Shown here: positions 1 through 64,000 of the stretch, in pieces
Layout of the letters: every line of letters starts with the position of its first letter
How positions within the stretch are numbered: position 1 is the first letter of the stretch
NCBI GenBank assembly: GCA_016191845.1
Contig: JACPVF010000013.1
Coordinates: forward strand, 62,001 to 126,000
DNA from: Chloroflexota bacterium
Lineage (GTDB): Bacteria; Chloroflexota; Anaerolineae; Anaerolineales; Villigracilaceae
Reading direction: 5' to 3'
Length of the DNA: 64,000 nucleotides
Notes under the pieces: model-generated
Told to the model about the DNA's origin: nothing
The model's database searches: none
What the model saw: only the letters and a program-made list of their open reading frames with translations
Program-made: the position numbers and the translations under genes

Positions 1-1
1 C

Positions 2-1024
2 GAAAATGGTTCGATCCATCCCTTTGCCAGTTCACCCGATTACCATCCAGACGAGCACGAACTGGCCGTGGCGACCTGGACCTTCGAGCATAACCAGCCC
101 GCAGGGCGCGGCACCGATACGTTGCCCGCCGCCAGCATCCGCTGCCTGCCCTTGCGTACCTCAAATGGGTTGGTGGGCGTGCTGGGAGTCCGTCCCAAAG
201 AGGAAGGCAACTTCCTCACCCCTGAGCAACGCCAGACTCTGACCGCCTTCTCAAACCAGGCCGCATTGGCCATCGAACGCGCCAGTCTGGCCGAACAGGC
301 GCGCCGCGCCGAGTTGTTGCAGGCCGCCGAAAAATTACAGACCGCCTTGCTTAACTCGATCTCCCACGACTTGCGCACGCCGCTGGTCTCGATCACAGGC
401 GCGCTGACCAGCCTCGACGAACAGGCTGAGACCATCGACGATGAGAATCGTCGCAGCCTGGTGGTCACCGCGCGCGAAGAAGCCGAGCGCCTGAACCGCC
501 TGGTGGGCAACCTGCTTTCGATGACGCGCATCGAAAGCGGCGCCATCAAATTGCACAGCGAGCCTGGCGATATCGAGGACGTGATTGGCACGGCGCTCGA
601 ACAACTTGGCAAGCGCCTCGGTCAGCATGACGTGAAGGTGGACATCCCCGCCGATTATCCGCTCGTGTCAATGGACTTTACGCTGATGGTGCAGGTGGTG
701 GTCAACGTGCTGGAGAACGCCATCAAATATTCAGCAGACGACTCGCTGATCGAGGTCTCCGCCCATCTGGCGGATGACAAGTCCCGCCTCCAGATCGCGG
801 ACCGTGGGGTGGGCATCCCGCCCGAAGACCTGCTGCGCGTCTTCGACAAGTTCTACCGCGTCCAGCGCCCTGAGAGTGTCAGCGGCACGGGGCTGGGGCT
901 GTCCATCAGCAAGGGCATCGTCGAAGCACATCATGGGAACATTTACGCCAGCGCCCGCGAAAACGGCGGGACGATCGTGACAGTGGAACTTCCATTAAAC
1001 GGGATCGAGGATCAGGGTCGATGA
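2..1024 (+). CDS. kdpD: Sensor histidine kinase KdpD, C-terminal part (cut by window edge)
   Basis: This is the C-terminal 340 residues of the membrane sensor kinase that controls high-affinity K+ uptake (KdpFABC). The reading frame is open to base 2, so the Usp, KdpD and transmembrane parts lie outside the window. The first ~90 residues form the GAF-like region with the KdpD signature PAGRGTDTLPAA. The kinase core follows: H-box SISHDLRTPL, N-box NVLENAIKY, G1 box DRGVGIPPED, F-box FDKFYR and G2 box GTGLGLSISKG, all intact. Its stop overlaps the start of kdpE (ATGA at 1021-1024), which implies translational coupling. The family call is secure; only the N-terminus is unseen. Confidence 0.93.
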   Translation, partial: ENGSIHPFASSPDYHPDEHELAVATWTFEHNQPAGRGTDTLPAASIRCLPLRTSNGLVGVLGVRPKEEGNFLTPEQRQTLTAFSNQAALAIERASLAEQARRAELLQAAEKLQTALLNSISHDLRTPLVSITGALTSLDEQAETIDDENRRSLVVTAREEAERLNRLVGNLLSMTRIESGAIKLHSEPGDIEDVIGTALEQLGKRLGQHDVKVDIPADYPLVSMDFTLMVQVVVNVLENAIKYSADDSLIEVSAHLADDKSRLQIADRGVGIPPEDLLRVFDKFYRVQRPESVSGTGLGLSISKGIVEAHHGNIYASARENGGTIVTVELPLNGIEDQGR

Positions 1025-1707
1025 GCGAAACGGGACAGCGCATTCTTATCGTGGACGATGAGTCCCCCATCCGCCGCTATCTGCGGGCGGCTCTCAGCGC
1101 GCAGGGCTTTTCCATCTACGAAGCCACCAACGGGGAGGAGGCGCTGAGCGCCGTCATCGCCGACCGCCCCGATATCATCATCCTCGACTTGGGCCTGCCC
1201 GACATCGATGGTATCGAGGTCACGCGCCGACTGCGCGAGTGGTCGCAGACGCCCATCATTATCCTCTCGGTGCGCGAAGCGGAACAGGACAAGATCGCTG
1301 CCCTCGATGCAGGCGCCGACGACTATCTGACCAAGCCCTTCGGCACGGGTGAGCTGATGGCGCGCATGCGTGTGGTCATGCGCAGGCAATCGAATAAACC
1401 CGAAGAACCCATCCTGCAAGTGGACGAGTTGCGCATGGACCTGGCTCGCAGGCTGGTGAGCATTCGCGGAGAAGAGATCTCGCTGACCCCCACGGAATAT
1501 GACATCCTGCGGCTGTTGATGCAGAACGCAGGCAAGGTCATCACGCATCATCATCTGCTCAGACAGGTGTGGGGCAATGCCTACGAAAGCGAGATGCACA
1601 TCCTGCGCGTCAACATCAGCAACCTGCGCCGCAAAATCGAGCTCGACCCGTCCCGCCCGCATTACATCCTGACCGAGCCTGGAGTGGGGTATCGTCTGAG
1701 GGTGTGA
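1021..1707 (+). CDS. kdpE: Response regulator KdpE (OmpR family)
   Basis: A 228-residue two-component response regulator that would be phosphorylated by the KdpD encoded just upstream and activate K+-transport genes. The receiver domain has the acidic pair in IVDDE, the phosphoacceptor Asp at residue 56 (IIILDLGLPD) and the KPF lysine loop. The C-terminal winged-helix domain has the OmpR-type LTPTEYDILRLL and the terminal GVGYRLRV strand. Length matches KdpE. The start overlaps the kdpD stop by four bases. No kdpFABC genes follow, so they are presumably upstream of the window or elsewhere. Confidence 0.93.
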   Translation: MSETGQRILIVDDESPIRRYLRAALSAQGFSIYEATNGEEALSAVIADRPDIIILDLGLPDIDGIEVTRRLREWSQTPIIILSVREAEQDKIAALDAGADDYLTKPFGTGELMARMRVVMRRQSNKPEEPILQVDELRMDLARRLVSIRGEEISLTPTEYDILRLLMQNAGKVITHHHLLRQVWGNAYESEMHILRVNISNLRRKIELDPSRPHYILTEPGVGYRLRV

Positions 1708-1723
1708 AAGCACACGCGTCGAC

Positions 1724-1729
1724 TATAAT
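1724..1729 (+). promoter_or_regulatory. Candidate -10 box upstream of the DUF255 gene
   Basis: A perfect TATAAT lies 38 bases before the ATG at 1768. No convincing -35 hexamer is visible at 16-18 bases. A weak ribosome-binding sequence (AAAGG) precedes the start. Confidence 0.5.
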
Positions 1730-1767
1730 CTGGGGGACGTTTTACCCGATCACACCTAAAGGTATCC

Positions 1768-3840
1768 ATGCCCAATCATCTTGTCGGTTCCACTTCCCCC
1801 TACCTGCTGCAACACGCCCATAACCCCGTGGACTGGTTCCCTTGGGGAGAGGAGGCCCTCGCCAAAGCCAAAGCTGAGGATAAGCCCATCTTCCTCAGCA
1901 TCGGTTACGCGGCCTGTCACTGGTGTCACGTCATGGCGCACGAATCCTTCGAGGACGCCGAGACCGCCGCTTTCATGAACGAGCACTTTGTCAACATCAA
2001 AGTGGATCGCGAGGAGCGGCCCGACCTGGACACGATCTACATGCAGGCCACCACCGCCATGACGGGTTCGGGCGGCTGGCCGATGTCCGTGTTCCTCGCA
2101 CCCGACCTGCAGCCATTTTATGCGGGCACTTATTTCCCGCCTGTTGCGCGCTACAACATGCCCTCCTTCAAAGACGTGCTTAGCGGACTGGCCAACGCCT
2201 GGCAGAACGAACGTGCCGAAGTGACCAAGGTCGGCGGCCAGGTGACGGCGCACCTGCAATCTGCCTTGCAGAGCCGTGCCAGCAATTTCTCGCTCGCACC
2301 GCAGCATCTCGAAGCCATCACTCATGCCATCGTCGAGAATTACGATTGGGGCTATGGAGGCTGGGGGCCCGCACCCAAATTCCCACAACCGATGACCATT
2401 GAGTTTCTATTGCGCCGTTCAAAGCAGGGAGATTCTGCTCCTACAGGGACGAAGGCTGCTTTGCACGCATTGCAAGTCATGGCGCGCGGTGGCATGTATG
2501 ACGTGGTCGGCGGTGGCTTCTCGCGTTATAGCACCGATAATTTCTGGCGACTCCCGCATTTTGAAAAAATGTTATACGATAATGCGCAGCTCGTCCGCGC
2601 TTATCTACATGCCTGGCAGATCACAGGCGAGCCATTCTACCGCCGCATCGTCGAAGAGACCTTGGGCTTTGTGATGCGCGAACTCACCCACCCCGAGGGC
2701 GGCTTCTATTCCTCGCTCGACGCCGACTCCGAAGGCGTGGAGGGCAAGTATTACGTCTGGACTCTCGGCGAGATCGAGTCAACGCTCGGCACGGAAAGTG
2801 AATTCTTTGTCGCCGCATATGGCGTCAGCGCCAAAGGCAACTGGGAAGGCAAGACCGTTCTGCAGCGTGCCCTCGATGACTCCTCCCTCGCCGCCCGCTT
2901 CGGCCTGGACCCTGCGGTTGTTCCCGCCAAACTGGCCGAGTGCCATCGAAGGCTGCTGGCTGTCCGCGAGGGACGTATCCGCCCAGGCACGGACGACAAG
3001 ATCCTGACCGCCTGGAACGGCCTGATACTGGCGGCATTTGCCGAGGCAGCGAGAGTGATGTCCGATAAGACTGAGATTGCATCGGTCGCTACAAAACTGC
3101 TCCCTCACAATGACATATACTATAAAGTGGCTACGCGCAACGCAAATTTCTTACTCAACGCGCTGCGGTCTGACGGGAAACTACATCGTTCGTGGCGTGA
3201 CGGCCAGGTCACACAGGAAGTCTTCCTCGAGGATTACGCCGCGCTGATCCTCGGTCTGCTGGAACTGTATCAGATTGATTTCGACAACTGCTGGTTCAAA
3301 GCCGCGCTGGAACTGGCTGATGAAATGATCGAACGCTTCAGTGATCCCGCAGGTGGATTCTTCGACACACCTGCCGATGGCCAGTCGCTATTGGTGCGGC
3401 CCAAGGATATTCAAGACAATGCCACGCCTTCGGGCAATGCGTTGGCCTGCGAGGCCCTGCTCAAACTGGCGGCTTTCACGGATAAAGGCGAATACCGCGA
3501 CCGTGCGGAGCAATCGTTGTGGTTGGTGAGCGAGTACGCTCTCAAATATCCAACGGGATTCGCGCGCTGGCTCTCCGCTGTGGACTTTGCCCACGGACCC
3601 GTCAAGCAGGTTGCGATCCTGGGCGAAGGCGAAGCGGCCGAGGCATTGATCCAGGCTGTTCGGTCGGCGTATCGGCCGAACGTGATCGTGACTGTATCCT
3701 CTTATCCGCCCGTGGATGGCTCCCCCGCTCTGCTGCATGATCGTCCGCTCGTGGAGGGTCGTCCCGCCGCTTATGTGTGCGAGGGCTTCGTCTGTCGCCA
3801 GCCCGTGACGGATGTCGATGCCCTCTTGAAACAATTGTAA
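1768..3840 (+). CDS. DUF255 / thioredoxin-domain protein (YyaL / SPATA20 family)
   Basis: A 690-residue soluble protein of the widespread YyaL/SPATA20 family. The N-terminal ~165 residues form a thioredoxin-like domain with the family hallmark AACHWCHVM (a CxxC redox pair) and the conserved [12 protein letters not shown]. The remaining ~520 residues are an alpha/alpha-toroid resembling N-acylglucosamine 2-epimerases, with motifs such as [13 protein letters not shown] and [13 protein letters not shown]. Length is typical. The true substrate of the family is unknown; a redox or glycan-related role has been proposed. It appears to be the first gene of a run reaching the haem-binding gene. Confidence 0.9.
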
Positions 3841-3849
3841 AATTACACT

Positions 3850-4488
3850 ATGAATATCTTGACTGAAAACCTCATCAAACTTGGCCTGGCCATTTTGGTT
3901 GGCGGGGTCATCGGCGCGGAGCGCGAGTTCCAGGATAAGGCGGCAGGGTTCCGCACGATCATCTTGATCACGGTCGGCGCAGCGTTATTTACGATCTTCT
4001 CGATCAGTCTCGACCCTGGCAACAGTCGCACACGCATTGCCGCAAACATCGTCACGGGTATCGGCTTTCTCGGTGCGGGGACCATCATCCGCGAGGGCGG
4101 ACGCATCGCGGGTCTGACCACCGCCGCCACCATCTGGCTTTCATCTGCACTGGGCATGGGCATCGGCGCAGGCGAGATCCAGTTCGTGTTGATCGCCACT
4201 GCTGCCGTGCTGGTGGTGTTGCTGGTCTTCCCGTATCTCGAAGGGATCATCGACCACATCCGTGAAGCGCGTACCTATCGTGTGGTGATCCGTTCCACAA
4301 ATGCAGAAAAGGCCGTCGAGGCCGACAACCTCATGCGGTCCACCAGGCTGCACATCCTCGAATATCACCTGACCAAGACCGACAACACGCTTGTCAGCAC
4401 CTGGCGCACCATCGGCTCGCCAAAGAAACACGAGAAATTCGTCCAGGCCATGATGTCCGACCCCGATGTGCATGAGTTGGACTATTAA
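3850..4488 (+). CDS. MgtC/SapB family membrane protein
   Basis: A 212-residue protein with about four N-terminal transmembrane helices and a cytoplasmic C-terminal domain resembling an ACT domain. The N-terminus has the family sequence LVGGVIGAEREFQDKAAGFRT, of which GAERE and the Arg are the signature, followed by GIGFLGAGTII. MgtC proteins modulate Mg2+-related physiology and F-ATPase activity in pathogens; the role in a free-living bacterium is unclear. A TAAAAT box at 3838-3843 sits six bases before the ATG with no ribosome-binding site, so a leaderless transcript is possible. Confidence 0.9.
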   Translation: MNILTENLIKLGLAILVGGVIGAEREFQDKAAGFRTIILITVGAALFTIFSISLDPGNSRTRIAANIVTGIGFLGAGTIIREGGRIAGLTTAATIWLSSALGMGIGAGEIQFVLIATAAVLVVLLVFPYLEGIIDHIREARTYRVVIRSTNAEKAVEADNLMRSTRLHILEYHLTKTDNTLVSTWRTIGSPKKHEKFVQAMMSDPDVHELDY

Positions 4489-4513
4489 CGTGCAACCGTA
4501 AACGCTCAACCTC

Positions 4514-5929
4514 ATGCCCTTCTCCAACTCGCCCCGCCCTGAGACGCTGAAATCCCTTTCCTCGATTCAACTCAAGCCGTTCTGGCTGGACGATCCCGCC
4601 CGCCCCGAACCCGCGCCCTTGTTGACCGAGTCCACCTCCGCGGACTTGCTGGTCATCGGTGGCGGGTTTACGGGCTTATGGACGGCCCTGCTCGCCAAGG
4701 AGGCCGATCCGTCCCGCGATGTGGTACTGCTCGAAGGCGGCGAGGTCGGCTCGGGCGCCAGCGGGCGCAACGGCGGATTCATGTCCGCCTCGCTGACTCA
4801 CGGCTTCGAAAACGGACTGGACCGCTGGCCGCGCGAACTCCAAACGCTGACACGCCTGGGTCGCGAAAACCTGGATGAGATCGAGGCGACGCTTCGGCGA
4901 TACAACATCGAATGTGACTATCTGCGTTCGGGCGAATTCCATCTGGCCACCGAGCCCTACCAGGTGGAGGACCTGCGCGCCACGGCCGCAACCGCCGCGC
5001 CGTACGATGGGGAATTTCAATGGCTGGACGCGGAACAGATCCGCGCGGAGGTACATTCGCCCACCTATCTCGGCGCACTGTTCGAGCCGCACGTGGCAAT
5101 GGTCAACCCCGCGCAACTGGCCTGGGGACTGCGGCGCGCCTGCCTCGGGTTGGGAGTCCGCTTCTTCGAACGGACGCAGGTACGGGCGCTGGAACAGGCG
5201 GGGGATTCCATCCTCGCACGCAGCGCCTTCGGCCAGGTCCGCGCCCGTCGAGTCGCATTGGCCACCAACGCCTTTCCGCCCCTGCTCCACCGCCTGCGGC
5301 ATTTTGTCGTCCCCGTGTACGATTACGTCCTGATGACCGAGCCGCTCACCCCCGCCCAACGCGAATCCATCGGCTGGCGCGGACGGCAGGGCCTGGGCGA
5401 CAGCGGCAACCAGTTCCACTACTATCGCACCACCGCCGACGGGCGCATTCTGTGGGGCGGCTACGATGCGGTCTACCACTGGAACAACGGCTTCGGCCCG
5501 CACCTCGAAGCGGATTTCGACTCGTTCGGGCGGCTGGCCGAGCATTTCTTCGAGACCTTTCCACAGCTGACAGGGCTGCGCTTCACGCATGCCTGGGGCG
5601 GCGCCATCGACACCTGCTCACGCTTCAGCGCCTTTTGGGGCACGGCCCATGGCGGGCGCACCGCCTACGCCCTCGGCTACACGGGATTGGGCGTGGGTGC
5701 TTCGCGTTTCGGCGCACAGGGGATGCTCGATCTGTTGGACGGGAAGCAGACCGAACGCACCGCCCTGACGATGGTCCGCACTCACCCAACCCCGTTTCCG
5801 CCCGAACCGTTCCGCTCCGCCGCAATCGGGGTCACGCGCTGGTCGCTGGCCCAGGCCGACCTGCATAACGGCCGCCGCAACTTGTGGCTGCGCCTGCTCG
5901 ATTTGCTTGGTCTGGGCTTCGACTCGTAA
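4514..5929 (+). CDS. FAD-dependent amine oxidase (DAO / PuuB-like family)
   Basis: A 471-residue flavoprotein of the glycine/D-amino-acid oxidase family. The dinucleotide-binding motif VIGGGFTGLWTAL lies at about residues 47-60, followed by the family pattern GASGRNGGF where FAD is held. The C-terminal part has YTGLGVGASRFGAQG, which closes on the FAD. The nearest well-known relatives are gamma-glutamylputrescine oxidases and N-methyl amino-acid oxidases; the substrate cannot be set from sequence. A second member is at 19151-20431. The start has no clear ribosome-binding site; the ATG chosen gives a normal family N-terminus. Confidence 0.85.
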   Translation: MPFSNSPRPETLKSLSSIQLKPFWLDDPARPEPAPLLTESTSADLLVIGGGFTGLWTALLAKEADPSRDVVLLEGGEVGSGASGRNGGFMSASLTHGFENGLDRWPRELQTLTRLGRENLDEIEATLRRYNIECDYLRSGEFHLATEPYQVEDLRATAATAAPYDGEFQWLDAEQIRAEVHSPTYLGALFEPHVAMVNPAQLAWGLRRACLGLGVRFFERTQVRALEQAGDSILARSAFGQVRARRVALATNAFPPLLHRLRHFVVPVYDYVLMTEPLTPAQRESIGWRGRQGLGDSGNQFHYYRTTADGRILWGGYDAVYHWNNGFGPHLEADFDSFGRLAEHFFETFPQLTGLRFTHAWGGAIDTCSRFSAFWGTAHGGRTAYALGYTGLGVGASRFGAQGMLDLLDGKQTERTALTMVRTHPTPFPPEPFRSAAIGVTRWSLAQADLHNGRRNLWLRLLDLLGLGFDS

Positions 5930-6032
5930 AACGGGACTCAACGCGGGTTCAGACTCCTTGTCATCCGACTGTCATAAATATGTGATGAAATTGGGGGCAG
6001 TAGTACAATCAACGCGCGCACAAGGAGCACCC

Positions 6033-6458
6033 ATGAAAAAGATCATCCTCTATCTGGCGATTGCCGCCGTCGTCGTCTTCGGCCTCATCCAACTGGTCCC
6101 CTTCGGGCACGACCACACCAACCCGCCGACCGTCTCAGAGCCCAAGTGGGCCAGTCCCGAGGCGCGTGCGCTCGTAAAGGAACACTGCTTCCAATGTCAT
6201 AGCAATGAGACCGCCTGGCCGTGGTACTCGAACATCGCCCCCGCCTCCTGGCTGATCGCCATGGATGTGAAGGAAGGCCGTCAGCAGTTCAACTTCTCCG
6301 ACTGGCAGGCCAACCCCGGCGAGGTAGACGAGATGGTCCAGGAGATCCAAAGCGGCGGCATGCCCCCGCTCCAGTATTGGATCTTCCACCCGAATTCGAA
6401 GATGAACGACCAGCAGAAACAGCAGTTGATCCAGGCCCTCGAACAATCCATCCAATAG
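6033..6458 (+). CDS. Haem-binding domain protein (cytochrome c-like, CxxCH)
   Basis: A 141-residue exported protein. An N-terminal hydrophobic helix (residues ~4-22) serves as signal or membrane anchor. The mature part contains one c-type haem site, CFQCH, within the pattern ALVKEHCFQCHSNETAWPWYS that is typical of the small haem_bd family. It should act at the outer face of the membrane. The start at 6033 is preferred over upstream in-frame starts because AAGGAG lies just before it and the signal helix begins immediately. A TACAAT box upstream (about 6003) could be its promoter. Partners are not evident. Confidence 0.85.
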   Translation: MKKIILYLAIAAVVVFGLIQLVPFGHDHTNPPTVSEPKWASPEARALVKEHCFQCHSNETAWPWYSNIAPASWLIAMDVKEGRQQFNFSDWQANPGEVDEMVQEIQSGGMPPLQYWIFHPNSKMNDQQKQQLIQALEQSIQ

Positions 6459-6463
6459 AAGAC

Positions 6464-6489
6464 AAAGTCCCCGCTTCGGCGGGGACTTT
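6464..6489. terminator. Bidirectional terminator with UUCG tetraloop
   Basis: The arms 6464-6474 and 6479-6489 pair over 11 bp and are closed by a C(UUCG)G tetraloop. An A-run on one side and a T-run on the other suit termination from both strands. It separates the haem-binding gene (+) from the phosphatase gene (-). Confidence 0.85.
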
Positions 6490-6492
6490 TGT

Positions 6493-7257
6493 TTAACCTT
6501 TCAACAGTTCCAGGACCTTCGGCTTGAGCGCCGCGTTACAGGCCATCGCCTCCCCAAAGGTATGACCCTCCTCCCCTGCCCACGATCCGAAGAATCCGCC
6601 CGCCTCGCGGAAGATGACGGGGAATGGGCCGCAATCCCAAACGTTCATGATCGGGTCGAGCGCCACCTCGGCGCGGCCCGTGGCCACGGCCAGGTAGGCG
6701 TAGCAATCGCTCCAGCCGCGCATCATGTACGCCGCCGACATCACCCGACTCCACAGGGCGGGATCACGCTTCTCGAAATTGTGCGAGGTTGTGAAGCACA
6801 CACAGGCGCGGTCGAACGAGTCGACCTCCGAGACATGCGCGCGGCGGCCGTTCCACCAGGCGCCGAGACCGTCCGCAGCGCACAGCATCTCGTCCAGCGC
6901 AGGGAAATAGGACGCCCCCACGCGGACCACGCCGTCGATCTCCAGCCCGATCAACACGCCGTACAATGGCACGCCACGCATGAAGGACTTGGTCCCGTCG
7001 ATGGGATCAATGATCCAGCGGAAGGTTTCGCCCGCACCCGCCGACTCGCCGAACTCCTCGCCGACGATGGCATGACCGGGGTAAGTCCGCTCGATCTCGC
7101 CGCGGATGAATTGTTCGGCGGCACGGTCCGCTGCAGTGACGGGCGTATCGTCTGCCTTGAAATCGGGACGAATGCCCGTGTTGTAATAGCCCAGTGTAAT
7201 GCGCCCCGCGCGGTAGGCCAGGGAGGTCGTGAAGTCGAGGTAGGGTTGGAGGTTCAT
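6493..7257 (-). CDS. Inositol monophosphatase family phosphatase (histidinol-phosphatase-like)
   Basis: A 254-residue Mg2+-dependent phosphatase. Conserved metal and catalytic residues are present: GEEFGE near residue 68, WIIDPIDGTKSF near 82, and the C-terminal WDCGPFPVIFREAGG. Within this family the sequence resembles histidinol-phosphate phosphatases of the HisN type (note FMRGVPLYGVLIGLE), but inositol-1-phosphatase activity cannot be excluded. The start codon overlaps the stop of the Mrr gene by four bases, so the two are cotranscribed and coupled. Confidence 0.85.
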   Translation of the reverse strand: MNLQPYLDFTTSLAYRAGRITLGYYNTGIRPDFKADDTPVTAADRAAEQFIRGEIERTYPGHAIVGEEFGESAGAGETFRWIIDPIDGTKSFMRGVPLYGVLIGLEIDGVVRVGASYFPALDEMLCAADGLGAWWNGRRAHVSEVDSFDRACVCFTTSHNFEKRDPALWSRVMSAAYMMRGWSDCYAYLAVATGRAEVALDPIMNVWDCGPFPVIFREAGGFFGSWAGEEGHTFGEAMACNAALKPKVLELLKG

Positions 7258-8111
7258 TTAAATTCCTCAAAAAAGGATACATCAACATCATAGGCTTTCT
7301 TTGGCTTCAAGCCGAGTTCAAGCTCCTCAAACATGTCCAAAAGCTTTTCGCCATCCACCAATTCTATTGGGGGAACGCCATCGCGAACCGCTTCTTTACG
7401 CGCGTCAGCAGTAAACGTTCCTGTGGTTAATATGATCCCCTTATCTGCGCGGCCCATCATGGCTCCACGAAAATCACGCACCTGAGACGGAGTAACCGAA
7501 CCCAAATATCGTTTGCACTGGAATAAAACCTTGAAACTCACAAAAGCATTCACTTGCAATATGCCTATACCGTCGAGACCGCCATCGCCGCTTTTGCCAG
7601 TGATTTGCACTTTTTCAAAGCCAGACTCGCGCAACAGTCTTTGGCACAGGCGCTCAAATCCGTCGGCAGGAAGCGAAGTAAAAATGCTCATTAGCGCCAA
7701 ACGATGATCGACACTTTCAGGCAATGAAGTATCGTCTTCTATAGCCTTTTCGGTTTTCGACTTTTTTCTATCTGTCGAAAACTGCTTATGAACTTGATTA
7801 AACAAATTAAGCGCTTCATCTGGTGTTAACTTCGTGGTCCTTCCTTTCTCAGTCAAATTCCAAACACCACGCGTGGATGAGTCAATCAATCCCGCGCGCA
7901 CCAAATAAAATCTTGCCCAATTCACCTTATTGCTGAATCTAGATTGGCCGCTCGGTATTTGTTCATTCCGCTCTTCTTCACCCAATCCTAATTGTTCAGC
8001 AATCATATCCTCGACTTCTTCTGGGCGACCAGAACCGCCAAGTCCGATTAAAGCATCAAGGACGGGTTGGAAATAGCGAACAAATTGCGGACCTTTTTGC
8101 AAGTTAGACAT
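7254..8111 (-). CDS. mrr: Mrr-type restriction endonuclease
   Basis: A 285-residue two-domain protein. Residues ~1-115 resemble the Mrr N-terminal winged-helix domain, including the pattern RFSNKVNWARFYLVRAGLI. Residues ~140-270 form the Mrr catalytic fold of the PD-(D/E)xK superfamily: FERLCQRLLRESGF, GGLDGIG for the metal-binding Asp, then FQCKRY as the QxK element. Mrr enzymes cut modified DNA. The DNA is visibly less GC-rich than its neighbours, which suggests acquisition by transfer. No cognate methylase is adjacent, as expected for a type IV system. Confidence 0.9.
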   Translation of the reverse strand: MSNLQKGPQFVRYFQPVLDALIGLGGSGRPEEVEDMIAEQLGLGEEERNEQIPSGQSRFSNKVNWARFYLVRAGLIDSSTRGVWNLTEKGRTTKLTPDEALNLFNQVHKQFSTDRKKSKTEKAIEDDTSLPESVDHRLALMSIFTSLPADGFERLCQRLLRESGFEKVQITGKSGDGGLDGIGILQVNAFVSFKVLFQCKRYLGSVTPSQVRDFRGAMMGRADKGIILTTGTFTADARKEAVRDGVPPIELVDGEKLLDMFEELELGLKPKKAYDVDVSFFEEFK

Positions 8112-8120
8112 TGAATCCTC

Positions 8121-9368
8121 CTATTTGGCAAGAAATTCCAACAATTTCTTCTCTTCTGCTTCATCTTTCACTTCCCCATCCAGCCAGGCGGCGCGCAGGC
8201 GGGAAAGGATTTCCTTGTACCTTGGTCCGGGCGGCAGGCTCAGGGATTTCAGGGTCTCGCCGTCGGTATGCGGCTTAACGTTCCGCCACGTGGCGAGAAA
8301 GGTCGTCAATGCGGGTTCGCGCGTGACCAGCGACACCACAAAGACCGAGAGAGGCGGGAATTTTTCGAGTGCAAAAGTCCAGACGCTGGGTCGGGAATTG
8401 GTCAGGGCTGGCAGTTGCGCTTTCAAACGCGATGCCCCCACCAAGGTCTCACTCAACTCAGAGGTGAAATCCAGTCGGCGGCAGAGAACCGTGAGATCCT
8501 CGGCAGGAACGTCCAGCAGCCAGACCAGATAGCCAAGCGTCACACGCTCACAGGGGAGGTTCAAGTCAGCGCTGGGAAGTTGGCCAAGCAGGTTGGCGCG
8601 GGTCGAGTCGAAGCGCGGCAAGGCGGGATGGATGGCGTGCAGCACACCCAGGCTCTCCGTACAGAGGAGCATCGCGGCGGCATTCTCCTCGGCCAGGATC
8701 AAGTCCAGTTCGTGGCGCAAGCGTTCACCGCTCAGGCTGGATAGCACACCCAGGGATTCGGCGTCGATCCATTTCAGTGTGGCAGGCTCGATCTGGAACC
8801 TATAACGGCCTTCGTAGCGGATGGCGCGCAGGATGCGCGTGGGGTCGTCCACGAAGGAGCGCGGATGCAGGGCACGGATCAGACCCCGCTGTAAGTCAAC
8901 TTGTCCATCCAGCGGGTCGAGCAATTCGCCAAAGTGAGGCCCGTCCACGCGAACGGCCATGGCATTGATGGTGAAGTCGCGGCGGCGCAGGTCGTCCGCA
9001 ATGGTGGAGGGGGTCACGCTCGGCAGCGCGCCAGGAAATTCATAAGCCTCCGAACGAGCAGTGATCAGGTCGAGGGTCTCGTCCGAGTCAGGCAGATGCC
9101 AGATGGCGGTATGGAACGGAGCATGCGGGGTGAGTTTGCCACCATATTGCTGGAGGAGCGCCCTGCCGAGTCGAATAGCGTCACCTTCCACGATGACATC
9201 CAGGTCATTGACGGGCTGATGCAGCAACAGATCCCGCACAAAGCCGCCCACCAAATAGCAGGGGAATCCCAAGGCGGCGCTTTGGTCGGCGACGCGCGAA
9301 AGCAGGGTCCGCTTTTCGGGCGGAAGCAGGCTGGGGTCCAGCATCAGGCGGGCGAGATCGGTCGGCAT
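8121..9368 (-). CDS. CCA-adding enzyme / poly(A) polymerase family nucleotidyltransferase
   Basis: A 415-residue class II nucleotidyltransferase. The head domain has YLVGGFVRDLLL followed by NDLDVIVEGDA, which carries the catalytic acidic pair, then RRRDFTINAMAVR and DDPTRILRAIRYEGRY. These are the hallmark motifs of tRNA nucleotidyltransferases and bacterial poly(A) polymerases. The C-terminal third is less conserved. CCA addition to tRNA is the likeliest role, but some relatives add only A or only CC. It lies between the Mrr and transporter genes on the same strand. Confidence 0.85.
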   Translation of the reverse strand: MPTDLARLMLDPSLLPPEKRTLLSRVADQSAALGFPCYLVGGFVRDLLLHQPVNDLDVIVEGDAIRLGRALLQQYGGKLTPHAPFHTAIWHLPDSDETLDLITARSEAYEFPGALPSVTPSTIADDLRRRDFTINAMAVRVDGPHFGELLDPLDGQVDLQRGLIRALHPRSFVDDPTRILRAIRYEGRYRFQIEPATLKWIDAESLGVLSSLSGERLRHELDLILAEENAAAMLLCTESLGVLHAIHPALPRFDSTRANLLGQLPSADLNLPCERVTLGYLVWLLDVPAEDLTVLCRRLDFTSELSETLVGASRLKAQLPALTNSRPSVWTFALEKFPPLSVFVVSLVTREPALTTFLATWRNVKPHTDGETLKSLSLPPGPRYKEILSRLRAAWLDGEVKDEAEEKKLLEFLAK

Positions 9369-9378
9369 GGAAATAGTT

Positions 9379-10713
9379 TCAACTCAAATGAGTATATCGA
9401 TCATACGCGCGTGCGGCATCCTCATGGCGACCTGCGCGATCGAAGGCGTCGCCCAACAATTTCCACATCGCAGGGTTGCGCGGGCTTCTCAACGTCCCTT
9501 TTACCAGGTCATCCACAACTTCTTCGATATGCCTGCCGCGTGCAATCAAATAGGAATAGGCATTGAAAGCTTTCTCGAAATCGCGCTGATTCAGCGCCTC
9601 GCGTGCCACATGCAGGAGCGGATCCACCTCGGGTGCGATATCCACCGCAACCTTATGTGAAGTGCCGACCCGGGGCCGAGGGCGGACGGGAATAAACTCG
9701 ATGGGTTCCTCTTTTTTCTTGCGACTCAGCTTCAAGAAAGAACCGTTACTGCGGGAGGCCTGCGGCTCCAACGCCTCGGCCAGACCGTCGCCCAACAGAT
9801 TCCAACCCACGCCGAAGAGGATCAGCGCCAGGGTGGCGGGCATGAAGACCCACCACGTGTCGAACAGGTCGCCGCCTGGACCGATAACCCAGTTACGTCC
9901 CATCGAGAGCATCATGCCCCAGGCCGATTGCCCGCCCAGACCCACGAAGGTGATAGTAGCTTGCAGGATGACCGAACTGCCCACATCGCGCGCAGCCAGC
10001 ACAATGGCTGGTCCGACCGCGTTCGGCAGGATGTGACGGCGCACCACCCACCAGGGACTCCCACCCAGGGCACGCGCTGCCTGGATGAACTCGGTGTTCT
10101 TGAGCGTGATGACCATTGTGTTGACCAGTCGCGCGATTGGCATCCACGAGAAGAGGATCAGACAAATCAGGATCGGGTCAACCTTCATGAGAAACACAGC
10201 AAAGGGCGGCGGCGCAAACTGAAAATCGATCACCTGACCAAAATAATCGTTGTTGAACCAATAGATTCCGCCCATGGATTCGATGGTCATCGCCACAAGC
10301 TGTTGGAGGAAGACTACCCCAGCCAGCACGGGAAAGGTCAGGAAGGCATCTGCGATGCGCATCATCAAACCGTTGACCCAGCCGCCCGAATAACCAGCGA
10401 TCGCCCCGAAAAGCGATCCGAAGACAAAGGCGCCCAGCGCCACCATCAGGCCGAATTGCATGGCCTCGCGCGCGCCCCATATCAGCGCGTGATATACATC
10501 GAGTTGGCCGGGCAGAGTACCCAGCGGAGCGGTCTCGCTCGGTGGGTGCGGGCGCTTGTCGGATTGGCGGCCCACTTTCATGAATGGGCCCTGCGTCGTC
10601 TGATTAGACGGAGCGATAAGCGGGGCCGATAGAGCCACCACGACAAAGGTCAGGGCGATGAACAACCCAAGCCAGTTCTGCCAGCGGGAGAGGAAGAAGC
10701 GCAGCGACCTCAT
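9379..10713 (-). CDS. Dipeptide/oligopeptide ABC permease, DppC type, with TPR-like C-terminal extension
   Basis: A 444-residue inner-membrane permease. Residues ~1-320 form a DppC/OppC-type subunit with an N-terminal helix, a periplasmic loop and the EAA coupling loop around ARALGGSPWWVVRRHILPN. Beyond about residue 335 there is an unusual extension of ~100 residues. After a basic proline-rich linker it reads like tetratricopeptide repeats (EALNQRDFEKAFNAYSYLI, LGDAFDRAGRHEDAARAYDRY). Ordinary DppC proteins are about 300 residues. Its start overlaps the stop of the DppB gene by four bases. No ATPase or binding protein is adjacent. Confidence 0.88.
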   Translation of the reverse strand: MRSLRFFLSRWQNWLGLFIALTFVVVALSAPLIAPSNQTTQGPFMKVGRQSDKRPHPPSETAPLGTLPGQLDVYHALIWGAREAMQFGLMVALGAFVFGSLFGAIAGYSGGWVNGLMMRIADAFLTFPVLAGVVFLQQLVAMTIESMGGIYWFNNDYFGQVIDFQFAPPPFAVFLMKVDPILICLILFSWMPIARLVNTMVITLKNTEFIQAARALGGSPWWVVRRHILPNAVGPAIVLAARDVGSSVILQATITFVGLGGQSAWGMMLSMGRNWVIGPGGDLFDTWWVFMPATLALILFGVGWNLLGDGLAEALEPQASRSNGSFLKLSRKKKEEPIEFIPVRPRPRVGTSHKVAVDIAPEVDPLLHVAREALNQRDFEKAFNAYSYLIARGRHIEEVVDDLVKGTLRSPRNPAMWKLLGDAFDRAGRHEDAARAYDRYTHLS

Positions 10714-11774
10714 GACTTCAACACCTCTTCGCGCACACGCGGATCGAGGATGGCCTGGATCACGTCCAGGGTGAACATCAGGCCGAGCACCATCAACACG
10801 CTATAAACGGCAAAGCCCAGGGCAGCAGGCGCATCGGGATCGCTGCGCATCGAGACGACAATGACCTCGGACACACCCGTCAGGCCGAAGATGATCTCGA
10901 CCACGAAAAGTCCCGTCATGATGCTGGCGGCAGAGAGGGCAATGGCCGTCAACGAGGGAGCCAGGATGGCGCGCAGAGCATGCCGCCACACCAGGCGGGT
11001 TTCGTTCACACCACGTGCACGCGCCGCCGTGATGTACTCCTTATTACGCTCGGCCATGACCGTGGCGCGCGTAATAAGGCCCAGCGTGGCCCAATGGAAG
11101 AGGGAGAGCGTCACGACTGGCATGACCAAATGTTTCAAGGCCACCAGGAACACATCGAAGCGGCCGTTGAGCAGGCAGTCGAGGGTCAACGCGCCTGTAT
11201 ATTCCACGAAACCTGAGCGGGACAATTGGATTTCGGTGGTCACGTCCAGTCGACCAGGCTGCAGCCAGCCCAGTTTGACATAAAGGAAGGATAGCAGCAC
11301 CATCGAAAGAATGAAGGGCGGAGTCGAGGTGCCCAGGAAGGCCAATGAGCGGAAGACCCCGTCAGACAGGCCGCCAGGCCGCCAACCCGCCGCCAACCCA
11401 TTGATCAACCCCAGTGGGATCAATAGCAGCAGCGAGTAAAAGGCCAACTCCAACGTGGGCGGCGTGCGCTGCAGGAGCGACGTCAACACGTCAGCCCGAA
11501 GCGTAGGGCTATACCCCCAGGAACCCGTCAGCATTCCGCGCGCCCAATATCCGTACTGCACCAGGTAGGGGTCACTCAGGTGATATTTCTCGATCAGAAC
11601 ATTGATAAATGCCTCGGTAGCGCGCTCCCCGCCTTTCCCCGGTGGAAGGTACAAGCGCGCGCGCGCCTCGGGCGGGGTCAACATCACACCTGCGTACAGC
11701 ACCATGGTGATGACGATTAGCGAGACGAGTGCATAAAACAACCTGCGGATGATGAACTGCAAAAGCGGCGGCAT
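10710..11774 (-). CDS. Dipeptide/oligopeptide ABC permease, DppB type
   Basis: A 354-residue permease subunit with an N-terminal helix, a periplasmic domain and about five further helices. The EAA loop is visible as AARARGVNETRLVWRHALRAILAP, and the C-terminus ends in DPRVRE as is normal for this subunit. It would form a heterodimeric channel with the DppC-type protein that follows. An AAGGAG ribosome-binding site precedes the start. Substrate (peptide, nickel or sugar) is not readable from the permeases alone. Confidence 0.9.
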   Translation of the reverse strand: MPPLLQFIIRRLFYALVSLIVITMVLYAGVMLTPPEARARLYLPPGKGGERATEAFINVLIEKYHLSDPYLVQYGYWARGMLTGSWGYSPTLRADVLTSLLQRTPPTLELAFYSLLLLIPLGLINGLAAGWRPGGLSDGVFRSLAFLGTSTPPFILSMVLLSFLYVKLGWLQPGRLDVTTEIQLSRSGFVEYTGALTLDCLLNGRFDVFLVALKHLVMPVVTLSLFHWATLGLITRATVMAERNKEYITAARARGVNETRLVWRHALRAILAPSLTAIALSAASIMTGLFVVEIIFGLTGVSEVIVVSMRSDPDAPAALGFAVYSVLMVLGLMFTLDVIQAILDPRVREEVLKS

Positions 11775-11819
11775 GGGGACTCCTTGGATGATTTTACCGC
11801 TTATATAAGATTCTCGCGC

Positions 11820-11848
11820 TTGTCATCCAGGGATTAATTTGCGATAAT
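11820..11848 (+). promoter_or_regulatory. Sigma70-type promoter of the CHAT gene
   Basis: TTGTCA at 11820-11825 and GATAAT at 11843-11848 are separated by exactly 17 bases. A GGAG ribosome-binding site follows at about 11859, before the ATG at 11872. Confidence 0.75.
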
Positions 11849-11871
11849 GAACACGGATTGGAGCATGCATC

Positions 11872-14841
11872 ATGGCGATCAAGTATTTGAATTTTGACCT
11901 GTTGGTGGAACGCAGCGGAAAGGGATATCAAGCCAAGGTACTGGAGTCGCCTGCGGGGGAATCGAGCGAGTATTTCGAGGTTCCATTCTCGCAACGGGAA
12001 GTGGAAGATTTTTTCATCCAGATTGGTCACACACGATCGACTGAATCTCCTGAGGCAAAGCAAATCCATAGCTTCGGCCAGCAATTGTTCGAGGCGACCT
12101 TCAACGGAAAGGTGCGCGACTGCCTGCGCGCCAGCCTGAATGAAACTGCCAAACAAGGCGCGGGATTGCGCGTCCGCCTGCGGCTGGCGGACCTGCCCGA
12201 GTTGGGCAACCTGCCCTGGGAGTTCATGTACGACCCCAGCCAGAGCCGCTTCCTCGCCCTTTCGGTGGAGACGCCCCTCGTGCGTTATCTGGAGACCGCC
12301 CAGCAGATCCAGCCACTGACCGTCCAGCCGCCGCTGCGCATCCTGACCATGATCTGCAGTCCACGCGATTACCCCAAACTGGACACCGAGAAGGAATGGG
12401 AGAACCTGCAGGAGGCTCTGCGCGATTTGCAAGGCCGCGGCCTGGTGGATCTGCAGCGTCTCGACCCGCCCACCCTGCCCGCCCTGCAACGTCAATTACG
12501 GCGGGAGCAATATCACATCTTCCATTTCATCGGCCACGGCGTCTTCTCGAAGGCCAATCAGGATGGTTATCTGCTGCTCGAAACCGAACAGCGCCAGGGG
12601 CAGCGATTGAGCGGACGGGACCTGGGGACGATCCTGCACGATCATCGTCCGCTGCGGCTGGCCATGCTCAATGCCTGCGAGGGTGCGCGCTCCTCGCTGG
12701 AGGACCAGTTCTCGGGTACGGCTCAAAGCCTGATGCAACAAGGTATCCCCGCCGTTATCGCCATGCAATTCCGTATCACCGACCAGGCCTCCATCACCCT
12801 GGCGCACGAGTTCTACGGCGCCCTGGCCGACGGCTACCCCGTCGATGCGGCGCTGACCGAGGCCCGCAAAGCCATCAAGACCCAGGGCAACAACCTGGAA
12901 TGGGGCACACCTGTGCTGTACATGCGCTCCCCCGACGGGCAGGTCTTCGACGTGGCTCAACTTCCCACGTCGGCCCCATTCCGTCAGCGGACCAGGGTCA
13001 ACGAACAGGAAGCCGAGCGCCTCGAGAAGATGTACACCGAGGCATTGGAGGCGTATTACCTTGGCCGTTGGGACGAAGCCTTTCAGAAGTTCCAGGCCAT
13101 CGTCGACCTGGCGCCCGACCATAAGGATGCCGCTGCCAAACTGGAATCCGCCCGCCATAAGGCGCGGATGCAGGGATTGCAGAACCAAGCGTCCGCAGCG
13201 GAGAAAGCAGCTGACTGGGACAAGGCCATCGAGGTCCTCGAGCGGATCGCCAAAGAGGATGCCAGCTTGACGGAGATCCCTGCCCGTCTGGCCCAGGCGC
13301 GCCGACAGAAGCAGCTGCACGAGTTGTATACCGAAGCCCAGCGTCTGTCACAGGCCGAGAAGTGGCAGGCCGTGCTCGAGATCTTCAAGGAAATCGAAGC
13401 CATCGTCCCGCGCCATCCTGACCCGCAAGGGCTGCGCGTCCAGGCCGAGAAGCGGCTCGCCCAGTCCCGCCGCATCGCGGAATTGGAGAGCGCCTACGCA
13501 GATGGCCTGCGCGCCATCGACCAGTCCCGCTGGCAGGAGGCGGTCCGCCACCTGCGGCGGGTGCGCGGCATGCAGGCGGGTTACCGCGAAACAGACCAGT
13601 TGATCAAACGAGCTGAAGCGGAACTGGCGCAGGCACGAACGACTAAGAAAGGTGCGGCCGCCGTCACCAAATCCCCAGACCTGGCGGCCCTGTCTCTGGC
13701 GGGTTTTGGGCTATTCTTCGCTGCGCGGTTTGCGATCGAATTGTTTGGCCCGCTTTTTGACCGAATCAGAAATTCGTATATGGAGGGGATCTACACAGCC
13801 CAGGCGATTTACATGCTAATCCTGGGTCTTCTCTTGGGAAGCGTGATTTGCTGGTGGTTACGTATTGCAAAGGTCAGACTGAGCGGGAAACACATCGCCC
13901 TGATTGTATTTGGGACCTCCGTCTCCACCGCCGTCACCCTGGTCTTCGCCTTGTTCCTGTATCTGAGGCTGGATGCCCTTAATTACGCCAACCTCAATTG
14001 GATTTGGAACGTGATGTTCAGCCTCCTTGGCGCGTGGGTCGGCTGGATGATGGCTGCCGCCATCCGTGCCCAAAACCCGCAGTTTGGCGTCCGATCCATT
14101 ATCTTCACCATCGTCGGCTGGAGCCTCGCCTTCCTGATCGGGCAGTATGTCCAGGGTGCATCATATGGGAGCCTGCAGAACCTGATGGGTGAACGTTTCG
14201 CAAAGTTAATCGCCTATTCGCTGGAGACAGGCATTGCGGGTCTCTTCGGCACGCTGATCACATTTGCCCAACTCAAAGGAACTCCCTGGACAAGGTCCAC
14301 CTGGCTCACAGCGGCGGGCGCAGCGGCAGGCATGGCCCTTGGAAATTATTTCGTGTACGTGTACATCATCAGCGGAGGGACGTACTCTTTCGCGAGTCGG
14401 ACGGTCACCCATACGATCTGGGGCGTGCTCATCGGTCTCGGCTTCTCCCTGCCCAGCAAGGACTACAAGAGACTCCTGACGTTTAGCTTGCTGGGCGGAT
14501 TAGGGATGTATGCGGCGACTCTAGGCTGGAGGTTCGTACCAACCGCCTTGTACGGCCTTTTTTTGGGTGCCATCCTTGGTTTCACGCTTGGGCTGGGCAC
14601 AAGGCGCATCTCCATCACCCTGGCCTTCTCTGCCCTCTTTGGAAGCGTTATCACCATTTTGAACGGGATCACGCCAAAAATCCTGTACAACTACATTATG
14701 CTTTCCCCAACTGAGATCCTTTTCTATCCCCTCTTTGCCGCCGTCTTCGGGTTTGTCCTCGGCCTGGCGTGGAGCTATCTGCAGGCAGACGCGGGTCAAA
14801 ATCCGAATCTCAAGTCCTCAGAGACCGAGATTCAGGTATAA
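11872..14841 (+). CDS. CHAT-domain protease fused to helical repeats and a polytopic membrane domain
   Basis: A 989-residue protein in three parts. Residues ~80-360 form a CHAT (caspase-like) peptidase: the catalytic His is His222 in HFIGHG and the nucleophile is Cys269 in LNACEGA. Residues ~380-600 are a string of TPR-like or coiled helices (EALEAYYLGRWDEAFQKFQ, then related units). Residues ~605-975 hold roughly nine or ten transmembrane helices. CHAT proteases act in bacterial immunity and cell-death circuits, cleaving partners such as gasdermins, but no such partner is adjacent. The membrane domain would place the protease at the cytoplasmic face. Substrate and trigger are unknown. Confidence 0.85.
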   Translation: MAIKYLNFDLLVERSGKGYQAKVLESPAGESSEYFEVPFSQREVEDFFIQIGHTRSTESPEAKQIHSFGQQLFEATFNGKVRDCLRASLNETAKQGAGLRVRLRLADLPELGNLPWEFMYDPSQSRFLALSVETPLVRYLETAQQIQPLTVQPPLRILTMICSPRDYPKLDTEKEWENLQEALRDLQGRGLVDLQRLDPPTLPALQRQLRREQYHIFHFIGHGVFSKANQDGYLLLETEQRQGQRLSGRDLGTILHDHRPLRLAMLNACEGARSSLEDQFSGTAQSLMQQGIPAVIAMQFRITDQASITLAHEFYGALADGYPVDAALTEARKAIKTQGNNLEWGTPVLYMRSPDGQVFDVAQLPTSAPFRQRTRVNEQEAERLEKMYTEALEAYYLGRWDEAFQKFQAIVDLAPDHKDAAAKLESARHKARMQGLQNQASAAEKAADWDKAIEVLERIAKEDASLTEIPARLAQARRQKQLHELYTEAQRLSQAEKWQAVLEIFKEIEAIVPRHPDPQGLRVQAEKRLAQSRRIAELESAYADGLRAIDQSRWQEAVRHLRRVRGMQAGYRETDQLIKRAEAELAQARTTKKGAAAVTKSPDLAALSLAGFGLFFAARFAIELFGPLFDRIRNSYMEGIYTAQAIYMLILGLLLGSVICWWLRIAKVRLSGKHIALIVFGTSVSTAVTLVFALFLYLRLDALNYANLNWIWNVMFSLLGAWVGWMMAAAIRAQNPQFGVRSIIFTIVGWSLAFLIGQYVQGASYGSLQNLMGERFAKLIAYSLETGIAGLFGTLITFAQLKGTPWTRSTWLTAAGAAAGMALGNYFVYVYIISGGTYSFASRTVTHTIWGVLIGLGFSLPSKDYKRLLTFSLLGGLGMYAATLGWRFVPTALYGLFLGAILGFTLGLGTRRISITLAFSALFGSVITILNGITPKILYNYIMLSPTEILFYPLFAAVFGFVLGLAWSYLQADAGQNPNLKSSETEIQV

Positions 14842-14842
14842 T
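14837..14842 (+). promoter_or_regulatory. -10 box for the proline-rich leader transcript
   Basis: A perfect TATAAT overlaps the stop codon of the CHAT gene and sits seven bases before the ATG of the leader ORF. The -35 region is weak. The spacing puts the transcript start at or next to the ATG. Confidence 0.6.
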
Positions 14843-14849
14843 ACCGCCC

Positions 14850-14903
14850 ATGCAAATGAACCCGGTCCCGTCCCCTGCGAATCAACCTACCCGGTCTGGA
14901 TAA
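14850..14903 (+). CDS. Pro-rich leader peptide (17 residues), candidate attenuator peptide
   Basis: The ORF begins seven bases after a TATAAT box and encodes MQMNPVPSPANQPTRSG. Four of 17 residues are proline (positions 5, 7, 9 and 13). It ends 19 bases before an intrinsic terminator, and its last codons (14891-14899) can pair with the terminator loop. The operon downstream contains prolyl-tRNA synthetase. A ribosome stalled at the proline codons would leave 14891-14899 free to disrupt the terminator, which is classical attenuation logic. The peptide itself probably has no other function. No homologue is known to me; support comes from position, codons and RNA structure. Confidence 0.55.
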   Translation: MQMNPVPSPANQPTRSG

Positions 14904-14922
14904 GGTTCGCACTTGCGTGCCC

Positions 14923-14956
14923 AAACGGCTCCCAGACCTGGCGAGCCGTTTTTTAT
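14923..14956 (+). terminator. Intrinsic terminator / attenuator before mazG-LOG-proS
   Basis: The arms 14923-14930 and 14944-14951 pair perfectly over 8 bp and a T-run follows. The loop contains CCAGACC (14932-14938), complementary to GGTCTGG at 14893-14899; a bulged T extends this to nine pairs. The two structures exclude each other. Confidence 0.75.
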
Positions 14957-14997
14957 TGGATGAAAGAATTCGTTTTACCCCGAAAGTTGGTCCCGTT

Positions 14998-15303
14998 ATG
15001 GACATCAAACAACTGACCGAAAAAATGCACGAGCTGGTCGCCTCCAAAGGTTGGTACAATGCGGACAGCAAGCGTCCGCAGACGCCACGCAACCTGGCGG
15101 TCTCGCTCTCGATCGAAGCTGCTGAAATCCTGGAGCATTTTCAATTCGGCGAAGAGGTCAAGGATAGAGAAGAACTCGGCAGTGAGCTGGCGGACGTGGC
15201 ACTCTATCTGCTGCAACTGGCCTCCGTCACAGGCATCGACTTGGAGCAAGCCATCTTGAAGAAGATCGAAATCAACTATACCCGCACATGGGATCAGAAA
15301 TGA
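14998..15303 (+). CDS. MazG-like nucleotide pyrophosphohydrolase
   Basis: A 101-residue all-alpha protein of the MazG-like/dCTPase-type pyrophosphohydrolase family. The metal-binding pattern is present: SIEAAEILEHFQF supplies the ExxE helix and ELADVALYLLQL the second acidic helix (ExxD). Such enzymes remove pyrophosphate from nucleoside triphosphates as a housekeeping step. The ATG at 14998 lies just after the attenuator hairpin, so transcription reaches it only by read-through. Its stop overlaps the next start (ATGA at 15300-15303). Confidence 0.85.
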   Translation: MDIKQLTEKMHELVASKGWYNADSKRPQTPRNLAVSLSIEAAEILEHFQFGEEVKDREELGSELADVALYLLQLASVTGIDLEQAILKKIEINYTRTWDQK

Positions 15304-15824
15304 ACATCACAGTATTCGGCGGTTCCCAACCCAAAGAAGGCGACACAGCCTACCTTGAAGCCCAAATGCTCGGACGTCTGTTGGCCGAGCACGGCCACGC
15401 CGTGTTGACAGGCGGCTACATCGGCACGATGGAAGCCGTCAGCCGCGGAGCGGCCGAGGCGGGTGGACACGTCATCGGGGTGACCTGCTCGGATATCGAG
15501 GAGTGGCGCAAGGTCGGGGCAAACCGTTGGGTCAAAGAGGAACGGCGTAAGAAGACATTATTCGAACGATTGCAGGGATTGATCGAAGGCTGCGACGCGG
15601 CCATCGCTCTGCCTGGAGGCCCAGGCACTCTGACTGAAATCTCCCTGATGTGGAACCTGATGATCATCGAGAGTCTGCACCGGAGGCCGCTGATCCTGGT
15701 CGGGGATGGCTGGCAGTCCGTCTTCGATCAGGTCTTCGCCAAACTGGGGACCTACACCTCCCCCGCTCAACAGGAGCTATTGCGCTTTGCTCCCGATATT
15801 GAGACTGCTGTGGAAATGTTATAA
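15300..15824 (+). CDS. LOG-family Rossmann-fold nucleotide-binding protein
   Basis: A 174-residue member of the lysine decarboxylase-like (LOG, TIGR00725/00730) group. The signature PGGPGTLTEISLMW is intact, preceded by LTGGYIGTMEAVSRGA. Characterised members hydrolyse nucleoside monophosphates (cytokinin-type phosphoribohydrolases). The start at 15300 overlaps the mazG-like stop and is favoured over an in-frame ATG at 15288. Pairing with a pyrophosphohydrolase suggests nucleotide clean-up or salvage; that is inference. Confidence 0.85.
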   Translation: MNITVFGGSQPKEGDTAYLEAQMLGRLLAEHGHAVLTGGYIGTMEAVSRGAAEAGGHVIGVTCSDIEEWRKVGANRWVKEERRKKTLFERLQGLIEGCDAAIALPGGPGTLTEISLMWNLMIIESLHRRPLILVGDGWQSVFDQVFAKLGTYTSPAQQELLRFAPDIETAVEML

Positions 15825-15861
15825 CTCGTCATCGCGATGACGTATCAAAAAAGAGGACAAA

Positions 15862-17301
15862 ATGGCTGACGAAAAACTCCCCACCCGTGCAGAGAACTTC
15901 GCTGAATGGTACAACCAGCTCGTGTTGAAAGCCGACCTGGCCGATTATGCCCCCGTGCGTGGCTGCATGGTGGTCAAACCCTACGGCTGGGCGCTGTGGG
16001 AAAACATCACTTCATGGCTCGACAAGGAATTCAAAGCGACGGGTCACGTCAACGCGGCCTTCCCCACGTTGATCCCCATGTCGTTCTTCGAAAAGGAAAA
16101 GGAACACGTCGAGGGTTTCGCGCCCGAACTGGCCGTGGTCACCCACGGCGGTGGAGAAGAACTCGAAGAGAAATTGGTCGTGCGCCCCACGTCCGAGACC
16201 ATCATTGGTCATATGTACGCCAAGTGGATCAAGTCCTGGCGAGACCTGCCCCTCCTGATCGTGCAATGGGGCTCCGTGCTGCGCTGGGAAATACGTACCA
16301 AATTATTCCTGCGCACCGCCGAGTTCTACTGGCACGAGGGTCACACCGCACATGCTGACTCCGACGAAGCGAAGGAAGAGATGTATCGCATCCTCGACAT
16401 CTACGAGCGCTTCTGTTATGAGCTAGCGGCCATCCCCGCCATCAAAGGCACCAAGAGCGAGACGGAACGATTCGCGGGCGCACAGATCACCACTTCCATC
16501 GAAGCAATGATGTGGGATAAACGCGCGCTGCAATCGGGCACGTCCCACTATTTTGGCGATAACTTCGCGCGCGCTTTTGAGATCCAGTTCCTCGACAGGA
16601 ACAACAAACTCGCCTACGCCCAAACCACTTCCTGGGCGATCTCGTCCCGCATCATCGGCGCACTGATCATGGTTCACAGCGACGATCAGGGCTTGGTCCT
16701 GCCCCCACGTCTGGCCCCCATCCAGGCTGTGATCGTGCCCATCTACAAGAATGATGATGAAAAGTCCAAGGTCATGGCCGTGGCCGACCGCATCTTCGTG
16801 GAGCTCAAGGCCGCAGGCATCCGCATCAAGATGGATGACCGCGAGAATATCAGCAGCGGCTTCAAGTTCAACGATTGGGAGATGCGCGGCGTGCCCGTCC
16901 GCATCGAGATCGGCCCCAAGGACGTGGAGAAGAACTCCGTGGCCCTGGCCCGCCGCGACAAGCCTGGCAAGGAAGGCAAGTCCTTCGTCCAACAGGTGGG
17001 GCTGACAGAATCCGTCAAGCAGTTGCTGGTCGACATCCAGGCCTCCCTGCTCAAGCGCGCCACCGAATACCGTGACGCCAACATCCACGACCCCAAGGAT
17101 TACGAAGAACTCAAGCAGGTCGTCCAGGATGGTTGGGCGCTGTCCTACTGGTGCGAGTCGAAGGAATGCGAAGCCAAGGTCAAGGAAGACACCAAGGCCA
17201 CCACGCGCAACATCCCCTTCGAACAGCCCGACCACGGCGGCACCTGCATCGTGTGCGGCAAGCCCTCGAAGCGCAAAGTGTATTTCGCCAAGGCCTATTG
17301 A
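15862..17301 (+). CDS. proS: Prolyl-tRNA synthetase, short archaeal/eukaryotic type
   Basis: A 479-residue class II synthetase that charges tRNA-Pro. It is the short ProS type without the editing INS domain found in the long bacterial enzyme. Motif 2 is readable at VQWGSVLRWEIRTKLFLRTAEFYWHEG (written across its core), and motif 3 near AWAISSRIIGALIM. The C-terminal extension has four cysteines (WCESKEC and CIVCG), which should bind zinc, and ends in Tyr, typical for this type. AGAGGAC precedes the start. It is probably controlled with the two upstream genes by the Pro-codon leader at 14850. Confidence 0.95.
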   Translation: MADEKLPTRAENFAEWYNQLVLKADLADYAPVRGCMVVKPYGWALWENITSWLDKEFKATGHVNAAFPTLIPMSFFEKEKEHVEGFAPELAVVTHGGGEELEEKLVVRPTSETIIGHMYAKWIKSWRDLPLLIVQWGSVLRWEIRTKLFLRTAEFYWHEGHTAHADSDEAKEEMYRILDIYERFCYELAAIPAIKGTKSETERFAGAQITTSIEAMMWDKRALQSGTSHYFGDNFARAFEIQFLDRNNKLAYAQTTSWAISSRIIGALIMVHSDDQGLVLPPRLAPIQAVIVPIYKNDDEKSKVMAVADRIFVELKAAGIRIKMDDRENISSGFKFNDWEMRGVPVRIEIGPKDVEKNSVALARRDKPGKEGKSFVQQVGLTESVKQLLVDIQASLLKRATEYRDANIHDPKDYEELKQVVQDGWALSYWCESKECEAKVKEDTKATTRNIPFEQPDHGGTCIVCGKPSKRKVYFAKAY

Positions 17302-17307
17302 TTTCAC

Positions 17308-17335
17308 ATTGGGGCGCGGCATGCCGCGCCCCAAT
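17308..17335. repeat. Perfect 28-bp palindrome between proS and the next gene
   Basis: Two 14-base half-sites (17308-17321 and 17322-17335) are exact reverse complements with no spacer. There is no T-run after it, so it is not a standard terminator. It could be an RNA hairpin, an operator or a mobile palindromic unit. Confidence 0.6.
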
Positions 17336-17343
17336 CCATTCCC

Positions 17344-18162
17344 ATGCCTGCCATTGACCTCGCCCGTCTGCGCAAACAAGCCAATCGTCTGGCCGATTTC
17401 TTTTTCGTGCCCGACGAGTTCCTCAAACACCTGCACGAGATGCTGGATTTCTACGTCAACCGCACCCTGCGCACGGTCGAAGACATCGCGCCTGGTTCCA
17501 ACCTGCCCACCTATCGCACGCCGCCCGTGGTCATCCGACAGATCGAAATGGAACTGGGCCCGCTCGCCAGCGAGAATCCCTCCGAGGCACTCAACCTGGC
17601 GGACCTGCTTTGGGACGAGGGTCATCTCGAAACGTTGATGTTGGCTGCCTTCCTGCTGGGACGCATCCCGCCGCAGGAGGAGCGTCTGTTGGCCCGCCTC
17701 ACCGCCTGGACCTCACAGGTGCGCGACTCCAACGTGCGTTCCGCCCTGTTGACGACCAGCCTGACCCGCCTGCGCAAGGAGACGCCCGTCCAGTTCCTGG
17801 AGTTGATTCGCGAGTGGCTGCATCCCGCCCGCTCCCGCACCTGGGCCAGCGGATTCCAGGCGCTCATCCCGATGATCTCCGACCCTGAGTTCGAGAACCT
17901 GCCATCCGTGCTGGACGTAACCGAGCCCATCGTTGAGACGTCGCCTGCCTCCATTCAGTCAGACCTCGAAGCCTTTCTGATCGCGCTGTACAAGGCCTCG
18001 CCTGCCGAGACAAGCTTCTTCCTGCAACAGATCCTTGCCAACCCCGAAAACGAATCGGCGCGCATCACCATGCGCCGCATCCTGCCCTCCTTCCCCCCCG
18101 AACTCCAAACGGACCTGCGTGACCTGCTGCGCCGAAAGCCTGTCACGGACAAAGGAGAATAA
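17344..18162 (+). CDS. Hypothetical alpha-helical (HEAT-like) protein
   Basis: A 272-residue soluble protein that I cannot assign with certainty. It is strongly helical, with repeating amphipathic helices such as LLWDEGHLETLMLAAFLLGR, and the overall pattern recalls HEAT-repeat proteins of the AlkD-like DNA-alkylation-repair group. No catalytic signature stands out. It is followed at a one-base gap by a membrane protein gene, with an AAGGAG for that gene lying inside its end, so the two are likely co-expressed. Confidence 0.6.
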   Translation: MPAIDLARLRKQANRLADFFFVPDEFLKHLHEMLDFYVNRTLRTVEDIAPGSNLPTYRTPPVVIRQIEMELGPLASENPSEALNLADLLWDEGHLETLMLAAFLLGRIPPQEERLLARLTAWTSQVRDSNVRSALLTTSLTRLRKETPVQFLELIREWLHPARSRTWASGFQALIPMISDPEFENLPSVLDVTEPIVETSPASIQSDLEAFLIALYKASPAETSFFLQQILANPENESARITMRRILPSFPPELQTDLRDLLRRKPVTDKGE

Positions 18163-18163
18163 G

Positions 18164-18676
18164 ATGCTGACCGTTGTCAATTTGATCCTTGGTGCGGGCC
18201 TGCTCCTCTCGGGCCGCAAACTCTTCTGGCTGTTCGTGGCCGCCGTCGGATTTCTGGCGGGCGCACAACTCGCCCTCCGCTCGTGGGATGGTTCCGAGTG
18301 GACCGCTCTCGTGGCGGGGCTGGTGTTGGGTGTAATCTTTGCCGCGCTGGCGCTCTTCTTCAAGTCGCTGGCCATCGGCGTGGCGGGCTTCATCGGGGGC
18401 GGCACCGCCCTGCTCAGCCTGGCAAGCCTGGTCGGCATGGACTCAGGCTTCATGGCCTGGATCGCCTTCTTCATCGGCGGCGTGCTGGGCATTGTCCTGT
18501 TGACGTGGCTGTTCGACTGGGCCATCATCCTCCTGTCGAGCATCGGCGGCGGTCTGCTCATCGTCCGCTCGTTGGGGATGCCAAACATGGTGGGCTTCAT
18601 TGCGTTGATCGTGCTGGCCATCGTGGGAATCGCCATCCAGGCCAGGGTCATGAAAGAGGAAAAGAACAATGCTTGA
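18164..18676 (+). CDS. Polytopic membrane protein (DUF4203-like)
   Basis: A 170-residue very hydrophobic protein with about six or seven predicted transmembrane helices and glycine-rich turns (FIGGGTALLSL, IGGGLLIVRSLG). The pattern resembles DUF4203/TM198-type proteins, whose function is unknown. The start at 18164 follows an AAAGGAG ribosome-binding site. The last eight bases overlap the next gene. Confidence 0.65.
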   Translation: MLTVVNLILGAGLLLSGRKLFWLFVAAVGFLAGAQLALRSWDGSEWTALVAGLVLGVIFAALALFFKSLAIGVAGFIGGGTALLSLASLVGMDSGFMAWIAFFIGGVLGIVLLTWLFDWAIILLSSIGGGLLIVRSLGMPNMVGFIALIVLAIVGIAIQARVMKEEKNNA

Positions 18677-19154
18677 CCACGCGAAGATCATCTACCTGCA
18701 CGGCCTCGAAAGCACCAGCCAGAGCGGAAAGGCGCGCCAGTTTGCACAGCGTTTCCCTGGTATGCTCACGCCCGATTTCACGGGGTCCTTCGAAGAACGC
18801 ATGGCTCAGCTACTTCCCATTCTGGGGGATGAGGGCGGCTGGACGGTCATCGGTTCATCCTTCGGCGGGCTGATGGGTGCGGTCTTTACCCTGGAAAACG
18901 AATCGCAGGTGCGGAAGTTGGTATTGCTGGCTCCCGCCCTGATGTTGCCGCCCTTCGCCACCCTCGCGGACCGTCGAACGGTTTCCGTGCCGACGGTTGT
19001 CATCCACGGGACGGAGGACGATGTGGTACCGCTGGCCCCTGTCCGCGCTTTGGCAGAAAAGGTCTTCACGAATCTGACCTATCACGTGGTCCACGACGGA
19101 CACCGCCTGGCCAAAGCATACGAAGAGTTAGCCTGGGAAGATATCCTGGCATGA
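18669..19154 (+). CDS. YqiA/YcfP-like alpha/beta-hydrolase
   Basis: A 161-residue compact alpha/beta-hydrolase of the UPF0227 (YqiA/YcfP) type. It opens with IIYLHGLESTSQSGKARQF, has the nucleophile elbow GSSFGG (Ser), the acid in VIHGTEDDVVPL and the His in VHDGHRL. Esterase activity is known for relatives, but the physiological substrate is not. The start lies inside the previous gene, and its stop overlaps the next start by four bases. Confidence 0.8.
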   Translation: MLDHAKIIYLHGLESTSQSGKARQFAQRFPGMLTPDFTGSFEERMAQLLPILGDEGGWTVIGSSFGGLMGAVFTLENESQVRKLVLLAPALMLPPFATLADRRTVSVPTVVIHGTEDDVVPLAPVRALAEKVFTNLTYHVVHDGHRLAKAYEELAWEDILA

Positions 19155-20431
19155 AGCAGCAGGTCTTCTGGCACACCACGGCGCGGATGCCTACCGAGGC
19201 GGACCTGACTCCGCTTCCCGCCCAAGTGGATGCGGCGGTCATTGGAGGCGGGTTCACAGGCCTGAGTGCTGCACGGACCCTGGCGCAGAACGGCGCCAAA
19301 GTGGCCGTGCTGGAGGCCGAGACCATCGGCTGGGGCGCATCCTCGCGCAATGGCGGCATGGTGCTGACGGGACTCAAGTTGCCGATGCAGACCATCATTC
19401 GGCGTTATGGGCGGGAATTAGCGAAGCGCTTGTTTCAAGTCTCGTTGGATTCCATCGACACGGTCGAGCAGATCATCAAGGATGAGGCCATTGAGTGCGG
19501 CTTCGCCCGTACGGGTCACCTGCTGACGGCCAACAAGCCCAGGCATTTCGACGCACTCCAGGCTGAGGTCGAGTTCATGGACAAGGAGTTCGGGCATAAA
19601 GTTCACCTTGTCTCGAAGCGGGACCAACACACGGAGGTCGGCTCGGACCTGTACCACGGCGCGCTGGTGGACGAGGTCAGCGCAGGTGTCAACCCTGCAC
19701 AATTCGTCGTCGGGCTGGCGGGGGCAGCGGAACGGGCTGGGGCGTCGCTGCATGCGCGGGCGCGAGTTACCCGGCTGGAGCGGGGGACGAACGGATTCAT
19801 CGTCGAAACGGAACGCGGCAGATTGTCTGCCAAATCCGTTTTGGTGGCTACTTCAGGCTACACGGGCAAGGTCACGCAGAATCTCCAACGTCGGATCATC
19901 CCCATCGGGTCATTCATCATCGCCACCGAGCGCCTCTCGGATGAAGTGGCGCGCGAGGTCAGCCCGAAGAACCGCATGATCTTCGATTATAAACACTACC
20001 TGAATTATTTCCGCCTGTGGGACAACCGCCTGATCTTCGGCGGACGGGCAGCCTTCTTCCCCGAGAACGAAAACACCATCCGCGAGAGTGCTGAGATCCT
20101 GCGCCGTGAGATGGTGACGGTGTATCCACAGTTGTGCGACGTGCGCGTGGACTATGCCTGGGGTGGCACGCTCGACTTCGCCTTCGACCAGATGACCCAC
20201 GTCGGCGAACTGGACGGGGTGACGTATTCGCTCGGCTACGCGGGCCACGGCGTGGCGATGGGCACACACCTCGGCAAGAGCGTGGCGGAGGCCATGCTCA
20301 ACGGGACGGTAAGGGAGCATCCCTTTGCAGCGTTCGATTTTCCCCGCGCACCGCTGGGGCTGTACGATGGCCGTTCGTGGTTCCTGCCGTTGGCAGGGCT
20401 ATGGCACAAGATCCTGGATTGGGCGGAATAG
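19151..20431 (+). CDS. FAD-dependent oxidoreductase, gamma-glutamylputrescine oxidase-like
   Basis: A 426-residue flavoprotein of the DAO family. The FAD motif VIGGGFTGLSAARTL is at about residues 30-44, followed by GWGASSRNGGMV, and the C-terminal FAD-closing segment YAGHGVAMGTHLGKSVAE. Its pattern is closest to PuuB/OrdL-type enzymes that oxidise gamma-glutamylputrescine or related amines to aldehydes. Aldehyde dehydrogenases that could take the products are encoded at 28064-30951, though not adjacent. Translationally coupled to the preceding hydrolase. Confidence 0.85.
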   Translation: MKQQVFWHTTARMPTEADLTPLPAQVDAAVIGGGFTGLSAARTLAQNGAKVAVLEAETIGWGASSRNGGMVLTGLKLPMQTIIRRYGRELAKRLFQVSLDSIDTVEQIIKDEAIECGFARTGHLLTANKPRHFDALQAEVEFMDKEFGHKVHLVSKRDQHTEVGSDLYHGALVDEVSAGVNPAQFVVGLAGAAERAGASLHARARVTRLERGTNGFIVETERGRLSAKSVLVATSGYTGKVTQNLQRRIIPIGSFIIATERLSDEVAREVSPKNRMIFDYKHYLNYFRLWDNRLIFGGRAAFFPENENTIRESAEILRREMVTVYPQLCDVRVDYAWGGTLDFAFDQMTHVGELDGVTYSLGYAGHGVAMGTHLGKSVAEAMLNGTVREHPFAAFDFPRAPLGLYDGRSWFLPLAGLWHKILDWAE

Positions 20432-20511
20432 CAACCTGCATCGAAAAACGGTGTTCCAAATTTGGAGTTTTCCTGTAAAATAAGTCAACCCTTTTCGCCA
20501 AAGGATGACAG

Positions 20512-20991
20512 ATGGATATCAACACGTTCTACGCCGTGACGTCTGCCACGTGCTTTACGCTGGTGGGACTGTGGTGGTCGGTGGTCAAGGACAAAGCCGA
20601 GTGGTTGAAAGACGAAGCAACGCGACGCCTCGCGGGCGGTGTATACGCTTCGTTTTTGATTCCCGCGCTGATGAGCCTGGGGGCACAAGTCGGCGGGGAC
20701 AACCGCCTGATCTGGCAATTCGTATTCATTGTCGCCGCCCTGGTGGGAATCATCTCCACGACCCAGTTGATCTTCAAAACAGCCAAAGCCAACCCGAAGG
20801 GATCGTTCAGCCGTAACCGCTGGATCGTCCCGATCCTGTACGTCTTCGTCTTGTGGTTCGCGCTCTTCCCCGCGACAGCGTCCCTGCTGGGGTTGCAGCC
20901 GCTCCAGGTGGAAGGCATCCTGTTGTGCATTTTGATCCTGATCGCCCACATCCTGACCTGGGAATTCATGACGTCCCAGGCGCAAAAATAA
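20512..20991 (+). CDS. Hypothetical four-helix membrane protein
   Basis: A 159-residue protein with four predicted transmembrane segments (around residues 7-24, 44-62, 72-90 and 108-150). The first cytoplasmic loop is charged (DKAEWLKDEATRRL). I do not recognise the family. It sits 18 bases before acetyl-CoA synthetase on the same strand and may share its transcript. GGATGACAG before the ATG provides a weak ribosome-binding site. Confidence 0.65.
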   Translation: MDINTFYAVTSATCFTLVGLWWSVVKDKAEWLKDEATRRLAGGVYASFLIPALMSLGAQVGGDNRLIWQFVFIVAALVGIISTTQLIFKTAKANPKGSFSRNRWIVPILYVFVLWFALFPATASLLGLQPLQVEGILLCILILIAHILTWEFMTSQAQK

Positions 20992-21009
20992 TCCCAGAGG
21001 AGAGAATAT

Positions 21010-22890
21010 ATGGAAGGTGAAGTCTATTATCCGTCAGAAGAAGTTGTGGCGCAGGCGCGTCTCAAGGATTGGGACGCGCTGGCCGAGAAGGCTCACAAGG
21101 ACCTGCAGGGTTTCTGGGCCGACGAGGCCAGCGAGCTGGAGTGGTTCCAGAAATGGGACCAGGTATTGGACGACTCGAACCAACCTTTCTTCAAGTGGTT
21201 CGTGGGCGGCAAGACCAACATCGTCCACAACGCCATCGACCGTCACCTCAAGACTCACCGCAAGAACCAGTTGGCGCTGATCTGGGAAAGCGAAGACGGC
21301 AAGCTGGAACGCACTTTTTCGTACTACGCCATGAACCGCGAGGTTTCGCGCATGGCGAACATCATCAAGTCGATGGGCGTCACCAAGGGAGACCGCGTCA
21401 CCATCTACATGGGGCGTGTGCCCGAGATCGTCTTCGCCATGCTGGCCTGCGCCAAGATCGGCGCGATCCACTCGGTGGTGTTCGGCGGCTTCTCGGTCGA
21501 CTCACTGCAGGGCCGCATCGACGACAGCCAGTCGAAGCTGGTCATCACCTGCGATGGCTCGTATCAGAACGGCAAGATCGTCGAGCTCAAGAACATGGTC
21601 GATGATGCCGTCAAGCGCTGCCCGAGCGTGGAGAACATCATCGTGGTCAAGCGCACGGGGCAGCCTGTCAACATGGAGGCGGGCCGCGATCACTGGTATC
21701 ACGACATGTGCGCGCTGCCCATCGCCAACGGCAAATGCCCGACCGAGGTCATGGACGCCGAAGACCCGCTCTTCATCCTCTATACCTCTGGATCGACGGG
21801 CAAGCCCAAGGCCATCCTGCACACCCATGGCGGTTACATGGTGGGGACTTATTCCACGCTGAAATATGTCTTCGACATCCGCGACGATGATCGCTGGTGG
21901 TGCACCGCCGACCCAGGCTGGATCACGGGCCACTCGTACCTGGTCTACGGCCCGATGATCGCGGGCGCCACCTCGATGCTCTTCGAAGGCGGACCCACCT
22001 TCCCGTATCCCAACCGCTGGTGGCAGGTCATCGAACGATTCGGCATCACCGTCTTCTACACCGCGCCGACGGCCATCCGCGGGCTGATGCGCTTCGGCGA
22101 GGCCTGGCCCAACAAGCACGACCTCTCGTCCCTGCGTCTGCTCGGCTCAGTCGGTGAGCCGATCAACCCCGAGGCCTGGAAGTGGTATTATCGCGTCATC
22201 GGCAAGGAGAAGTGCCCGATCATGGATACCTGGTGGCAGACCGAGACGGGCGCCTTCATGATCACCCCCACCCCCGTCGTGCCGCTCAAGCCTGGCTCGG
22301 GCACCCGTCCCTTCTTCGGGCAGGAAGCCGAGATCGTGGACGAACAGGGCAACCCCGTCCCCGACGACACCGAAGGCTACCTGACCCTCAAGAATCCGTG
22401 GCCCTCGATGCTGCGCACCATCTACGGCGACAATGACCGCTACGTGAGCCAGTATTGGAGCAAGTACCCTGGACGCTACACCACAGGCGACTCGGCCAAG
22501 CGCGACAAGGACGGCTACTTCTGGATCATCGGCCGCGTGGACGATGTCATCAAGGTCTCGGGGCACCGCCTGGGCACCGCGGAGATCGAGTCGGCGCTGG
22601 TCAGCCATCCCGCCGTGGCGGAAGCCGCCGCCATCGGCCTGCACCACGATGTCAAAGGACAGGCCATCCACACCTTCGTGCTGCTGCGCCAGGGATTCGC
22701 CCCCTCGCCCGAACTAGCCGAGGAGCTGCGCCAGCACGTGGCCACCCACATGGGACCCATCGCCCGTCCCGAGGATGTCAAGTTCGTGGATAAACTGCCC
22801 AAGACCCGCTCAGGCAAGATCATGCGCCGCGTGCTGAAGGCCCGCGCACAGGGCCTGCCCGAGGGAGATGTCAGCACGTTGGAAGAGTAA
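21010..22890 (+). CDS. acs: Acetyl-CoA synthetase (AMP-forming)
   Basis: A 626-residue enzyme that converts acetate, ATP and CoA to acetyl-CoA, AMP and pyrophosphate. The AMP-binding P-loop reads YTSGSTGKPKAILHT, followed by the family signature TADPGWITGHSY and the acetate-pocket segment containing DTWWQTETG. The C-terminal lid has the catalytic, acetylatable Lys in KTRSGKIMRR. Length is slightly shorter than the common 650. GAGGAGAG precedes the start. It is closed by a strong terminator. Confidence 0.95.
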   Translation: MEGEVYYPSEEVVAQARLKDWDALAEKAHKDLQGFWADEASELEWFQKWDQVLDDSNQPFFKWFVGGKTNIVHNAIDRHLKTHRKNQLALIWESEDGKLERTFSYYAMNREVSRMANIIKSMGVTKGDRVTIYMGRVPEIVFAMLACAKIGAIHSVVFGGFSVDSLQGRIDDSQSKLVITCDGSYQNGKIVELKNMVDDAVKRCPSVENIIVVKRTGQPVNMEAGRDHWYHDMCALPIANGKCPTEVMDAEDPLFILYTSGSTGKPKAILHTHGGYMVGTYSTLKYVFDIRDDDRWWCTADPGWITGHSYLVYGPMIAGATSMLFEGGPTFPYPNRWWQVIERFGITVFYTAPTAIRGLMRFGEAWPNKHDLSSLRLLGSVGEPINPEAWKWYYRVIGKEKCPIMDTWWQTETGAFMITPTPVVPLKPGSGTRPFFGQEAEIVDEQGNPVPDDTEGYLTLKNPWPSMLRTIYGDNDRYVSQYWSKYPGRYTTGDSAKRDKDGYFWIIGRVDDVIKVSGHRLGTAEIESALVSHPAVAEAAAIGLHHDVKGQAIHTFVLLRQGFAPSPELAEELRQHVATHMGPIARPEDVKFVDKLPKTRSGKIMRRVLKARAQGLPEGDVSTLEE

Positions 22891-22908
22891 AAGAAGAAAG
22901 AGGAAAGA

Positions 22909-22942
22909 AACAACCCCGCAGCATCTGCTGCGGGGTTGTTAT
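22909..22942 (+). terminator. Intrinsic terminator after acs
   Basis: The arms 22909-22922 and 22927-22940 pair over 14 bp around a four-base loop. The T-rich tail TTATTATT follows. Confidence 0.85.
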
Positions 22943-22995
22943 TATTGCAATTATTTTATTACAAAATTGAAAATCCCAACCTGAGAAACTTCACG

Positions 22996-23001
22996 TATAA
23001 T
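22996..23001 (+). promoter_or_regulatory. Candidate -10 box of the gene at 23040
   Basis: TATAAT lies 38 bases before the ATG. TTGAAA at 22967-22972 is too far (23 bases) to be a standard -35. Confidence 0.45.
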
Positions 23002-23039
23002 CGGCCAATTCTATTTCATCTCACCCCAGGAGACTCTTC

Positions 23040-23624
23040 ATGAAATTCCTTCGCGTACTTGGTTCGGAAATCGTCCTTGGCACATTGGTTGCCGTATTAT
23101 CCGTGTTCACCGCCTTTGCCTCGTATCAGGGCTCGATGGCCGACTCGAAGCAGAACGAACACGAGATCAAGGCCATGCAGGAACTCAACGACGGCAACGC
23201 CGAATACCTGACCGCCAACCAGTTCATCGTCTACGACTACAACATGTACGACGGCTGGTATGTCACTGACGACGAGGCCAAGGCTGCTTACTATCAGGAC
23301 AGCTACTCCGAGCAGCTCCAGGCATCCATCGCGGCCAATCCCGATGATCCGTTCAGCTCGGCCTACTACGACGCCATGTATGCCACGGCCAACGATTACT
23401 TCGCGCAGTCCGACGCGGACTTCGAGACCGCGGGCCAATGGGACAACCGTGGCGACGGCCTGCAATTGGTGGTGCTCTTCATGGCGCTCGGTCTGGCCTT
23501 CGCTGCCTGGGCTTCTCTGCTGAATAGCGAGAGCAACCTGCGCCCCGTGTTCGCCATCCTCGCCATCGCCATGGCCATTGTGGGCGTGGTCGCCTACCTG
23601 GGCGTGCCTGCCATCGCAGCCTGA
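23040..23624 (+). CDS. Hypothetical membrane protein with acidic extracytoplasmic domain
   Basis: A 194-residue protein with one N-terminal helix (residues ~8-27) and two or three helices at the C-terminus (~145-192). The region between (~30-140) is Asp/Tyr-rich (VYDYNMYDGWYVTDDEAKAAYYQDS) and should face outward. I do not recognise the family. CCCAGGAGA provides a good ribosome-binding site. Its own promoter-like -10 and flanking terminators make it a single-gene unit. Confidence 0.7.
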   Translation: MKFLRVLGSEIVLGTLVAVLSVFTAFASYQGSMADSKQNEHEIKAMQELNDGNAEYLTANQFIVYDYNMYDGWYVTDDEAKAAYYQDSYSEQLQASIAANPDDPFSSAYYDAMYATANDYFAQSDADFETAGQWDNRGDGLQLVVLFMALGLAFAAWASLLNSESNLRPVFAILAIAMAIVGVVAYLGVPAIAA

Positions 23625-23640
23625 TTTTCCACACTAAACA

Positions 23641-23670
23641 AAAAAGCCACCGCGCACGCGGTGGCTTTTT
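23641..23670. terminator. Bidirectional terminator between 23040 gene and ecfT
   Basis: The arms 23641-23653 and 23658-23670 form a near-perfect GC-rich hairpin, with an A-run on the left and a T-run on the right. It can stop transcription arriving from both sides. Confidence 0.85.
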
Positions 23671-23686
23671 GATTCCACAAAACCTG

Positions 23687-24559
23687 CTATCCTCCCACCA
23701 GGCGGATGAGCGCTTCGGGGACCCAGAACTTGCCCAACCCGAAGAAAGCCAGCGAGAAGGAAAGCGCCACCATCACCACGCCCACCCAGATTAGGATGTA
23801 GTCACGGAGGTTGCGCTGTAGCACCTGCAGCCAGGTCCGCGGCCCCACACCGAAGGCGCGCAAATCCATCGCGTCGATGATGTCCTCGCTGCTGATGATC
23901 GCATGGATGGTGACGGGCACAAAGATCGGCCCCAGCTTACGAACCTGCTCGATCAGCCCACCCCTGATCTTCTCCAACTCGTAGCCACGCGCGCGCTGAG
24001 CGTCCATGGTCAGTTGGAAATCGCGGCCAAAGGTCGGGACGAAGCGCATGGTCAGGTCCATGGCATAGGCCAGTTTATCGGGCAGACCCAGCCCCTTGAA
24101 GGTGATCCCATACAGCGCGGGGTCGAGCGAGTAGGGAATCAGGATGGTCATGATGGCGATACTGACCACGCGCACAAACTGGCTGACGGCAAAGAAGGCA
24201 CGCTCCACGGTGATCTTGAGCGTGGGCGTCCAGCCGAAGAGGGAGAAGGGAGCCGTGAACTGGCGGATCAAATGCTCCTGCTTGTACACTTCCTCCCCGC
24301 CGCGCCCCGTCAGGAAGGTCAACAGGGCGAAGAAGGTAATGAAGCCAATGATGAACAAAAAGGCGCGACGCACCTCATGCCATTTGACCCCTGAGGTAAG
24401 CAGGACAAACAAGGCAATGATGAAGAATGGCGACAGAAATCTCACATCCCAGAAAGCTAGGGTGGAGAACATGAAGCACAAAAAGAAGATGATCCAGGCG
24501 CGTGGATCGAACGACTGGATGAAGGATTTGCGGGGACGGTATCGCCAGGCTACGAGCAT
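23687..24559 (-). CDS. ECF transporter transmembrane subunit EcfT
   Basis: A 290-residue membrane subunit that couples the ATPases to the substrate-binding S protein. Helices cluster at residues ~20-110 and near the C-terminus. Two coupling helices with A-R-G motifs are expected, and the main one is visible as DAQRARGYELEKIRGG, with a second basic segment at MDLRAFGVGPRTW. It is the last gene of the operon ATPase, S subunit, T subunit. An AAGGTG site precedes the start, directly after a strong hairpin. Confidence 0.85.
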   Translation of the reverse strand: MLVAWRYRPRKSFIQSFDPRAWIIFFLCFMFSTLAFWDVRFLSPFFIIALFVLLTSGVKWHEVRRAFLFIIGFITFFALLTFLTGRGGEEVYKQEHLIRQFTAPFSLFGWTPTLKITVERAFFAVSQFVRVVSIAIMTILIPYSLDPALYGITFKGLGLPDKLAYAMDLTMRFVPTFGRDFQLTMDAQRARGYELEKIRGGLIEQVRKLGPIFVPVTIHAIISSEDIIDAMDLRAFGVGPRTWLQVLQRNLRDYILIWVGVVMVALSFSLAFFGLGKFWVPEALIRLVGG

Positions 24560-24569
24560 GTTTCACCTT

Positions 24570-24599
24570 GCCCGTCGGGGACGTGTGTCCCCGACGGGC
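24570..24599 (-). repeat. Intercistronic hairpin between S-component and ecfT genes
   Basis: A perfect 13-bp stem (24570-24582 with 24587-24599) carries a four-base loop. On the coding strand the T-run precedes rather than follows it, so it is unlikely to be a terminator. It ends next to the ribosome-binding site of ecfT. Confidence 0.65.
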
Positions 24600-24616
24600 G
24601 AAAAAATCGAAAGGAA

Positions 24617-25558
24617 TTAGCGGCCAGACTGTCGGCGAACAGAGGCGTAAGCCAGCACGAGCAGCGGGACCAGGACGGCGGCAAAGATCATATTCGGGCC
24701 CGCCGCGGGCAGGAACTGTCCCACCATGGTGGCGGGCAACGAGAAGCCGTTGATCCAGATGTCGGCAATGGCGGCGAAACCGATACCTACAATATTGCCG
24801 AGCATGCCCCAGGTGACGGCGGCGGCCACATCTTCGTTGCTGCCGAAGAAGAAGCGCACCCCCAGCACCAGCAGGAAGCCGACCAGGATCGAAAGGCCCG
24901 CCAGCGGGGAGATCTGCGCGTCGCCGAAGATGTTGTTGGCCGCGTCATAGAACATCATGTTGGGCTGGTCGCGATTGAGGAAGAACAGCACCGCAGCCAG
25001 CGCGGTCAACACGCCGCCGACCCATAGGACAGTGTTCATGCTCTGCTTGCGATCCTTGAAGAGCATCCACAGACCCGAGACGAAGCCGATCAGGCCGTTG
25101 CCAATGCTCCATTGCGGGGAAAGGCCGAAGCCCGTCAGCGCATCGCCGAACATATTGCCGACCGCGCCGCTAAAGAAGCCTACCACGGGACCAAAGGCGT
25201 AGCCAAAGAACATGGGAATGGCGATGGCAGGACGCAGGGCCACCTGGCTCAGCGACGGCACGACGAAGACGGTACCGTTGAACAGCCACGAGAACACGGC
25301 ATACAGGGCCGCGCCGATGGCCATCCACACCACCTCGCGGGTACCCACTTCCCAGGCTTTGTTGTCACGCGTCAGGAAGTACGCCACGGCGGGGATCAGC
25401 ACGCCCAGGACCACAAAGAAGAAACGCAGGCCGACCGTGGCCTGGTCCACTTCGAAGTTGAAGACGCTGATCTTGGTGGACAGCACGAACATGACGACCG
25501 CAAAGATCGCCAGCACGGCGGCCAGGGAAAGGATAAAGTTCAAGAATTTCTTGTCCAT
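24617..25558 (-). CDS. ECF transporter substrate-binding (S) component
   Basis: A 313-residue polytopic protein with roughly eight or nine helices. The S-component character is supported by the stretch RPAIAIPMFFGYAFGPVVG followed by GAVGNMFGD, which matches the packed-helix region of ECF S proteins, and by its position between an ECF ATPase and EcfT. It is longer than the usual ~190-residue S protein, so either two modules or extra helices are present. The substrate (vitamin, nucleobase or metal) cannot be named; no riboswitch is seen upstream. Confidence 0.75.
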   Translation of the reverse strand: MDKKFLNFILSLAAVLAIFAVVMFVLSTKISVFNFEVDQATVGLRFFFVVLGVLIPAVAYFLTRDNKAWEVGTREVVWMAIGAALYAVFSWLFNGTVFVVPSLSQVALRPAIAIPMFFGYAFGPVVGFFSGAVGNMFGDALTGFGLSPQWSIGNGLIGFVSGLWMLFKDRKQSMNTVLWVGGVLTALAAVLFFLNRDQPNMMFYDAANNIFGDAQISPLAGLSILVGFLLVLGVRFFFGSNEDVAAAVTWGMLGNIVGIGFAAIADIWINGFSLPATMVGQFLPAAGPNMIFAAVLVPLLVLAYASVRRQSGR

Positions 25559-25574
25559 CTTACTCTCCTGTGAG

Positions 25575-27188
25575 TTAGATATGCGCCAGACCTTCGGCCC
25601 GCAGGAAACGCCCCGTTTCGGGGAAGCGCTTCACGTTCAACTCCAGCAAGGAGGTCGGGACGAGTCGGTTGGCATTGAGTCGGTCGAAATCGCGCAGCAC
25701 GTCCTGCGGGGCACCGTCGGCCACCAGCCGACCGTCGGCCACCATCAGGACACGATTGGCGTAGATCACAGCCAAATCCACGTCGTGGGTGATGAAGAGA
25801 ATAGCTTCGAACCCAGGCATTTGCAGGATGGCATCCATGAAATTCATGTAGTTCTGGTAATCCTGTCCCGCGGTGGGTTCGTCCATCACCAGGATGCGGG
25901 AACGCATCGCAAGGATGGCCGCGATACTGACGCGCTTTTGCTGACCAAAAGAAAGGGCCAGCGGGGGGTCCTGCTCTTTATCCGAAAGGTTGACGGTCCG
26001 TAAGGCTTCCTTCACCTCCTTCGCGATCTGGTCTTTAGGATGCTTGAGATTGGTGGGCCCGAAGGCCAACTCATCGTGGACAGTGGGAGCGAACAGCATG
26101 TGACTTGGACTCTGGAAAACGTATCCCAGGGTACCTGCGATCTGCGCCACGCTGGCTTCGCGGGTGTCGCGCCCGTCCACCAGGACACGTCCCGACTTGG
26201 GCTTGAGCAGGCCGATGGCGTGCTTGACAAAGGTGGTCTTGCCTGCGCCGTTCGCGCCCAACACGGCGATTACGTCGCCGCGCTTGATCTCGAGGTTGAT
26301 GCCGTGCAACACCTCGCGGTCCACATCGTATCCAAAGGCGACATTCTCGAACTTTACGAGAGTCTCCTGCTTGCCATCCGCTACGGACGGCAGAATCTTC
26401 ATCTCGGCTGGAGCAGGCGCAAATTTCGCAAACTCCATGATACGTTCGGCAGGAAGTTTGACTTCCTTATAGTTCACCTGTTTATACAACCCCTCTACGT
26501 CGCCCAAGTAACGGATTCGGCCTTCGGACAGGAACAACACGCGGTCGGGGCGGATGCGCAACACGTCTTCCACGCGGTGCTCCACCATCAGCACGGTCAT
26601 GCCCTGGTCGGCCAGCAGGCGGACAGTGTCCAGGGTGTCCTGCGCGGAGGCAGGATCAAGGCTGGCGAGGGGTTCATCCAACAGGAGAATCGAAGGGCGC
26701 ATGGCAAGCACGCCTGCCAGAGCCACTTTCTGTTTTTCGCCGCCCGAGAGATTGAAGGTCTCACGGTCACGCAAATGGGAAATCTTGAGGAAGGCCAGCG
26801 CCTCATCCACGCGCTGGAAGATTTCCTCGCGGGAGAGGCCCAGGTTCTCGAGGCCGAAAGCTACTTCGCTCAAAACCTTGGTGCCAAGGATTTGACGTTC
26901 AGGGTCTTGCAACACCGTGCCGATCTTCTGGGAGACGCGGGCCAGGGTCCAACCCTTGGTCTCTTCGCCGAAGACCAGAATACGTCCCTGCTCCTCACCC
27001 TTGTACGAGCGGGGAATCAGGCCATTGATGCAACGGATGAGCGTGGTCTTGCCACATCCGCTTGCGCCCGCAATAAGCAGGATCTCACCGCGCCTGGCGG
27101 TGAAGGAAATATCGTGAATGGCCGCGCCCTCACGGTCACGGTAACGAAAGGAAAGGTTTTCGACAACAAGGGGAAAATCAGTCGGCAT
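25575..27188 (-). CDS. ECF transporter ATPase with two fused ABC domains
   Basis: A 537-residue protein with two complete ATPase domains in tandem, equivalent to EcfA1 plus EcfA2. The first has Walker A GASGCGKTT, signature LSGGEKQKVALAG and Walker B LLLDEPLASLD. The second has Walker A GANGAGKTT, a modified signature LSFGQQKRVSIAA and Walker B LVMDEPTAGQD. The ATG at 27188 is chosen because it lies inside the end of a short upstream ORF and could be reached by re-initiation; a GTG at 27215 would add nine residues. Neither has a good ribosome-binding site. Confidence 0.88.
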   Translation of the reverse strand: MPTDFPLVVENLSFRYRDREGAAIHDISFTARRGEILLIAGASGCGKTTLIRCINGLIPRSYKGEEQGRILVFGEETKGWTLARVSQKIGTVLQDPERQILGTKVLSEVAFGLENLGLSREEIFQRVDEALAFLKISHLRDRETFNLSGGEKQKVALAGVLAMRPSILLLDEPLASLDPASAQDTLDTVRLLADQGMTVLMVEHRVEDVLRIRPDRVLFLSEGRIRYLGDVEGLYKQVNYKEVKLPAERIMEFAKFAPAPAEMKILPSVADGKQETLVKFENVAFGYDVDREVLHGINLEIKRGDVIAVLGANGAGKTTFVKHAIGLLKPKSGRVLVDGRDTREASVAQIAGTLGYVFQSPSHMLFAPTVHDELAFGPTNLKHPKDQIAKEVKEALRTVNLSDKEQDPPLALSFGQQKRVSIAAILAMRSRILVMDEPTAGQDYQNYMNFMDAILQMPGFEAILFITHDVDLAVIYANRVLMVADGRLVADGAPQDVLRDFDRLNANRLVPTSLLELNVKRFPETGRFLRAEGLAHI

Positions 27189-27279
27189 AAAAAGTCGCTT
27201 CGATGGGATTTGCACTCAGAACACCCAAAGCCGTCAAATGGCTCGTCACTTTCACGGCGGGTTCGAGAAATAGTTGCAT
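27178..27279 (-). CDS. Short leaderless ORF (33 residues) overlapping the ecfA start
   Basis: The ATG at 27279 lies six bases after GATAAT of a strong promoter, so it would be translated from a leaderless mRNA. The frame runs 33 codons and ends in TGA at 27178-27180, just past the ecfA ATG at 27188. This arrangement would deliver terminating ribosomes to the ecfA start, which lacks its own ribosome-binding site. The peptide begins MQLFLEPAVKV and ends ATFYAD; no family is recognised. It may be a regulatory or coupling ORF rather than a functional protein. Confidence 0.45.
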   Translation of the reverse strand: MQLFLEPAVKVTSHLTALGVLSANPIEATFYAD

Positions 27280-27285
27280 GCCCCT

Positions 27286-27314
27286 ATTATCTGGATTTAA
27301 GGTAGTGCTGTCAA
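27286..27314 (-). promoter_or_regulatory. Strong sigma70-type promoter of the ECF operon
   Basis: On the minus strand TTGACA (27314-27309) and GATAAT (27291-27286) are separated by exactly 17 bases. The -10 ends six bases before the ATG at 27279. Confidence 0.8.
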
Positions 27315-27341
27315 GGATGGTACCAAAGTCCTATAAACGAA

Positions 27342-27368
27342 ATCAGCGCAGCTTGATGCCGCGCTGAT
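27342..27368 (-). terminator. Terminator of the thioredoxin-like (UxxC) gene
   Basis: The arms 27342-27349 and 27361-27368 pair over 8 bp. Read on the minus strand the stem is followed by TTTCGTTT. Confidence 0.6.
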
Positions 27369-27385
27369 CGACAGAAATCGAGACT

Positions 27386-27931
27386 TTATTTCAAATGTTC
27401 GGCAAAGGCGCTTTCCAGATCCTCTTGCGAGGTAAAACCGATCCATTTTTTCAAGACATTCCCATCCGCGTCCAGCAGGTACAGCTCAGGCTGATAGCGG
27501 AAACCAAGCGCACTCTGGAAAACGTCGGTGCGAGGATCGTCGGCATCGAGATATGAGAATTTGATCTGCCCAAAATATTTTGCCTCGAGCCCATGAACCA
27601 TGGGCGCCATTGCGCGGCAGGTCGTTCAGGTGAAGCGGAAGAACTCGACCAGTTGCAGTCCGCCCGAAGCCAAATTGACGGTGGTGGGGTCCGTCGCCTC
27701 GAGGTTGGGACCACGCGACGTGGCGACTGCCACGGGTGTGGGCGACGCCACTTCCACCTGGACCGTAGGTTGGGTCGCCGTTTCGACGGTCGAGGTGGCG
27801 ACTGGAAGGCTGGGCGCGGTCTCCGTCGGCGCGGGGGAAGCGGGAGCGGAAGGGGCGCAGGCTGCAAGCGTCAAAACGGCGGCCAGGCTGAGGGTCAAGG
27901 ACAGACGGGCAAGGGCTCGGGAACGGGTCAT
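27386..27931 (-). CDS. Candidate selenoprotein: thioredoxin-like lipoprotein with UxxC motif
   Basis: Read through one in-frame TGA (27626-27628) this is a 181-residue exported thioredoxin. Residues 1-25 are a lipoprotein signal ending LTLAAC (acylated Cys25), followed by a Ser/Thr/Pro/Val-rich linker to ~80 and a thioredoxin fold. The TGA is codon 102, at the first Cys of the expected redox pair: LVEFFRFT-U-TTC-RAMAPMVHGLE, so the motif reads UxxC with Cys105 intact. A hairpin with a perfect 7-bp stem and GTT loop (27605-27589) begins 20 bases after the TGA, at the right distance for a bacterial SECIS. The alternative is a point-nonsense pseudogene. AAGGAG precedes the start. Confidence 0.72.
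27589..27605 (-). promoter_or_regulatory. SECIS-like hairpin downstream of the in-frame UGA
   Basis: GCCCATG pairs with CATGGGC around a GTT loop. The loop starts 28 bases after the UGA, inside the 16-37 base window known for bacterial SECIS elements, and G is its first base as in the SelB-binding consensus. Confidence 0.6.
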
Positions 27932-28005
27932 GTCGTCTCCTTTTTATAATTGGTCATCTGATGGGATTATCAACAAAATCCTTACACAAACAAGCCGCGA
28001 GTGTA

Positions 28006-28033
28006 TTGGTTGTTTCACTACAATTGGTATAAT
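28006..28033 (+). promoter_or_regulatory. Promoter upstream of the first aldehyde dehydrogenase
   Basis: TTGGTT (28006-28011) and TATAAT (28028-28033) are spaced by 16 bases. The ATG at 28064 has GGAGAGGA upstream. Confidence 0.65.
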
Positions 28034-28063
28034 TGAGCATATTTCAGCGGAGAGGATGGAGCC

Positions 28064-29488
28064 ATGGAGTATAAACTGTTGATCGACGGCCAGTGGGTGG
28101 ATGCAGGTCCTGCACTTGAGGTGAAGAACAAGTACAACGGAGAGGTGGTTGGCGTGCTGCCCACCGCCCGTAAAGAGGATCTGGATGCTGCCATCGACGC
28201 TGCGGAGCGGGCAGAAGATGTGATGGCAGACATGCCCGCGCACAAACGCGCAGAGATCCTGCTCAAGACCGCAACGCTGCTGCGCGAACGCACCGAAGAC
28301 CTGGCCAAGACCATCGCGGCCGAGGCAGGCAAGGCGCTCAAGTTCGCCCGCGCCGAAGTGGACCGCGCCGCCAGTACCTTCACTATCGCAGGCGAGGAGG
28401 CCAAGCGCCTGCACGGTGAGACCATCCCGCTGGATGCGGTGCCCTCGGGCGAAGGCTATTTCGGCTTCTGGACCCGCCGTCCCGTGGGCGTGATCGCGGC
28501 CGTCAGCCCATTCAATTTCCCGCTCAATCTGGTTGCGCATAAAGTGGCGCCCGCACTGGCCTCGGGTAATACGCTGGTGCTCAAGCCCGCCACCACCACC
28601 CCGCTGGCAGCGGTCAAGCTGTGCCAGATCTTGCAGGAGGCAGGGCTGCCCGCTGGCGCGATCAACCTGGTGGTTGGTTCGGGCGGCACGGTCGGCGAGT
28701 GGCTGATCACCGACCCGCGTGTGGATAAGATCACCTTCACAGGCTCGCCCGAGATCGGCCGTCACATCCTGGCCGTGGCAGGCATCAAGAAGGTCACACT
28801 CGAACTGGGCAATACCTCGCCCGTGGTTGTCGCCCCCGACGCCGACCTGGACTTCGTGGCCAAACGCTGCGCGCTGGGCGCGTTTTATAACTCGGGCCAG
28901 GTGTGCATCTCGGTCCAGCGCATCTACAGCCAGAAACAGGTCTTCGAGCCGTTCGCGGAAAAGTTCGTCAAGGCGACCGACGCGCTGGTGGTGGGTGACC
29001 CGCTCGACGAGCGCGTGGACGTCGGCCCGATGATCGACTCGAAGGAAGTCGACCGTATCGAAGGCTGGGTCAACGAGGCGCAGGGCGCGGGCGCACACGT
29101 GTTAACAGGCGGCAAGCGCGATGGCACCGTCTATTACCCGACCATCCTGACGGGCGTGGAAGCGGACATGAAGGTAGTGGCCGAGGAGGCCTTCGCGCCC
29201 GTGGCGTCTGTGATTTCGAGCGATGACTTCGAGTCCGCACTGAAACAGGCCAACGATACCAAGTTTGGCTTGCAGGTCGGCGTCTTTACCAAGGACGTGG
29301 ACCGCGTGTTCAAGGCCGTCAAGCGCCTGAACTTCGGCGGCGTGATCGTCAACGATACGCCCAACTTCCGTGCCGACCACATGCCCTACGGAGGCAACCG
29401 TCAGAGCGGCCTGGGACGAGAGGGCGTCAAGTTCGCCATGGAAGATATGACCAACATTCAATTGGTCGCCATCCGATTGAATTCATAA
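28064..29488 (+). CDS. NAD(P)-dependent aldehyde dehydrogenase
   Basis: A 474-residue aldehyde dehydrogenase that would oxidise an aldehyde to its acid. The catalytic Glu lies in LELGNTSPVVV and the nucleophilic Cys in NSGQVCISVQRIY, with the oxyanion Asn in SPFNFPLN. The C-terminus has the oligomerisation strand PYGGNRQSGLGREG. It resembles the lactaldehyde/glyceraldehyde-type branch; the substrate cannot be fixed. A second paralogue starts 23 bases later, so the two are in one operon. Confidence 0.9.
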   Translation: MEYKLLIDGQWVDAGPALEVKNKYNGEVVGVLPTARKEDLDAAIDAAERAEDVMADMPAHKRAEILLKTATLLRERTEDLAKTIAAEAGKALKFARAEVDRAASTFTIAGEEAKRLHGETIPLDAVPSGEGYFGFWTRRPVGVIAAVSPFNFPLNLVAHKVAPALASGNTLVLKPATTTPLAAVKLCQILQEAGLPAGAINLVVGSGGTVGEWLITDPRVDKITFTGSPEIGRHILAVAGIKKVTLELGNTSPVVVAPDADLDFVAKRCALGAFYNSGQVCISVQRIYSQKQVFEPFAEKFVKATDALVVGDPLDERVDVGPMIDSKEVDRIEGWVNEAQGAGAHVLTGGKRDGTVYYPTILTGVEADMKVVAEEAFAPVASVISSDDFESALKQANDTKFGLQVGVFTKDVDRVFKAVKRLNFGGVIVNDTPNFRADHMPYGGNRQSGLGREGVKFAMEDMTNIQLVAIRLNS

Positions 29489-29511
29489 CCAAACCAAAGG
29501 AGAGACGTATC

Positions 29512-30951
29512 ATGGAGTACAAGCTTTGGATCGACGGCAAATGGGTGGATAGCCAGGGAGGTGGCACAATTGTCGTTGAAAATCCGTCTACTGGGCGGAA
29601 GATCGCGGAGGTGTTGGACGCCAGCCGCGCAGACGTGGATCGCGCCGTGCAGGCGGCAAAAACTGCCTTTTATGATGGGCGCTGGTCAAAAAAATCCCCT
29701 GGTGAGCGCTCGAAGATCATATGGAAATTGGCAGATCTGATCGAAGCCCACGCAGAAGAACTAGCCAGGATCGAGTCGGAGAACACAGGCAAGCCGTATC
29801 AATTCGTCAGCTTGGGTGGCGACCTGCCTTTCGCAGTAGACAACCTGCGCTTTTTTGCAGGCGCTACGCGCGACACCAGCGGCTCGCATGCGGGCGAGTT
29901 CATGCCCGGCTACACTTCCATGTACCGCCATGAGCCGGTTGGCGTGGTCGGCCAGATTGCACCCTGGAATTATCCGCTGATGATGGCAGCCTGGAAGATC
30001 GGCCCAGCCCTGGCGGCGGGTTGCACCGTCGTCTTGAAGCCCGCCCCTGGCACGCCACTCACCGCCCTGATGTTGGCCGAACTGACCAAAGAAGCGGGCA
30101 TTCCTGATGGTGTGGTCAATATCATCTCAGGCGGCAATGACTCTGGTCAGGCATTGGTCGAGCACCCCGATGTCCGCATGATCAGCCTGACGGGCTCAAC
30201 AGGCACAGGCAAGAAGATCATGAAGACTGCCGCGGATACACTCAAGAGGGTCCACTTGGAATTAGGCGGCAAGGCCCCCTTCATCGTCTTCCAGGATTCG
30301 GACCCTGAGTTGGTTGCCGCCAAAGCGTCTCTGGCCGCCACAATGAACACAGGCCAGGACTGCACCGCCGCCACGCGCATCTACGTGGAAAAGAGCAAGG
30401 CAAAAATTATCCAGGAAGCAGTCGTCGAGGCGATGCGCAATGTCAAGGTTGGACTGCCGTTTGATGAAGGTATACAGATGGGACCGCTCATCTCTGGAAT
30501 CCAGCGCGAACGTGTGGGCGGCTTCGTGGAGCGCGCAAAGGCGCAGGGTGCGAAAATCCTCACGGGCGGCGGTGTTCCCACTGGTCTCGATGCAGGCTAC
30601 TACTTCGAGCCGACCGTCCTCACAGACGTGCAACAAAACTGGGAGATTGTCCAGAATGAGGTCTTCGGTCCCGTGGTCACGGTGCAGGAATTCGAAAATG
30701 AAACAGAAGCTCTGCACCTGGCCAATGACATCCAGTATGGTCTGGCCGCTTCTATCTTCACCAAGGACGTGAGCCGCGCCATGCGTCTGTCTTCGACTCT
30801 GGAGTTTGGCACGGTGTGGATCAATGATCATCTACCGTTGACTTCCGAAACGCCACATGGCGGTTTCAAGCAGTCAGGGTTCGGAAAGGATCTCTCTGCC
30901 GAGGCCATTGGTGACTACCAGGTAACCAAACACGTGATGATCGCTCAATAA
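29512..30951 (+). CDS. Aldehyde dehydrogenase, betaine/aminobutyraldehyde-like
   Basis: A 479-residue aldehyde dehydrogenase. Conserved sites: oxyanion Asn in APWNYPLM, glycine-rich NAD loop SLTGSTGTGKKI, catalytic Glu in LELGGKAPFIV, catalytic Cys in NTGQDCTAATRIYV. The ending HGGFKQSGFGKDLS is that of betaine-aldehyde, gamma-aminobutyraldehyde and related dehydrogenases. Together with the PuuB-like flavoproteins elsewhere in the window it fits polyamine or amine catabolism; this is inference. AAAGGAGAG precedes the start. Confidence 0.9.
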   Translation: MEYKLWIDGKWVDSQGGGTIVVENPSTGRKIAEVLDASRADVDRAVQAAKTAFYDGRWSKKSPGERSKIIWKLADLIEAHAEELARIESENTGKPYQFVSLGGDLPFAVDNLRFFAGATRDTSGSHAGEFMPGYTSMYRHEPVGVVGQIAPWNYPLMMAAWKIGPALAAGCTVVLKPAPGTPLTALMLAELTKEAGIPDGVVNIISGGNDSGQALVEHPDVRMISLTGSTGTGKKIMKTAADTLKRVHLELGGKAPFIVFQDSDPELVAAKASLAATMNTGQDCTAATRIYVEKSKAKIIQEAVVEAMRNVKVGLPFDEGIQMGPLISGIQRERVGGFVERAKAQGAKILTGGGVPTGLDAGYYFEPTVLTDVQQNWEIVQNEVFGPVVTVQEFENETEALHLANDIQYGLAASIFTKDVSRAMRLSSTLEFGTVWINDHLPLTSETPHGGFKQSGFGKDLSAEAIGDYQVTKHVMIAQ

Positions 30952-31005
30952 AACATTCAAGTCCTGGGGTGGAGGCTTTCATCTCCATCCTAGGACATTC
31001 CTCAC

Positions 31006-31034
31006 TTGCAAGCCGACCTTTTCCGCACGATACT
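31006..31034 (+). promoter_or_regulatory. Promoter of the GntR-type regulator, leaderless
   Basis: TTGCAA (31006-31011) and GATACT (31029-31034) are 17 bases apart. Only six bases separate the -10 from the ATG, and no ribosome-binding site is present. Confidence 0.7.
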
Positions 31035-31040
31035 TGAGCC

Positions 31041-32135
31041 ATGGACCCAACTCACATCTACCAACAGGTTGTTGAGTCGATCCGCGATGACATCCTCGCA
31101 GGGAAATTGACTGCGGGAGAGTCTTTGCCGTCCATGCGACAGATGACAAAAAAGTGGCAATGCACCACCGGCACAATTATGCGCGCCTATCAGGAATTGG
31201 CGCGGCAGGGGTTGGTGATCAGCCATGTAGGTAAGGGCACGAAGGTAGCCAATGGAGGCCAGACGAAAGGTCAGCCCTCCCTGCGGAAGGCCTCATTATT
31301 CAATAGGTCGGAAGCATTCCTTCTGGAGGCCATGACAGCGGGCTACTCTCCTGATGAGATCGAGCAGTCCGTGCAAGCAGCACTCGACCATTGGCGAGCC
31401 TACTCCAGCCAGGCAGAGGAGGCCCCACCTTCTATCCTGCGGTTTATTGGTAGCCACGACCCGTCTCTGGCAGAGATTGCGGCCCAGTACCACAAAATGA
31501 ACCCCAATTTCACACTGCAACTGACATTCACAGGCAGCCTAGGCGGATTAATCGCATTGGTTGAGAAGAAAGCCGATCTGGCGGGTTCCCACCTATGGGA
31601 TGAGTTCACTGACACCTACAATGAAGCGTTTGTTCGCAGACTGTTACCAGGACAAAAAGTTGCCTTGCTCACACTGGCGCACCGTCGGGTGGGGCTCATT
31701 ACTCCGCGCGGGAATCCGTACGCAGTTCGAGATTTGGCTGATCTATCTCGGCGAGGAGTCCGCTTCGTGAACCGTCAGTCTGGCTCAGGAACGCGTGTCT
31801 GGCTGGATGCCCAACTCCGTCGTGCGGGCATCGCCCCAGCCGAGATTGTCGGGTACCAGGATGAAAGGATGACCCACTTCGAGGTGGCTCGTGCTATCAG
31901 CAAAGATCAGGCAAACGCAGGCCTTGGTGTGGAGACCGCCGCCCTGTCCTTCGACCTGGATTTTCATTTTCTAACCCTAGAAAAGTATGATCTGGTCATT
32001 CCTGCCAAGTGCTGGGAGCATGAAGCGATCCAGGCCCTGAGAGACTGGCTTCAGACTCAGGAGTTCAAATCGATGATGGAACAGCTTGGTGGATATGACA
32101 CCACACATAGCGGGACCCTGACCTGGGTCCAGTAA
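31041..32135 (+). CDS. GntR-type regulator with periplasmic-binding-like sensor domain
   Basis: A 364-residue one-component regulator. Residues ~1-75 form a GntR winged helix (VESIRDDILAGKLTAGESLPSMRQMT, then TTGTIMRAYQELARQGLVI). After a linker and helices to ~135, residues ~140-340 form a type 2 periplasmic-binding fold of the PBP-like group (PF12727) used as a ligand sensor, with RFVNRQSGSGTRVWLDAQLR as its clearest motif. Known relatives of this domain bind molybdate or small oxyanions, but the ligand here is unknown. It lies between aldehyde dehydrogenase genes and probably controls one or more of them. Confidence 0.82.
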   Translation: MDPTHIYQQVVESIRDDILAGKLTAGESLPSMRQMTKKWQCTTGTIMRAYQELARQGLVISHVGKGTKVANGGQTKGQPSLRKASLFNRSEAFLLEAMTAGYSPDEIEQSVQAALDHWRAYSSQAEEAPPSILRFIGSHDPSLAEIAAQYHKMNPNFTLQLTFTGSLGGLIALVEKKADLAGSHLWDEFTDTYNEAFVRRLLPGQKVALLTLAHRRVGLITPRGNPYAVRDLADLSRRGVRFVNRQSGSGTRVWLDAQLRRAGIAPAEIVGYQDERMTHFEVARAISKDQANAGLGVETAALSFDLDFHFLTLEKYDLVIPAKCWEHEAIQALRDWLQTQEFKSMMEQLGGYDTTHSGTLTWVQ

Positions 32136-32165
32136 AGAGAGATGTCGGTCAAGCTGAATACTACT

Positions 32166-32215
32166 TTGACGCTCCTTCCAACCTACGCTATACTAGATTT
32201 GTCTGAAAAATCTAT
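32166..32215 (+). promoter_or_regulatory. Promoter with overlapping inverted repeat before the third aldehyde dehydrogenase
   Basis: TTGACG (32166-32171) and TATACT (32189-32194) are 17 bases apart. The inverted repeat TAGATTT (32195-32201) / AAATCTA (32209-32215) covers the expected transcription start and could be a repressor site, possibly for the adjacent GntR-type protein. Confidence 0.7.
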
Positions 32216-32257
32216 ATAGACTATTTCATGTTCGATACCCTAACAAGGAGGCACGGA

Positions 32258-33832
32258 ATGTCTGATTTCAAGTTGACGTACGCAACCATGTTCAACCCGC
32301 CCGAGGAACTGCACAAGGGCTTCGATGCGGCAGTTGCCAAACTGAAGCAGAACATGGGCAAGGAATACGGCCTGATCATCAATAACAAGGATGTCTTCGC
32401 CGATGAGAAGTTCGACGACTTCTCACCCGTCAACACCGAGTGGAAACTGGCGACCATGCAAAAAGGCAACGCCACGCACGCCCAGGCAGCCATGGCAGCC
32501 GCCCGCAAAGCCTTCCCTGGCTGGAGCCACACTCCCTGGCAGGAGCGCGTCAAGCTGCTCCGCAAAGCCGCAGCGTTGATCGAAGAGCGCATCTTCGATC
32601 TCGGCGCAGCCATGGCCCTTGAAGTAGGCAAGAACCGCATGGAGTCCCTCGGCGACGTGCAGGAAACCGCCGACCTCATCTACTACTCGTGCTATCAGAT
32701 GGAGTTGAACAACGGTTACGTGAAGGAAATGGGCAAGGATCCGCTGGTGGGCTACGACTCCACCAACATTTCGGTCCTGCGCCCCTATGGCGTGTGGCTG
32801 GTGGTCTCTCCTTACAACTTCCCCTTTGCGTTGACGGGCGGCCCCTCGGGCGCGGCCCTGGTGGCGGGCAACACCCTTGTCATCAAGCCTGCCTCCGACA
32901 CCCCTTGGATCGTGCGCCTGCTGGCCGACTGCTTCCGCGACGCGGGCCTGCCCGAAGGCGTGGTCAACTTCGTGACGGGACCTGGATCCACCCTCGGCCA
33001 GGCGCTGGTCGACAGCCCCGAGGTGGACGGCGTCACCTTCACGGGCTCCTTCGATGTGGGCATGCGCATGTTCCAGGATTTCGGCAAGCGCGACTACGTG
33101 CGGCCGATCATCCTCGAGTTGGGCGGCAAGAACCCAGCCATCGTCTCACGCCACGCGGACCTCGAACGCGCCACCATTGGTATCGTCCGCTCGGCCTTCG
33201 GCCTGCAGGGACAGAAGTGCTCGGCGGCCTCCCGCGTGATCGTGGAAGAACCCGTCTATGACGAACTGGTTGCCCGCCTCAAGGATGCCACCGAGAAACT
33301 CGTTATGGGCGATCCCACTGACCGCGCCACCTACATTGGCCCCGTGGTCAGCAAGAGCTCCTACAAGGACTTCAAAGATTTCTGCGAGGAACTTTCGCAG
33401 GGGGGCGGCAAGTTCCTGACGGGCGGCAGGGTCCGCACCGATGGCGACTTCGCCAAGGGCTATTTCTGCGAGTCGACCTTCGTCACAGACCTGCCCTTCA
33501 GCCATCGCCTCTGGCAGTATGAGATGTTCCTGCCCATCACCACCATCGGTAAGGTCAAGAACCTCGACGAGGCCATGCAGATCGGCAACAACGTCAACTA
33601 CGGCCTGACGGCTGGCTTCTACGGCAGCGAGGAAGAGGTCGACTGGTTCTTCGACAAGATCGAAGCGGGCGTGACTTATGCCAACCGCCCACAGGGCGCC
33701 ACCACAGGCGCGTGGCCTGGCTTCCAGCCGTTCGGCGGATGGAAAGGCTCGGGTTCTTCGGGCAAGAACGCAGGTGGCCACTACTACCTGCCGCTCTACA
33801 TGCACGAGCAGATCCGCACCCGTATCAAATAA
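32258..33832 (+). CDS. Aldehyde dehydrogenase, 1-pyrroline-5-carboxylate dehydrogenase-like
   Basis: A 524-residue aldehyde dehydrogenase of the longer P5C dehydrogenase (PruA-like) branch, which makes glutamate from glutamate semialdehyde in proline breakdown. The NAD loop TFTGSFDVG, catalytic Glu in LELGGKNPAIV and catalytic Cys in GLQGQKCSAASRVIV match that branch, as does the ending FGGWKGSGSSGKNAGG. The start at 32258 follows AAGGAGG; an ATG at 32228 in frame is less likely. No proline dehydrogenase is in the window, so the pathway role is inference. Confidence 0.88.
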   Translation: MSDFKLTYATMFNPPEELHKGFDAAVAKLKQNMGKEYGLIINNKDVFADEKFDDFSPVNTEWKLATMQKGNATHAQAAMAAARKAFPGWSHTPWQERVKLLRKAAALIEERIFDLGAAMALEVGKNRMESLGDVQETADLIYYSCYQMELNNGYVKEMGKDPLVGYDSTNISVLRPYGVWLVVSPYNFPFALTGGPSGAALVAGNTLVIKPASDTPWIVRLLADCFRDAGLPEGVVNFVTGPGSTLGQALVDSPEVDGVTFTGSFDVGMRMFQDFGKRDYVRPIILELGGKNPAIVSRHADLERATIGIVRSAFGLQGQKCSAASRVIVEEPVYDELVARLKDATEKLVMGDPTDRATYIGPVVSKSSYKDFKDFCEELSQGGGKFLTGGRVRTDGDFAKGYFCESTFVTDLPFSHRLWQYEMFLPITTIGKVKNLDEAMQIGNNVNYGLTAGFYGSEEEVDWFFDKIEAGVTYANRPQGATTGAWPGFQPFGGWKGSGSSGKNAGGHYYLPLYMHEQIRTRIK

Positions 33833-33847
33833 TCTCACGTTGCGACC

Positions 33848-33882
33848 ATGCCCCTTCCCCGCCTCGGGAAGGGGCATTTTTT
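33848..33882 (+). terminator. Intrinsic terminator after the P5C dehydrogenase-like gene
   Basis: A 12-bp stem (33848-33859 with 33866-33877) is followed by six T residues. Confidence 0.85.
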
Positions 33883-33898
33883 CGGCTACAATTGCGCC

Positions 33899-34660
33899 AT
33901 GCCCTGGGACCCTGACCGCTACCATCAATTTCAAAGCCAACGCAGCGCTCCCTTCGAGGACTTGCTGGCGCTGGTGAAGGTGCGCCCCAGTTTGCGGGCT
34001 GTGGACCTCGGCTGCGGGACAGGCGAACTCACCCGCCGTTTGGCCGATGTCCTACCCAAAAGTGATGTGCTTGGCCTCGATAATTCCGCCGAAATGCTGG
34101 ATCGTGCCGCCCAATACGTCCGCCCTGGCCTGCGCTTCGAGAGAGGCGACCAGGCCGACCTGACAGGGTCCTTCGACCTGATCTTCAGCAACGCGGCCCT
34201 GCAATGGTCCGAAGATCATCCCGCCTTGATTTCGCACTTGTACGGATGTCTGACCTCGGGCGGACAACTGGCGGTTCAAGTCCCGTCGAATCACATGCAT
34301 ATTTCGCACCGCATTATCCGGGAAGTGGCAGCCCAGGACCCATTCCGCACTGCATTGAACGGTTTCATCCGCCAGGCGCCTGTTCTGCTCATCGAGGATT
34401 ATGCACGTTTGCTTTTCGAATTGGGTGCACAAGAGATCATTGTTTTTGAGAAAGTGTACCCACATGTCCTTGAAGACTCTGATGCGGTGGTGGACTGGAT
34501 CTCGGGTACGGCCCTGGTCCCCTATTTCGAACGACTGGACGAAACCACAAAGCAAACCTTCACGCACGCAATTCGTGTCCGCATGAAAGAAGAACTCCCC
34601 ACCCAGCCTGTTTTTTATCCGTTCAAGCGGACCTTGTTCTCAGCGGTCAAACCCCTATGA
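33899..34660 (+). CDS. SAM-dependent methyltransferase, trans-aconitate methyltransferase-like
   Basis: A 253-residue class I methyltransferase. It begins MPWDPDRYHQFQSQR, the N-terminal signature of the Tam family, followed by motif I VDLGCGTGELTRRLAD and motif II LGLDNSAEML. Tam methylates trans-aconitate, a by-product of the citrate cycle. The ATG at 33899 is six bases after TACAAT with no ribosome-binding site, so a leaderless start is likely. Its stop overlaps the next start (ATGA). Confidence 0.85.
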   Translation: MPWDPDRYHQFQSQRSAPFEDLLALVKVRPSLRAVDLGCGTGELTRRLADVLPKSDVLGLDNSAEMLDRAAQYVRPGLRFERGDQADLTGSFDLIFSNAALQWSEDHPALISHLYGCLTSGGQLAVQVPSNHMHISHRIIREVAAQDPFRTALNGFIRQAPVLLIEDYARLLFELGAQEIIVFEKVYPHVLEDSDAVVDWISGTALVPYFERLDETTKQTFTHAIRVRMKEELPTQPVFYPFKRTLFSAVKPL

Positions 34661-34947
34661 GCGAAGACGAAGACCTGCTCGTACGCATTGGCACTTTTTT
34701 CATGCTGGTCGGTTTCGTTATCTTCGTCATGTTTGTCGCATCCGACCTTGCCTCGAAGCATAGCGCGGATATACGGGCTGATTTCGATTACCTCTTCATC
34801 GCCATTCTGGCTATCGGCGGTGGCTGGCTATTGCGCCGCCGTAAACCGCCGCGACCCTCGGCGGGACGTTTCGGCATGATTAGCAAAATGCGTACAGACG
34901 CAAAGAAACGCAAGGAAGACCAACAAAAAGCGAAAGCGAAAAAATAG
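34657..34947 (+). CDS. Small membrane protein, hypothetical
   Basis: A 96-residue protein with two hydrophobic helices (about residues 10-29 and 42-56) and a very basic tail rich in Lys and Arg (MRTDAKKRKEDQQKAKAKK). No family recognised. It is coupled to the methyltransferase by a four-base overlap and ends three bases before the CoA-transferase gene. Confidence 0.65.
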   Translation: MSEDEDLLVRIGTFFMLVGFVIFVMFVASDLASKHSADIRADFDYLFIAILAIGGGWLLRRRKPPRPSAGRFGMISKMRTDAKKRKEDQQKAKAKK

Positions 34948-34950
34948 GAT

Positions 34951-35853
34951 ATGTCCAAACTTGTCACTCTGCAAGAAGTCATCTCGGAATACGTTCACGA
35001 TGGGGATGTTGTCTATGCGGCGGGATTCACCCACCTGATCCCCTTCGCCGCGGGACATGAGATCATTCGCCAAAAGAAGCGCGACTTGACGCTGGCTCGC
35101 GCCACCCCCGACCTGATCTACGACCAGATGGTGGCCGCGGGCTGCGCCCGCAAGGTCATCTTCTCGTACATGGGAAATCCTGGTGTAGGCTCCCTGCGCC
35201 TCGTGCGCAGTGCACTGGAGAAGGGTCAGCTCGAATGGGAGGAATATTCTCACTTTGGCATGATCACCCGTCTGCAGGCGGGCGCCTCGGGCCTGCCCTT
35301 CCTGCCCATGAACCAGACGGGCGCAGAATCTCTCGAAAAGGCCAACCCGCTCATCAAACGCATCCCCGACCCCTACGGTGGAAAGGATGTGATCGTGGTC
35401 CCCGCCCTCAACCCAGACGTGGCCATCGTCCATGTGCAGCGCGCCGATGAACAGGGCAATGCTCATCTATGGGGCATCATCGGCGAACAAAAAGAAGCCG
35501 CCTTCGCTGCGAAGCGCGTCATCCTCACCGCCGAAGAGATCGTCGACTCATCCGTCATTCGCTCGGACCCGAATCGCACGATGATCCCTGGCATCATCGT
35601 GGACGCCGTCTGTCATGTGCCGTACGCTTGCCACCCTTCGTACGCGCAGGGTTACTATGACCGCGACAACGAGTTCTACCTCCAATGGGACAAGGTCAGC
35701 GAATCGGCTGAAGCCACGCAAAAATATCTCGAAGAGTGGGTCTACGATGTAAAGGACCGTAACGAATATTGGGAGAAGCTTGGCGCTGAAACCCACAAGC
35801 GCCTCGAAGTCAAAGCGCAGATGAGTGAGCCGATCAACTACGGGCAATACTAG
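34951..35853 (+). CDS. Class I CoA-transferase, alpha subunit (glutaconate CoA-transferase-like)
   Basis: A 300-residue alpha subunit of a family I CoA-transferase. The glycine-rich start (VYAAGFTHLIPFAAGHEI), the GNPGVGSLRLVR segment and DVAIVHVQRADEQGN are typical of GctA-like chains. The beta subunit lies at 36710, separated by a hydrolase gene. Such enzymes move CoA between carboxylic acids; some relatives (IpdAB) are hydrolases on ring-cleavage CoA esters. Which reaction applies is not decided by sequence alone. Confidence 0.85.
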   Translation: MSKLVTLQEVISEYVHDGDVVYAAGFTHLIPFAAGHEIIRQKKRDLTLARATPDLIYDQMVAAGCARKVIFSYMGNPGVGSLRLVRSALEKGQLEWEEYSHFGMITRLQAGASGLPFLPMNQTGAESLEKANPLIKRIPDPYGGKDVIVVPALNPDVAIVHVQRADEQGNAHLWGIIGEQKEAAFAAKRVILTAEEIVDSSVIRSDPNRTMIPGIIVDAVCHVPYACHPSYAQGYYDRDNEFYLQWDKVSESAEATQKYLEEWVYDVKDRNEYWEKLGAETHKRLEVKAQMSEPINYGQY

Positions 35854-35870
35854 TCCGCAAATTTGCGCGA

Positions 35871-36713
35871 ATGAGCATTCCTTTCATTGATCACGGCGGC
35901 ACGGGACAGCCGCTCCATTTTCTGCACGCCAACGGCTATCCACCTGCCTGCTACCAACCGCTGTTTGACCTGCTGCGCAGTCAATATCACGTCTTCGGCA
36001 TGACTCTGCGCCCGTTGTGGCCCGACTCCAAACTCGAGGAGTTGCGCGATTGGAATCCGCTCTCGGATGACCTGTTGCAATTCCTTGACGAGCAGAAAAC
36101 AGGTCCGCTGATCGGCATGGGACATTCCATCGGAGCCATCGTCACGCTCCGAGCAGCGCTGCAACAACCTGAACGTTTCCGCGCATTGATCCTGCTGGAC
36201 CCTGTGCTGTTCCTGCCGTCTTTCATCCGCACATGGAATGTGGCGCGGATGCTTGGCATAGGGCATCGCGTCCATCCGTTGATCCCAGGTGCGCTCAAGC
36301 GCCGCCGCACCTTCGACGATCTCGACACGGTCTTTCGCGGATACCGCAGGCGCGAGATCTTCCGCTACCTCACCGACGAGAATCTGCGCACCTTCATCGC
36401 AGGCATGGTCAAGCCCAAAGCGGAAGGTGGCTACAAGTTGGCCTACTCGCCCGAATGGGAATCGCACATCTACTATACGGGCGTCTGGCGCGACATGGAA
36501 CTCTGGCGCGGCCTGTCCAATCTGAAGGTGCCGACCCTCATCATCCGTGGCGCGGAAACGGACACCTTCCTCGAAGCGGCAGGCAGGCTCGTGAAACGGA
36601 AACAGCCCAAGGTCCAGGTGGTGACGATTCCACAGTCCACTCACCTCGTGCCGCTCGAACGTCCACAAGAAGTCTTCGACATTATGCAATCCTTCCTGAA
36701 GGAGATCCAATGA
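35871..36713 (+). CDS. Alpha/beta-hydrolase
   Basis: A 280-residue alpha/beta-hydrolase. The oxyanion strand LHFLHANGYPPACY is followed by the nucleophile elbow GMGHSIGAI with Ser, the acid in IIRGAETDTFLE and the His in STHLVPLERP. It sits between the two CoA-transferase subunit genes and its stop overlaps the beta-subunit start by four bases, so it is probably part of the same pathway and may act on a thioester or ester intermediate. Substrate unknown. Confidence 0.85.
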   Translation: MSIPFIDHGGTGQPLHFLHANGYPPACYQPLFDLLRSQYHVFGMTLRPLWPDSKLEELRDWNPLSDDLLQFLDEQKTGPLIGMGHSIGAIVTLRAALQQPERFRALILLDPVLFLPSFIRTWNVARMLGIGHRVHPLIPGALKRRRTFDDLDTVFRGYRRREIFRYLTDENLRTFIAGMVKPKAEGGYKLAYSPEWESHIYYTGVWRDMELWRGLSNLKVPTLIIRGAETDTFLEAAGRLVKRKQPKVQVVTIPQSTHLVPLERPQEVFDIMQSFLKEIQ

Positions 36714-37486
36714 CTGAACTAACCTATTCCTCGGCCGAACTGATGATTATCCACGCGGCGCGCCTGCTGCGCGATGGCGACGTGGTTTTTGTCGGCGTCG
36801 GCCAGCCCAACCTGGCTTGCAACCTCGCCAAGCGCACGCACGCCCCCAACCTGGTGATGATCTACGAGGCGGGTGTCATCGGCGCGGAACCCGCCCGCCT
36901 GCCCCTCTCCATCGGCGACCCAACCCTGGTGAGCGGCTCGCTCTCAGTGGTCAGCATGTACGATATTTTCGCCAACTACCTGCAACGCGGCAACGTGGAT
37001 GTGGGCTTCATGGGCGGGGCTCAGATCGACAAATATGGCAACATCAACGCCACCGTCATCGGTGACTACGCGCATCCCAAGGTGCGCCTGCCAGGCTCAG
37101 GTGGCTCGCAGGAGATCGCGGCCTGGGCCAATCGCTGCTACATCATGACCCCGCACCAGAAGCGCCGCTTCCCCGAAAAAGTGGACTTCCTCACCTCGGC
37201 AGGCTTCCTCTCAGGACGCGCAGCACGCGAAGCCACAGGCGCGCGCGGAGGTGGGATGCTGGCTGTCGTCACCGACATCGGCATGTTGGAGCCCGACGAG
37301 AACGGCGAGATGATCCTGACCGCCCTGCACGCGGGCAAGACCGTCGAGGATGCCAGAGCCAACACAGGCTGGGACCTGAAGACGGCTCCCGTCATTCGGA
37401 CAACGGATCCCGTCACCGAGAAGGAACTGCGCATCCTGCGCGAGGAACTCGACCCGAAGGGCATCTACCTCAAAGGCGCAGGATAG
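36710..37486 (+). CDS. Class I CoA-transferase, beta subunit
   Basis: A 258-residue beta subunit, partner of the alpha subunit at 34951. The ATG at 36710 overlaps the hydrolase stop; longer in-frame starts upstream fall inside the hydrolase gene and are rejected. Family motifs are LVMIYEAGVIGAEP, in which the Glu is a candidate for the catalytic residue, MGGAQIDKYGNIN and LPGSGGSQEIA. The subunit is of the GctB/IpdB type. Confidence 0.87.
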   Translation: MTELTYSSAELMIIHAARLLRDGDVVFVGVGQPNLACNLAKRTHAPNLVMIYEAGVIGAEPARLPLSIGDPTLVSGSLSVVSMYDIFANYLQRGNVDVGFMGGAQIDKYGNINATVIGDYAHPKVRLPGSGGSQEIAAWANRCYIMTPHQKRRFPEKVDFLTSAGFLSGRAAREATGARGGGMLAVVTDIGMLEPDENGEMILTALHAGKTVEDARANTGWDLKTAPVIRTTDPVTEKELRILREELDPKGIYLKGAG

Positions 37487-37543
37487 GTACAAAAGTACAG
37501 TTTTCCAACCTGTGGTGATCGGATACAATAAGCCAAGATCAAG

Positions 37544-38467
37544 ATGTGGTACTTCTTTCCTCAGGCCGATGAACTGCCAAAGAGCGACTCTGCGCTGCGC
37601 GCCGAGATGTCTTTTCGCGACGAGAAGATCAGCGGCCTGATCGAGAAGCGCACAGACAGTCAGGGGGCGGTGATGCTTTTTGCGGGCGGCTCGCCTGCAG
37701 GTGCATACACACTTGCGGAGAATTCCAGCCAGCCTATTTCTTTTGCAGAGTTCTCGATCCTGCCCGCCGCTGAGTATCGCGCCATCCGTCTGCCAAACCG
37801 TGCCTTGCGCCTGCTATGGCTCTCCCTGGAGTCCAAGGTCCAAAATGTAACCACCTTGCAGTTGGAGGAGGTTTGGAAGGGACAGGCCAAGGCGTGGAAG
37901 GACTCGAAGTGGAGCGGCCTGGTCGAGGTCCGCTCGGAGGCTTATCACGGCTTTCTCCAATTCTGGGATGGCAGCATCGAGTCATCCGATGTGTTTTTCT
38001 CGGGTGTGCAGGTTGAGCCCAACCTTGTCCTGCCGCACGAATATCGCAATACGCCGCGCACCATCGTTACATTCGACGTTCAACCGTCGGCGCAAGCCTA
38101 CCAGTGCAGCCTGCTCCAGCACAGTGCGGCGGATTGGACGACCCGTGCCTTGTATCGTTACAAGGAGTTGGTCGGGCAAAAACTCCTCCAATCACTGGAG
38201 CGCGAAATCAACCGTCTGGCCCAACCATGGGGGTGGGAAATCCGGGCTGAGAACGGCATGCTGACTGACACGCACTTCTTCCTCCATGCCGACTTTGCTG
38301 CTCACGCCTATCGCGCCATCTTGATGAATGCGGGGGCACAGATGAATTTCGTTATTGGTAACAACCTGACTCAAAAATTATTGGCCGACACATTTTCGGG
38401 TGTCCCATCCAACGAAAGCGTTCTGCTTCAGACTTATCGCCTCATCCCCGCCGCCTTTTCGGAATAA
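37544..38467 (+). CDS. Hypothetical soluble protein
   Basis: A 307-residue protein with no signal peptide or transmembrane helix; I do not recognise a family. It is composed of mixed alpha and beta segments, e.g. LRLLWLSLESKVQNVTTLQLEEVW and the C-terminal ADTFSGVPSNESVLLQTY. TACAAT lies upstream at about 37526. It precedes a membrane protein gene by 17 bases on the same strand. Confidence 0.65.
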   Translation: MWYFFPQADELPKSDSALRAEMSFRDEKISGLIEKRTDSQGAVMLFAGGSPAGAYTLAENSSQPISFAEFSILPAAEYRAIRLPNRALRLLWLSLESKVQNVTTLQLEEVWKGQAKAWKDSKWSGLVEVRSEAYHGFLQFWDGSIESSDVFFSGVQVEPNLVLPHEYRNTPRTIVTFDVQPSAQAYQCSLLQHSAADWTTRALYRYKELVGQKLLQSLEREINRLAQPWGWEIRAENGMLTDTHFFLHADFAAHAYRAILMNAGAQMNFVIGNNLTQKLLADTFSGVPSNESVLLQTYRLIPAAFSE

Positions 38468-38484
38468 GCCCGCCAGGAATGTAG

Positions 38485-39378
38485 ATGAACCGACCCACCC
38501 GCTTCCCCACCATAGAACCTAAAAAAGCCCTCTGGTTTATCGGGGTCTGCTCGATCCTGGCCGTGGCTGTGCTGATCTGGCTGTCGATAGCCCAACCCCT
38601 CTCCGCGGCCACCCTGGACTGGAATTACCTGGCCTCCTCCTCCCTGAATCTGTTGGCGTCTTTGGGCGCGGCCACGGCGGGCATCATGGTCATCCGTCAA
38701 TTTGGCAGGGACGAGAATCCCCACCGAGTCTGGCTGAGTTTCACCATCGGCCTATGGTGTTGGGTGGTCGGCCAGGCCATTGTCTTCGTACTCGACATCA
38801 CATCCAGTCCCTATCCAACGGGTCTTTCGGTCATCGATATCCTGTGGATTCTGGGCTATATCGCCCTTGGCCTGTCGCTGTATTACCAATTCGTCCTGCT
38901 CTACAGCATGAACGGCAAGAGACGAACCGCTTTCTACCTTTTGTTGGTAGCCGCAGCCTTTGGAGTAGCGGCCCTCCTGACCAACCTGGCTATCGGCGCG
39001 GGTCTGGGACAAGACTCACACTGGATCGTGGTCTTTGTCACCATGCTTTACCCCGTCTTTGACCTGGCGGAGGGTACCGCGGCGATTCGCCTATCCCTCC
39101 TCTTTGGGCGTGGCCAGTGGAGCCGTCCGTGGTGGGGTCTGATCCTGTTCGCCCTCGCAGACGGCATCGACACCTTCTTCTGGATGGGCGGGTATAACCT
39201 GCTTCCAGAGGCAGTGCAAAATCTGCTCAACCTGCTTTCCAGTATTTTCTCGTTCGGCGGCTATCTCGTGATCGGATTCACCCTGCTCATGAACTACTAC
39301 ATCCTGCGCTACGGCCACATCAGCGGATTGTTCCGCGCCACCCAGCCGCTCGCCCCGCCGCCACCTCCTAAATCCTAA
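38485..39378 (+). CDS. Hypothetical eight-helix membrane protein
   Basis: A 297-residue protein with about eight transmembrane helices spread across the chain and a proline-rich cytoplasmic tail (PLAPPPPPKS). The pattern of helices resembles integral membrane sensory input domains, but no output domain is attached. No family assignment. The strong terminator follows directly. Confidence 0.65.
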   Translation: MNRPTRFPTIEPKKALWFIGVCSILAVAVLIWLSIAQPLSAATLDWNYLASSSLNLLASLGAATAGIMVIRQFGRDENPHRVWLSFTIGLWCWVVGQAIVFVLDITSSPYPTGLSVIDILWILGYIALGLSLYYQFVLLYSMNGKRRTAFYLLLVAAAFGVAALLTNLAIGAGLGQDSHWIVVFVTMLYPVFDLAEGTAAIRLSLLFGRGQWSRPWWGLILFALADGIDTFFWMGGYNLLPEAVQNLLNLLSSIFSFGGYLVIGFTLLMNYYILRYGHISGLFRATQPLAPPPPPKS

Positions 39379-39383
39379 CTCCC

Positions 39384-39409
39384 AACGGCTGCTGCACAGC
39401 CGTTTTTTT
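39384..39409 (+). terminator. Intrinsic terminator after 38485 gene
   Basis: The 8-bp stem 39384-39391 / 39397-39404 is followed by a run of seven T residues that begins within its last bases. Confidence 0.85.
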
Positions 39410-39472
39410 GCAACCGCGATGAAATATCAACGTACATCTGGATGAACAAACTTTGGAACGGAGGTTTATCCA

Positions 39473-39667
39473 ATGAACGCACAAAGAATAGCATTACGGC
39501 GGTCCCGTTCGGATCGTATGCTGGCGGGTGTCTGCGGCGGCCTGGGCGAGTTTTTCGGCATCAGCCCCGCCTGGTTCAGGCTCGCCTTCCTTATCGCGCT
39601 CATCCCTGGCGGCGTGCCTGGCATCGGGCTGTACATTCTGATGTGGCTGATCATCCCAACGCAATAG
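39473..39667 (+). CDS. PspC-domain membrane protein
   Basis: A 64-residue protein that is a complete PspC domain: LRRSRSDRMLAGVCGGLGEFF, a short loop, then a hydrophobic helix ending MWLIIPTQ. PspC proteins belong to the envelope-stress (phage-shock) response. CGGAGG lies 13 bases upstream of the ATG and serves as ribosome-binding site. Stand-alone PspC proteins are common in Chloroflexota. Confidence 0.88.
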   Translation: MNAQRIALRRSRSDRMLAGVCGGLGEFFGISPAWFRLAFLIALIPGGVPGIGLYILMWLIIPTQ

Positions 39668-39676
39668 ATAGCCACT

Positions 39677-39706
39677 AAGCCTGCTCCCAGGAGCAGGCTT
39701 CTTTGT
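39677..39706 (+). terminator. Intrinsic terminator after pspC-like gene
   Basis: The 10-bp stem 39677-39686 / 39691-39700 is followed by a short T-rich tail (TCTTTGT). Confidence 0.7.
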
Positions 39707-39740
39707 CTCAGAGGGTAAAACGAGCATGGCAATTCCAGCG

Positions 39741-39749
39741 TGATATAAT
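39741..39749 (+). promoter_or_regulatory. Extended -10 promoter, leaderless, for first SGNH paralogue
   Basis: TGATATAAT is an extended -10 box. Seven bases later comes the ATG at 39757. The same arrangement precedes the second paralogue. Confidence 0.65.
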
Positions 39750-39756
39750 CCGCGCA

Positions 39757-40770
39757 ATGAAGACGCTAAAAATCAGTTTGCCCTATGGGCGAATTTTTTT
39801 TCAGGCAAGCCTTGCCTTGCTTATTTTTTGCCTCATTTTGGAGTTTTTTGCCAGATCGCCAATTGTAACCAAGCTCTCGCTGCCTCAATCCTATGGGACC
39901 TCGCATCCGCATTTCGAGACGCAGTTCGCCCGATTGAAGGAACGGGCGGCCCAAGACAAAAAGATCGATTGCATTTTTATCGGGAATTCGCAGGTGCTCT
40001 ATGGCATTGATCCGTTCATCGTAGAGCAGGTTTACCAAGAAAAAACAGGGCATCAGATCCGCTGTCAAAACTTCGGGCTGGGCGGGCTGCCCCCCATGTC
40101 AGCAGCCTCCCTGGCGCGCGTCCTGATTCAGAACTTTCACCCTTCGGTTATTATCTTCGGCACGGGGCTTTGGGATTACTCCTCCTCTAATGCCACCTCG
40201 ACCAATGCCAGTCTGATGTCCTCCCCGTGGATGCAATATCAACTAGGTCATCCTTCGTTAGACGGATGGCTATATCAGAACTCCGTAGTCTATCGATATA
40301 TTTTTGGGCTGGATCGTGCGCTAAAAACAGGTGAGGATAAAAGCCAAAGCATCGATGCTGATGGTCACGCTACCTACTCGGGACAAACAGGACTGTCCAT
40401 TTATGAGCAACTCGAATACTTCGAGACCATCGCGAAACGTCCCGAACTAACCGAGCCTCAGGTCAACGGATTACGCGATGTAATTGCACTTAATTCTGGT
40501 GATCTCAAAATTATCATTATCGAAACGCCGTTCAATCCCATCTTCCTCGATTACAAGCGGAAAGGTCGCCTGCTTTATCCAGACTTCAAGAAAATGCTTG
40601 CCAACCAAACCGACCTGGCGGGCGTGGATTTATGGATGACGCAGGATAACATTCAGTTTCCTCAGGAAAACTGGTACGACCTTATCCATTTGAACAAGGA
40701 AGGCTCTGTATATTTCAGCTATCAATTAGGGGAATATCTTGCCACCACCCAGGCCTTTCAACAAAAATGA
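39757..40770 (+). CDS. Membrane-anchored SGNH-type protein, DltD-like role (paralogue 1)
   Basis: A 337-residue protein with one N-terminal helix (residues ~13-31) and an extracytoplasmic domain. It shows SGNH-hydrolase features: block I FIGNSQ with Ser78, FGLGGL as a later block, and the terminal Asp308/His311 in DLIHLN. The cluster downstream has an MBOAT, a carrier protein and an acyl-AMP ligase, the same set of parts as the dlt operon, where DltD is the membrane-anchored SGNH-type partner. The role in final acyl transfer is therefore inferred from context. Its paralogue follows at 40828 with these residues at identical positions. Confidence 0.7.
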   Translation: MKTLKISLPYGRIFFQASLALLIFCLILEFFARSPIVTKLSLPQSYGTSHPHFETQFARLKERAAQDKKIDCIFIGNSQVLYGIDPFIVEQVYQEKTGHQIRCQNFGLGGLPPMSAASLARVLIQNFHPSVIIFGTGLWDYSSSNATSTNASLMSSPWMQYQLGHPSLDGWLYQNSVVYRYIFGLDRALKTGEDKSQSIDADGHATYSGQTGLSIYEQLEYFETIAKRPELTEPQVNGLRDVIALNSGDLKIIIIETPFNPIFLDYKRKGRLLYPDFKKMLANQTDLAGVDLWMTQDNIQFPQENWYDLIHLNKEGSVYFSYQLGEYLATTQAFQQK

Positions 40771-40814
40771 TCCATACTAAACAGGGTTATAAAAGTCTTA
40801 AAAATTAGGCATGA

Positions 40815-40820
40815 TATAAT
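40815..40820 (+). promoter_or_regulatory. Extended -10 promoter, leaderless, for second SGNH paralogue
   Basis: TGATATAAT (40812-40820) precedes the ATG at 40828 by seven bases, exactly as for the first paralogue. The two genes therefore can be transcribed separately. Confidence 0.65.
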
Positions 40821-40827
40821 CGGCGCG

Positions 40828-41850
40828 ATGAAGACCCTGAGGATCACATTGCCGATCGGCCGAACCTTCTTTCAGGCTGCCTTATCATTGCTTGTTTTTT
40901 GTGCAGCTCTCGAACTTTTTGCGCAGACTCCTGTTTCGAAATTCCTATTCCCCCGCGTTTCCTACGGCTCCTCGCACCCGCACTTTGAAATCCAGTTGTC
41001 CCGCCTCAGGGATCGATATGCAAAAGAAGGCAAGATCGACTGCATCTTCATCGGGAACTCCCAAGTCTTGTACGGAATTGACCCATCCATTGTTGAGCAG
41101 GTTTACCAAGAGAAAACTGGTCGATCCATACGATGCCAGAACTTTGGGCTGGGCGGTTTAACCCCGCTCACATCTGGCCCGCTCTCAAAAATGCTCATCA
41201 GAAATTTTCATCCTTCACTTATCGTTTTTGAGACGGGCGTGCTGGATTACTCGCCTTCCAGCATGGAAGGGACAGATGAAAGTATCATGTCCTCCCCCTG
41301 GATGAAATACCAGTTGGGTGATTTTTCTCTGGATGGTTGGCTGTACGAAAACTCATACGCATTTCGCATGGTGGCAGGTATTGACCGCACCTTGAAGTAC
41401 ATTGAAGAAAGTAACACGCACATCGAATGGAATGGGCACGCCGAGTTAAGCGGCCAGACCAGCACCTCCATTGAGGATCAGGTAAAATTCTTCGAAACCG
41501 CCCTCAACACACTGGAAATAACAGACCGCCAGGTGGGCGGCCTGGAAAGTTTATTGTCCCTCAATTCGTCCGAAGTCCAGGTTGTCATCATTGAAACACC
41601 CACTCATCCCACTTTTTACCAGATCAAACGCAGGGTTCGCAATCTATATCCAACTTTTGAGAGTATGCTGATATCCAAGACCAGTCAGGCTGGTGCCGAC
41701 CTATGGTTGACTCGTGCCGAGATCGAGTTCCCCGTCGAGGAGTGGCATGACTTAGCTCATTTGAACGAGGAGGGGGCGGCCAATTTTAGTCGGCAGATTG
41801 GCTACTTCCTTTCCAACGTATACATGCCTCGTCAATCCAATAATCCATAA
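40828..41850 (+). CDS. Membrane-anchored SGNH-type protein, DltD-like role (paralogue 2)
   Basis: A 340-residue tandem paralogue of the preceding protein, with the same N-terminal anchor and the same catalytic positions (Ser78 in FIGNSQ, Asp308 and His311 in DLAHLN). Long identical stretches such as IVEQVYQEKTG show recent common origin, while the middle of the chain diverges. Two copies could give different acceptor specificity or a heterodimer. The MBOAT gene follows 16 bases later. Start chosen at the ATG seven bases after the promoter box. Confidence 0.7.
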   Translation: MKTLRITLPIGRTFFQAALSLLVFCAALELFAQTPVSKFLFPRVSYGSSHPHFEIQLSRLRDRYAKEGKIDCIFIGNSQVLYGIDPSIVEQVYQEKTGRSIRCQNFGLGGLTPLTSGPLSKMLIRNFHPSLIVFETGVLDYSPSSMEGTDESIMSSPWMKYQLGDFSLDGWLYENSYAFRMVAGIDRTLKYIEESNTHIEWNGHAELSGQTSTSIEDQVKFFETALNTLEITDRQVGGLESLLSLNSSEVQVVIIETPTHPTFYQIKRRVRNLYPTFESMLISKTSQAGADLWLTRAEIEFPVEEWHDLAHLNEEGAANFSRQIGYFLSNVYMPRQSNNP

Positions 41851-41866
41851 TCTACCAAGACTTATC

Positions 41867-43309
41867 ATGGTCCAATTCTTTTCTAGTCTCTCCATTACCA
41901 GCACTGGCTTTTTTGTTTTCGCCCTGATCATCTTTGGGATTTATTATCTGGTCCCCAAGAAGGCACAAAATCTGGTGCTCTTGCTCGCTTCTTATGTATT
42001 TTGCGTTACATGGGCCTGGGATTTTGCTGCTGTCTTGATTGGCTTTTCAGTGGTCAACTACTTCTTTGCACTGAAAATCTCTGCGGCAATAGATAAATCT
42101 AGATTGCGCTGGCTTTGGGTCGGGATCGTGCTCAACGTGGGTGTCTTGCTCTTTTACAAATATTTTGATCAGACGCAATATTTTTTGTTCAAAGCCCTAT
42201 TTCGCCTTGGCTTGATTCCAGCCCAGATGGAACTCCGCATCCTCCAGCCGATCGGCATCTCCTTCTATGTTTTGCAGGCGATCTCCTATCTTGTGGACGT
42301 GCATCGACGCCAGATCCCCGCGAATCGCAACCTGTTGGAGGTCTCACTCTATCTTTCTTATTTCCCGAAACTGATGGCAGGGCCGATCGAGCGGGCGCAG
42401 AATTTCTTCGATCAGCTACACGCCAACCGCGTGGTGGACAACCAGCAAGTCACAGATAGCCTGCTGCGCATCTTCGTGGGGCTCTGCCGCAAAATCCTGA
42501 TTGCCGACACTATCGCGCAGTTACTTCCGTCCGGCCTCTTTGCCAACCCCTTGGTCTTCTCCTTCTCCGACCTTATCTTTTGGTGGTTCGTCTCGGGCAT
42601 CATGATTTACAATGACTTTGCGGGTTATACAGGTATTGCCCGCGGTATAAGCGGTCTGTTTGGCATCCAGCTTTCGCCCAACTTTGAACAACCATTTTTC
42701 TCCACAGGCTTCCTCGATTTCTGGAATCGCTGGCACATGTCTCTTTCCAACTGGCTGAGGGATTATGTCTATCTACCCGTCAGCCGCGCAATGCTGAGGC
42801 GTAACCCGAGCGGACGATACCTCCCCAATCTGATCATCCCGCCATTGGTCACAATGATCGTCAGCGGAATCTGGCATGGCGCAACGTTGCACTTCATCCT
42901 GTGGGGCTTCATGAATGGTTTACTCCAGGCCTGGGAACGCGTGGACAAAGCCTTCCGAAAATCCGCCCCACCGCCTGTCAGCCGCTGGGCGGTAGTGGGA
43001 ACGATTCTGGTACTATTATTAATCAACGCCCCATTCCGCCTGGACATTCCACAGACGTTTGCTTTCTGGACGGGTATTTTCCGCTGGGGGCCTTTCCAGA
43101 CTTTTACAGCGGCCTCCACCCTTAAGCCGTTGTTTGCAGTTGCATTGTCCTTCTACCTCGACTGGAAACATCTCGCCACGCGGGATGAGTTGGGCCTGCT
43201 CCGTCTTCCCAAACGCACGCAGATCTTCCTGCTGGCTGCAGGCATGTTCCTGCTCTTCCTGGCAACCCGCCAACAAATCGCTGCACCTTTCATTTATCAG
43301 GAGTTCTAA
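41867..43309 (+). CDS. MBOAT-family membrane-bound O-acyltransferase
   Basis: A 480-residue polytopic membrane protein of the MBOAT/DltB/AlgI family, which transfers acyl groups across or at the membrane. The signature FWNRWHMSLSNWLRDY is complete and the catalytic His is His337 in SGIWHGATLHFILWG. About eleven helices are expected. Start set at 41867 because the upstream in-frame ATG falls within the previous gene. It is immediately followed by the carrier-protein gene. Confidence 0.88.
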   Translation: MVQFFSSLSITSTGFFVFALIIFGIYYLVPKKAQNLVLLLASYVFCVTWAWDFAAVLIGFSVVNYFFALKISAAIDKSRLRWLWVGIVLNVGVLLFYKYFDQTQYFLFKALFRLGLIPAQMELRILQPIGISFYVLQAISYLVDVHRRQIPANRNLLEVSLYLSYFPKLMAGPIERAQNFFDQLHANRVVDNQQVTDSLLRIFVGLCRKILIADTIAQLLPSGLFANPLVFSFSDLIFWWFVSGIMIYNDFAGYTGIARGISGLFGIQLSPNFEQPFFSTGFLDFWNRWHMSLSNWLRDYVYLPVSRAMLRRNPSGRYLPNLIIPPLVTMIVSGIWHGATLHFILWGFMNGLLQAWERVDKAFRKSAPPPVSRWAVVGTILVLLLINAPFRLDIPQTFAFWTGIFRWGPFQTFTAASTLKPLFAVALSFYLDWKHLATRDELGLLRLPKRTQIFLLAAGMFLLFLATRQQIAAPFIYQEF

Positions 43310-43311
43310 AA

Positions 43312-43566
43312 ATGGACCAAAACGAAATCAAAGCCAAATTAAGGCAGTTCATCTGCAAGGAAATTCTCAACAACGCCGATTATCCTCTCAAGGACGACGA
43401 AGCACTCATCACCAGTGGATTAATGGATTCCTTCTCTCTTGCGCAGGTGGGTGTGTTTGCCGAACTTGAATTCAACGTGTACATCCCAGATCCCGAACTC
43501 ACTGTGGATCGCATGAATACCTTGAATGATATGGCTTTCCGCATCGCGGAGAAAATGTCCGCATGA
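43312..43566 (+). CDS. Acyl/D-alanyl carrier protein
   Basis: An 84-residue carrier protein. The phosphopantetheine site is Ser40 in SGLMDSFSLAQ, the pattern shared by DltC-type carriers. It starts two bases after the MBOAT stop and overlaps the acyl-AMP ligase start by four bases. This places it between the enzyme that would load it and the transferase that would use it. A phosphopantetheinyl transferase must be supplied from elsewhere. Confidence 0.88.
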   Translation: MDQNEIKAKLRQFICKEILNNADYPLKDDEALITSGLMDSFSLAQVGVFAELEFNVYIPDPELTVDRMNTLNDMAFRIAEKMSA

Positions 43567-45320
43567 ATAACGATATTGCCAGTCTCAAGACCCTAATGGA
43601 TGTGGCGCGATATCATGCAACGCACCATCCCGACCAGGTTGCCTATGTGTATCTGGAGGATGGGGAGTCCGACGAACATTCCATCACCTTCCACGAATTG
43701 GACCGACAAGCCCGCGCCTTTGCCGCTCATTTGCAGACCGTTGTCAAGGCAGGAGATCGCGCCCTGTTGCTTTACCCATCGGGACTGGAGTTCATCGTGG
43801 CATTCCTGGGCTGCCTCTATGCAGATGTGATCGCCATGCCCACCACGGTCCCGCACCTGAAGCGCTCCACGCCGCGGCTGCTCTTGATGATGAAAGACGC
43901 CGAGGCTCACGTAGCCTGCACCACACAAGGCGTCCATGAGAAGATTAAATTCCTGGCTGAAGAGAATGTCGAGTTTCAAGATATCCGCTGGGTGATCTCA
44001 GAAGAAGTTGACAACGACGGTGCAGAGAAGTGGCTGCAACCCGAAAGCCAGCCTGACAATATCGCCTTCCTGCAATATACCTCGGGTTCCACTAGCGTAC
44101 CCAAGGGCGTGATGATCACCAACTTCAACCTGCTTCGTACGATCCAGGACCTGCAAATCGGTGTTCAATTCGAGGATGACTCGGTCATGGTCTCATGGTT
44201 GCCCATCTTCCACGACATGGGATTGATCTTTGGCTTATTGACCCCGCTTTACGCGGGTAGACCTTGTTATATCATGTCGCCAGTCAGTTTCCTGGAGAGG
44301 CCCTTCCGTTGGCTGAATGCGATCTCTACGCATACGGGCACTCACACCGCCGCGCCGAATTTCGCCTACGAACTTTGCGTGCGAAAAATTACTGATGAAG
44401 AAAAGAAAGAACTTGACCTGAGTCACATGGTGGGTGCTGTTAATGCAGCGGAGCCTGTCCGCCTGGAGACTATGCGAGAATTTACGAAGACCTTTACGCC
44501 CAACGGTTTCCGTTACGAAATGTTCATGCCTGGCTACGGATTGGCCGAGGCCACTGTCAAGGTCAGCAACAAGAAGCCAGGTCAGGCCCCTGCACATTGC
44601 ATTCTCGACGCAAATGAAATTCAGAAAAATAAACTTGTCTTTGTCCCCGAAACAGACCCGAATGCCTACCCCAACATTGGCTGCGGCTGGACTTCCATCG
44701 GCGCGGACATCCGCATCGTGAACCCTGCGACCAACAAGCCCTGCCCGCCTGACGAGATCGGCGAGATCTGGGTCCAGAGCGATAGTGTAGCCCAGGGCTA
44801 CTGGAAGCGCCCTGAGGTCAGCAAGGAGGTCTTCCACGCACAGCTGGCGGATTCGGGCGAGGGTTCCTTCCTGCGCACGGGTGACATGGGCTTCATCCAC
44901 GACGGTGAACTGTACATCGCAGGCCGCATCAAGGACATGGTCATTATTCAGGGCAGAAATTACTACCCGCAGGATATCGAACTGACCATGGAGAAGTGCC
45001 ACCCCGCCCTGCGCCCGAGCTGCGGCGCGGCTTTCGCCATCGACGACGGCGAGGCCGAGCACCTGATCGTGGTACACGAGGTGCGCCGCGAGTTCCGCAA
45101 GATGGACAACTTCAAGGAAGTTGCCGATGCCATCCGCATGGCCGTGGCCAAGAATCATGGGTTGCGCGTTCACGCCGCCGTACTGATCACGCCATCCACC
45201 ATCCACAAGACCACCAGCGGCAAGATCCAGCGCAGTGCCGTGCGCGAGGCCTTCCAAGGCAACTCGCTCGATGTGCTCTATGAGTGGCGGGCGCCTGTCC
45301 TGCCTGGGAAACCAGGCTAG
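43563..45320 (+). CDS. Fatty acyl-AMP ligase (FAAL-type adenylating enzyme)
   Basis: A 585-residue ANL-superfamily adenylating enzyme of the fatty acyl-AMP ligase type. P-loop: YTSGSTSVPKGVM. FAAL hallmarks are WLPIFHDMGLIFGL, NAAEPV and MPGYGLAEATVKVS, with the C-terminal lid containing GRIKDMVIIQGRNYYPQDIE. FAALs activate fatty acids to acyl-adenylates and pass them to a carrier protein rather than to CoA. The adjacent carrier gene is the obvious acceptor. Confidence 0.88.
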   Translation: MNNDIASLKTLMDVARYHATHHPDQVAYVYLEDGESDEHSITFHELDRQARAFAAHLQTVVKAGDRALLLYPSGLEFIVAFLGCLYADVIAMPTTVPHLKRSTPRLLLMMKDAEAHVACTTQGVHEKIKFLAEENVEFQDIRWVISEEVDNDGAEKWLQPESQPDNIAFLQYTSGSTSVPKGVMITNFNLLRTIQDLQIGVQFEDDSVMVSWLPIFHDMGLIFGLLTPLYAGRPCYIMSPVSFLERPFRWLNAISTHTGTHTAAPNFAYELCVRKITDEEKKELDLSHMVGAVNAAEPVRLETMREFTKTFTPNGFRYEMFMPGYGLAEATVKVSNKKPGQAPAHCILDANEIQKNKLVFVPETDPNAYPNIGCGWTSIGADIRIVNPATNKPCPPDEIGEIWVQSDSVAQGYWKRPEVSKEVFHAQLADSGEGSFLRTGDMGFIHDGELYIAGRIKDMVIIQGRNYYPQDIELTMEKCHPALRPSCGAAFAIDDGEAEHLIVVHEVRREFRKMDNFKEVADAIRMAVAKNHGLRVHAAVLITPSTIHKTTSGKIQRSAVREAFQGNSLDVLYEWRAPVLPGKPG

Positions 45321-45341
45321 GGTACTCTTTTGCCCTTTACG

Positions 45342-45378
45342 AAACCCGCCTTTCGCACTAAAGTGAGGCGGGTTTTCT
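45342..45378 (+). terminator. Intrinsic terminator after the acyl-transfer cluster
   Basis: A 10-bp stem (45342-45351 with 45366-45375) contains a small inner hairpin and is followed by TTTTC. Confidence 0.8.
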
Positions 45379-45382
45379 TATC

Positions 45383-46114
45383 ATGAACCGATTCATCCGC
45401 GCCGTTTTGTTCGACCTGGGCGGGACTCTGATGTACGCCCGTGATCCGTGGAAACCGTATGAAGCCCGCGCTGACGAGGCCCTGGCACAGCGTCTGCGTG
45501 ACCAGGGCATGGACCTTCCGCCCACCTTTGCCGCCGAGTTCCGTGAGCGCGTCCACGAATACCACGATGAGCGTGATCAAAACCTGTTCGAGACCACTTA
45601 TTTTTCGGTGGTACGCGCCATGCTGGTCGAGCGGGGATTCGCCCAGGTAACGGATTCAGCCATCCGATCCGCACTGGACGCGCTCTTCGCAGTGACCCAG
45701 CAGAACTGGGTCCTCGAAGAAGATGCCCTGCTCACCCTGAAGCTGCTCGAGTCGGCGGGGTATCGCATGGGGTTGGTCTCCAATGCAGGTGACAATCAGG
45801 ATGTCTTCCAATTGGTCGAACGTTTCCACATTGAGCCGTTCTTCGACTTCATCCTGACCTCTGCGGCCTGCTCCTACCGCAAGCCACATCCGCGCATCTT
45901 TGAACTGGCCCTGTTGCATTGGAACCTTCCCGCCCAGGATGCCGTGATGGTCGGCGACACGCTCGAGGCAGACGTGCTGGGTGCGCAAAATGCGGGTCTG
46001 GCCAGCATCTGGGTGACGCGCCGCGCCCGCCACAATGGAAAGCCGCTCATCCAACCCGACTTGAGCGTGGCCACGCTGCTCGAGATCCCCCAACGCCTCG
46101 GCCAGTCCGATTGA
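45383..46114 (+). CDS. HAD-superfamily hydrolase
   Basis: A 243-residue HAD phosphatase. Motif I is VLFDLGGTLMYA (nucleophile Asp), motif II is the Ser/Thr in LVSNAGDN, and motif III/IV include RKPHPRIF and MVGDTLEADVLGAQNAG. The C-terminal half matches the phosphoglycolate-phosphatase-like group. Only eight bases separate it from the terminator before it, so its promoter must overlap that hairpin or transcription reads through. Substrate unknown. Confidence 0.87.
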   Translation: MNRFIRAVLFDLGGTLMYARDPWKPYEARADEALAQRLRDQGMDLPPTFAAEFRERVHEYHDERDQNLFETTYFSVVRAMLVERGFAQVTDSAIRSALDALFAVTQQNWVLEEDALLTLKLLESAGYRMGLVSNAGDNQDVFQLVERFHIEPFFDFILTSAACSYRKPHPRIFELALLHWNLPAQDAVMVGDTLEADVLGAQNAGLASIWVTRRARHNGKPLIQPDLSVATLLEIPQRLGQSD

Positions 46115-46116
46115 TT

Positions 46117-46122
46117 TATAAT
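46117..46122 (+). promoter_or_regulatory. -10 box of leaderless rarA transcript
   Basis: TATAAT is followed after seven bases by the ATG at 46130; no ribosome-binding site is present. Confidence 0.55.
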
Positions 46123-46129
46123 CGTTGAC

Positions 46130-47536
46130 ATGACCGACTTATTCGACCACGCCATGCAGGAACGCATGAAGACCGAAGCTCCCCTGGCCGCGCGGATGCG
46201 CCCGCGCACACTGGAGGAGTACATCGGCCAGGAGCATATCATCGGCGAGGGCAAACTGCTGCGCCGCGCCATCGAAGCCGACAAACTCTTCTCCTCGATC
46301 ATCCTGTGGGGGCCGCCAGGCACGGGCAAGACCACGCTGGCGCAGGTCATCGCCAATACCACCCAGAGTCATTTCACGACCATCTCCGCCATTCTGGCGG
46401 GCAAGGCGGAGTTGCGCGTGGTCATCGAAGAGGCGCTCGAACGCCGCCGCCTGCACAACAAGCGCACCATCCTGTTCGTGGACGAGGTCCATCGCTGGAA
46501 CAAAGCCCAGCAGGACGCGCTCCTGCCACACGTCGAGAACGGCACCTTCACCCTGATCGGCGCCACCACCGAGAATCCCTACTTCGAGGTCATCAAGGCG
46601 CTCATCTCGCGCTCGCGTGTCTTCCAGCTGCGGAATTTGAACCAGCAGGAGACGGGCATCCTGCTCGACCGCGCTCTCAGCGACAAGGAGCGCGGCTACG
46701 GAACCAAGAACATCGTCATCGACCCCGAGGCCCGATCCCATTTAATCGAGGTCTCCAGCGGCGACGCGCGCAACGCGCTCAACGCCCTGGAGTTGGCTGT
46801 GGAATCCACCGCCCCCGACGCGGACGGCGTCATCCACATCACACTGGACGTGGCACAAGAGTCGATCCAGCGTCGCGCCGTGTTGTACGACAAGGATGGT
46901 GACGCGCACTACGACACGATCAGCGCCTTCATCAAGTCCGTGCGTGGAAGCGACCCCGATGCCGCGCTCTATTGGCTGGCCAAGATGATCTACGCAGGCG
47001 AGGACCCCAAATTCATCCTGCGGCGACTCATCATCCTGGCGGGCGAGGACATCGGCCTGGCTGACCCCATGGGACTGGTGGTGGCCGAGTCCGCAGCACG
47101 CGCCTTCGATTACATCGGTCTGCCCGAGGGCATCTATCCCATTGCCGAGGCTACGCTGTATCTGTCCACCGCGCCCAAGTCGAACAGCGCGGGCGCATAT
47201 TTCAAGGCCATGAAGAAGATCGAGGAAGAAGGACAAGTCTCCGTGCCGCGCCATCTGATGGACGGTAATCGCGATGCCGCCGCAATGGGTCACGGCAAGG
47301 ACTATGTCTACCCCCATGACAGCGAGGGACATTTCGTCCCGCAGCAATATTTGCCGAAGCGCCTGCTGGGCACCTACTTCTACGCGCCTTCGCAGGAAGG
47401 CTACGAAGCCGACGTCACAGCCCGCCTAGAAGCCTGGCGCGAGGCCCAACGCAAAGCTCTCAACATCGAGCGCCGCGAGGACGTCCCCGCCTTGAGCGAG
47501 GAACAGATCGTGGAAATGAAGCGCAGGATCAAGTAA
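46130..47536 (+). CDS. rarA: Replication-associated recombination protein A (RarA/MgsA)
   Basis: A 468-residue AAA+ ATPase that acts at stalled replication forks. Walker A is WGPPGTGKTTLAQ, Walker B FVDEVHRWNKAQQ (DEVH), sensor 1 GATTENPYF and sensor 2 around SSGDARNALNALE. The C-terminal part matches the MgsA tetramerisation region (RGSDPDAALYWLAKM, AGEDIGLADP). Length is slightly above the usual 430-450 residues. The start follows a -10 box by seven bases, so the message is probably leaderless. Confidence 0.92.
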   Translation: MTDLFDHAMQERMKTEAPLAARMRPRTLEEYIGQEHIIGEGKLLRRAIEADKLFSSIILWGPPGTGKTTLAQVIANTTQSHFTTISAILAGKAELRVVIEEALERRRLHNKRTILFVDEVHRWNKAQQDALLPHVENGTFTLIGATTENPYFEVIKALISRSRVFQLRNLNQQETGILLDRALSDKERGYGTKNIVIDPEARSHLIEVSSGDARNALNALELAVESTAPDADGVIHITLDVAQESIQRRAVLYDKDGDAHYDTISAFIKSVRGSDPDAALYWLAKMIYAGEDPKFILRRLIILAGEDIGLADPMGLVVAESAARAFDYIGLPEGIYPIAEATLYLSTAPKSNSAGAYFKAMKKIEEEGQVSVPRHLMDGNRDAAAMGHGKDYVYPHDSEGHFVPQQYLPKRLLGTYFYAPSQEGYEADVTARLEAWREAQRKALNIERREDVPALSEEQIVEMKRRIK

Positions 47537-47610
47537 AACCAAGTTGCAGGTTGAAGTCGCAGGTTTAGCGGTCTTCAAGTCCAAACCTTCAAACTTTTCA
47601 GTTTTTTACC

Positions 47611-48231
47611 ATGCCACTTTTACTGCTCATCCGTCACGGCGAAAACGAATACACCAAGACAGGCAAGTTCGCGGGGCGCACGCCTGGGGTGCATCTCAAT
47701 GAAAAGGGTCAGGGCCAGGCTCAGGCGCTGGGTGAAGCGTTCAAGGAGGTGCCGCTCAAGGCGATCTACTCCAGTCCGCTGGAACGGGCGATGGAAACGG
47801 CGACGCCCATCGCGTCCGCCCGCAAGCTGGAGATCATCCAAACGTCTGGTCTGCTCGAGTCGGACGTTGGCAAGTGGCAGGGACAATCTGTGCGCAGAGT
47901 AGCGCTGTCGAAGGTCTGGAAGATCGTCCAGAACGCACCATCGCGTGCGGGACACCCTGGCGGAGAGACCTTCCAGCAGGTGCAGACGCGCATCGCCACC
48001 ACGCTGAACGAGATCTGCGCGAAATACAAACCGCGCGATATCGTGGCCTGTGTCTTCCACGCCGACCCGATCAAGCTGGCGGTGGCCTATTATCTCGGCC
48101 TGCCGCTCGACTACTTTCAGCGCCTGGCCTGCGACACGGGTTCGGTCACGGCGCTACATATTACCGACATCGGCGCGTATTTGCTTAAGTTCAACCAACG
48201 TCCGCCCTTCGATTTTCTTCCCAAGAAATAA
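47611..48231 (+). CDS. Histidine phosphatase (phosphoglycerate mutase-like)
   Basis: A 206-residue histidine phosphatase. The catalytic RHG is in LLLIRHGENEYTKTGKF, the proton donor Glu lies in IYSSPLERAMETATP, and the second His is in ACVFHADPIKLAVAYYL. It resembles the MSMEG_4193 subgroup of broad phosphatases. It overlaps the Smr gene by one base (TAATG). Substrate not determinable. Confidence 0.87.
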   Translation: MPLLLLIRHGENEYTKTGKFAGRTPGVHLNEKGQGQAQALGEAFKEVPLKAIYSSPLERAMETATPIASARKLEIIQTSGLLESDVGKWQGQSVRRVALSKVWKIVQNAPSRAGHPGGETFQQVQTRIATTLNEICAKYKPRDIVACVFHADPIKLAVAYYLGLPLDYFQRLACDTGSVTALHITDIGAYLLKFNQRPPFDFLPKK

Positions 48232-48485
48232 TGGCTAAACTCAAACTGGATCTGCACGACATTTACAATCGCGGCAAGGAGATCGACGCCGAACTTAACC
48301 GCATCGTGGAAGAGGCCATCGAGCGCCGCATCGAATTGGTCGAGATCATCCCTGGCAAGGGCAGCGGACAACTCAAAAAGAAGGTCCTGCGCTTCCTCAA
48401 CCAGGGCCACATCAAGAAGCTATATCATCGCGTCGAGAAAGACGACAAGAACTTCGGACGTATTTTCATCCATTTCAAACATTAG
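48231..48485 (+). CDS. Smr-domain protein
   Basis: An 84-residue stand-alone Smr domain. It begins LKLDLHDIYNRG (the LDLH motif) and has the GKGSGQLKKKVLRFL loop with the TGxG-like GKGSG. Smr proteins are nucleases or ribosome-rescue factors that act on RNA or DNA. Coupled to the phosphatase by a TAATG overlap. The domain is complete. Confidence 0.87.
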   Translation: MAKLKLDLHDIYNRGKEIDAELNRIVEEAIERRIELVEIIPGKGSGQLKKKVLRFLNQGHIKKLYHRVEKDDKNFGRIFIHFKH

Positions 48486-48499
48486 GAAACATCGAAGCC

Positions 48500-49333
48500 A
48501 TGTTTAACCACATCCTTGAAAACCTGAAGACACACTTCCAGGAAGAAAGCCTGCCCGACCGCAGCAAGCGCATGATCCCAGCCGCCTTGTATGGTGCACT
48601 GATCGCCACCCTCTACACGTTCACACTGACCTTCGTCAACGTGGTTTCCTATCCCAAGCTCCCGCTTGGCGTGGACTGGCCGCGCACTCTGGGGATGTGG
48701 GTGGGGTACAGCCTCGCCTTCGCCGCCTTCGGCGCAATCGCAGCCTGGTTCACGGAAGAATATGCAGGCATTGTGGGCGGCGGGATCATCTTCACTCTGC
48801 TGCTGGTGGTTGTGTTCCTCGTCCAGTCTGGAGCCAGCAACAGCACGATCACCATGCAATCCATCATCACCGCCATCCCACTCGTGGGTGTGAATATGCT
48901 GGCAGCCTGGGGGCTGCGCTGGGCGGCGCATCGCCACCTGACAATCCAACAGGAGGAACCCAAAGCCCGACGGCAGCACCTGACGCGGCACATCCTGATC
49001 GTAGTCCTGATCGGGTTTGTCCCAGGCTTCCTCGGGCACATGGACTCCCCCGCCGAGCAGTCGCTCACCCAATTGCATACCTATCTACAGGCCGCTCCCA
49101 CCGACTCCTCGGCCTGGTCCCATCTGCCGCTCAAGAAAGTCCCCGCCCTGCAAGACCACTTCGGCGTGGACTATAAACTTTACCCGCGTTGGTCGGCGCT
49201 CTCGGCAGGCGCACTGGACGTAACCGTCCGTTTTGCGGACGGTTACGTCATGACCTGCCTGCTGCCTGTCGGCAGCGGGTCAAACTTCATCACGGACTGC
49301 AACGAGGGCGAGACCATCCACCCCAATCCCTAG
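48500..49333 (+). CDS. Hypothetical membrane protein with extracytoplasmic C-terminal domain
   Basis: A 277-residue protein with about five hydrophobic helices in residues ~28-140 and another near 162-178, followed by ~95 residues that should lie outside. The N-terminal part is amphipathic (FNHILENLKTHFQEE). The C-terminal domain has a Trp- and Gly-containing core but no recognised motif. Family unknown. Same strand and spacing as the two preceding genes, so it may be in their operon. Confidence 0.65.
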   Translation: MFNHILENLKTHFQEESLPDRSKRMIPAALYGALIATLYTFTLTFVNVVSYPKLPLGVDWPRTLGMWVGYSLAFAAFGAIAAWFTEEYAGIVGGGIIFTLLLVVVFLVQSGASNSTITMQSIITAIPLVGVNMLAAWGLRWAAHRHLTIQQEEPKARRQHLTRHILIVVLIGFVPGFLGHMDSPAEQSLTQLHTYLQAAPTDSSAWSHLPLKKVPALQDHFGVDYKLYPRWSALSAGALDVTVRFADGYVMTCLLPVGSGSNFITDCNEGETIHPNP

Positions 49334-49335
49334 CC

Positions 49336-52185
49336 TTACTTCCACAACTTTGCCAGTTCACTCAGCGATTTGTAATACGGCTCGATGCTGGGGATGAAGT
49401 GCCGCTCATCCCTGGCGTGCGGACCAATGCCAGTCTGTCCCCAGACCACGGCCTGTCCGCCTGGGGCAAAGCGTGCGCTCGTGCCTGGCAACTTGCGTCC
49501 TACTCTTGGTTCGGCGCCAGAAGCCTGTCGCACCGCTTCAAGTAGAGCCGCCAGCGCAGGGTTACCGGGTGAGCAGGCCACGCCGTTTTCCATGACGTTC
49601 ATGTGCAACTCGAGACCATTCTCTGCGCAATAAGCGTCGATCTTCGACTTCAGGCCTTCGACATCATCCTGCGGGATGGGACGGATTTCCACGCCCAGGA
49701 TACCCTCTGCCGCTGTGACGTTGTACACGCCAGGTGTACCGACATTGATGAATGGGAACTTGGCCTGTGACTGCCAGCCATCCGCAGCTTTGAGCGTGAG
49801 ATGCTTCGCAAAGAGTTCGTTCAGGGCTGCACGGGCGGCGATCAACTTCTCGCTCAGGTCACCCGTGCCTGCCACGCCGCTGTGACCTTTCGCCCCGCGC
49901 GCCAGAACGTCGAAGCGCATCACGCCGCGATTCTCCACACAGACTTCGCCGAAGAGTTCGCTGCCCTTCTCTCCCGTTCGTTCGCCTGCAATGAAAAGAG
50001 CGGGCGCGTAGGGGCGACCCGATGGGTCGTCCTTGCCAAGCTCAGCAAGGACATGCGGCGTGCCCCAGGATTCGGCTTCACCGTTCTCCTCGTTGCCGAC
50101 CAATATCAAGGAAATGTTCGGGAAGGGCTTGCCCGATTTCATCACATCCTTCATCCACACCATGTAGGTGGCTACGACCGTCTTCATGTCTGCGGCGCCG
50201 CGGCCCCACAGGTAATCGCCATCGATGCGCGGCGTGAATTGGGCATCGTCAGGCTCGGGCTCGACCACATCGAAGTGACCTGTCAGGAGAATCTCGCCCT
50301 GATTCCGCGCTTCGGCTTCACTTGCCTGTCGGCTCGCTCCACTCAGCGCGGGGAATTTTGCATACACGGCAGGATATTTTCCGTCAAAATATTTGACTTC
50401 GAGTCCAGCACCGCGCAGATAGTCATCCACCAGCGAACCCGCGCGATGGACTTCGTCGAGGCGTTCGTTCGGGCAGGCGGTGACGGAGGGGATGCGGATC
50501 AACTGCTGGGCCAGGTCGAGGATCTCGCTGGTCTTGTCGGGGTAGGATACCTCGACCACAGCCTGAGTCCGCGCGCGGAAGGAGATCGGCACGGAGGCCT
50601 GACGCGTGGCGTCGCGGCTGCGCTGCAGGAATTCGGTGACCTTGGACGCATCCGCGCCGAGCGAGCCATAATCGGCGGCGATGCGCTCCACATCCGCCTT
50701 GACCTGCACCTCGCGCTCGTAGAACAGTTCGCGCAGCAAAGTCAAAGGCACCTCGTCGTTGCCGCCCAGTTCCATGTGCAGGCGGGCGCGAATCTTCTCG
50801 GAGGTATTGCGTCCACCTTCGGACATTTCCACCAGCGGGGTCAGATCCTCCCACCAGCCGAGCACCTCTGCCAATGGCTTGACCTCGTTGAGCGTCCATT
50901 TGAGGAAGGCGCGCATGGCGATCGGCTTGCCCGTCAGCGGATTCTCGATCTCGGCGCGCAGACCCTGCTTCGCGGCCAGGTTCTCGTTGGCGCGGGCGCG
51001 GGCGATGTCCTCGCGGTCGTAACGGAAGGAACGCGCAAACTGCGGGTCGGAGTAGATGCGCAAAAGCAGGAGATGCTTGAGGGTCAGGTTGGCAATGTCG
51101 AGGTCCAGGCTGTGACCGCCTTCGTCGGTGCGAATCTCCACGCGTCCCATTGGAAGGTTGATACGGGCCATCAGGTTCTGCTTCTCGATCTGCAGGGCCA
51201 TTTCCTCGGGCGGAGTGGCTTCGCCCACGGCAAACAAACCACGCGCATAGAGCGAGGTAAGCTGGTCGCTGGTGGTGGAGATGATGCGTTCGACGGGATC
51301 AGCGAACGAGCGCGCGCGGACGGGCGTCCAGTTGTTGTTGCCGAAGCGCACGCCGCGCCGCACGAGGTCGTAGGAGATTTGCAAATAGTCGTTGTACGAA
51401 CGATACAGGTCGGGCAGGTCGATGCTGGGCGGGTTGGGGAAGGTCAGGTTACGGATCGAGTCGAACTCGGTCAGCGCGACGACCGCCCGTCCACCGCGGA
51501 CCTCAGCCTGCATCGGCGTCGAGGCGCTGGTGGCAATGAACAGCGAGGCGAAGGCACGCAGTAAGCGAGTAGCGGTGATGTAGAACTCAGACTTGAACTC
51601 ATCCAGGTGATGGTCGCCGCGCTCGTTGGAGGGCAGGTGCATAAAGTCCCAGGCAAAGAGCGGGTCGGGCAGTGACATGTTGGTGTGGATGCCCGTGGTG
51701 GCCAGCGTGTCGCCGTACAGGTCCACGCATTTTTCGAGATAGCGACGTTTGGCAATGGCCCAGTTGCCAGGAATGGAGTGATGGCCGATATCGGTCAGGA
51801 ATAACAGGTTGCCATGCCAGTAATGCAGTCGCTCGCCAAAGTGGACGCCCGCACGATGCAGGGAGTTGATCAGCGCCGCCTCCATCAGGCGCGCCTCGTA
51901 GATTGCCCCACGCGGACTGTAATACGGGCGCGTGGCCCACTCGATCATCCAGTGGAAGACTTCAAGCTGGCTGAATTGCGTCTGCCAGTGTGGAATGCAA
52001 TCCGCACGCAGGTAATCGACGAAGGATTGCTGGCTGGGCCCCGCGCCGACGGTCAGCAGCGGGCGCAGGTCTTCATCGAGCAGGTTCCATTCCTGTTCGA
52101 AGCCGTTCAGGCCGCCTTGCGGCTTTTCTTTGATAGCCTGCTCCACGGCGAGGAGGTATTTGTCGGCAAATTTTTTAGAGGGCAT
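49336..52185 (-). CDS. Fusion of GCS2-like carboxylate-amine ligase and M20 metallopeptidase
   Basis: A 949-residue two-enzyme chain. Residues ~1-520 resemble glutamate-cysteine ligase type 2 (GCS2) proteins, opening with NGFEQEWNLLDEDLRPL (the GxExE start of that family) and containing GIHTNMSLPDPL and RGGRAVVALTEFDS. Residues ~550-949 form an M20 zinc peptidase: metal-site motifs GHFDVVEPE near residue 637 and WGRGAADMK, then GNEENGEAESWG with the catalytic Glu pair and GRKLPGTSARFAP. Both halves look intact. A ligase that forms an amide fused to a peptidase that cleaves one is unusual. Function is unassigned. Confidence 0.75.
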   Translation of the reverse strand: MPSKKFADKYLLAVEQAIKEKPQGGLNGFEQEWNLLDEDLRPLLTVGAGPSQQSFVDYLRADCIPHWQTQFSQLEVFHWMIEWATRPYYSPRGAIYEARLMEAALINSLHRAGVHFGERLHYWHGNLLFLTDIGHHSIPGNWAIAKRRYLEKCVDLYGDTLATTGIHTNMSLPDPLFAWDFMHLPSNERGDHHLDEFKSEFYITATRLLRAFASLFIATSASTPMQAEVRGGRAVVALTEFDSIRNLTFPNPPSIDLPDLYRSYNDYLQISYDLVRRGVRFGNNNWTPVRARSFADPVERIISTTSDQLTSLYARGLFAVGEATPPEEMALQIEKQNLMARINLPMGRVEIRTDEGGHSLDLDIANLTLKHLLLLRIYSDPQFARSFRYDREDIARARANENLAAKQGLRAEIENPLTGKPIAMRAFLKWTLNEVKPLAEVLGWWEDLTPLVEMSEGGRNTSEKIRARLHMELGGNDEVPLTLLRELFYEREVQVKADVERIAADYGSLGADASKVTEFLQRSRDATRQASVPISFRARTQAVVEVSYPDKTSEILDLAQQLIRIPSVTACPNERLDEVHRAGSLVDDYLRGAGLEVKYFDGKYPAVYAKFPALSGASRQASEAEARNQGEILLTGHFDVVEPEPDDAQFTPRIDGDYLWGRGAADMKTVVATYMVWMKDVMKSGKPFPNISLILVGNEENGEAESWGTPHVLAELGKDDPSGRPYAPALFIAGERTGEKGSELFGEVCVENRGVMRFDVLARGAKGHSGVAGTGDLSEKLIAARAALNELFAKHLTLKAADGWQSQAKFPFINVGTPGVYNVTAAEGILGVEIRPIPQDDVEGLKSKIDAYCAENGLELHMNVMENGVACSPGNPALAALLEAVRQASGAEPRVGRKLPGTSARFAPGGQAVVWGQTGIGPHARDERHFIPSIEPYYKSLSELAKLWK

Positions 52186-52323
52186 AAGATGGTCCTATGA
52201 ATGGATATGAGATGGTCGAAAAGAAAAAACTAGTTTAATGCAATGCTATAATGTGCTTACACATTGTCTCCATTTTTTGCCAATCACTATCGAATAACAA
52301 TCTTGCAGAATGATTGAGGGAAA

Positions 52324-53157
52324 ATGTCTCAGGACTTCAAAAATAGACCACTAAAACCAAGCGTGCCAGATATATCAGACCTCTTATTGCTAGCACAAAA
52401 AAATAAAACACTTTTAGAACAAAATGAACCGAAAATACTTGAACGACTGAACATTCTCAAGGACATTGTACACAAACCGTTTGTTCAAACTGTGCTAGAG
52501 CAAGATGTGAGCAACAGGGTGTTTACTAAAGGCACAGAGGATGCTCAGCAATATCTTGATATGTCTTCAACTTTTACATTACGCTCCATTTGCATCGCCT
52601 TTATTCTTGGTAGGGAATATGCTAATCATTACAAGGAAAATCCAAAAGCGATTATTCTTGCTGAAAAATTAGATAGCATCGCAATTCCCACATCAACACA
52701 AGATGAGCTTAAAAGAATTAGCGAATATGGCGTATTTTGGATTATGCGCCTTGATGAAATGTGTTTCTTTGCACAATATATTGATAAATCCACAATGCTC
52801 CACGGTCAAGATTTACACACATCACAGATGCAAACAACAATTTTAAATGCCTTTAAGGATGGTTTAGCTAGCTACTACGAAGAAATAATAAATACACCTT
52901 CAAATAAAGCTTCAAATAAGCTTTTTCTGGAAATGAGTGAGTCAGAAAAACAACAATTTGTCATTGACAAACTCTTACCAGCCATGGAAGACATCGCTCT
53001 TGAAAAACTAGCCGAAAGAAAAGCCGTAAAGAAGAAAACCATTGCTTATGTTAAGAAGGCAACGAAGGAACGTGATCGCAATGTTTCGGCCCAAATAGCT
53101 TTTTTTATCATTGCAGGCATAATCATTGTTATTCTAGTTCTTAGTTTTCTAAAATAA
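52324..53157 (+). CDS. Hypothetical tail-anchored protein, AT-rich
   Basis: A 277-residue soluble, helical and charged protein ending in one transmembrane helix (about residues 254-275, IAFFIIAGIIIVILVLS), so it is probably tail-anchored with the bulk in the cytoplasm. GAGGGA precedes the ATG. The coding DNA is markedly more AT-rich than all neighbours, with many AAA, AAT and TTA codons. This suggests recent horizontal transfer. I recognise no family. Confidence 0.7.
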   Translation: MSQDFKNRPLKPSVPDISDLLLLAQKNKTLLEQNEPKILERLNILKDIVHKPFVQTVLEQDVSNRVFTKGTEDAQQYLDMSSTFTLRSICIAFILGREYANHYKENPKAIILAEKLDSIAIPTSTQDELKRISEYGVFWIMRLDEMCFFAQYIDKSTMLHGQDLHTSQMQTTILNAFKDGLASYYEEIINTPSNKASNKLFLEMSESEKQQFVIDKLLPAMEDIALEKLAERKAVKKKTIAYVKKATKERDRNVSAQIAFFIIAGIIIVILVLSFLK

Positions 53158-53199
53158 GAATTTATACGGCAGTGCATTTTCTTCAAACAAAGCGATTGA

Positions 53200-53237
53200 A
53201 AGAGGAAAGAAAACTTCTTTCCGCTTTCTTCTTTCCT
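53200..53237. terminator. Possible bidirectional terminator
   Basis: GAGGAAAGAA near 53200 and TTCTTTCCTC near 53228-53237 can pair over 10 bp around an 18-base loop. It lies between two convergent genes. The stem is AT-rich, so its strength is uncertain. Confidence 0.45.
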
Positions 53238-53241
53238 CAAC

Positions 53242-54546
53242 TTATTTCTTGAGGCTTTCCAACCCTTCCATCAATCTTTTGAATGCACCTTCCGTCCGCT
53301 CCACAGGCGTGGCATACGAGAAGCGCACCCAATCCGCGCCGAAGGGCGAGAAGAACGCGCCAGGCACAATGGCCACGCCGTGATTCTCAGCCAGGTACTG
53401 ACCGAGCGGTTCACTGTCCGCCCAGCCCTTGGCCTGCAGGAACTCGCCCACGTTCATGAAGGCGTAATAGCCCTTGCCGATGATGTGCTGCAATCCGCTC
53501 TCAGCCAGCAGTTTCTTCAACACGACACGGCTGGCGTTGGTCGGCTCGATGATGGTTTTGGCAGCTTCCATGTAGCCCATCTCATAGGCAGCCATCGCCA
53601 CGGCCAGCGAATAGAAGGTGGGCATCACGGTGTGCGAGGCGCGCGCCACGATGAACTTGATCACACTCTCGTCCGCGATCAGATGGCAGTTGCGGATGTT
53701 CGATGCGCCCAGCGACTTGGTCAGGCCGTCGAGGAACATCAGGCGTTTGCGTTCCTCGGGTGTGAAATGCTTGAGGAAGGAGTTCAGATCCATCGGCGAT
53801 TCGTCGGTGACATAGTGGTACATCCAGTCGAAGAGCACAAAGGCCACACCCGCTTCGAGGGCCGCCTTGGCCAGCGAGACCTGCTTCTCGACCGAGATGG
53901 TCAGCCCCGTGGGGTTGTCGGGATTGGTGATGACCAGCCCCGCGATCTTGCGTCCCTTCGACTCGGCAAACTTCACGCTCTCGCGGATCGCGTCTTCAGA
54001 ATACGCCCAGCCCTGAGCAGGGTCACCAGGCGCCCACAATACGTTCGCGCCGACGTTGTATGGCCCCCAGTTGTACGAGATCCACGGCACGCGCGAGACC
54101 ATGATCAGGTCGCCCTGACGGCCATAGCCGAGCGCCAGCATCGCCTGATAAGCCTTGACCAGTGCATCACGCCCGCCTGCGGTTCCCAGGACATTAGCGG
54201 GACCCACTCCCAGGTCAGAGTCCAGTTTCCAGTATTGCTCGACCACCGCCTTGCGATAGGCATCCGTCCCAAAAGGCATGTCGTAGGCGGTGCCGTGCTC
54301 GATCTGAAGCTGCGCCGCCCGTTCGAGGATGGCCTTCGGCGTCCCAGGCAGGGAGGCGCCGCCGTCGCCCTGAGAGGCATCGAAGACCTTCGCACCTGGA
54401 TTCTTTTCCAGATAGACCTTGAGCGACTTGTTGATCAGGAACATGCGCGAAGGCGGGATGTCGGCCATCTGCTTGAGATGGTCACTCACGGGGATGAGGT
54501 TCTTTTCATCCACAGCAAGGACAGGGGTGGCGTTGGAAACGGACAT
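53242..54546 (-). CDS. PLP-dependent aminotransferase, class I/II (aromatic aminotransferase candidate)
   Basis: A 434-residue fold-type I aminotransferase. NPDNPTGL contacts the substrate, VLFDWMYHYV carries the Asp that binds the pyridine nitrogen, and the Schiff-base Lys is in FLDGLTKSLG. The substrate is not set by sequence. The leader upstream contains runs of Thr codons and a tandem Trp pair, so control by aminoacyl-tRNA supply is possible and an aromatic or amino-acid-degrading role is a reasonable guess. CAGGAGA precedes the start, 18 bases after the attenuator T-run. Confidence 0.85.
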   Translation of the reverse strand: MSVSNATPVLAVDEKNLIPVSDHLKQMADIPPSRMFLINKSLKVYLEKNPGAKVFDASQGDGGASLPGTPKAILERAAQLQIEHGTAYDMPFGTDAYRKAVVEQYWKLDSDLGVGPANVLGTAGGRDALVKAYQAMLALGYGRQGDLIMVSRVPWISYNWGPYNVGANVLWAPGDPAQGWAYSEDAIRESVKFAESKGRKIAGLVITNPDNPTGLTISVEKQVSLAKAALEAGVAFVLFDWMYHYVTDESPMDLNSFLKHFTPEERKRLMFLDGLTKSLGASNIRNCHLIADESVIKFIVARASHTVMPTFYSLAVAMAAYEMGYMEAAKTIIEPTNASRVVLKKLLAESGLQHIIGKGYYAFMNVGEFLQAKGWADSEPLGQYLAENHGVAIVPGAFFSPFGADWVRFSYATPVERTEGAFKRLMEGLESLKK

Positions 54547-54564
54547 GATGAATTCTCCTGGGGG

Positions 54565-54595
54565 TAAAAATAACGCCCCGATTTCTCGGGGCGTT
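54565..54595 (-). terminator. Attenuator terminator upstream of the aminotransferase
   Basis: Read on the minus strand, a 9-bp GC-rich stem (54595-54587 with 54580-54572) is followed by ATTTTTA, and lies 18 bases before the aminotransferase start. Its 5' arm, extended to 54600, can instead pair with leader bases 54653-54641 over 13 bp with one bulged A. Confidence 0.8.
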
Positions 54596-54603
54596 TGGTG
54601 TAC

Positions 54604-54711
54604 TTAGCTTGCTTGAACCTGTTGCAGTTCATCAGGCAACCACCAACGCCCCGTCACCGAATTGGTACGAGTGGTAGTGGTGGTCACATCAACGATGAGC
54701 TGTCTGGACAT
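54604..54711 (-). CDS. Thr/Trp-rich leader peptide (35 residues), candidate attenuator peptide
   Basis: The ORF starts eight bases after a -10 box and ends four bases before the terminator's extended 5' arm. Residues 10-14 are five Thr in a row and Thr also occurs at 16 and 20; residues 23-24 are a Trp pair in TGRWWLPDE. The Trp codons and the codons before them (54653-54641) form the strand that competes with the terminator. The Thr run (54684-54678) can in turn pair with the Trp codons. The peptide resembles amino-acid operon leaders in design; no homologue is claimed. Confidence 0.6.
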   Translation of the reverse strand: MSRQLIVDVTTTTTRTNSVTGRWWLPDELQQVQAS

Positions 54712-54719
54712 TGCGCGCA

Positions 54720-54748
54720 AGGATACCACCGTGATGAGGACGCGTCAA
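54720..54748 (-). promoter_or_regulatory. Promoter of the Thr/Trp leader transcript
   Basis: On the minus strand TTGACG (54748-54743) and TATCCT (54725-54720) are separated by 17 bases. The leader ATG begins eight bases after the -10, so the mRNA is nearly leaderless. Confidence 0.75.
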
Positions 54749-54757
54749 GAACGGATT

Positions 54758-55057
54758 TTAAATCCCGTAGCCGCCCGCCACTTCCAGTTCTGCGCCGTCG
54801 GGGGCGGCAGCCAACAGAGGCCTGGCTTCCGCGATCAAAGCGCGGACCCGCTCATCGGTCAACGAAACATCGTGAGCTTCACGATCATCCCAGGCCTCGA
54901 AGACCCACACGTGTGTATCATTCGAGAGATCCTCGCAGACGATGTACATGCGGCACGCAGGCAACTCCCCCACCAGGTCCGCCGCTTGTTTGAGGATGTG
55001 AACCAGTTCGCCGCGCTTGCCCAATTGGGACACCAATCTTCCTGTCATTGCATACAT
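54758..55057 (-). CDS. Antibiotic biosynthesis monooxygenase (ABM)-domain protein
   Basis: A 99-residue dimeric alpha/beta-barrel protein of the ABM/YgiN type. It carries LVHILKQAAD, then CRMYIVCEDLSNDTHVWVFEAWDDREAHDVSL, whose EAW(D) strand and following His are family features. Such proteins are small oxygenases or oxidative-stress proteins. AAGGAAT precedes the start. It lies between the VOC gene and the leader promoter on the same strand. Confidence 0.85.
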   Translation of the reverse strand: MYAMTGRLVSQLGKRGELVHILKQAADLVGELPACRMYIVCEDLSNDTHVWVFEAWDDREAHDVSLTDERVRALIAEARPLLAAAPDGAELEVAGGYGI

Positions 55058-55115
55058 GGGAATTCCTTCTGTTCAACAATGCGCTTCGACTTCGCTCGGC
55101 GCAATATCAACAAAA

Positions 55116-55141
55116 ACCGCGAAGTTATGTTGCTTCGCGGT
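55116..55141 (-). terminator. Terminator of the VOC-family gene
   Basis: The 9-bp stem 55116-55124 / 55133-55141, read on the minus strand, is followed by TTTTTG. Confidence 0.75.
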
Positions 55142-55156
55142 ATGGATCGAATCAGG

Positions 55157-55528
55157 TCACTTGTTGAAGCTGGGATCCACGCTCGTGTACAGCGCCAGGA
55201 GGTTGCCCGTTGGGTCCCTGAAGAGGCCAAACCAACCTGTGCCAGGGATCTCCATCTTGGGCTGGATCACCGTCCCACCCAGTTTCTCCACCTGCTTCAA
55301 GTCAGCCTCGATGTCGTCGCTATCGATGTAGACCAGCACCTGACCGACGGGATACTCCTCCGACACCTGGTTGAAGCCGCCGCCAAAGCCGCCGCCATCG
55401 GCCCACATGGTGTAGTTGAACTCGGGCACATGCTGCATCTTCCATCCAAAAAGGGCCTCATAGAATTTGGCGGCATCTCCCACGCTGGCGGCAGGAATCT
55501 CAATATGGACGACGTTACGCTTGGACAT
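55157..55528 (-). CDS. VOC-superfamily (glyoxalase/dioxygenase-like) protein
   Basis: A 123-residue protein with two beta-alpha-beta-beta-beta units. The strands HIEIPAASVGDAAKFYEALFGW at the start, VLVYIDSDDIEADLKQVEKLGG and FGLFRDPTGNLLALY at the end fit the VOC fold. It may bind a divalent metal, but the substrate is unknown. AAGGAGAA precedes the start. It has its own promoter and terminator, so it is a single-gene unit. Confidence 0.85.
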   Translation of the reverse strand: MSKRNVVHIEIPAASVGDAAKFYEALFGWKMQHVPEFNYTMWADGGGFGGGFNQVSEEYPVGQVLVYIDSDDIEADLKQVEKLGGTVIQPKMEIPGTGWFGLFRDPTGNLLALYTSVDPSFNK

Positions 55529-55566
55529 CTTTTTCTCCTTGGTAAATTTGGATAATCGATGTCTTT

Positions 55567-55595
55567 ATTTTAGAATTTTTGTTCTAATTAGTCAA
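55567..55595 (-). promoter_or_regulatory. Promoter with palindromic spacer, VOC gene
   Basis: On the minus strand TTGACT (55595-55590) and TAAAAT (55572-55567) are 17 bases apart. The palindrome TTAGAA-N6-TTCTAA (55570-55587) fills the spacer and is a plausible repressor site. Confidence 0.7.
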
Positions 55596-55637
55596 GTGCC
55601 AGATATGGGATTTTTCCAAAGTATTGACCAGATATGG

Positions 55638-56972
55638 TTACTCATACTTCAATGCCTGGACGGGGATCATGGTCGCCGCGCGAAGGGCAGGATACAAGCC
55701 CGAGATCATCCCGATGAATGTGGCAAAAGCCAGCGCGAACAGTGGAAGCCAGGCGGGAGTATAGACCGCTACACTCGGCGGAGGTCCGCCCTGCTGCGTG
55801 GATTGATTCGCCAGATAGACAATGGCCAGTACGTTGAGGGCCTGTCCCGCCAGCCAGCCGATGACCACGCCGCCCAGTCCGCCGAGGAATCCGATCCCCG
55901 CTGCTTCCCCGAGGAAGATCGACAGCACGTCGCGGTTGGTCGCCCCAACTGCCTTCATTAGGCCAATTTCGCGCGTGCGCTCCAGAATGGACATGGTCAT
56001 CGTGTTGGCGATCCCGATGGCCGCCACCAGTAATGCGATCGCACCCATGCCACCAAAGACGACCTGGAGTACCATGTAGAAATTATTCAGACCTTCCACG
56101 AAGGATTGCATGGTAAAGGCCTGAAAGCCCATCGCAATGATCTGGTCGGCAATATCGAGCGCCTGCTTGGCGTCCGCCACCTTGACGATGACCTGATTAT
56201 AGCCATCCTTGTTGTAGTTGATCTTGGTCCCGTTGGTCCACTCGTTCAACGCCTTGATGTCGCTGAACGGGATGAACACCGACCAATCCGAGTCATCGCC
56301 TTTCTCGGTCAACACGCCTGTCACGCGCACGCTCAGGTTCTTGCGAATCTCGTTGCCCTCCGCGTCCCATTTGACGGCCGTGATCTGGATCTGCTGGTCG
56401 TACAGATCGGGCGGCGGGGGCGGTTCCTGGCCTGGACGCAGGCGCGGGTCATAGAAGTTGGCCGCCACCATCGCGCCGATCACGACGCTGCCGCGCTTCA
56501 CTTCCGTGCTACCCTGCTGTGCTTCCAATCCCAACAGAGACAGGTCAGAAGTATCCACGCCGCGCAGGTTCGAATTGCCCTCGAGACGCTGATATTTCAT
56601 GATCATCATGGAATAGAAATATTCCTGCGGGATGACGGCTACCACGCCGGGAATGGCGCGAATCTCATCCAATGCGGTGTTGGTTAATTTAGGCAGGTCA
56701 GACTGGCCGCCTCCTCCTCCACCGCCCATGACGAATCCGCCTCCCCCCATCATCACGCCGCCCTCGCCATACGAAGGCGAGACTTGGATGAGGGTCAGGT
56801 CCCCGATGCCATAAAGCTGCTCGTTGGCGTTCTTCTGCAAACCAATGGCCAACGACACAAGGATCACCACCGCCGCCGTACCAATCACGACGCCGATGGC
56901 GGTCAACCCCACGCGCGCCTTACGGCGGTTGAGATTGCCTGTAATGAGCCGCAACAGGTCAAGGAATTTCAC
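55638..56972 (-). CDS. MacB-like ABC transporter permease (FtsX domain)
   Basis: A 444-residue permease with one N-terminal helix (~20-45), a large extracytoplasmic domain and three C-terminal helices with the FtsX pattern (ERTREIGLMKAVGATNRDVL, then GVVIGWLAGQAL). The extracytoplasmic domain holds a glycine-rich insertion around residues 75-90. It is the last gene of a four-gene operon with the ATPase and a secreted CARDB protein. MacB-like pumps export peptides, toxins or lipoproteins. No outer-membrane TolC-like partner is in the window. Confidence 0.88.
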   Translation of the reverse strand: MKFLDLLRLITGNLNRRKARVGLTAIGVVIGTAAVVILVSLAIGLQKNANEQLYGIGDLTLIQVSPSYGEGGVMMGGGGFVMGGGGGGGQSDLPKLTNTALDEIRAIPGVVAVIPQEYFYSMMIMKYQRLEGNSNLRGVDTSDLSLLGLEAQQGSTEVKRGSVVIGAMVAANFYDPRLRPGQEPPPPPDLYDQQIQITAVKWDAEGNEIRKNLSVRVTGVLTEKGDDSDWSVFIPFSDIKALNEWTNGTKINYNKDGYNQVIVKVADAKQALDIADQIIAMGFQAFTMQSFVEGLNNFYMVLQVVFGGMGAIALLVAAIGIANTMTMSILERTREIGLMKAVGATNRDVLSIFLGEAAGIGFLGGLGGVVIGWLAGQALNVLAIVYLANQSTQQGGPPPSVAVYTPAWLPLFALAFATFIGMISGLYPALRAATMIPVQALKYE

Positions 56973-56975
56973 AGC

Positions 56976-58706
56976 CTATCCTTTGCCACCACCCCCGCCG
57001 CCACCTGGCATCGGAACGGGCATCTCCGTCGGTCCGCCTTCTATGGATGGAGAGGTGGAAGGCGCGCTGCTATCCAGCCCAAACAAGCCGAGGATGAAAC
57101 GCCAGACTTTTTGCAGGAAGGTCTCTTCGCTGGGCGGGATGACCATCTCTCCACCGCCTCCCCCACCTCCGCTGCCCTCCATGCCAGGTTCAAGAGTAGG
57201 CCCTGCAGACCCCTCTTCAACGGTCAGGTCAAGGGTCTTGGTGATGGACCTAGGCTGGTTGAAGTCGTCGGTATATTCGATGGTCAGGGTCAGCTTGAGG
57301 GGTCCAGCCGTATCGGGAATGACAGAACCGTCGAAGGTAAAGTAGCCGCCCGCATCAAGCGATCCCACCAAGGTGGTCTCCATTTCCATGGTTCCGTTAT
57401 CGGTGGCTAATGTCATATTTCCCAATACGGCGGTACGCTTGCCAAGATTCACCACCTGGATAGGCAGGACGTTCGACTGGCCCGCAAATAGCGCTCCAGG
57501 GTCACGGTAAAAACCGATGTCCACTTTCGGCAGGCTGTACACCAGCAAGGTGATGACCTGGTCATCGTTAACCACCTCCCCTTTGTCGTTGACGTAGGAA
57601 AAGGTGATCTTCATAGGATACGCGCCAGGCGCAGTGGAGACATTGACGATCAGGTTCTGCGAGACTTGTAATTTGCCGCCTTGAGAGAGATTACCCAGGG
57701 ACTGGACATTTGAAGTGCCGACTGGTGCGAAGTTGGTAAATTCACCGCTGCCGCCTGAGACGCCGCCCGGCTGAGGCGTGCCACCGCTATCGCCCGAGGA
57801 GCCTCCACCCACGATCATGGTAACGCTCTTGGCGGCAGAGTTCCCCATGTTCTCGACGGTCATGGTTAATTTGAAGGTTTCACCCGGCTCGAGCGGATCC
57901 ACACTGGCGACATAACTGGTGATGACCAATTGGGCGGTCTTGACCCCGGTCGGCGTGGCGGTGGCGTACACTCCGCTCGACCCGCCCGCAGCAGGGACGC
58001 TGAGGGTGAACTTGTCAGAGTAGGCTGTGCCCTTGTCATCGTAATAAGACAGGGTCACATCCACCACCACGACGGTCTTGCCCGAGAGCGAGTCGGCAGC
58101 CAGGAAGGTTTGCGACGCTTCCACTGTGCCGCCCATGGGAATCGCGCCCACGTAGGCAACACCGCCCGTCCTGGTAGGGATCAGGTCCTGCGAACTAAAT
58201 GCCGCCTGGACGTTGAAGGCGGGGGCCGTGCCCGGGTTGCCGATCCCCAGATAGAGTTTGAACTCTTTGCCCGATTGCACCAGTGAGACGTTGGCCTTGT
58301 AGGAAGTGATCACCAGTTGCGGACGGACGAAATCTGGCAGGGTGGGCGTCGCCACGGGCGAGGTGGGAACCTCCGTGGAGTACACGACCAAGGTGGCCGA
58401 ACCAGCGGCCATGCCGCTATCCATCTTGACCTTTAGTTCGTACGACCCGGGTGCCACGCCGGCAGGCACGGTTGCCGTCAAGGTGGATTCGTCGTTGAAA
58501 GCGGTAGGTAGGACAATACTCCCGGAAACGATGCGCGCGGAGGAGTCAAACCCCGTCCCGGTCACGGTAATGATATTCGCCGTCCGATTGGAAATAGTGG
58601 AAGGGGAGACTGAGATCACCGTGGCGGCAAAAGCGGTCGAGATGTGGCTCATCACCAAAACAACGGCCAAAACAGCCGTCACCAAAATTTTTATCTGTGT
58701 CTTCAT
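56976..58706 (-). CDS. Secreted protein with IPT/TIG and repeated CARDB-like domains
   Basis: A 576-residue exported protein. Residues 1-~27 form a signal peptide ending around STAFAA. Residues ~28-105 look like an IPT/TIG Ig-like domain (SVSPSTISNRT, TVTGTGF). Residues ~125-500 hold three CARDB-like Ig repeats with the recurring QLVITSYKANVSL-type strand start. The tail is Gly/Ser/Pro-rich. It is sandwiched between the permease and the ATPase genes and may be the periplasmic partner or the exported cargo. Start set at 58706, after GGAG; a GTG at 58721 is possible. Confidence 0.75.
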   Translation of the reverse strand: MKTQIKILVTAVLAVVLVMSHISTAFAATVISVSPSTISNRTANIITVTGTGFDSSARIVSGSIVLPTAFNDESTLTATVPAGVAPGSYELKVKMDSGMAAGSATLVVYSTEVPTSPVATPTLPDFVRPQLVITSYKANVSLVQSGKEFKLYLGIGNPGTAPAFNVQAAFSSQDLIPTRTGGVAYVGAIPMGGTVEASQTFLAADSLSGKTVVVVDVTLSYYDDKGTAYSDKFTLSVPAAGGSSGVYATATPTGVKTAQLVITSYVASVDPLEPGETFKLTMTVENMGNSAAKSVTMIVGGGSSGDSGGTPQPGGVSGGSGEFTNFAPVGTSNVQSLGNLSQGGKLQVSQNLIVNVSTAPGAYPMKITFSYVNDKGEVVNDDQVITLLVYSLPKVDIGFYRDPGALFAGQSNVLPIQVVNLGKRTAVLGNMTLATDNGTMEMETTLVGSLDAGGYFTFDGSVIPDTAGPLKLTLTIEYTDDFNQPRSITKTLDLTVEEGSAGPTLEPGMEGSGGGGGGGEMVIPPSEETFLQKVWRFILGLFGLDSSAPSTSPSIEGGPTEMPVPMPGGGGGGGKG

Positions 58707-58720
58707 CTGTGCTCCATTCA

Positions 58721-59443
58721 CTAATCGGATGGCAGGGGGGCTTCCAGCGCGGCGGACTGGTATTCCGCCTCGCTGACCACTTTCCCGTCCAGCAGGAAGA
58801 TCTTGTGGGTGGCAAAGCGCGTCATGCGCGGATCGTGGGTCACGACCAGAACCGTTCGGCCGCTGCGGTGCAGGTCGGAGAGCATCTGCATGACGGTCAC
58901 ACCGCTGGAAGTGTCGAGGTTGCCCGTCGGTTCATCGGCCAGGATCAGGGCAGGGTCATTGACCAGGGCGCGGGCGATGGCCACACGCTGCTGCTGACCG
59001 CCCGAAAGTTCGCTCGGCTTATGATGGCTGCGGTCGGCGAGTCCCACCTGAGACAACAGACGCGTGGCGCGCTCCCTGCGCTGAGTAGCCGAAACTCCAG
59101 CGAATTGCATCGGGAAGGCCACGTTCTCCCAGGCAGACATGCTTTGCACCAGGTTGAAGGATTGAAAGATGAAACCCATCTTGTCGCGGCGGAAGACTGC
59201 CAGGCGATTCTCATCCATCGTGTCGAGGCGTTGACCATCCACCCAAATCTCACCGCCTGAGGGACGGTCCAGGCCGCCCAGCAGGTAGAGCAGGCTGCTC
59301 TTGCCTGAACCTGAAGGCCCCATCACCACGGTGAAGGTATGCGGCTCGATATCAATATCCACGCCATCCAGGGCGCGGACGGTGGTGCCGCCCATCTGGT
59401 AGTGACGGGTCAGGCCCGCCACACGGATCAACGGTTCGGTCAT
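58721..59443 (-). CDS. ABC transporter ATPase, LolD/MacB type
   Basis: A 240-residue ATPase for the MacB-like permease. Walker A GPSGSGKSSLLYLLGG, the Q-loop FQSFNLV, signature LSGGQQQRVAIARAL, Walker B LILADEPTGNLD and H-loop VVTHD are all intact and are typical of the LolD/MacB subfamily (note the TGNLDTSSG ending). Its stop is 12 bases before the CARDB gene start. Confidence 0.93.
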   Translation of the reverse strand: MTEPLIRVAGLTRHYQMGGTTVRALDGVDIDIEPHTFTVVMGPSGSGKSSLLYLLGGLDRPSGGEIWVDGQRLDTMDENRLAVFRRDKMGFIFQSFNLVQSMSAWENVAFPMQFAGVSATQRRERATRLLSQVGLADRSHHKPSELSGGQQQRVAIARALVNDPALILADEPTGNLDTSSGVTVMQMLSDLHRSGRTVLVVTHDPRMTRFATHKIFLLDGKVVSEAEYQSAALEAPLPSD

Positions 59444-59446
59444 GGG

Positions 59447-60208
59447 TTAGAAGAAGGGCCGCTGGATGGCCGTCCCGCTCAGGCTGGAGGTCAACGTCCC
59501 CAAGCCCGACCAGGCCGCCAGAATTAATCCCAGCACGATGAATGCCCCCAGGATCGCCTTGCCTTGGGAAAGGTTATCCACCAGGAAGAAGCCCATCATC
59601 AACAGGAGCATCTGCCAGATAAGAAAAATATCCACATGTGAGAGAAGCTGGGAGAGGAAGCCCGCTTCTGTCACAAAGCCAGAAAGCCCGGGGCTGGCAA
59701 TCGGATGTTGAACAACCAACATGAAGATCACACGCAGAATATCGCGCAAGGCAAATGGAAGTGCCGCCCAGGCCGTCACGTTCAGCGCACCGCTCATCGT
59801 GCCACGCCCGCCCAACAGCGTGGACGCCAGGTGCATCAGCCCTCCCAGCGCAAGCCAACCCAACCACAGCGAGACCAATGACCCAACCAACGGAATGATG
59901 TACACAAAGGTCGGGCCAGACATGGCCTGCTGCGCCGAGAAATAGTTTTGCTGCATCTCGGGGGTCCAGTATTGGAAGTCGGGCGGCAGAGCCGCGGTCC
60001 CCATCTGGGCAGCACGCGCGGTCAGGAAGCCGCTCACGAGCACCACCAGCAGGGCTGTGATGCTCAGGACGAGCATCGGTGTCTGCCAGGTGGGTTGCCC
60101 CTCAGCTGCGATCCGCTCGAACAACCCGCGGGGACGCAGGAACAGGGCCAGGACTTGGGAAAAATCGAGACGTTTTTGGGGAGATGGAAGTTTGGAAGCT
60201 TCTGTCAT
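59447..60208 (-). CDS. Yip1-domain membrane protein
   Basis: A 253-residue protein with a cytoplasmic N-terminal segment and five predicted helices in the Yip1/YIF pattern (PF04893). The family region starts at FSQVLALFLRPRGLFERI and continues with GGRGTMSGALNVTAWAALPFALRD before the second membrane half. It is the first gene of the MacB-like operon. Function of bacterial Yip1 proteins is unknown, but they often accompany transporters. Start at 60208 follows an AAGGT site. Confidence 0.82.
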   Translation of the reverse strand: MTEASKLPSPQKRLDFSQVLALFLRPRGLFERIAAEGQPTWQTPMLVLSITALLVVLVSGFLTARAAQMGTAALPPDFQYWTPEMQQNYFSAQQAMSGPTFVYIIPLVGSLVSLWLGWLALGGLMHLASTLLGGRGTMSGALNVTAWAALPFALRDILRVIFMLVVQHPIASPGLSGFVTEAGFLSQLLSHVDIFLIWQMLLLMMGFFLVDNLSQGKAILGAFIVLGLILAAWSGLGTLTSSLSGTAIQRPFF

Positions 60209-60266
60209 AGCGAAAACCTTCACAATTTTGCCATTCTAACATGCTTCTAGGCTAACCCCTTAAACG

Positions 60267-60300
60267 CCGAATCGGTCGGGATAGTTCCCAACCGATTCGG
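60267..60300 (-). terminator. Terminator after the PIG-L gene
   Basis: The 10-bp stem 60267-60276 / 60291-60300 has an inner GGGA/TCCC pairing. On the minus strand the tail is CGTTTAA, a weak T-run. Confidence 0.5.
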
Positions 60301-60328
60301 AAGAAAATTTGTCAAAGCAGGTTGTTGA

Positions 60329-61180
60329 TTAACTTAGGTCGAACAGATCCTTTTTCACACGGAACTCTGGACCGACAGGCGGATAAGCGCGCATAAAGGT
60401 CTCAATCCCGTCAAACATACGGAAGAAGGTGCCGACAAAACCACGCCGCATCTGCCCGCCACCCTGGCTGGCATGACAGGCGCTGGCCTGTTCCTTGCGC
60501 TCGGTCACAGACTTGTAATCGATTCGCGCGTGGACGGGGAAATCCACCTCGGCCAGCGAAACCAGGTCGATGTCGCCGTTGCGACCCCACTTGCGCGGAT
60601 CCTTGCCGAACAGACGCAGCAGGCGCACGCCAAACTTGAACAGTCCGCGCGGGATGGTGTGATAGTACAACGCCGACGGCTGGTACGGAGCACCCGCCTC
60701 GGGGTGGAAGGAGGCATCCGCAGCCTTCTCAAAGGCCAGCACGGTCGCGTTGTGGATGTGGATGTGGTCGGGGTGACGGTACCCACCGATCGGGTCAAAG
60801 GTCAGCACCACGTCGGGCTTCACCTCACGAATGTGACGCACCACCTTGGCGGCCACCTCTTCGATGGGGTGATTGATCTGCGCCTCAGGATGCTGGTTAT
60901 CCACCATGCCAGGCATGCCCGAATCGCGGTACCCAAGGAAGAAGACATCCTTCAGGCCAAGATGCCCCGCTGCGCAACGCAATTCACCTTCGCGCAATTC
61001 GGCAATGGTCGTGAAGCCTTTCAAATGTTCATCATCCACCGTGCCTGCCTCGCCGCGCGTGGCACAGGCCAGATACACATCCGCGCCGCGGGAGGCATAC
61101 AAGGCCAGCGTCCCACCCATGCCAAAGGATTCGTCGTCGGGGTGGGCCAGCACGGCCAGGATGGTTTTTTGTTTGTTCAT
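60329..61180 (-). CDS. PIG-L family N-acetyl-sugar deacetylase
   Basis: A 283-residue zinc deacetylase of the LmbE/PIG-L family, which removes acetyl from N-acetylglucosamine-type substrates. The zinc motif AHPDDESFGMGG is at residues ~12-23 and the second zinc His pair is in HPDHIHIHNATV. The ATG at 61180 is preceded by GAGAGG. Substrate unknown: relatives act in mycothiol and bacillithiol pathways as well as GPI synthesis. It runs divergently from the trans-sulfuration gene. Confidence 0.87.
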   Translation of the reverse strand: MNKQKTILAVLAHPDDESFGMGGTLALYASRGADVYLACATRGEAGTVDDEHLKGFTTIAELREGELRCAAGHLGLKDVFFLGYRDSGMPGMVDNQHPEAQINHPIEEVAAKVVRHIREVKPDVVLTFDPIGGYRHPDHIHIHNATVLAFEKAADASFHPEAGAPYQPSALYYHTIPRGLFKFGVRLLRLFGKDPRKWGRNGDIDLVSLAEVDFPVHARIDYKSVTERKEQASACHASQGGGQMRRGFVGTFFRMFDGIETFMRAYPPVGPEFRVKKDLFDLS

Positions 61181-61283
61181 ATTGTGATTCCTCTCGTAAA
61201 TAAGTTCACTTCGTGTCATGGACAGCCTCTGCACACATCCTCTTACTGCGTGCCCCAGTCCCTTTGGTATACTTATAACACTC

Positions 61284-61320
61284 ACGCACGGAGAACGGTC
61301 CTTCGTGCGTTCGATTTTTT
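61284..61320 (+). terminator. Terminator-like hairpin in the leader of the trans-sulfuration gene
   Basis: A 7-bp stem (61284-61290 with 61304-61310) is followed by TCGATTTTTT, just upstream of the ribosome-binding site. No gene ends here, so it could attenuate transcription of the downstream gene. TATACT at 61268-61273 is a possible -10. Confidence 0.5.
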
Positions 61321-61336
61321 CGCCAAGGAGACACTC

Positions 61337-62479
61337 ATGAAATTCGAGACCCTCGCCATCCACGCGGGCCAGGAACCCGACCCGAACAACGGCGCCGTGA
61401 TGACGCCCATTTATCAGACCTCCACCTACGCCCAGGACGGGATCGGCAAGCCGCGCCAGGGATACGAATACTCACGCACACTCAACCCCACGCGCAAAGC
61501 TTTGCAGGATTGCCTGGCCGAACTCGAGGGCGGGGCCTGGGGACTGGCCTTCTCTTCGGGCATGGCCGCCACCGATACGGTGCTGCGCCTGCTCTCCAGC
61601 GGCGACCACGTGGTGGCAGGCAACGATGTCTACGGCGGCACCTTCCGTCTGTTCGACAAGGTCCTGCGACGCTTTGGCCTGGACTTCACCTTCTCCGACA
61701 CAACCGACCCCGAGAACCTGGCCGAGGCATTGACCTCGTCCACGCGGGTCGTCTGGCTGGAGACCCCCACCAACCCGCTACTGGCCGTCTCCGATATCCG
61801 CGCGGTGGCCGAGGTGGTCAAGTCGCACGCCAACAAGCCGCTGCTCGTGGTGGATAACACCTTTGCCACGCCCTACCTGCAGCGTCCGCTCGAACTGGGC
61901 GCGGACCTCGTGGTCCACTCGACGACCAAGTATCTGGGCGGCCACTCGGACGTGGTCGGCGGCGCAATCATTGGCAAGGATGTAGAACTGGGCGCAAAGC
62001 TGGCCTATCTACAAAATGCCATCGGCGCCGTGCCTGGACCAATGGACTGCTTCCTGACCCTCAGGGGAATCAAAACCCTGCCCGTCCGCATGGATCGTCA
62101 CGCCGCCAACGCGGAACGCATCGTGGCCTACCTGCGCGAGCACGCCAAGGTCGGGCGGTTGATCTACCCATTTGACGGGAACCACCCGCAGGTCCAGATC
62201 GCGAAGCGGCAGATGCGCAACGGCGGCGGAATGATCTCCTTTATCTTGAAGGGCGGGCGCGAGGCCGCCGTCAAAATGGCCGAAGCGACCCGTCTGTTTA
62301 CGCTGGCCGAGTCGCTGGGCGGTGTCGAATCGCTGATCGAAGTTCCCGCGGCGATGACACATCTCTCCACCCAGGGCTCGCAACTCGAAGTGGACCCTGG
62401 CCTGGTGCGGCTTTCGGTGGGCATCGAGAACGTCGACGACCTGCTGGCTGACCTGGAACAGGCATTGAGCAAGGCTTAA
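61337..62479 (+). CDS. Trans-sulfuration enzyme family PLP protein (cystathionine gamma-synthase/lyase)
   Basis: A 380-residue PLP enzyme of the Cys/Met metabolism family, which makes or breaks C-S bonds via cystathionine. PLP contacts are in [37 protein letters not shown] with the Schiff-base Lys in STTKYLGGH, and the C-terminal [13 protein letters not shown]. Which of synthase, gamma-lyase or O-acetylhomoserine sulfhydrylase it is cannot be decided. AAGGAG precedes the ATG at 61337; an upstream frame through the PIG-L gene is rejected. Confidence 0.92.
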
Positions 62480-62483
62480 AAGT

Positions 62484-62515
62484 AAACCGCCGCCCGAATG
62501 GGCGGCGGTTTTGTT
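62484..62515 (+). terminator. Strong intrinsic terminator after the trans-sulfuration gene
   Basis: A 12-bp GC-rich stem (62484-62495 with 62500-62511) with a GAAT loop is followed by TTTGTTT. Its A-rich left side may also serve the opposing phosphatase gene. Confidence 0.85.
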
Positions 62516-63747
62516 TACGCCACATGGATGGCGACAAGCGTGACGTCATCGTCCTGGCTGGCCGCCTGTTGATAGTCGCGCAGGGTTTCAAGCAGGTGAT
62601 CACACACACGCTGGGCAGAGAGGCCCGCCAGGCCCGCCAACGTGGACTTGATGCGCTCGATACCAAAGGCCTCGCCTTGCGGGTTGCGGCAATCGGTGAG
62701 ACCATCGGTATAGAGAAGTAACGTAGATCCAGGCGGCAGGTGGATGCTGCGCTCGTCGATAGTGATGGTGTCCCACATGCCCAACGACATGCCTGGGCCA
62801 TACGACAGGCGCTCCACCTGACCGTCGGCCGTGAGTAGAAGCGGGGTCTCGTGACCCGCGCGGGCATAAGCGAACTCGCTGGTGCGGTCGTCCAGCAGAC
62901 CGTATAAAGTGGTGACAAATTGCGTAGACTTCTCCAACCGCGTAATATGGCCGTTAACCAGCCGCATGACCTCACCAGGGATCAATCCCGTATCGGCCTC
63001 GGCCATGATCAGTGCATGGGTCCGTGCCATGAAAAGCGCCGACGGCACGCCCTTGTCAGAGACATCGCCGATCAGCACGCCCATTTTGTGTTCGATGACA
63101 GGGAAGATATCGTAGAAGTCACCGCCCACCTGACGCGCAGGCAGGATGCGCGCACCGAAATCATAACCCGCCAAACGCGGAAGTGCATCGGGTAGAATGC
63201 TGAACTGGATCTCGGCCGCCACCTGAAGTTCACGCTCGAGGCGTTCCTTCTCCACCAGTTGGGCCTGGGCAGCCTTGAGTTCATCATAAGCCTGCTGAAG
63301 CTGACGATTTTTCTCGGTCAGGTCGCGAAACGTGGCCGTGTTGGTGGCGTCCAGGCGCTGACTGAGGACATGCAGCATCGAAGCCGACAAAGCGGGGTAA
63401 CGCGTGGTCAGGTCTGCGAACTGGGTGCGGCTGAGCGAAAGCAGCACGGAGGGCGTCTCAGCACGCACACTGGCGGTGCGGTGTCCACCTGGGACGATGA
63501 GGCTCATCTCCCCCAGGTATTCGCCTTCGCGCAGAACATTCAAGACCAATTCATCAGGCTTACCCTCGCCCATCAAAACCTGTAGTTGGCCCTTGACCAC
63601 CACGTAAAGATGCTCGCCCGGGTCCCCTTCGCGAAACAAGAGTTCCCCCGCCTTCAGATCGCGGACATCCAGCGCGGCCACCAGTTGGTCGAGTTCCTTG
63701 TCAGGTAGATCGGCAAACAGCGGGATGCGAGCCAGCAGACTTTTCAT
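62515..63747 (-). CDS. SpoIIE-type PP2C phosphatase with cyclic-nucleotide-binding domain
   Basis: A 410-residue signalling protein in three parts. Residues ~5-130 are a cNMP-binding (CRP-like) sensor fold, with REGDPGEHLYVVVKGQL and the cradle-like GEYLGEMSLIVPGGHRTASVRA. Residues ~145-190 form a coiled coil (EKNRQLQQAYDELKAAQAQL). Residues ~195-410 are a PPM/SpoIIE Ser/Thr phosphatase with GGDFYDIF and VLIGDVSDKGVPSALFMA as metal-site motifs. Such enzymes reset anti-anti-sigma switches, but no partner genes are in view. TGGAG precedes the start. Confidence 0.9.
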   Translation of the reverse strand: MKSLLARIPLFADLPDKELDQLVAALDVRDLKAGELLFREGDPGEHLYVVVKGQLQVLMGEGKPDELVLNVLREGEYLGEMSLIVPGGHRTASVRAETPSVLLSLSRTQFADLTTRYPALSASMLHVLSQRLDATNTATFRDLTEKNRQLQQAYDELKAAQAQLVEKERLERELQVAAEIQFSILPDALPRLAGYDFGARILPARQVGGDFYDIFPVIEHKMGVLIGDVSDKGVPSALFMARTHALIMAEADTGLIPGEVMRLVNGHITRLEKSTQFVTTLYGLLDDRTSEFAYARAGHETPLLLTADGQVERLSYGPGMSLGMWDTITIDERSIHLPPGSTLLLYTDGLTDCRNPQGEAFGIERIKSTLAGLAGLSAQRVCDHLLETLRDYQQAASQDDDVTLVAIHVA

Positions 63748-63802
63748 AACGACGCTCCAGTACCAAATAAAAGGCTCAGAAGAAACGGGCGTACAGATTA
63801 GG

Positions 63803-64000
63803 TTATCCGCGCAAGTCCATTACTTCCCTGCCTGCCAGTTTGTCCTGAATACGGTTCACGACGGTTTCGAGATGTCCCGTCTGATGAACAAAGTCCAGAT
63901 CGTCGGTACGGATGGTCAGTACGGGGCACAGGTCGAAGGCGGCCAGCCACTCATCGTAGAAGGTGTCGAGCAGGGCCAGGTAGTCGGCTGAGATGCCTGT
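63803..64000 (-). CDS. Deoxynucleoside kinase, C-terminal end (cut by window edge)
   Basis: The last 65 residues of a protein whose N-terminus lies beyond base 64000. The segment starts TGISADYLALLDTFYDEW, continues CPVLTIRTDDLDFV and ends VVNRIQDKLAG, matching the C-terminal part of the dNK/deoxyguanosine-deoxyadenosine kinase family (nucleoside salvage). The P-loop is outside the window. The stop is at 63803-63805, 55 bases before the phosphatase start, so the phosphatase could be in the same transcript. Confidence 0.75.
   Translation of the reverse strand, partial: TGISADYLALLDTFYDEWLAAFDLCPVLTIRTDDLDFVHQTGHLETVVNRIQDKLAGREVMDLRG

Follow-up and report, generated by a model that had tools for sequence, protein, structure and literature searches.

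Thioredoxins with selenocysteine (Sec) at the first position of the CxxC redox motif, the UxxC thioredoxins (Trx, PF00085), are an experimentally verified selenoprotein family (PMC13188914). In earlier surveys thioredoxins with cysteine were widespread and those with Sec were few (PMC1088965; PMC1794560). SaoT (NF040730), the proteins with a HUIPC motif (NF047660) and the Trx7/PDZ proteins (NF041199) are likewise bacterial thioredoxin-like selenoproteins. Two Sec residues in one motif, UxxU, are known from a peroxiredoxin-like (Prx-like) thiol:disulfide oxidoreductase (PMC13188914) and from Prx-like 2 (PMC2398784); a 2026 review gives UxxU for Prx-like and other families, not for thioredoxin (PMC13188914). 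Finally, DsbE/CcmG, TlpA, ResA and StoA are membrane-anchored extracytoplasmic redox proteins with a thioredoxin fold.

The gene described here lies in a 64,000-nucleotide stretch of an Anaerolineales genome (Chloroflexota), hereafter the window. With a probability of about 96%, we consider it to encode a selenoprotein, a lipid-anchored extracytoplasmic UxxC thioredoxin whose Sec insertion, lipidation and export are predicted from sequence. It is read on the minus strand, which the earlier note had left unstated, from an ATG at 27931 to a TAA at 27388-27386 (Table 1). Like the known UxxC thioredoxins, it combines the same Pfam domain with predicted Sec at the first motif position and a bacterial SECIS just downstream. 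Compared by family description with the known proteins (reference WP_010956703), the window lineage differs in its long linker and its predicted lipoprotein nature. Its members score about 35 bits (33.6-35.2) against the NCBIfam TrxA equivalog TIGR01068, far below the cut-off of 96.8, and Sec is the usual form in this lineage but rare among the known thioredoxins. Since UxxC thioredoxin is already a known selenoprotein family, this is a new lineage of a known kind.

Table 1. Features of the predicted selenocysteine thioredoxin lipoprotein gene in the window, and loci of UxxU relatives in other genomes
Feature	Position	Strand	Basis
Full coding sequence, UGA102 read as Sec, 181 residues	27386..27931	-	sequence, translation
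Ribosome-binding site AAGGAG, upstream of ATG	27937..27942	-	sequence inspection
Signal peptide and lipobox LAAC; C25 (27859-27857) the predicted lipidated residue	27857..27931	-	translation inspection
Ala/Pro/Thr/Ser-rich linker from lipid anchor to domain (approximate bounds)	27662..27856	-	translation
Thioredoxin domain, residues 91-175, Pfam PF00085	27407..27661	-	profile match, predicted model
In-frame UGA, predicted Sec102, position 1 of UxxC redox motif	27626..27628	-	translation, homologue codons
Cys105 (TGC), second position of UxxC motif	27617..27619	-	translation, alignment
Predicted SECIS hairpin GCCCAUG-GUU-CAUGGGC, stem starting 20 nt past UGA	27589..27605	-	sequence, comparison
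UxxU locus, genome G630 (strand of L208)	L208:711/L216	+	
UxxU locus, genome G524 (strand of L212)	L212/L224	-	
UxxU locus, genome G696	L226	-	
UxxU locus, genome G808	L227:1582	+	
UxxU locus, genome G757	L230	-	

The active-site motif is UTTC (U102, C105). As the earlier note had it, the in-frame TGA stands at the first Cys of the CxxC motif and the second Cys is present. Its claim that the frame runs on to its own terminator also held, over 79 codons rather than the 75 it counted. By inspection, the N-terminus has the hydrophobic signal and lipobox cysteine of a lipoprotein (LTLAAC, residues 20-25). The match to PF00085 is 35.6 bits, above the gathering cut-off of 23.5, and the homologue alignment contains, besides the UxxC motif, an invariant QP at the cis-Pro position. 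The AlphaFold2 model of the domain (pLDDT 95.3, pTM 0.88) has a thioredoxin fold, and thioredoxins are the PDB structures that it resembles most (Z 16.4, rmsd 1.7 over 100 residues). Weak profile matches connect the protein with the DsbE, TlpA, ResA and StoA group; its DsbE match is far below the curated cut-off, and its active site differs in carrying a predicted Sec. No NCBIfam model was matched at or above its cut-off by the window protein, no known RNA element was found in an Rfam search of the locus, and the NF040730, NF047660 and NF041199 models matched none of 30 lineage members at E 0.001.

The neighbouring genes were classified by inspection. On the same strand, at 23687-27215 (-), is an operon that probably encodes an ECF-type transporter, with a double ATPase, an S-like membrane protein and a CbiQ-like protein. 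Divergently placed at 28064-30951 (+) are two aldehyde dehydrogenase-like genes. Of 81 loci, 49 have a divergent aldehyde dehydrogenase-like gene nearby and 18 the ECF-type ATPase. No recurrent redox partner was found among the top neighbour clusters of these loci, whose sequences were read by eye, and context was therefore left out of the assignment of function.

The genome to which the window belongs (4.63 Mb, 99% complete) contains selA, selB, selC and selD, the four genes that the earlier note proposed to look for. The tRNA-Sec gene selC scores 70.4 bits against Rfam RF01852 (cut-off 47) and is called by ARAGORN as tRNA-SeC with anticodon tca. SelA scores 532 bits, selD 348 bits, and selB, which is on the same contig as the window, 326 bits over its cut-off. 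The selD gene (C11:231350-232282; L018:1405-2466 (-)) has an in-frame UGA of its own in the motif CAGUASK, which agrees with UxxK, the published SelD motif (PMC13188914); the genome thus has at least two selenoprotein genes.

The UGA is conserved. A search of 152 genomes from the same family gave a strong orthologue (E below 1e-26) in 96, that of G010 being split by an assembly gap, and all 96 orthologues have an in-frame TGA. Where family loci were read at codon level, the UGA is at exactly this codon in all 55. In an order-wide reading of 97 sequences, the first-Cys position is TGA in 76, TGT or TGC in 17 and another residue in four, with no gaps in the alignment around the site. Other families have UGA here or, in certain lineages, a Cys codon (UGC or UGU), so the alignment of homologues proposed in the earlier note places Cys or UGA at exactly this codon. 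At class level (396 genomes), many families have the TGA form. Those relatives that bear names are MAGs of Chloroflexota, and most carry the label Anaerolineales, Anaerolineae or Chloroflexi.

Other thioredoxin-like genes occur in these genomes. At L078:499-555 (+) and L087:2094-2150 (-), a copy adjoins one with UGA and has Ala/Ser or Ser/Ser at the redox Cys positions; these copies are therefore probably redox-inactive. More distant genes (E 1e-12 to 1e-7; e.g. G089:C161 and G091:C98) have one in-frame TGA, which suggests a group of further selenoprotein paralogues.

The published model of the bacterial SECIS has a stem of 4-16 bp, an apical loop of 3-9 nt that has a G within its first two positions and lies 16-37 nt from the UGA, and a minimum free energy no higher than -7.5 kcal/mol (PMC13188914). 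The hairpin in the window agrees with this model throughout, with seven perfect pairs, a loop that starts 27 nt after the UGA and an energy of -9.9 kcal/mol, and the stem, GTT loop and spacing described in the earlier note were found as it gave them. The same note argued that a TGA beside such a hairpin was unlikely by chance. For the hairpin by itself this does not hold, as the 54-nt stretch of the window folds no better than its shuffles (z -0.65); what stands behind the argument is that the UGA is conserved and the hairpin covaries. Only comparison raises the hairpin above chance: UGA homologues preserve it through compensatory changes, and in Cys homologues it has decayed.

In 50 distinct UGA sequences, 98% of the cells of the six-pair stem are paired. 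Four of the six pairs have compensatory changes, including A-U to G-C (13 sequences) and C-G to U-A (four sequences). The covariation score was reached by none of 500 shuffles, sliding the partner abolishes the pairing, and an independent consensus fold recovers the same stem. In contrast, the pairing in 17 Cys homologues is 51%, the level of shuffles, with covariation no higher than in shuffles. The median hairpin energy is -9.9 kcal/mol in UGA forms and -1.8 kcal/mol in Cys forms (Mann-Whitney p 4e-11), and in the 17-mer test the hairpin falls short of -7.5 kcal/mol in 11 of 76 UGA sequences. The loop centre keeps G-U in the UGA forms (GGUUC or CGUGC). Nearly all UGA forms have the peptide P[MIV]VHGLE across the hairpin, and many Cys forms vary there (VLRNLE, VLKKLE, VMNYLE), a pattern to be expected of a protein under constraint from its RNA. 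That the covariation is a mere by-product of a conserved peptide was also considered; the loss of pairing and the freer peptide in the Cys homologues argue against it.

Is the UGA a lesion in an ordinary CxxC thioredoxin, by nonsense mutation of TGC to TGA or by an error of sequencing? TGA is one base from TGC and TGT, and without comparison the gene reads as a truncated ORF of 101 amino acids. However, 75 other sequences, drawn from a wide range of genomes, families and assemblies, have the same TGA at the same codon and an unbroken frame behind it, which already refutes a lesion, and the hairpin covaries. That the TGA is also seen in other species and families, in genomes independent of this one, contradicts a sequencing slip to which the earlier note had given thought, and we find a broken gene or misread base scarcely credible. 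Or, is the codon read as Cys or Trp without selenium, through ordinary reassignment or leaky read-through? The open frame past the UGA and the Cys of homologues at this position would fit, but UGA still ends ordinary ORFs in the window (4 of the 34 that begin with ATG and have at least 300 amino acids), the genome has the full Sec system, and conservation of the hairpin is confined to sequences with UGA at this codon. Decoding without selenium is thus very improbable.

A further possibility is that termination at the UGA is regulated, with a truncated lipoprotein of 101 residues as the main product and Sec insertion rare or dependent on selenium. Recoding of UGA generally competes with termination, and the first 101 residues hold a complete lipoprotein leader and linker. 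Against this, the thioredoxin domain past the UGA is strongly conserved, and it follows that selection maintains the full-length product; we regard a mainly truncated product as unlikely. The internal UGA, conserved across a group of Chloroflexota, is almost certainly read as Sec and does not mark a broken gene. The insertion of Sec at residue 102, proposed in the earlier note, is supported by the Sec machinery, the conserved UGA, the covariation of the SECIS and the co-occurrence with selA, and each of the three outcomes that the note had named against it failed to appear.

This co-occurrence was seen both within and outside the family. In the family itself, 141 of 152 genomes have selA. Among the 55 genomes compared outside it, 28 of the 30 that have the UGA form also have selA, against 9 of the 25 that have the Cys form (Fisher p 7e-6, indicative only, since the test ignores the relatedness of the genomes). 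The UGA gene also occurs in some genomes in which no selA was detected, for example G143 (95% complete, 700 contigs), G082 and G115, and this absence is attributed to incomplete assemblies. In one genus with Cys forms (g34, family f9), selA was not detected in any of the genomes examined, two of them single-contig assemblies. Other Cys forms occur in genomes that have selA, so a Cys form is possible without loss of the Sec system. Seven Cys forms of family f9 (L105-L110, L112) still encode VHGLE at the hairpin site, possibly as a remnant of a Sec ancestor.

Related thioredoxin-like lipoproteins in five genomes have two in-frame UGAs, giving an apparent UxxU motif, followed by one SECIS-like hairpin of the same kind. 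All five genomes have selA. These genes match the profile of the window family, with lower scores than the window gene. They resemble the known UxxU proteins in having two predicted Sec in the redox motif; those belong to peroxiredoxin-like or other families, whereas these are thioredoxin-like lipoproteins.

In a quick tree (101 columns, midpoint root, many forks unresolved) the Cys clades are nested among UGA forms. The nesting suggests changes from Sec to Cys, the direction not being proven by so weakly resolved a tree. Four of the five UxxU sequences group together, and the fifth (L208) is apart, beside a UxxC sequence from the same genus. A tentative history, to which we give slightly less than even odds, is that these Anaerolineae lipoproteins are a Sec-first thioredoxin lineage. 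In this history Sec would be ancestral, the Cys forms would have lost it secondarily, at times together with selA, and a part of the lineage would have moved on to UxxU, with one hairpin for both UGAs.

How might the protein be made and act? SelB with Sec-tRNA(Sec) would bind the hairpin just downstream of UGA102, and the ribosome would decode this codon as selenocysteine rather than stop. The product would be exported and anchored through lipidated C25. From its sequence we infer a membrane-anchored, outward-facing thiol oxidoreductase, in which Sec102 would be the attacking nucleophile and Cys105 would resolve the intermediate to a selenenylsulfide. The latter would have to be reduced by a membrane reductant, the presumed direction of electron flow.

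The lineage is apparently undescribed and unannotated. A limited literature search, which is weak evidence of novelty, found no paper on a UxxC thioredoxin of Anaerolineales or Chloroflexota. As standard gene calling stops at residue 101, the annotation of many Chloroflexota genomes is likely to lack a conserved redox protein or to mark it as broken. The prevalence of Sec across a class reverses the usual thioredoxin pattern of rare Sec among common Cys. Having Sec, Cys and apparently Sec-Sec at the active site of one domain, these close relatives form a natural series for studying the benefit of selenium in a thiol oxidoreductase, and the same series is suited to asking how one hairpin could recode two UGAs.

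Follow-up and report, generated by a model that had tools for sequence, protein, structure and literature searches.

A putative threonine- and asparagine-responsive leader-peptide attenuator, probably leaderless, before an aminotransferase gene of a Chloroflexota bacterium

Directly upstream of a class I/II aminotransferase gene in a Chloroflexota bacterium, a short open reading frame with a run of threonine codons and a Trp-Trp pair lies between a promoter-like sequence and an intrinsic terminator. The question raised by this locus is whether the arrangement controls the gene, and if so, which amino acid it senses and in which direction it acts. The DNA analysed, here called the window, is a stretch of 64,000 nucleotides. 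The original prediction, made from the window alone, was a leader-peptide attenuator in which Thr and Trp codons are both signals and a stall at Trp favours termination, as in a catabolic or dual-signal switch. The leader-peptide arrangement is confirmed here; attenuation with read-through on a Thr stall stands as a reading, while the Trp signal and the catabolic or dual-signal switch do not. Since the Trp reading fails and Thr and Asn are enriched before the antiterminator strand, the most likely reading is a classical ribosome-mediated transcription attenuator of ordinary biosynthetic logic, in which scarcity of threonine or asparagine would lead to read-through. Judged from sequence comparison, we give this a probability of about 0.83. 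The features are as follows.

54748-54743, minus strand: -35 element TTGACG, with TTGAC invariant across 64 aligned sequences
54725-54720, minus strand: -10 element TATCCT from the promoter scan, preceded by TG, with a spacer of 17 to the -35 element
54711 (ATG) to 54604 (stop), minus strand: leader ORF of 35 codons plus stop, MSRQLIVDVTTTTTRTNSVTGRWWLPDELQQVQAS
54684-54661, minus strand: region 1, putative control codons Thr-Thr-Thr-Thr-Thr-Arg-Thr-Asn, from the Thr/Asn richness of 64 leaders
54653-54641, minus strand: region 2, antiterminator strand CGGGGCGTTGGTG, overlapping the Trp codons, from the duplex, shuffles and pair counts in relatives
54600-54587, minus strand: region 3, CACCAAACGCCCCG, which pairs with region 2 and also forms the 5' arm of the terminator, from the duplex and pair counts
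54595-54572, minus strand: intrinsic terminator hairpin of 10 bp (regions 3 and 4), from the terminator scan and relatives
54571-54566, minus strand: U tract of the terminator, ATTTTT, from the sequence
54546-53242, minus strand: class I/II aminotransferase of 434 aa (PF00155, E 3.7e-22), the putatively regulated gene
52185-49336, minus strand: fusion of a glutamate-ligase-like and an M20 deacylase domain, 949 aa, from domain searches, a possible second gene

The 17-spaced promoter, the nearly leaderless ORF and the terminator that had been predicted before the aminotransferase were all located in the window. The promoter, TTGACG-17-TATCCT, scores 9/12, with the TG before the -10 element. The ATG follows the -10 hexamer by 8 nt, so that the transcript is probably leaderless, with the RNA starting at or next to the ATG; across 65 leaders the spacing from the start of the -35 element to the ATG is 36-42 nt. 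On its own the promoter is weak evidence, since 5 kb contains 7 promoter-like sites against 3.3 (sd 1.9) in shuffled sequence; terminator-like sites number 8 against 5.7 (sd 2.0). The aminotransferase gene begins 25 nt beyond the terminator.

It is conservation in relatives that raises the feature above chance. A single scan for relatives of the aminotransferase gave 115 matches, and the best 80 of these together with the window make up 81 loci; the 80 are titled Chloroflexi, Anaerolineales or kin, apart from one titled Acidobacteria. Leaders were recognised by one rule (TTGA or TCGA with C or T as the next base, an ATG 34-46 nt further on, a -10-like step, and an ORF of 18-60 codons), by which the arrangement is present in 65 of the 81 loci. 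The 16 loci without a leader by this rule are L035, L038, L052, L055, L058, L060, L061, L065, L067, L073-L076 and L079-L081. A contig end cuts the leader region of L038; in L060 the rule missed a Thr/Asn-rich ORF, seen by eye, that would start at a plausible GTG; and L055 and L076 contain ORFs with Thr that it did not admit. Loss of the leader from close relatives that retain the gene, which had been named as grounds for rejecting the prediction, was looked for among these loci. Only L035 (88% identical) and L038 are close, the others being 70-82% identical; L035 and the contig-edge L038 apart, the close relatives keep the leader. A chance arrangement of promoter plus terminator was rejected because of this conservation. 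The terminator is present in 64 of the 65 leaders, the exception by rule being L071, and most counts were therefore made on 64 leaders.

The pattern of change in these leaders differs along their length. The reading frame is preserved before region 2, where 201 of 263 gaps have lengths divisible by three, compared with 77 of 640 from region 2 to the terminator (both counted pairwise, in pairs that share ancestry and are not independent). The synonymous share of single-base codon differences is 392/845 in the leader's own frame against 185/821 and 124/848 in the other frames, over 127 non-independent pairs; a small excess is left when 13 non-overlapping pairs are taken (23/65 against 17/64 and 15/59).

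Covariation, suggested as a check on the prediction, is supported for the terminator and antiterminator by changes on both sides of a pair and less so by other measures. In the 64 sequences the terminator has 99.3% of 571 cells paired and 18 cells with both sides changed, its column pair 201-223 being CG in 51, UA in 12 and AU in 1; for the antiterminator the figures are 91.2% of 638 cells and 10 cells. The paired-cell and both-side figures of the two helices were attained by no shuffle out of 500, a result that is not to be read as a probability because the rows are related. In how many pairs had changed on both sides, however, 15 of the 500 shuffles equalled or exceeded the terminator and 141 the antiterminator; for the number of further pair types the corresponding figures were 218 and 24. 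When the antiterminator partner is slid by -3 or -2 columns, 8 or 7 both-side cells are still counted against 10 unslid, but pairing drops from 91.2% to 31% or 40%. One of the inner antiterminator pairs (columns 127-203) cannot form in 20 of the 64 sequences.

In the window, region 2 (54653-54641) pairs with region 3 (54600-54587) over 13 bp with one bulge, at -25.7 kcal/mol, in agreement with the antiterminator that had been proposed between the leader and the 5' arm of the terminator. Shuffled leaders give a mean of -12.6 kcal/mol for this duplex (sd 2.6, minimum -18.5; 40 dinucleotide shuffles, purpose-written script), which the window's duplex beats by 5 sd. In the relatives the mean z against dinucleotide shuffles is -3.46, with z < -2 in 52 of 64. 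The predicted pairing of the Thr codons with the Trp codons is likewise found, in the full-length minimum-energy fold of the window's leader, which combines a stem between the Thr codons and region 2 with the terminator (-52.1 kcal/mol, z -2.9). Its strength is that of recoded leaders, however: relative to synonymous recoding, the 1:2 stem has a z of -0.01 in the window and a mean of -0.51 in relatives, and relative to other species' region 2 the mean is -0.45. The 1:2 stem is not clearly under selection, being only weakly above chance in the relatives and showing no sign of it in the window.

To model a stalled ribosome, each of 64 leaders was cut off after region 3, stripped of the RNA that the ribosome covers or has already passed, and folded; the ribosome edge was assumed to lie 12 nt past the first base of the A-site codon. 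With a Thr stall, the window's leader is predicted to fold into the antiterminator (-31.5 kcal/mol). With stalls at Thr or Asn upstream of region 2, the antiterminator holds on average more than half of the 5' terminator arm in 63 of the 64 leaders, and the model thus favours the read-through that had been predicted for a Thr stall. With a Trp stall it does so in none of 61, as the model itself dictates by placing the ribosome on region 2. When ribosome-free leaders are folded, 2:3 pairing is favoured before region 4 has been made in 36 of 64, including the window, so that the gene may be on, and not off, when the leader goes untranslated. The distance from the first base of the stop codon to the start of the terminator is 10-18 nt in 46 of 64 leaders, and a ribosome on the stop codon would therefore sit against the foot of the terminator.

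Which codons probably carry the signal is best judged from the composition of the family. The 64 leaders contain 1220 residues before region 2, among which Thr accounts for 300 (24.6%), Asn for 197 (16.1%), Arg for 125 (10.2%) and Trp for 2 (0.2%). Thr, Asn and Arg are each found in all 65 leaders, and a candidate ORF with at least 7 Thr plus Asn, including at least 3 Thr, is present at 59 of the 81 aminotransferase loci. Within 13 independent pairs of leaders, no change is seen at 43 Thr and 36 Asn codons. Of the Thr codons that differ, 14 do so synonymously and 17 code for a different residue; all 16 differing Asn codons do the latter. These counts do not indicate strong protein-level selection in the 13 pairs, and the case for Thr and Asn rests more on family-wide composition.

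The Trp codons behave differently. At least one is present in 62 of 65 leaders, but Trp-Trp occurs in only 15, and the ORFs of L003, L053 and L069 have no Trp. The Trp codon lies inside the antiterminator strand GGGGCGTTGG, which is read in one frame in 44 and in another frame in 6 of 50 pattern-matched leaders. The nearest relative, L003, whose enzyme is 96% identical, has a leader (2797-2886) with one base fewer before region 2; it reads RGVGG instead of GRWW, both Trp codons being gone and the RNA strand intact. From these comparisons the Trp codons look like a coding by-product of the RNA structure of region 2. Sensing of Trp was rejected in view of the conservation pattern, the change of frame, and the T-box that the same genome carries at trpE (described below).

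What remains of the dual Thr/Trp or catabolic switch, in which a stall at Trp masks region 2 and so leads to termination, is its geometry, which does permit a ribosome at the Trp codons to cover region 2, and the presence of Trp in nearly all leaders. Yet that RNA is kept despite changes of frame, and a ribosome that has merely moved past region 1 has the same outcome, so that a Trp stall would add little; together with the loss of Trp from three leaders and the trpE T-box, this makes such a switch very improbable. It is only a little easier to suppose that the leader senses the general speed of translation and no specific amino acid. Any stall well upstream of region 2 yields the same fold, as this would need, but leader composition varies from gene to gene and tends to fit the amino acid of each gene, and we regard the idea as improbable. 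That there is no regulation at all, and that the terminator of an upstream gene happens to follow a chance ORF, would suit the promoter and terminator scans, which taken alone are only slightly above shuffles; the conserved order, reading frame and codon bias and the two mutually exclusive helices reduce its probability almost to nothing.

The alternative that deserves most attention is that only one of Thr, Asn and Arg is sensed, the others being present through region 1:2 pairing or by descent. The codons ACC and AAT match GGU and AUU of region 2 by complementarity, CCCGC stands opposite GCGGG in some relatives, and in the 13 pairs the synonymous changes are 0/16 for Asn codons against 14/31 for Thr codons, all of which would fit. 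On the other hand, the 1:2 stem is barely above chance, and the 13 independent pairs include 7 codon positions at which Thr and Asn stand in for one another, the two being found together in every leader. We therefore consider sensing of a single amino acid less likely than not, and prefer attenuation that would respond to scarcity of Thr or Asn.

In the preferred mechanism of Thr/Asn attenuation, RNA polymerase would start at the ATG or no more than about 2 bases from it, and a ribosome would read the leader from its 5' end. When charged Thr-tRNA or Asn-tRNA is scarce, this ribosome would be expected to stall in the Thr/Asn block, leaving region 2 free to pair with region 3; the terminator would be blocked, and the aminotransferase would be transcribed, together in most relatives with the ligase-like/M20 gene. 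When both tRNAs are plentiful, the ribosome would proceed over region 2 and halt at the stop codon, which lies close before the terminator in most leaders; the 3:4 hairpin would then form and transcription would end. Since ribosome-free leaders often prefer the antiterminator and there is little selection on the 1:2 stem, the main brake is expected to be the covering of region 2 by the ribosome and not the 1:2 stem.

The function of the putatively regulated gene is less easily read from its sequence. The solved chains nearest to it by sequence are named aspartate aminotransferase, and its structural model (mean pLDDT 79.5) lies nearest to the Thermus and Phormidium aspartate aminotransferases and plant prephenate aminotransferase. 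However, the best NCBIfam model named aspartate aminotransferase gives 79.6 bits against a cut-off of 550, and none of the 25 NCBIfam matches listed, out of 51, reaches its cut-off. Five paralogs of the same genome were scanned, of which three score far higher on aspartate-aminotransferase models, though below the cut-offs. Arg126 aligns with the Lys of GGKQAL in the Thermus enzyme, a residue that binds the distal carboxylate, and is invariant in 19 aligned family members. Because the codon run of the sister leaders described below tends to match the amino acid of the gene, our guess is that the aminotransferase belongs to aspartate-family metabolism; the lysine branch is made less likely by the scarcity of Lys codons (15 of the 1220 residues before region 2). 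That its reaction is plain aspartate formation is a tentative suggestion, to which we give somewhat less than even odds.

In 67 of 80 loci (the best 80 of 115) the aminotransferase is followed by a same-strand ligase-like/M20 gene, in 47 of them within less than 200 nt. The N-terminal, glutamate-cysteine-ligase-like half of the fusion shows a weak likeness (Pfam E 0.039, NCBIfam E 2e-5). In the window, a 277-aa ORF on the plus strand (52324-53157), which has no Pfam match, lies between the two genes. Among 74 loci with enough DNA, the start of the fusion gene was not found in 3 of 59 with a leader against 5 of 15 without (Fisher P 0.007, relatedness uncorrected). One reading of the pair is a protect-transaminate-deprotect step.

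A sequence model built from the 64 leaders was used to search for further sites. Fourteen further matches, chosen from those that cover the model fully or nearly so, comprise 10 before aspartokinase and 4 before hisG, with the window's own genome contributing one of each; the aspartokinase leaders are Thr-rich, most of them with Met, and the hisG leaders have a His run. Across 201 genomes there were 125 matches at E <= 0.1, many of them terminator-only rows that were not counted as leaders; the 30 best comprise 27 before the aminotransferase, 2 before aspartokinase and 1 before thrC. In the last (L107), a leader with six consecutive Thr precedes genes that, by familiar motifs, are presumably threonine synthase and then aspartokinase.

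In the window's own genome, the -10-to-ATG pattern has 25 matches with at most one mismatch, against 11 for a reversed control. Four exact matches and one with a single mismatch are leaders, all five apparently leaderless; another one-mismatch site is the start of the trpE T-box leader, and no such leader was seen at the remaining matches. These sites are listed here.

C4:54521 (L155), minus strand: hisG leader, HHHH
C7:16916 (L156), plus strand: aspartokinase leader, MTMTMTT
C13:171282 (L157), plus strand: chorismate mutase leader, YYFAWYFYGF (Phe/Tyr/Trp)
C18:105044 (L158), plus strand: argG leader, RTRRPQPTSQRR (Arg)
C10:274214 (L171), plus strand: aspS leader, NNNNNNNDD (Asn/Asp)
L186 1998-2294, minus strand: T-box on C10 upstream of trpE, just under the Rfam gathering score

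Two copies of aspS lie about 6 kb apart (C10:274451-276208 and C10:280427-282178), with the Asn/Asp leader before the first. The gene taken as trpE (PF04715) has a T-box scoring 90.1 bits (E 1.4e-19; the gathering score is 93), with UGG where the specifier codon would lie. The genome seems to mix T-boxes and leader peptides. For ilvB, which has another gene in front of it, and for asnB, where the upstream DNA of two of five hits was covered, we make no claim.

Relatives' chorismate mutase, argG and aspS loci were scanned for composition in 41 genomes per gene. At least 7 aromatic residues are found at 17 of 27 chorismate mutase loci, against 1/30 for aspS, 0/28 for argG and 6/81 for the aminotransferase; Thr/Asn leaders are found at the 59 of 81 aminotransferase loci noted above, against 1/30, 0/28 and 1/27 for aspS, argG and chorismate mutase. 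A threshold of six Arg is reached at 12/28 argG, 5/30 aspS, 4/27 chorismate mutase and 17/81 aminotransferase loci, and with Arg-rich leaders at other genes too this criterion alone is a poor one. At least 5 Asn/Asp with at most 2 Thr occur at 7/30 aspS, 2/28 argG, 3/27 chorismate mutase and 12/81 aminotransferase loci, and at least 2 Trp at 30/81 aminotransferase, 5/30 aspS, 2/28 argG and 5/27 chorismate mutase loci. For all these counts the best among several chance ORFs was used at each locus, with some upstream stretches cut by contig ends; argG loci L245 and L246, where the gene start is missing, were left out, and for aspS 30 with loci of 38 matches were scanned. Measured by z, the antiterminator is clear for aspS of the window's genome (-7.9) and, in another genome, for thrC (-2.7); it is weak before aspartokinase (-2.0), hisG (-1.8) and argG (-1.5), and by the arm definition used none was found for chorismate mutase (+1.5). 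For these leaders composition is the stronger evidence.

Taken as sequences, the codons of a leader tend to name the amino acid that is served, most clearly in the chorismate mutase and aminotransferase sets. A wider hypothesis, to which we give an even chance, is that Anaerolineales possess a set of leaderless attenuators, one per amino-acid branch, including argG (arginine), aspS (asparagine/aspartate) and chorismate mutase (mixed aromatic) sensors, and that the Thr/Asn member runs an undescribed two-gene aspartate-family unit. If true, the amino acid sensed by the leader would allow the reaction of the aminotransferase and ligase-like/M20 unit to be predicted. Where a phylum has few cultured members, the codons repeated in a leader hint at which amino acid an unassigned gene serves, and here the hint applies to an aminotransferase of unassigned role and its partner gene.

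It remains to compare this leader with known systems. No Rfam family matches the window at gathering score, including RF00506 (Thr leader) and RF00230 (T-box). Compared with thrL, the leader of the thr operon of Enterobacteria (RF00506), the present leader belongs to another phylum, has Asn beside its Thr codons, precedes an aminotransferase and not thrA, and would have its ORF at the very start of the transcript. T-boxes (RF00230) sense uncharged tRNA directly, without a leader peptide. Like the window leader they give read-through when the amino acid is scarce; in this genome one is found at trpE and none at the window locus. The trp leader of rhizobia, trpL, is reportedly leaderless, with its ORF at +1 as would be the case here, its sensor being Trp codons.

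Leader-peptide attenuation itself is a known mechanism (among related papers, consulted as excerpts, are PMC9413887, PMC4833913 and PMC3766115). In 2010, the authors of a Firmicutes case stated in the part of their paper seen here that, to their knowledge, such systems had been unknown beyond Proteobacteria and Actinobacteria (PMC2965389). In the papers listed and excerpts consulted we found no report of the mechanism in Chloroflexota, though a comparative study of that year (doi 10.1134/S0026893310010164) could hold cases. Leaderless genes, according to an extract of a survey, average 4.7% in the 4 of 12 Chloroflexi genomes where they were detected (PMC3160421). There is also a likeness with the attenuators predicted in Actinobacteria for trp, leuS, ilvB and cys, which also place a leader peptide before amino-acid genes, and of which the trp and leuS cases share with the window leader a terminator and antiterminator; as excerpted, those predictions concern Trp, Leu, branched-chain amino acids and Cys, with no aspartate-family aminotransferase among them, the word aspartate being absent from the text (PMC1262725). 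Beside these systems, a gene-matched set of leaders in Chloroflexota, apparently read from the first base of the transcript, would widen the range of the mechanism.
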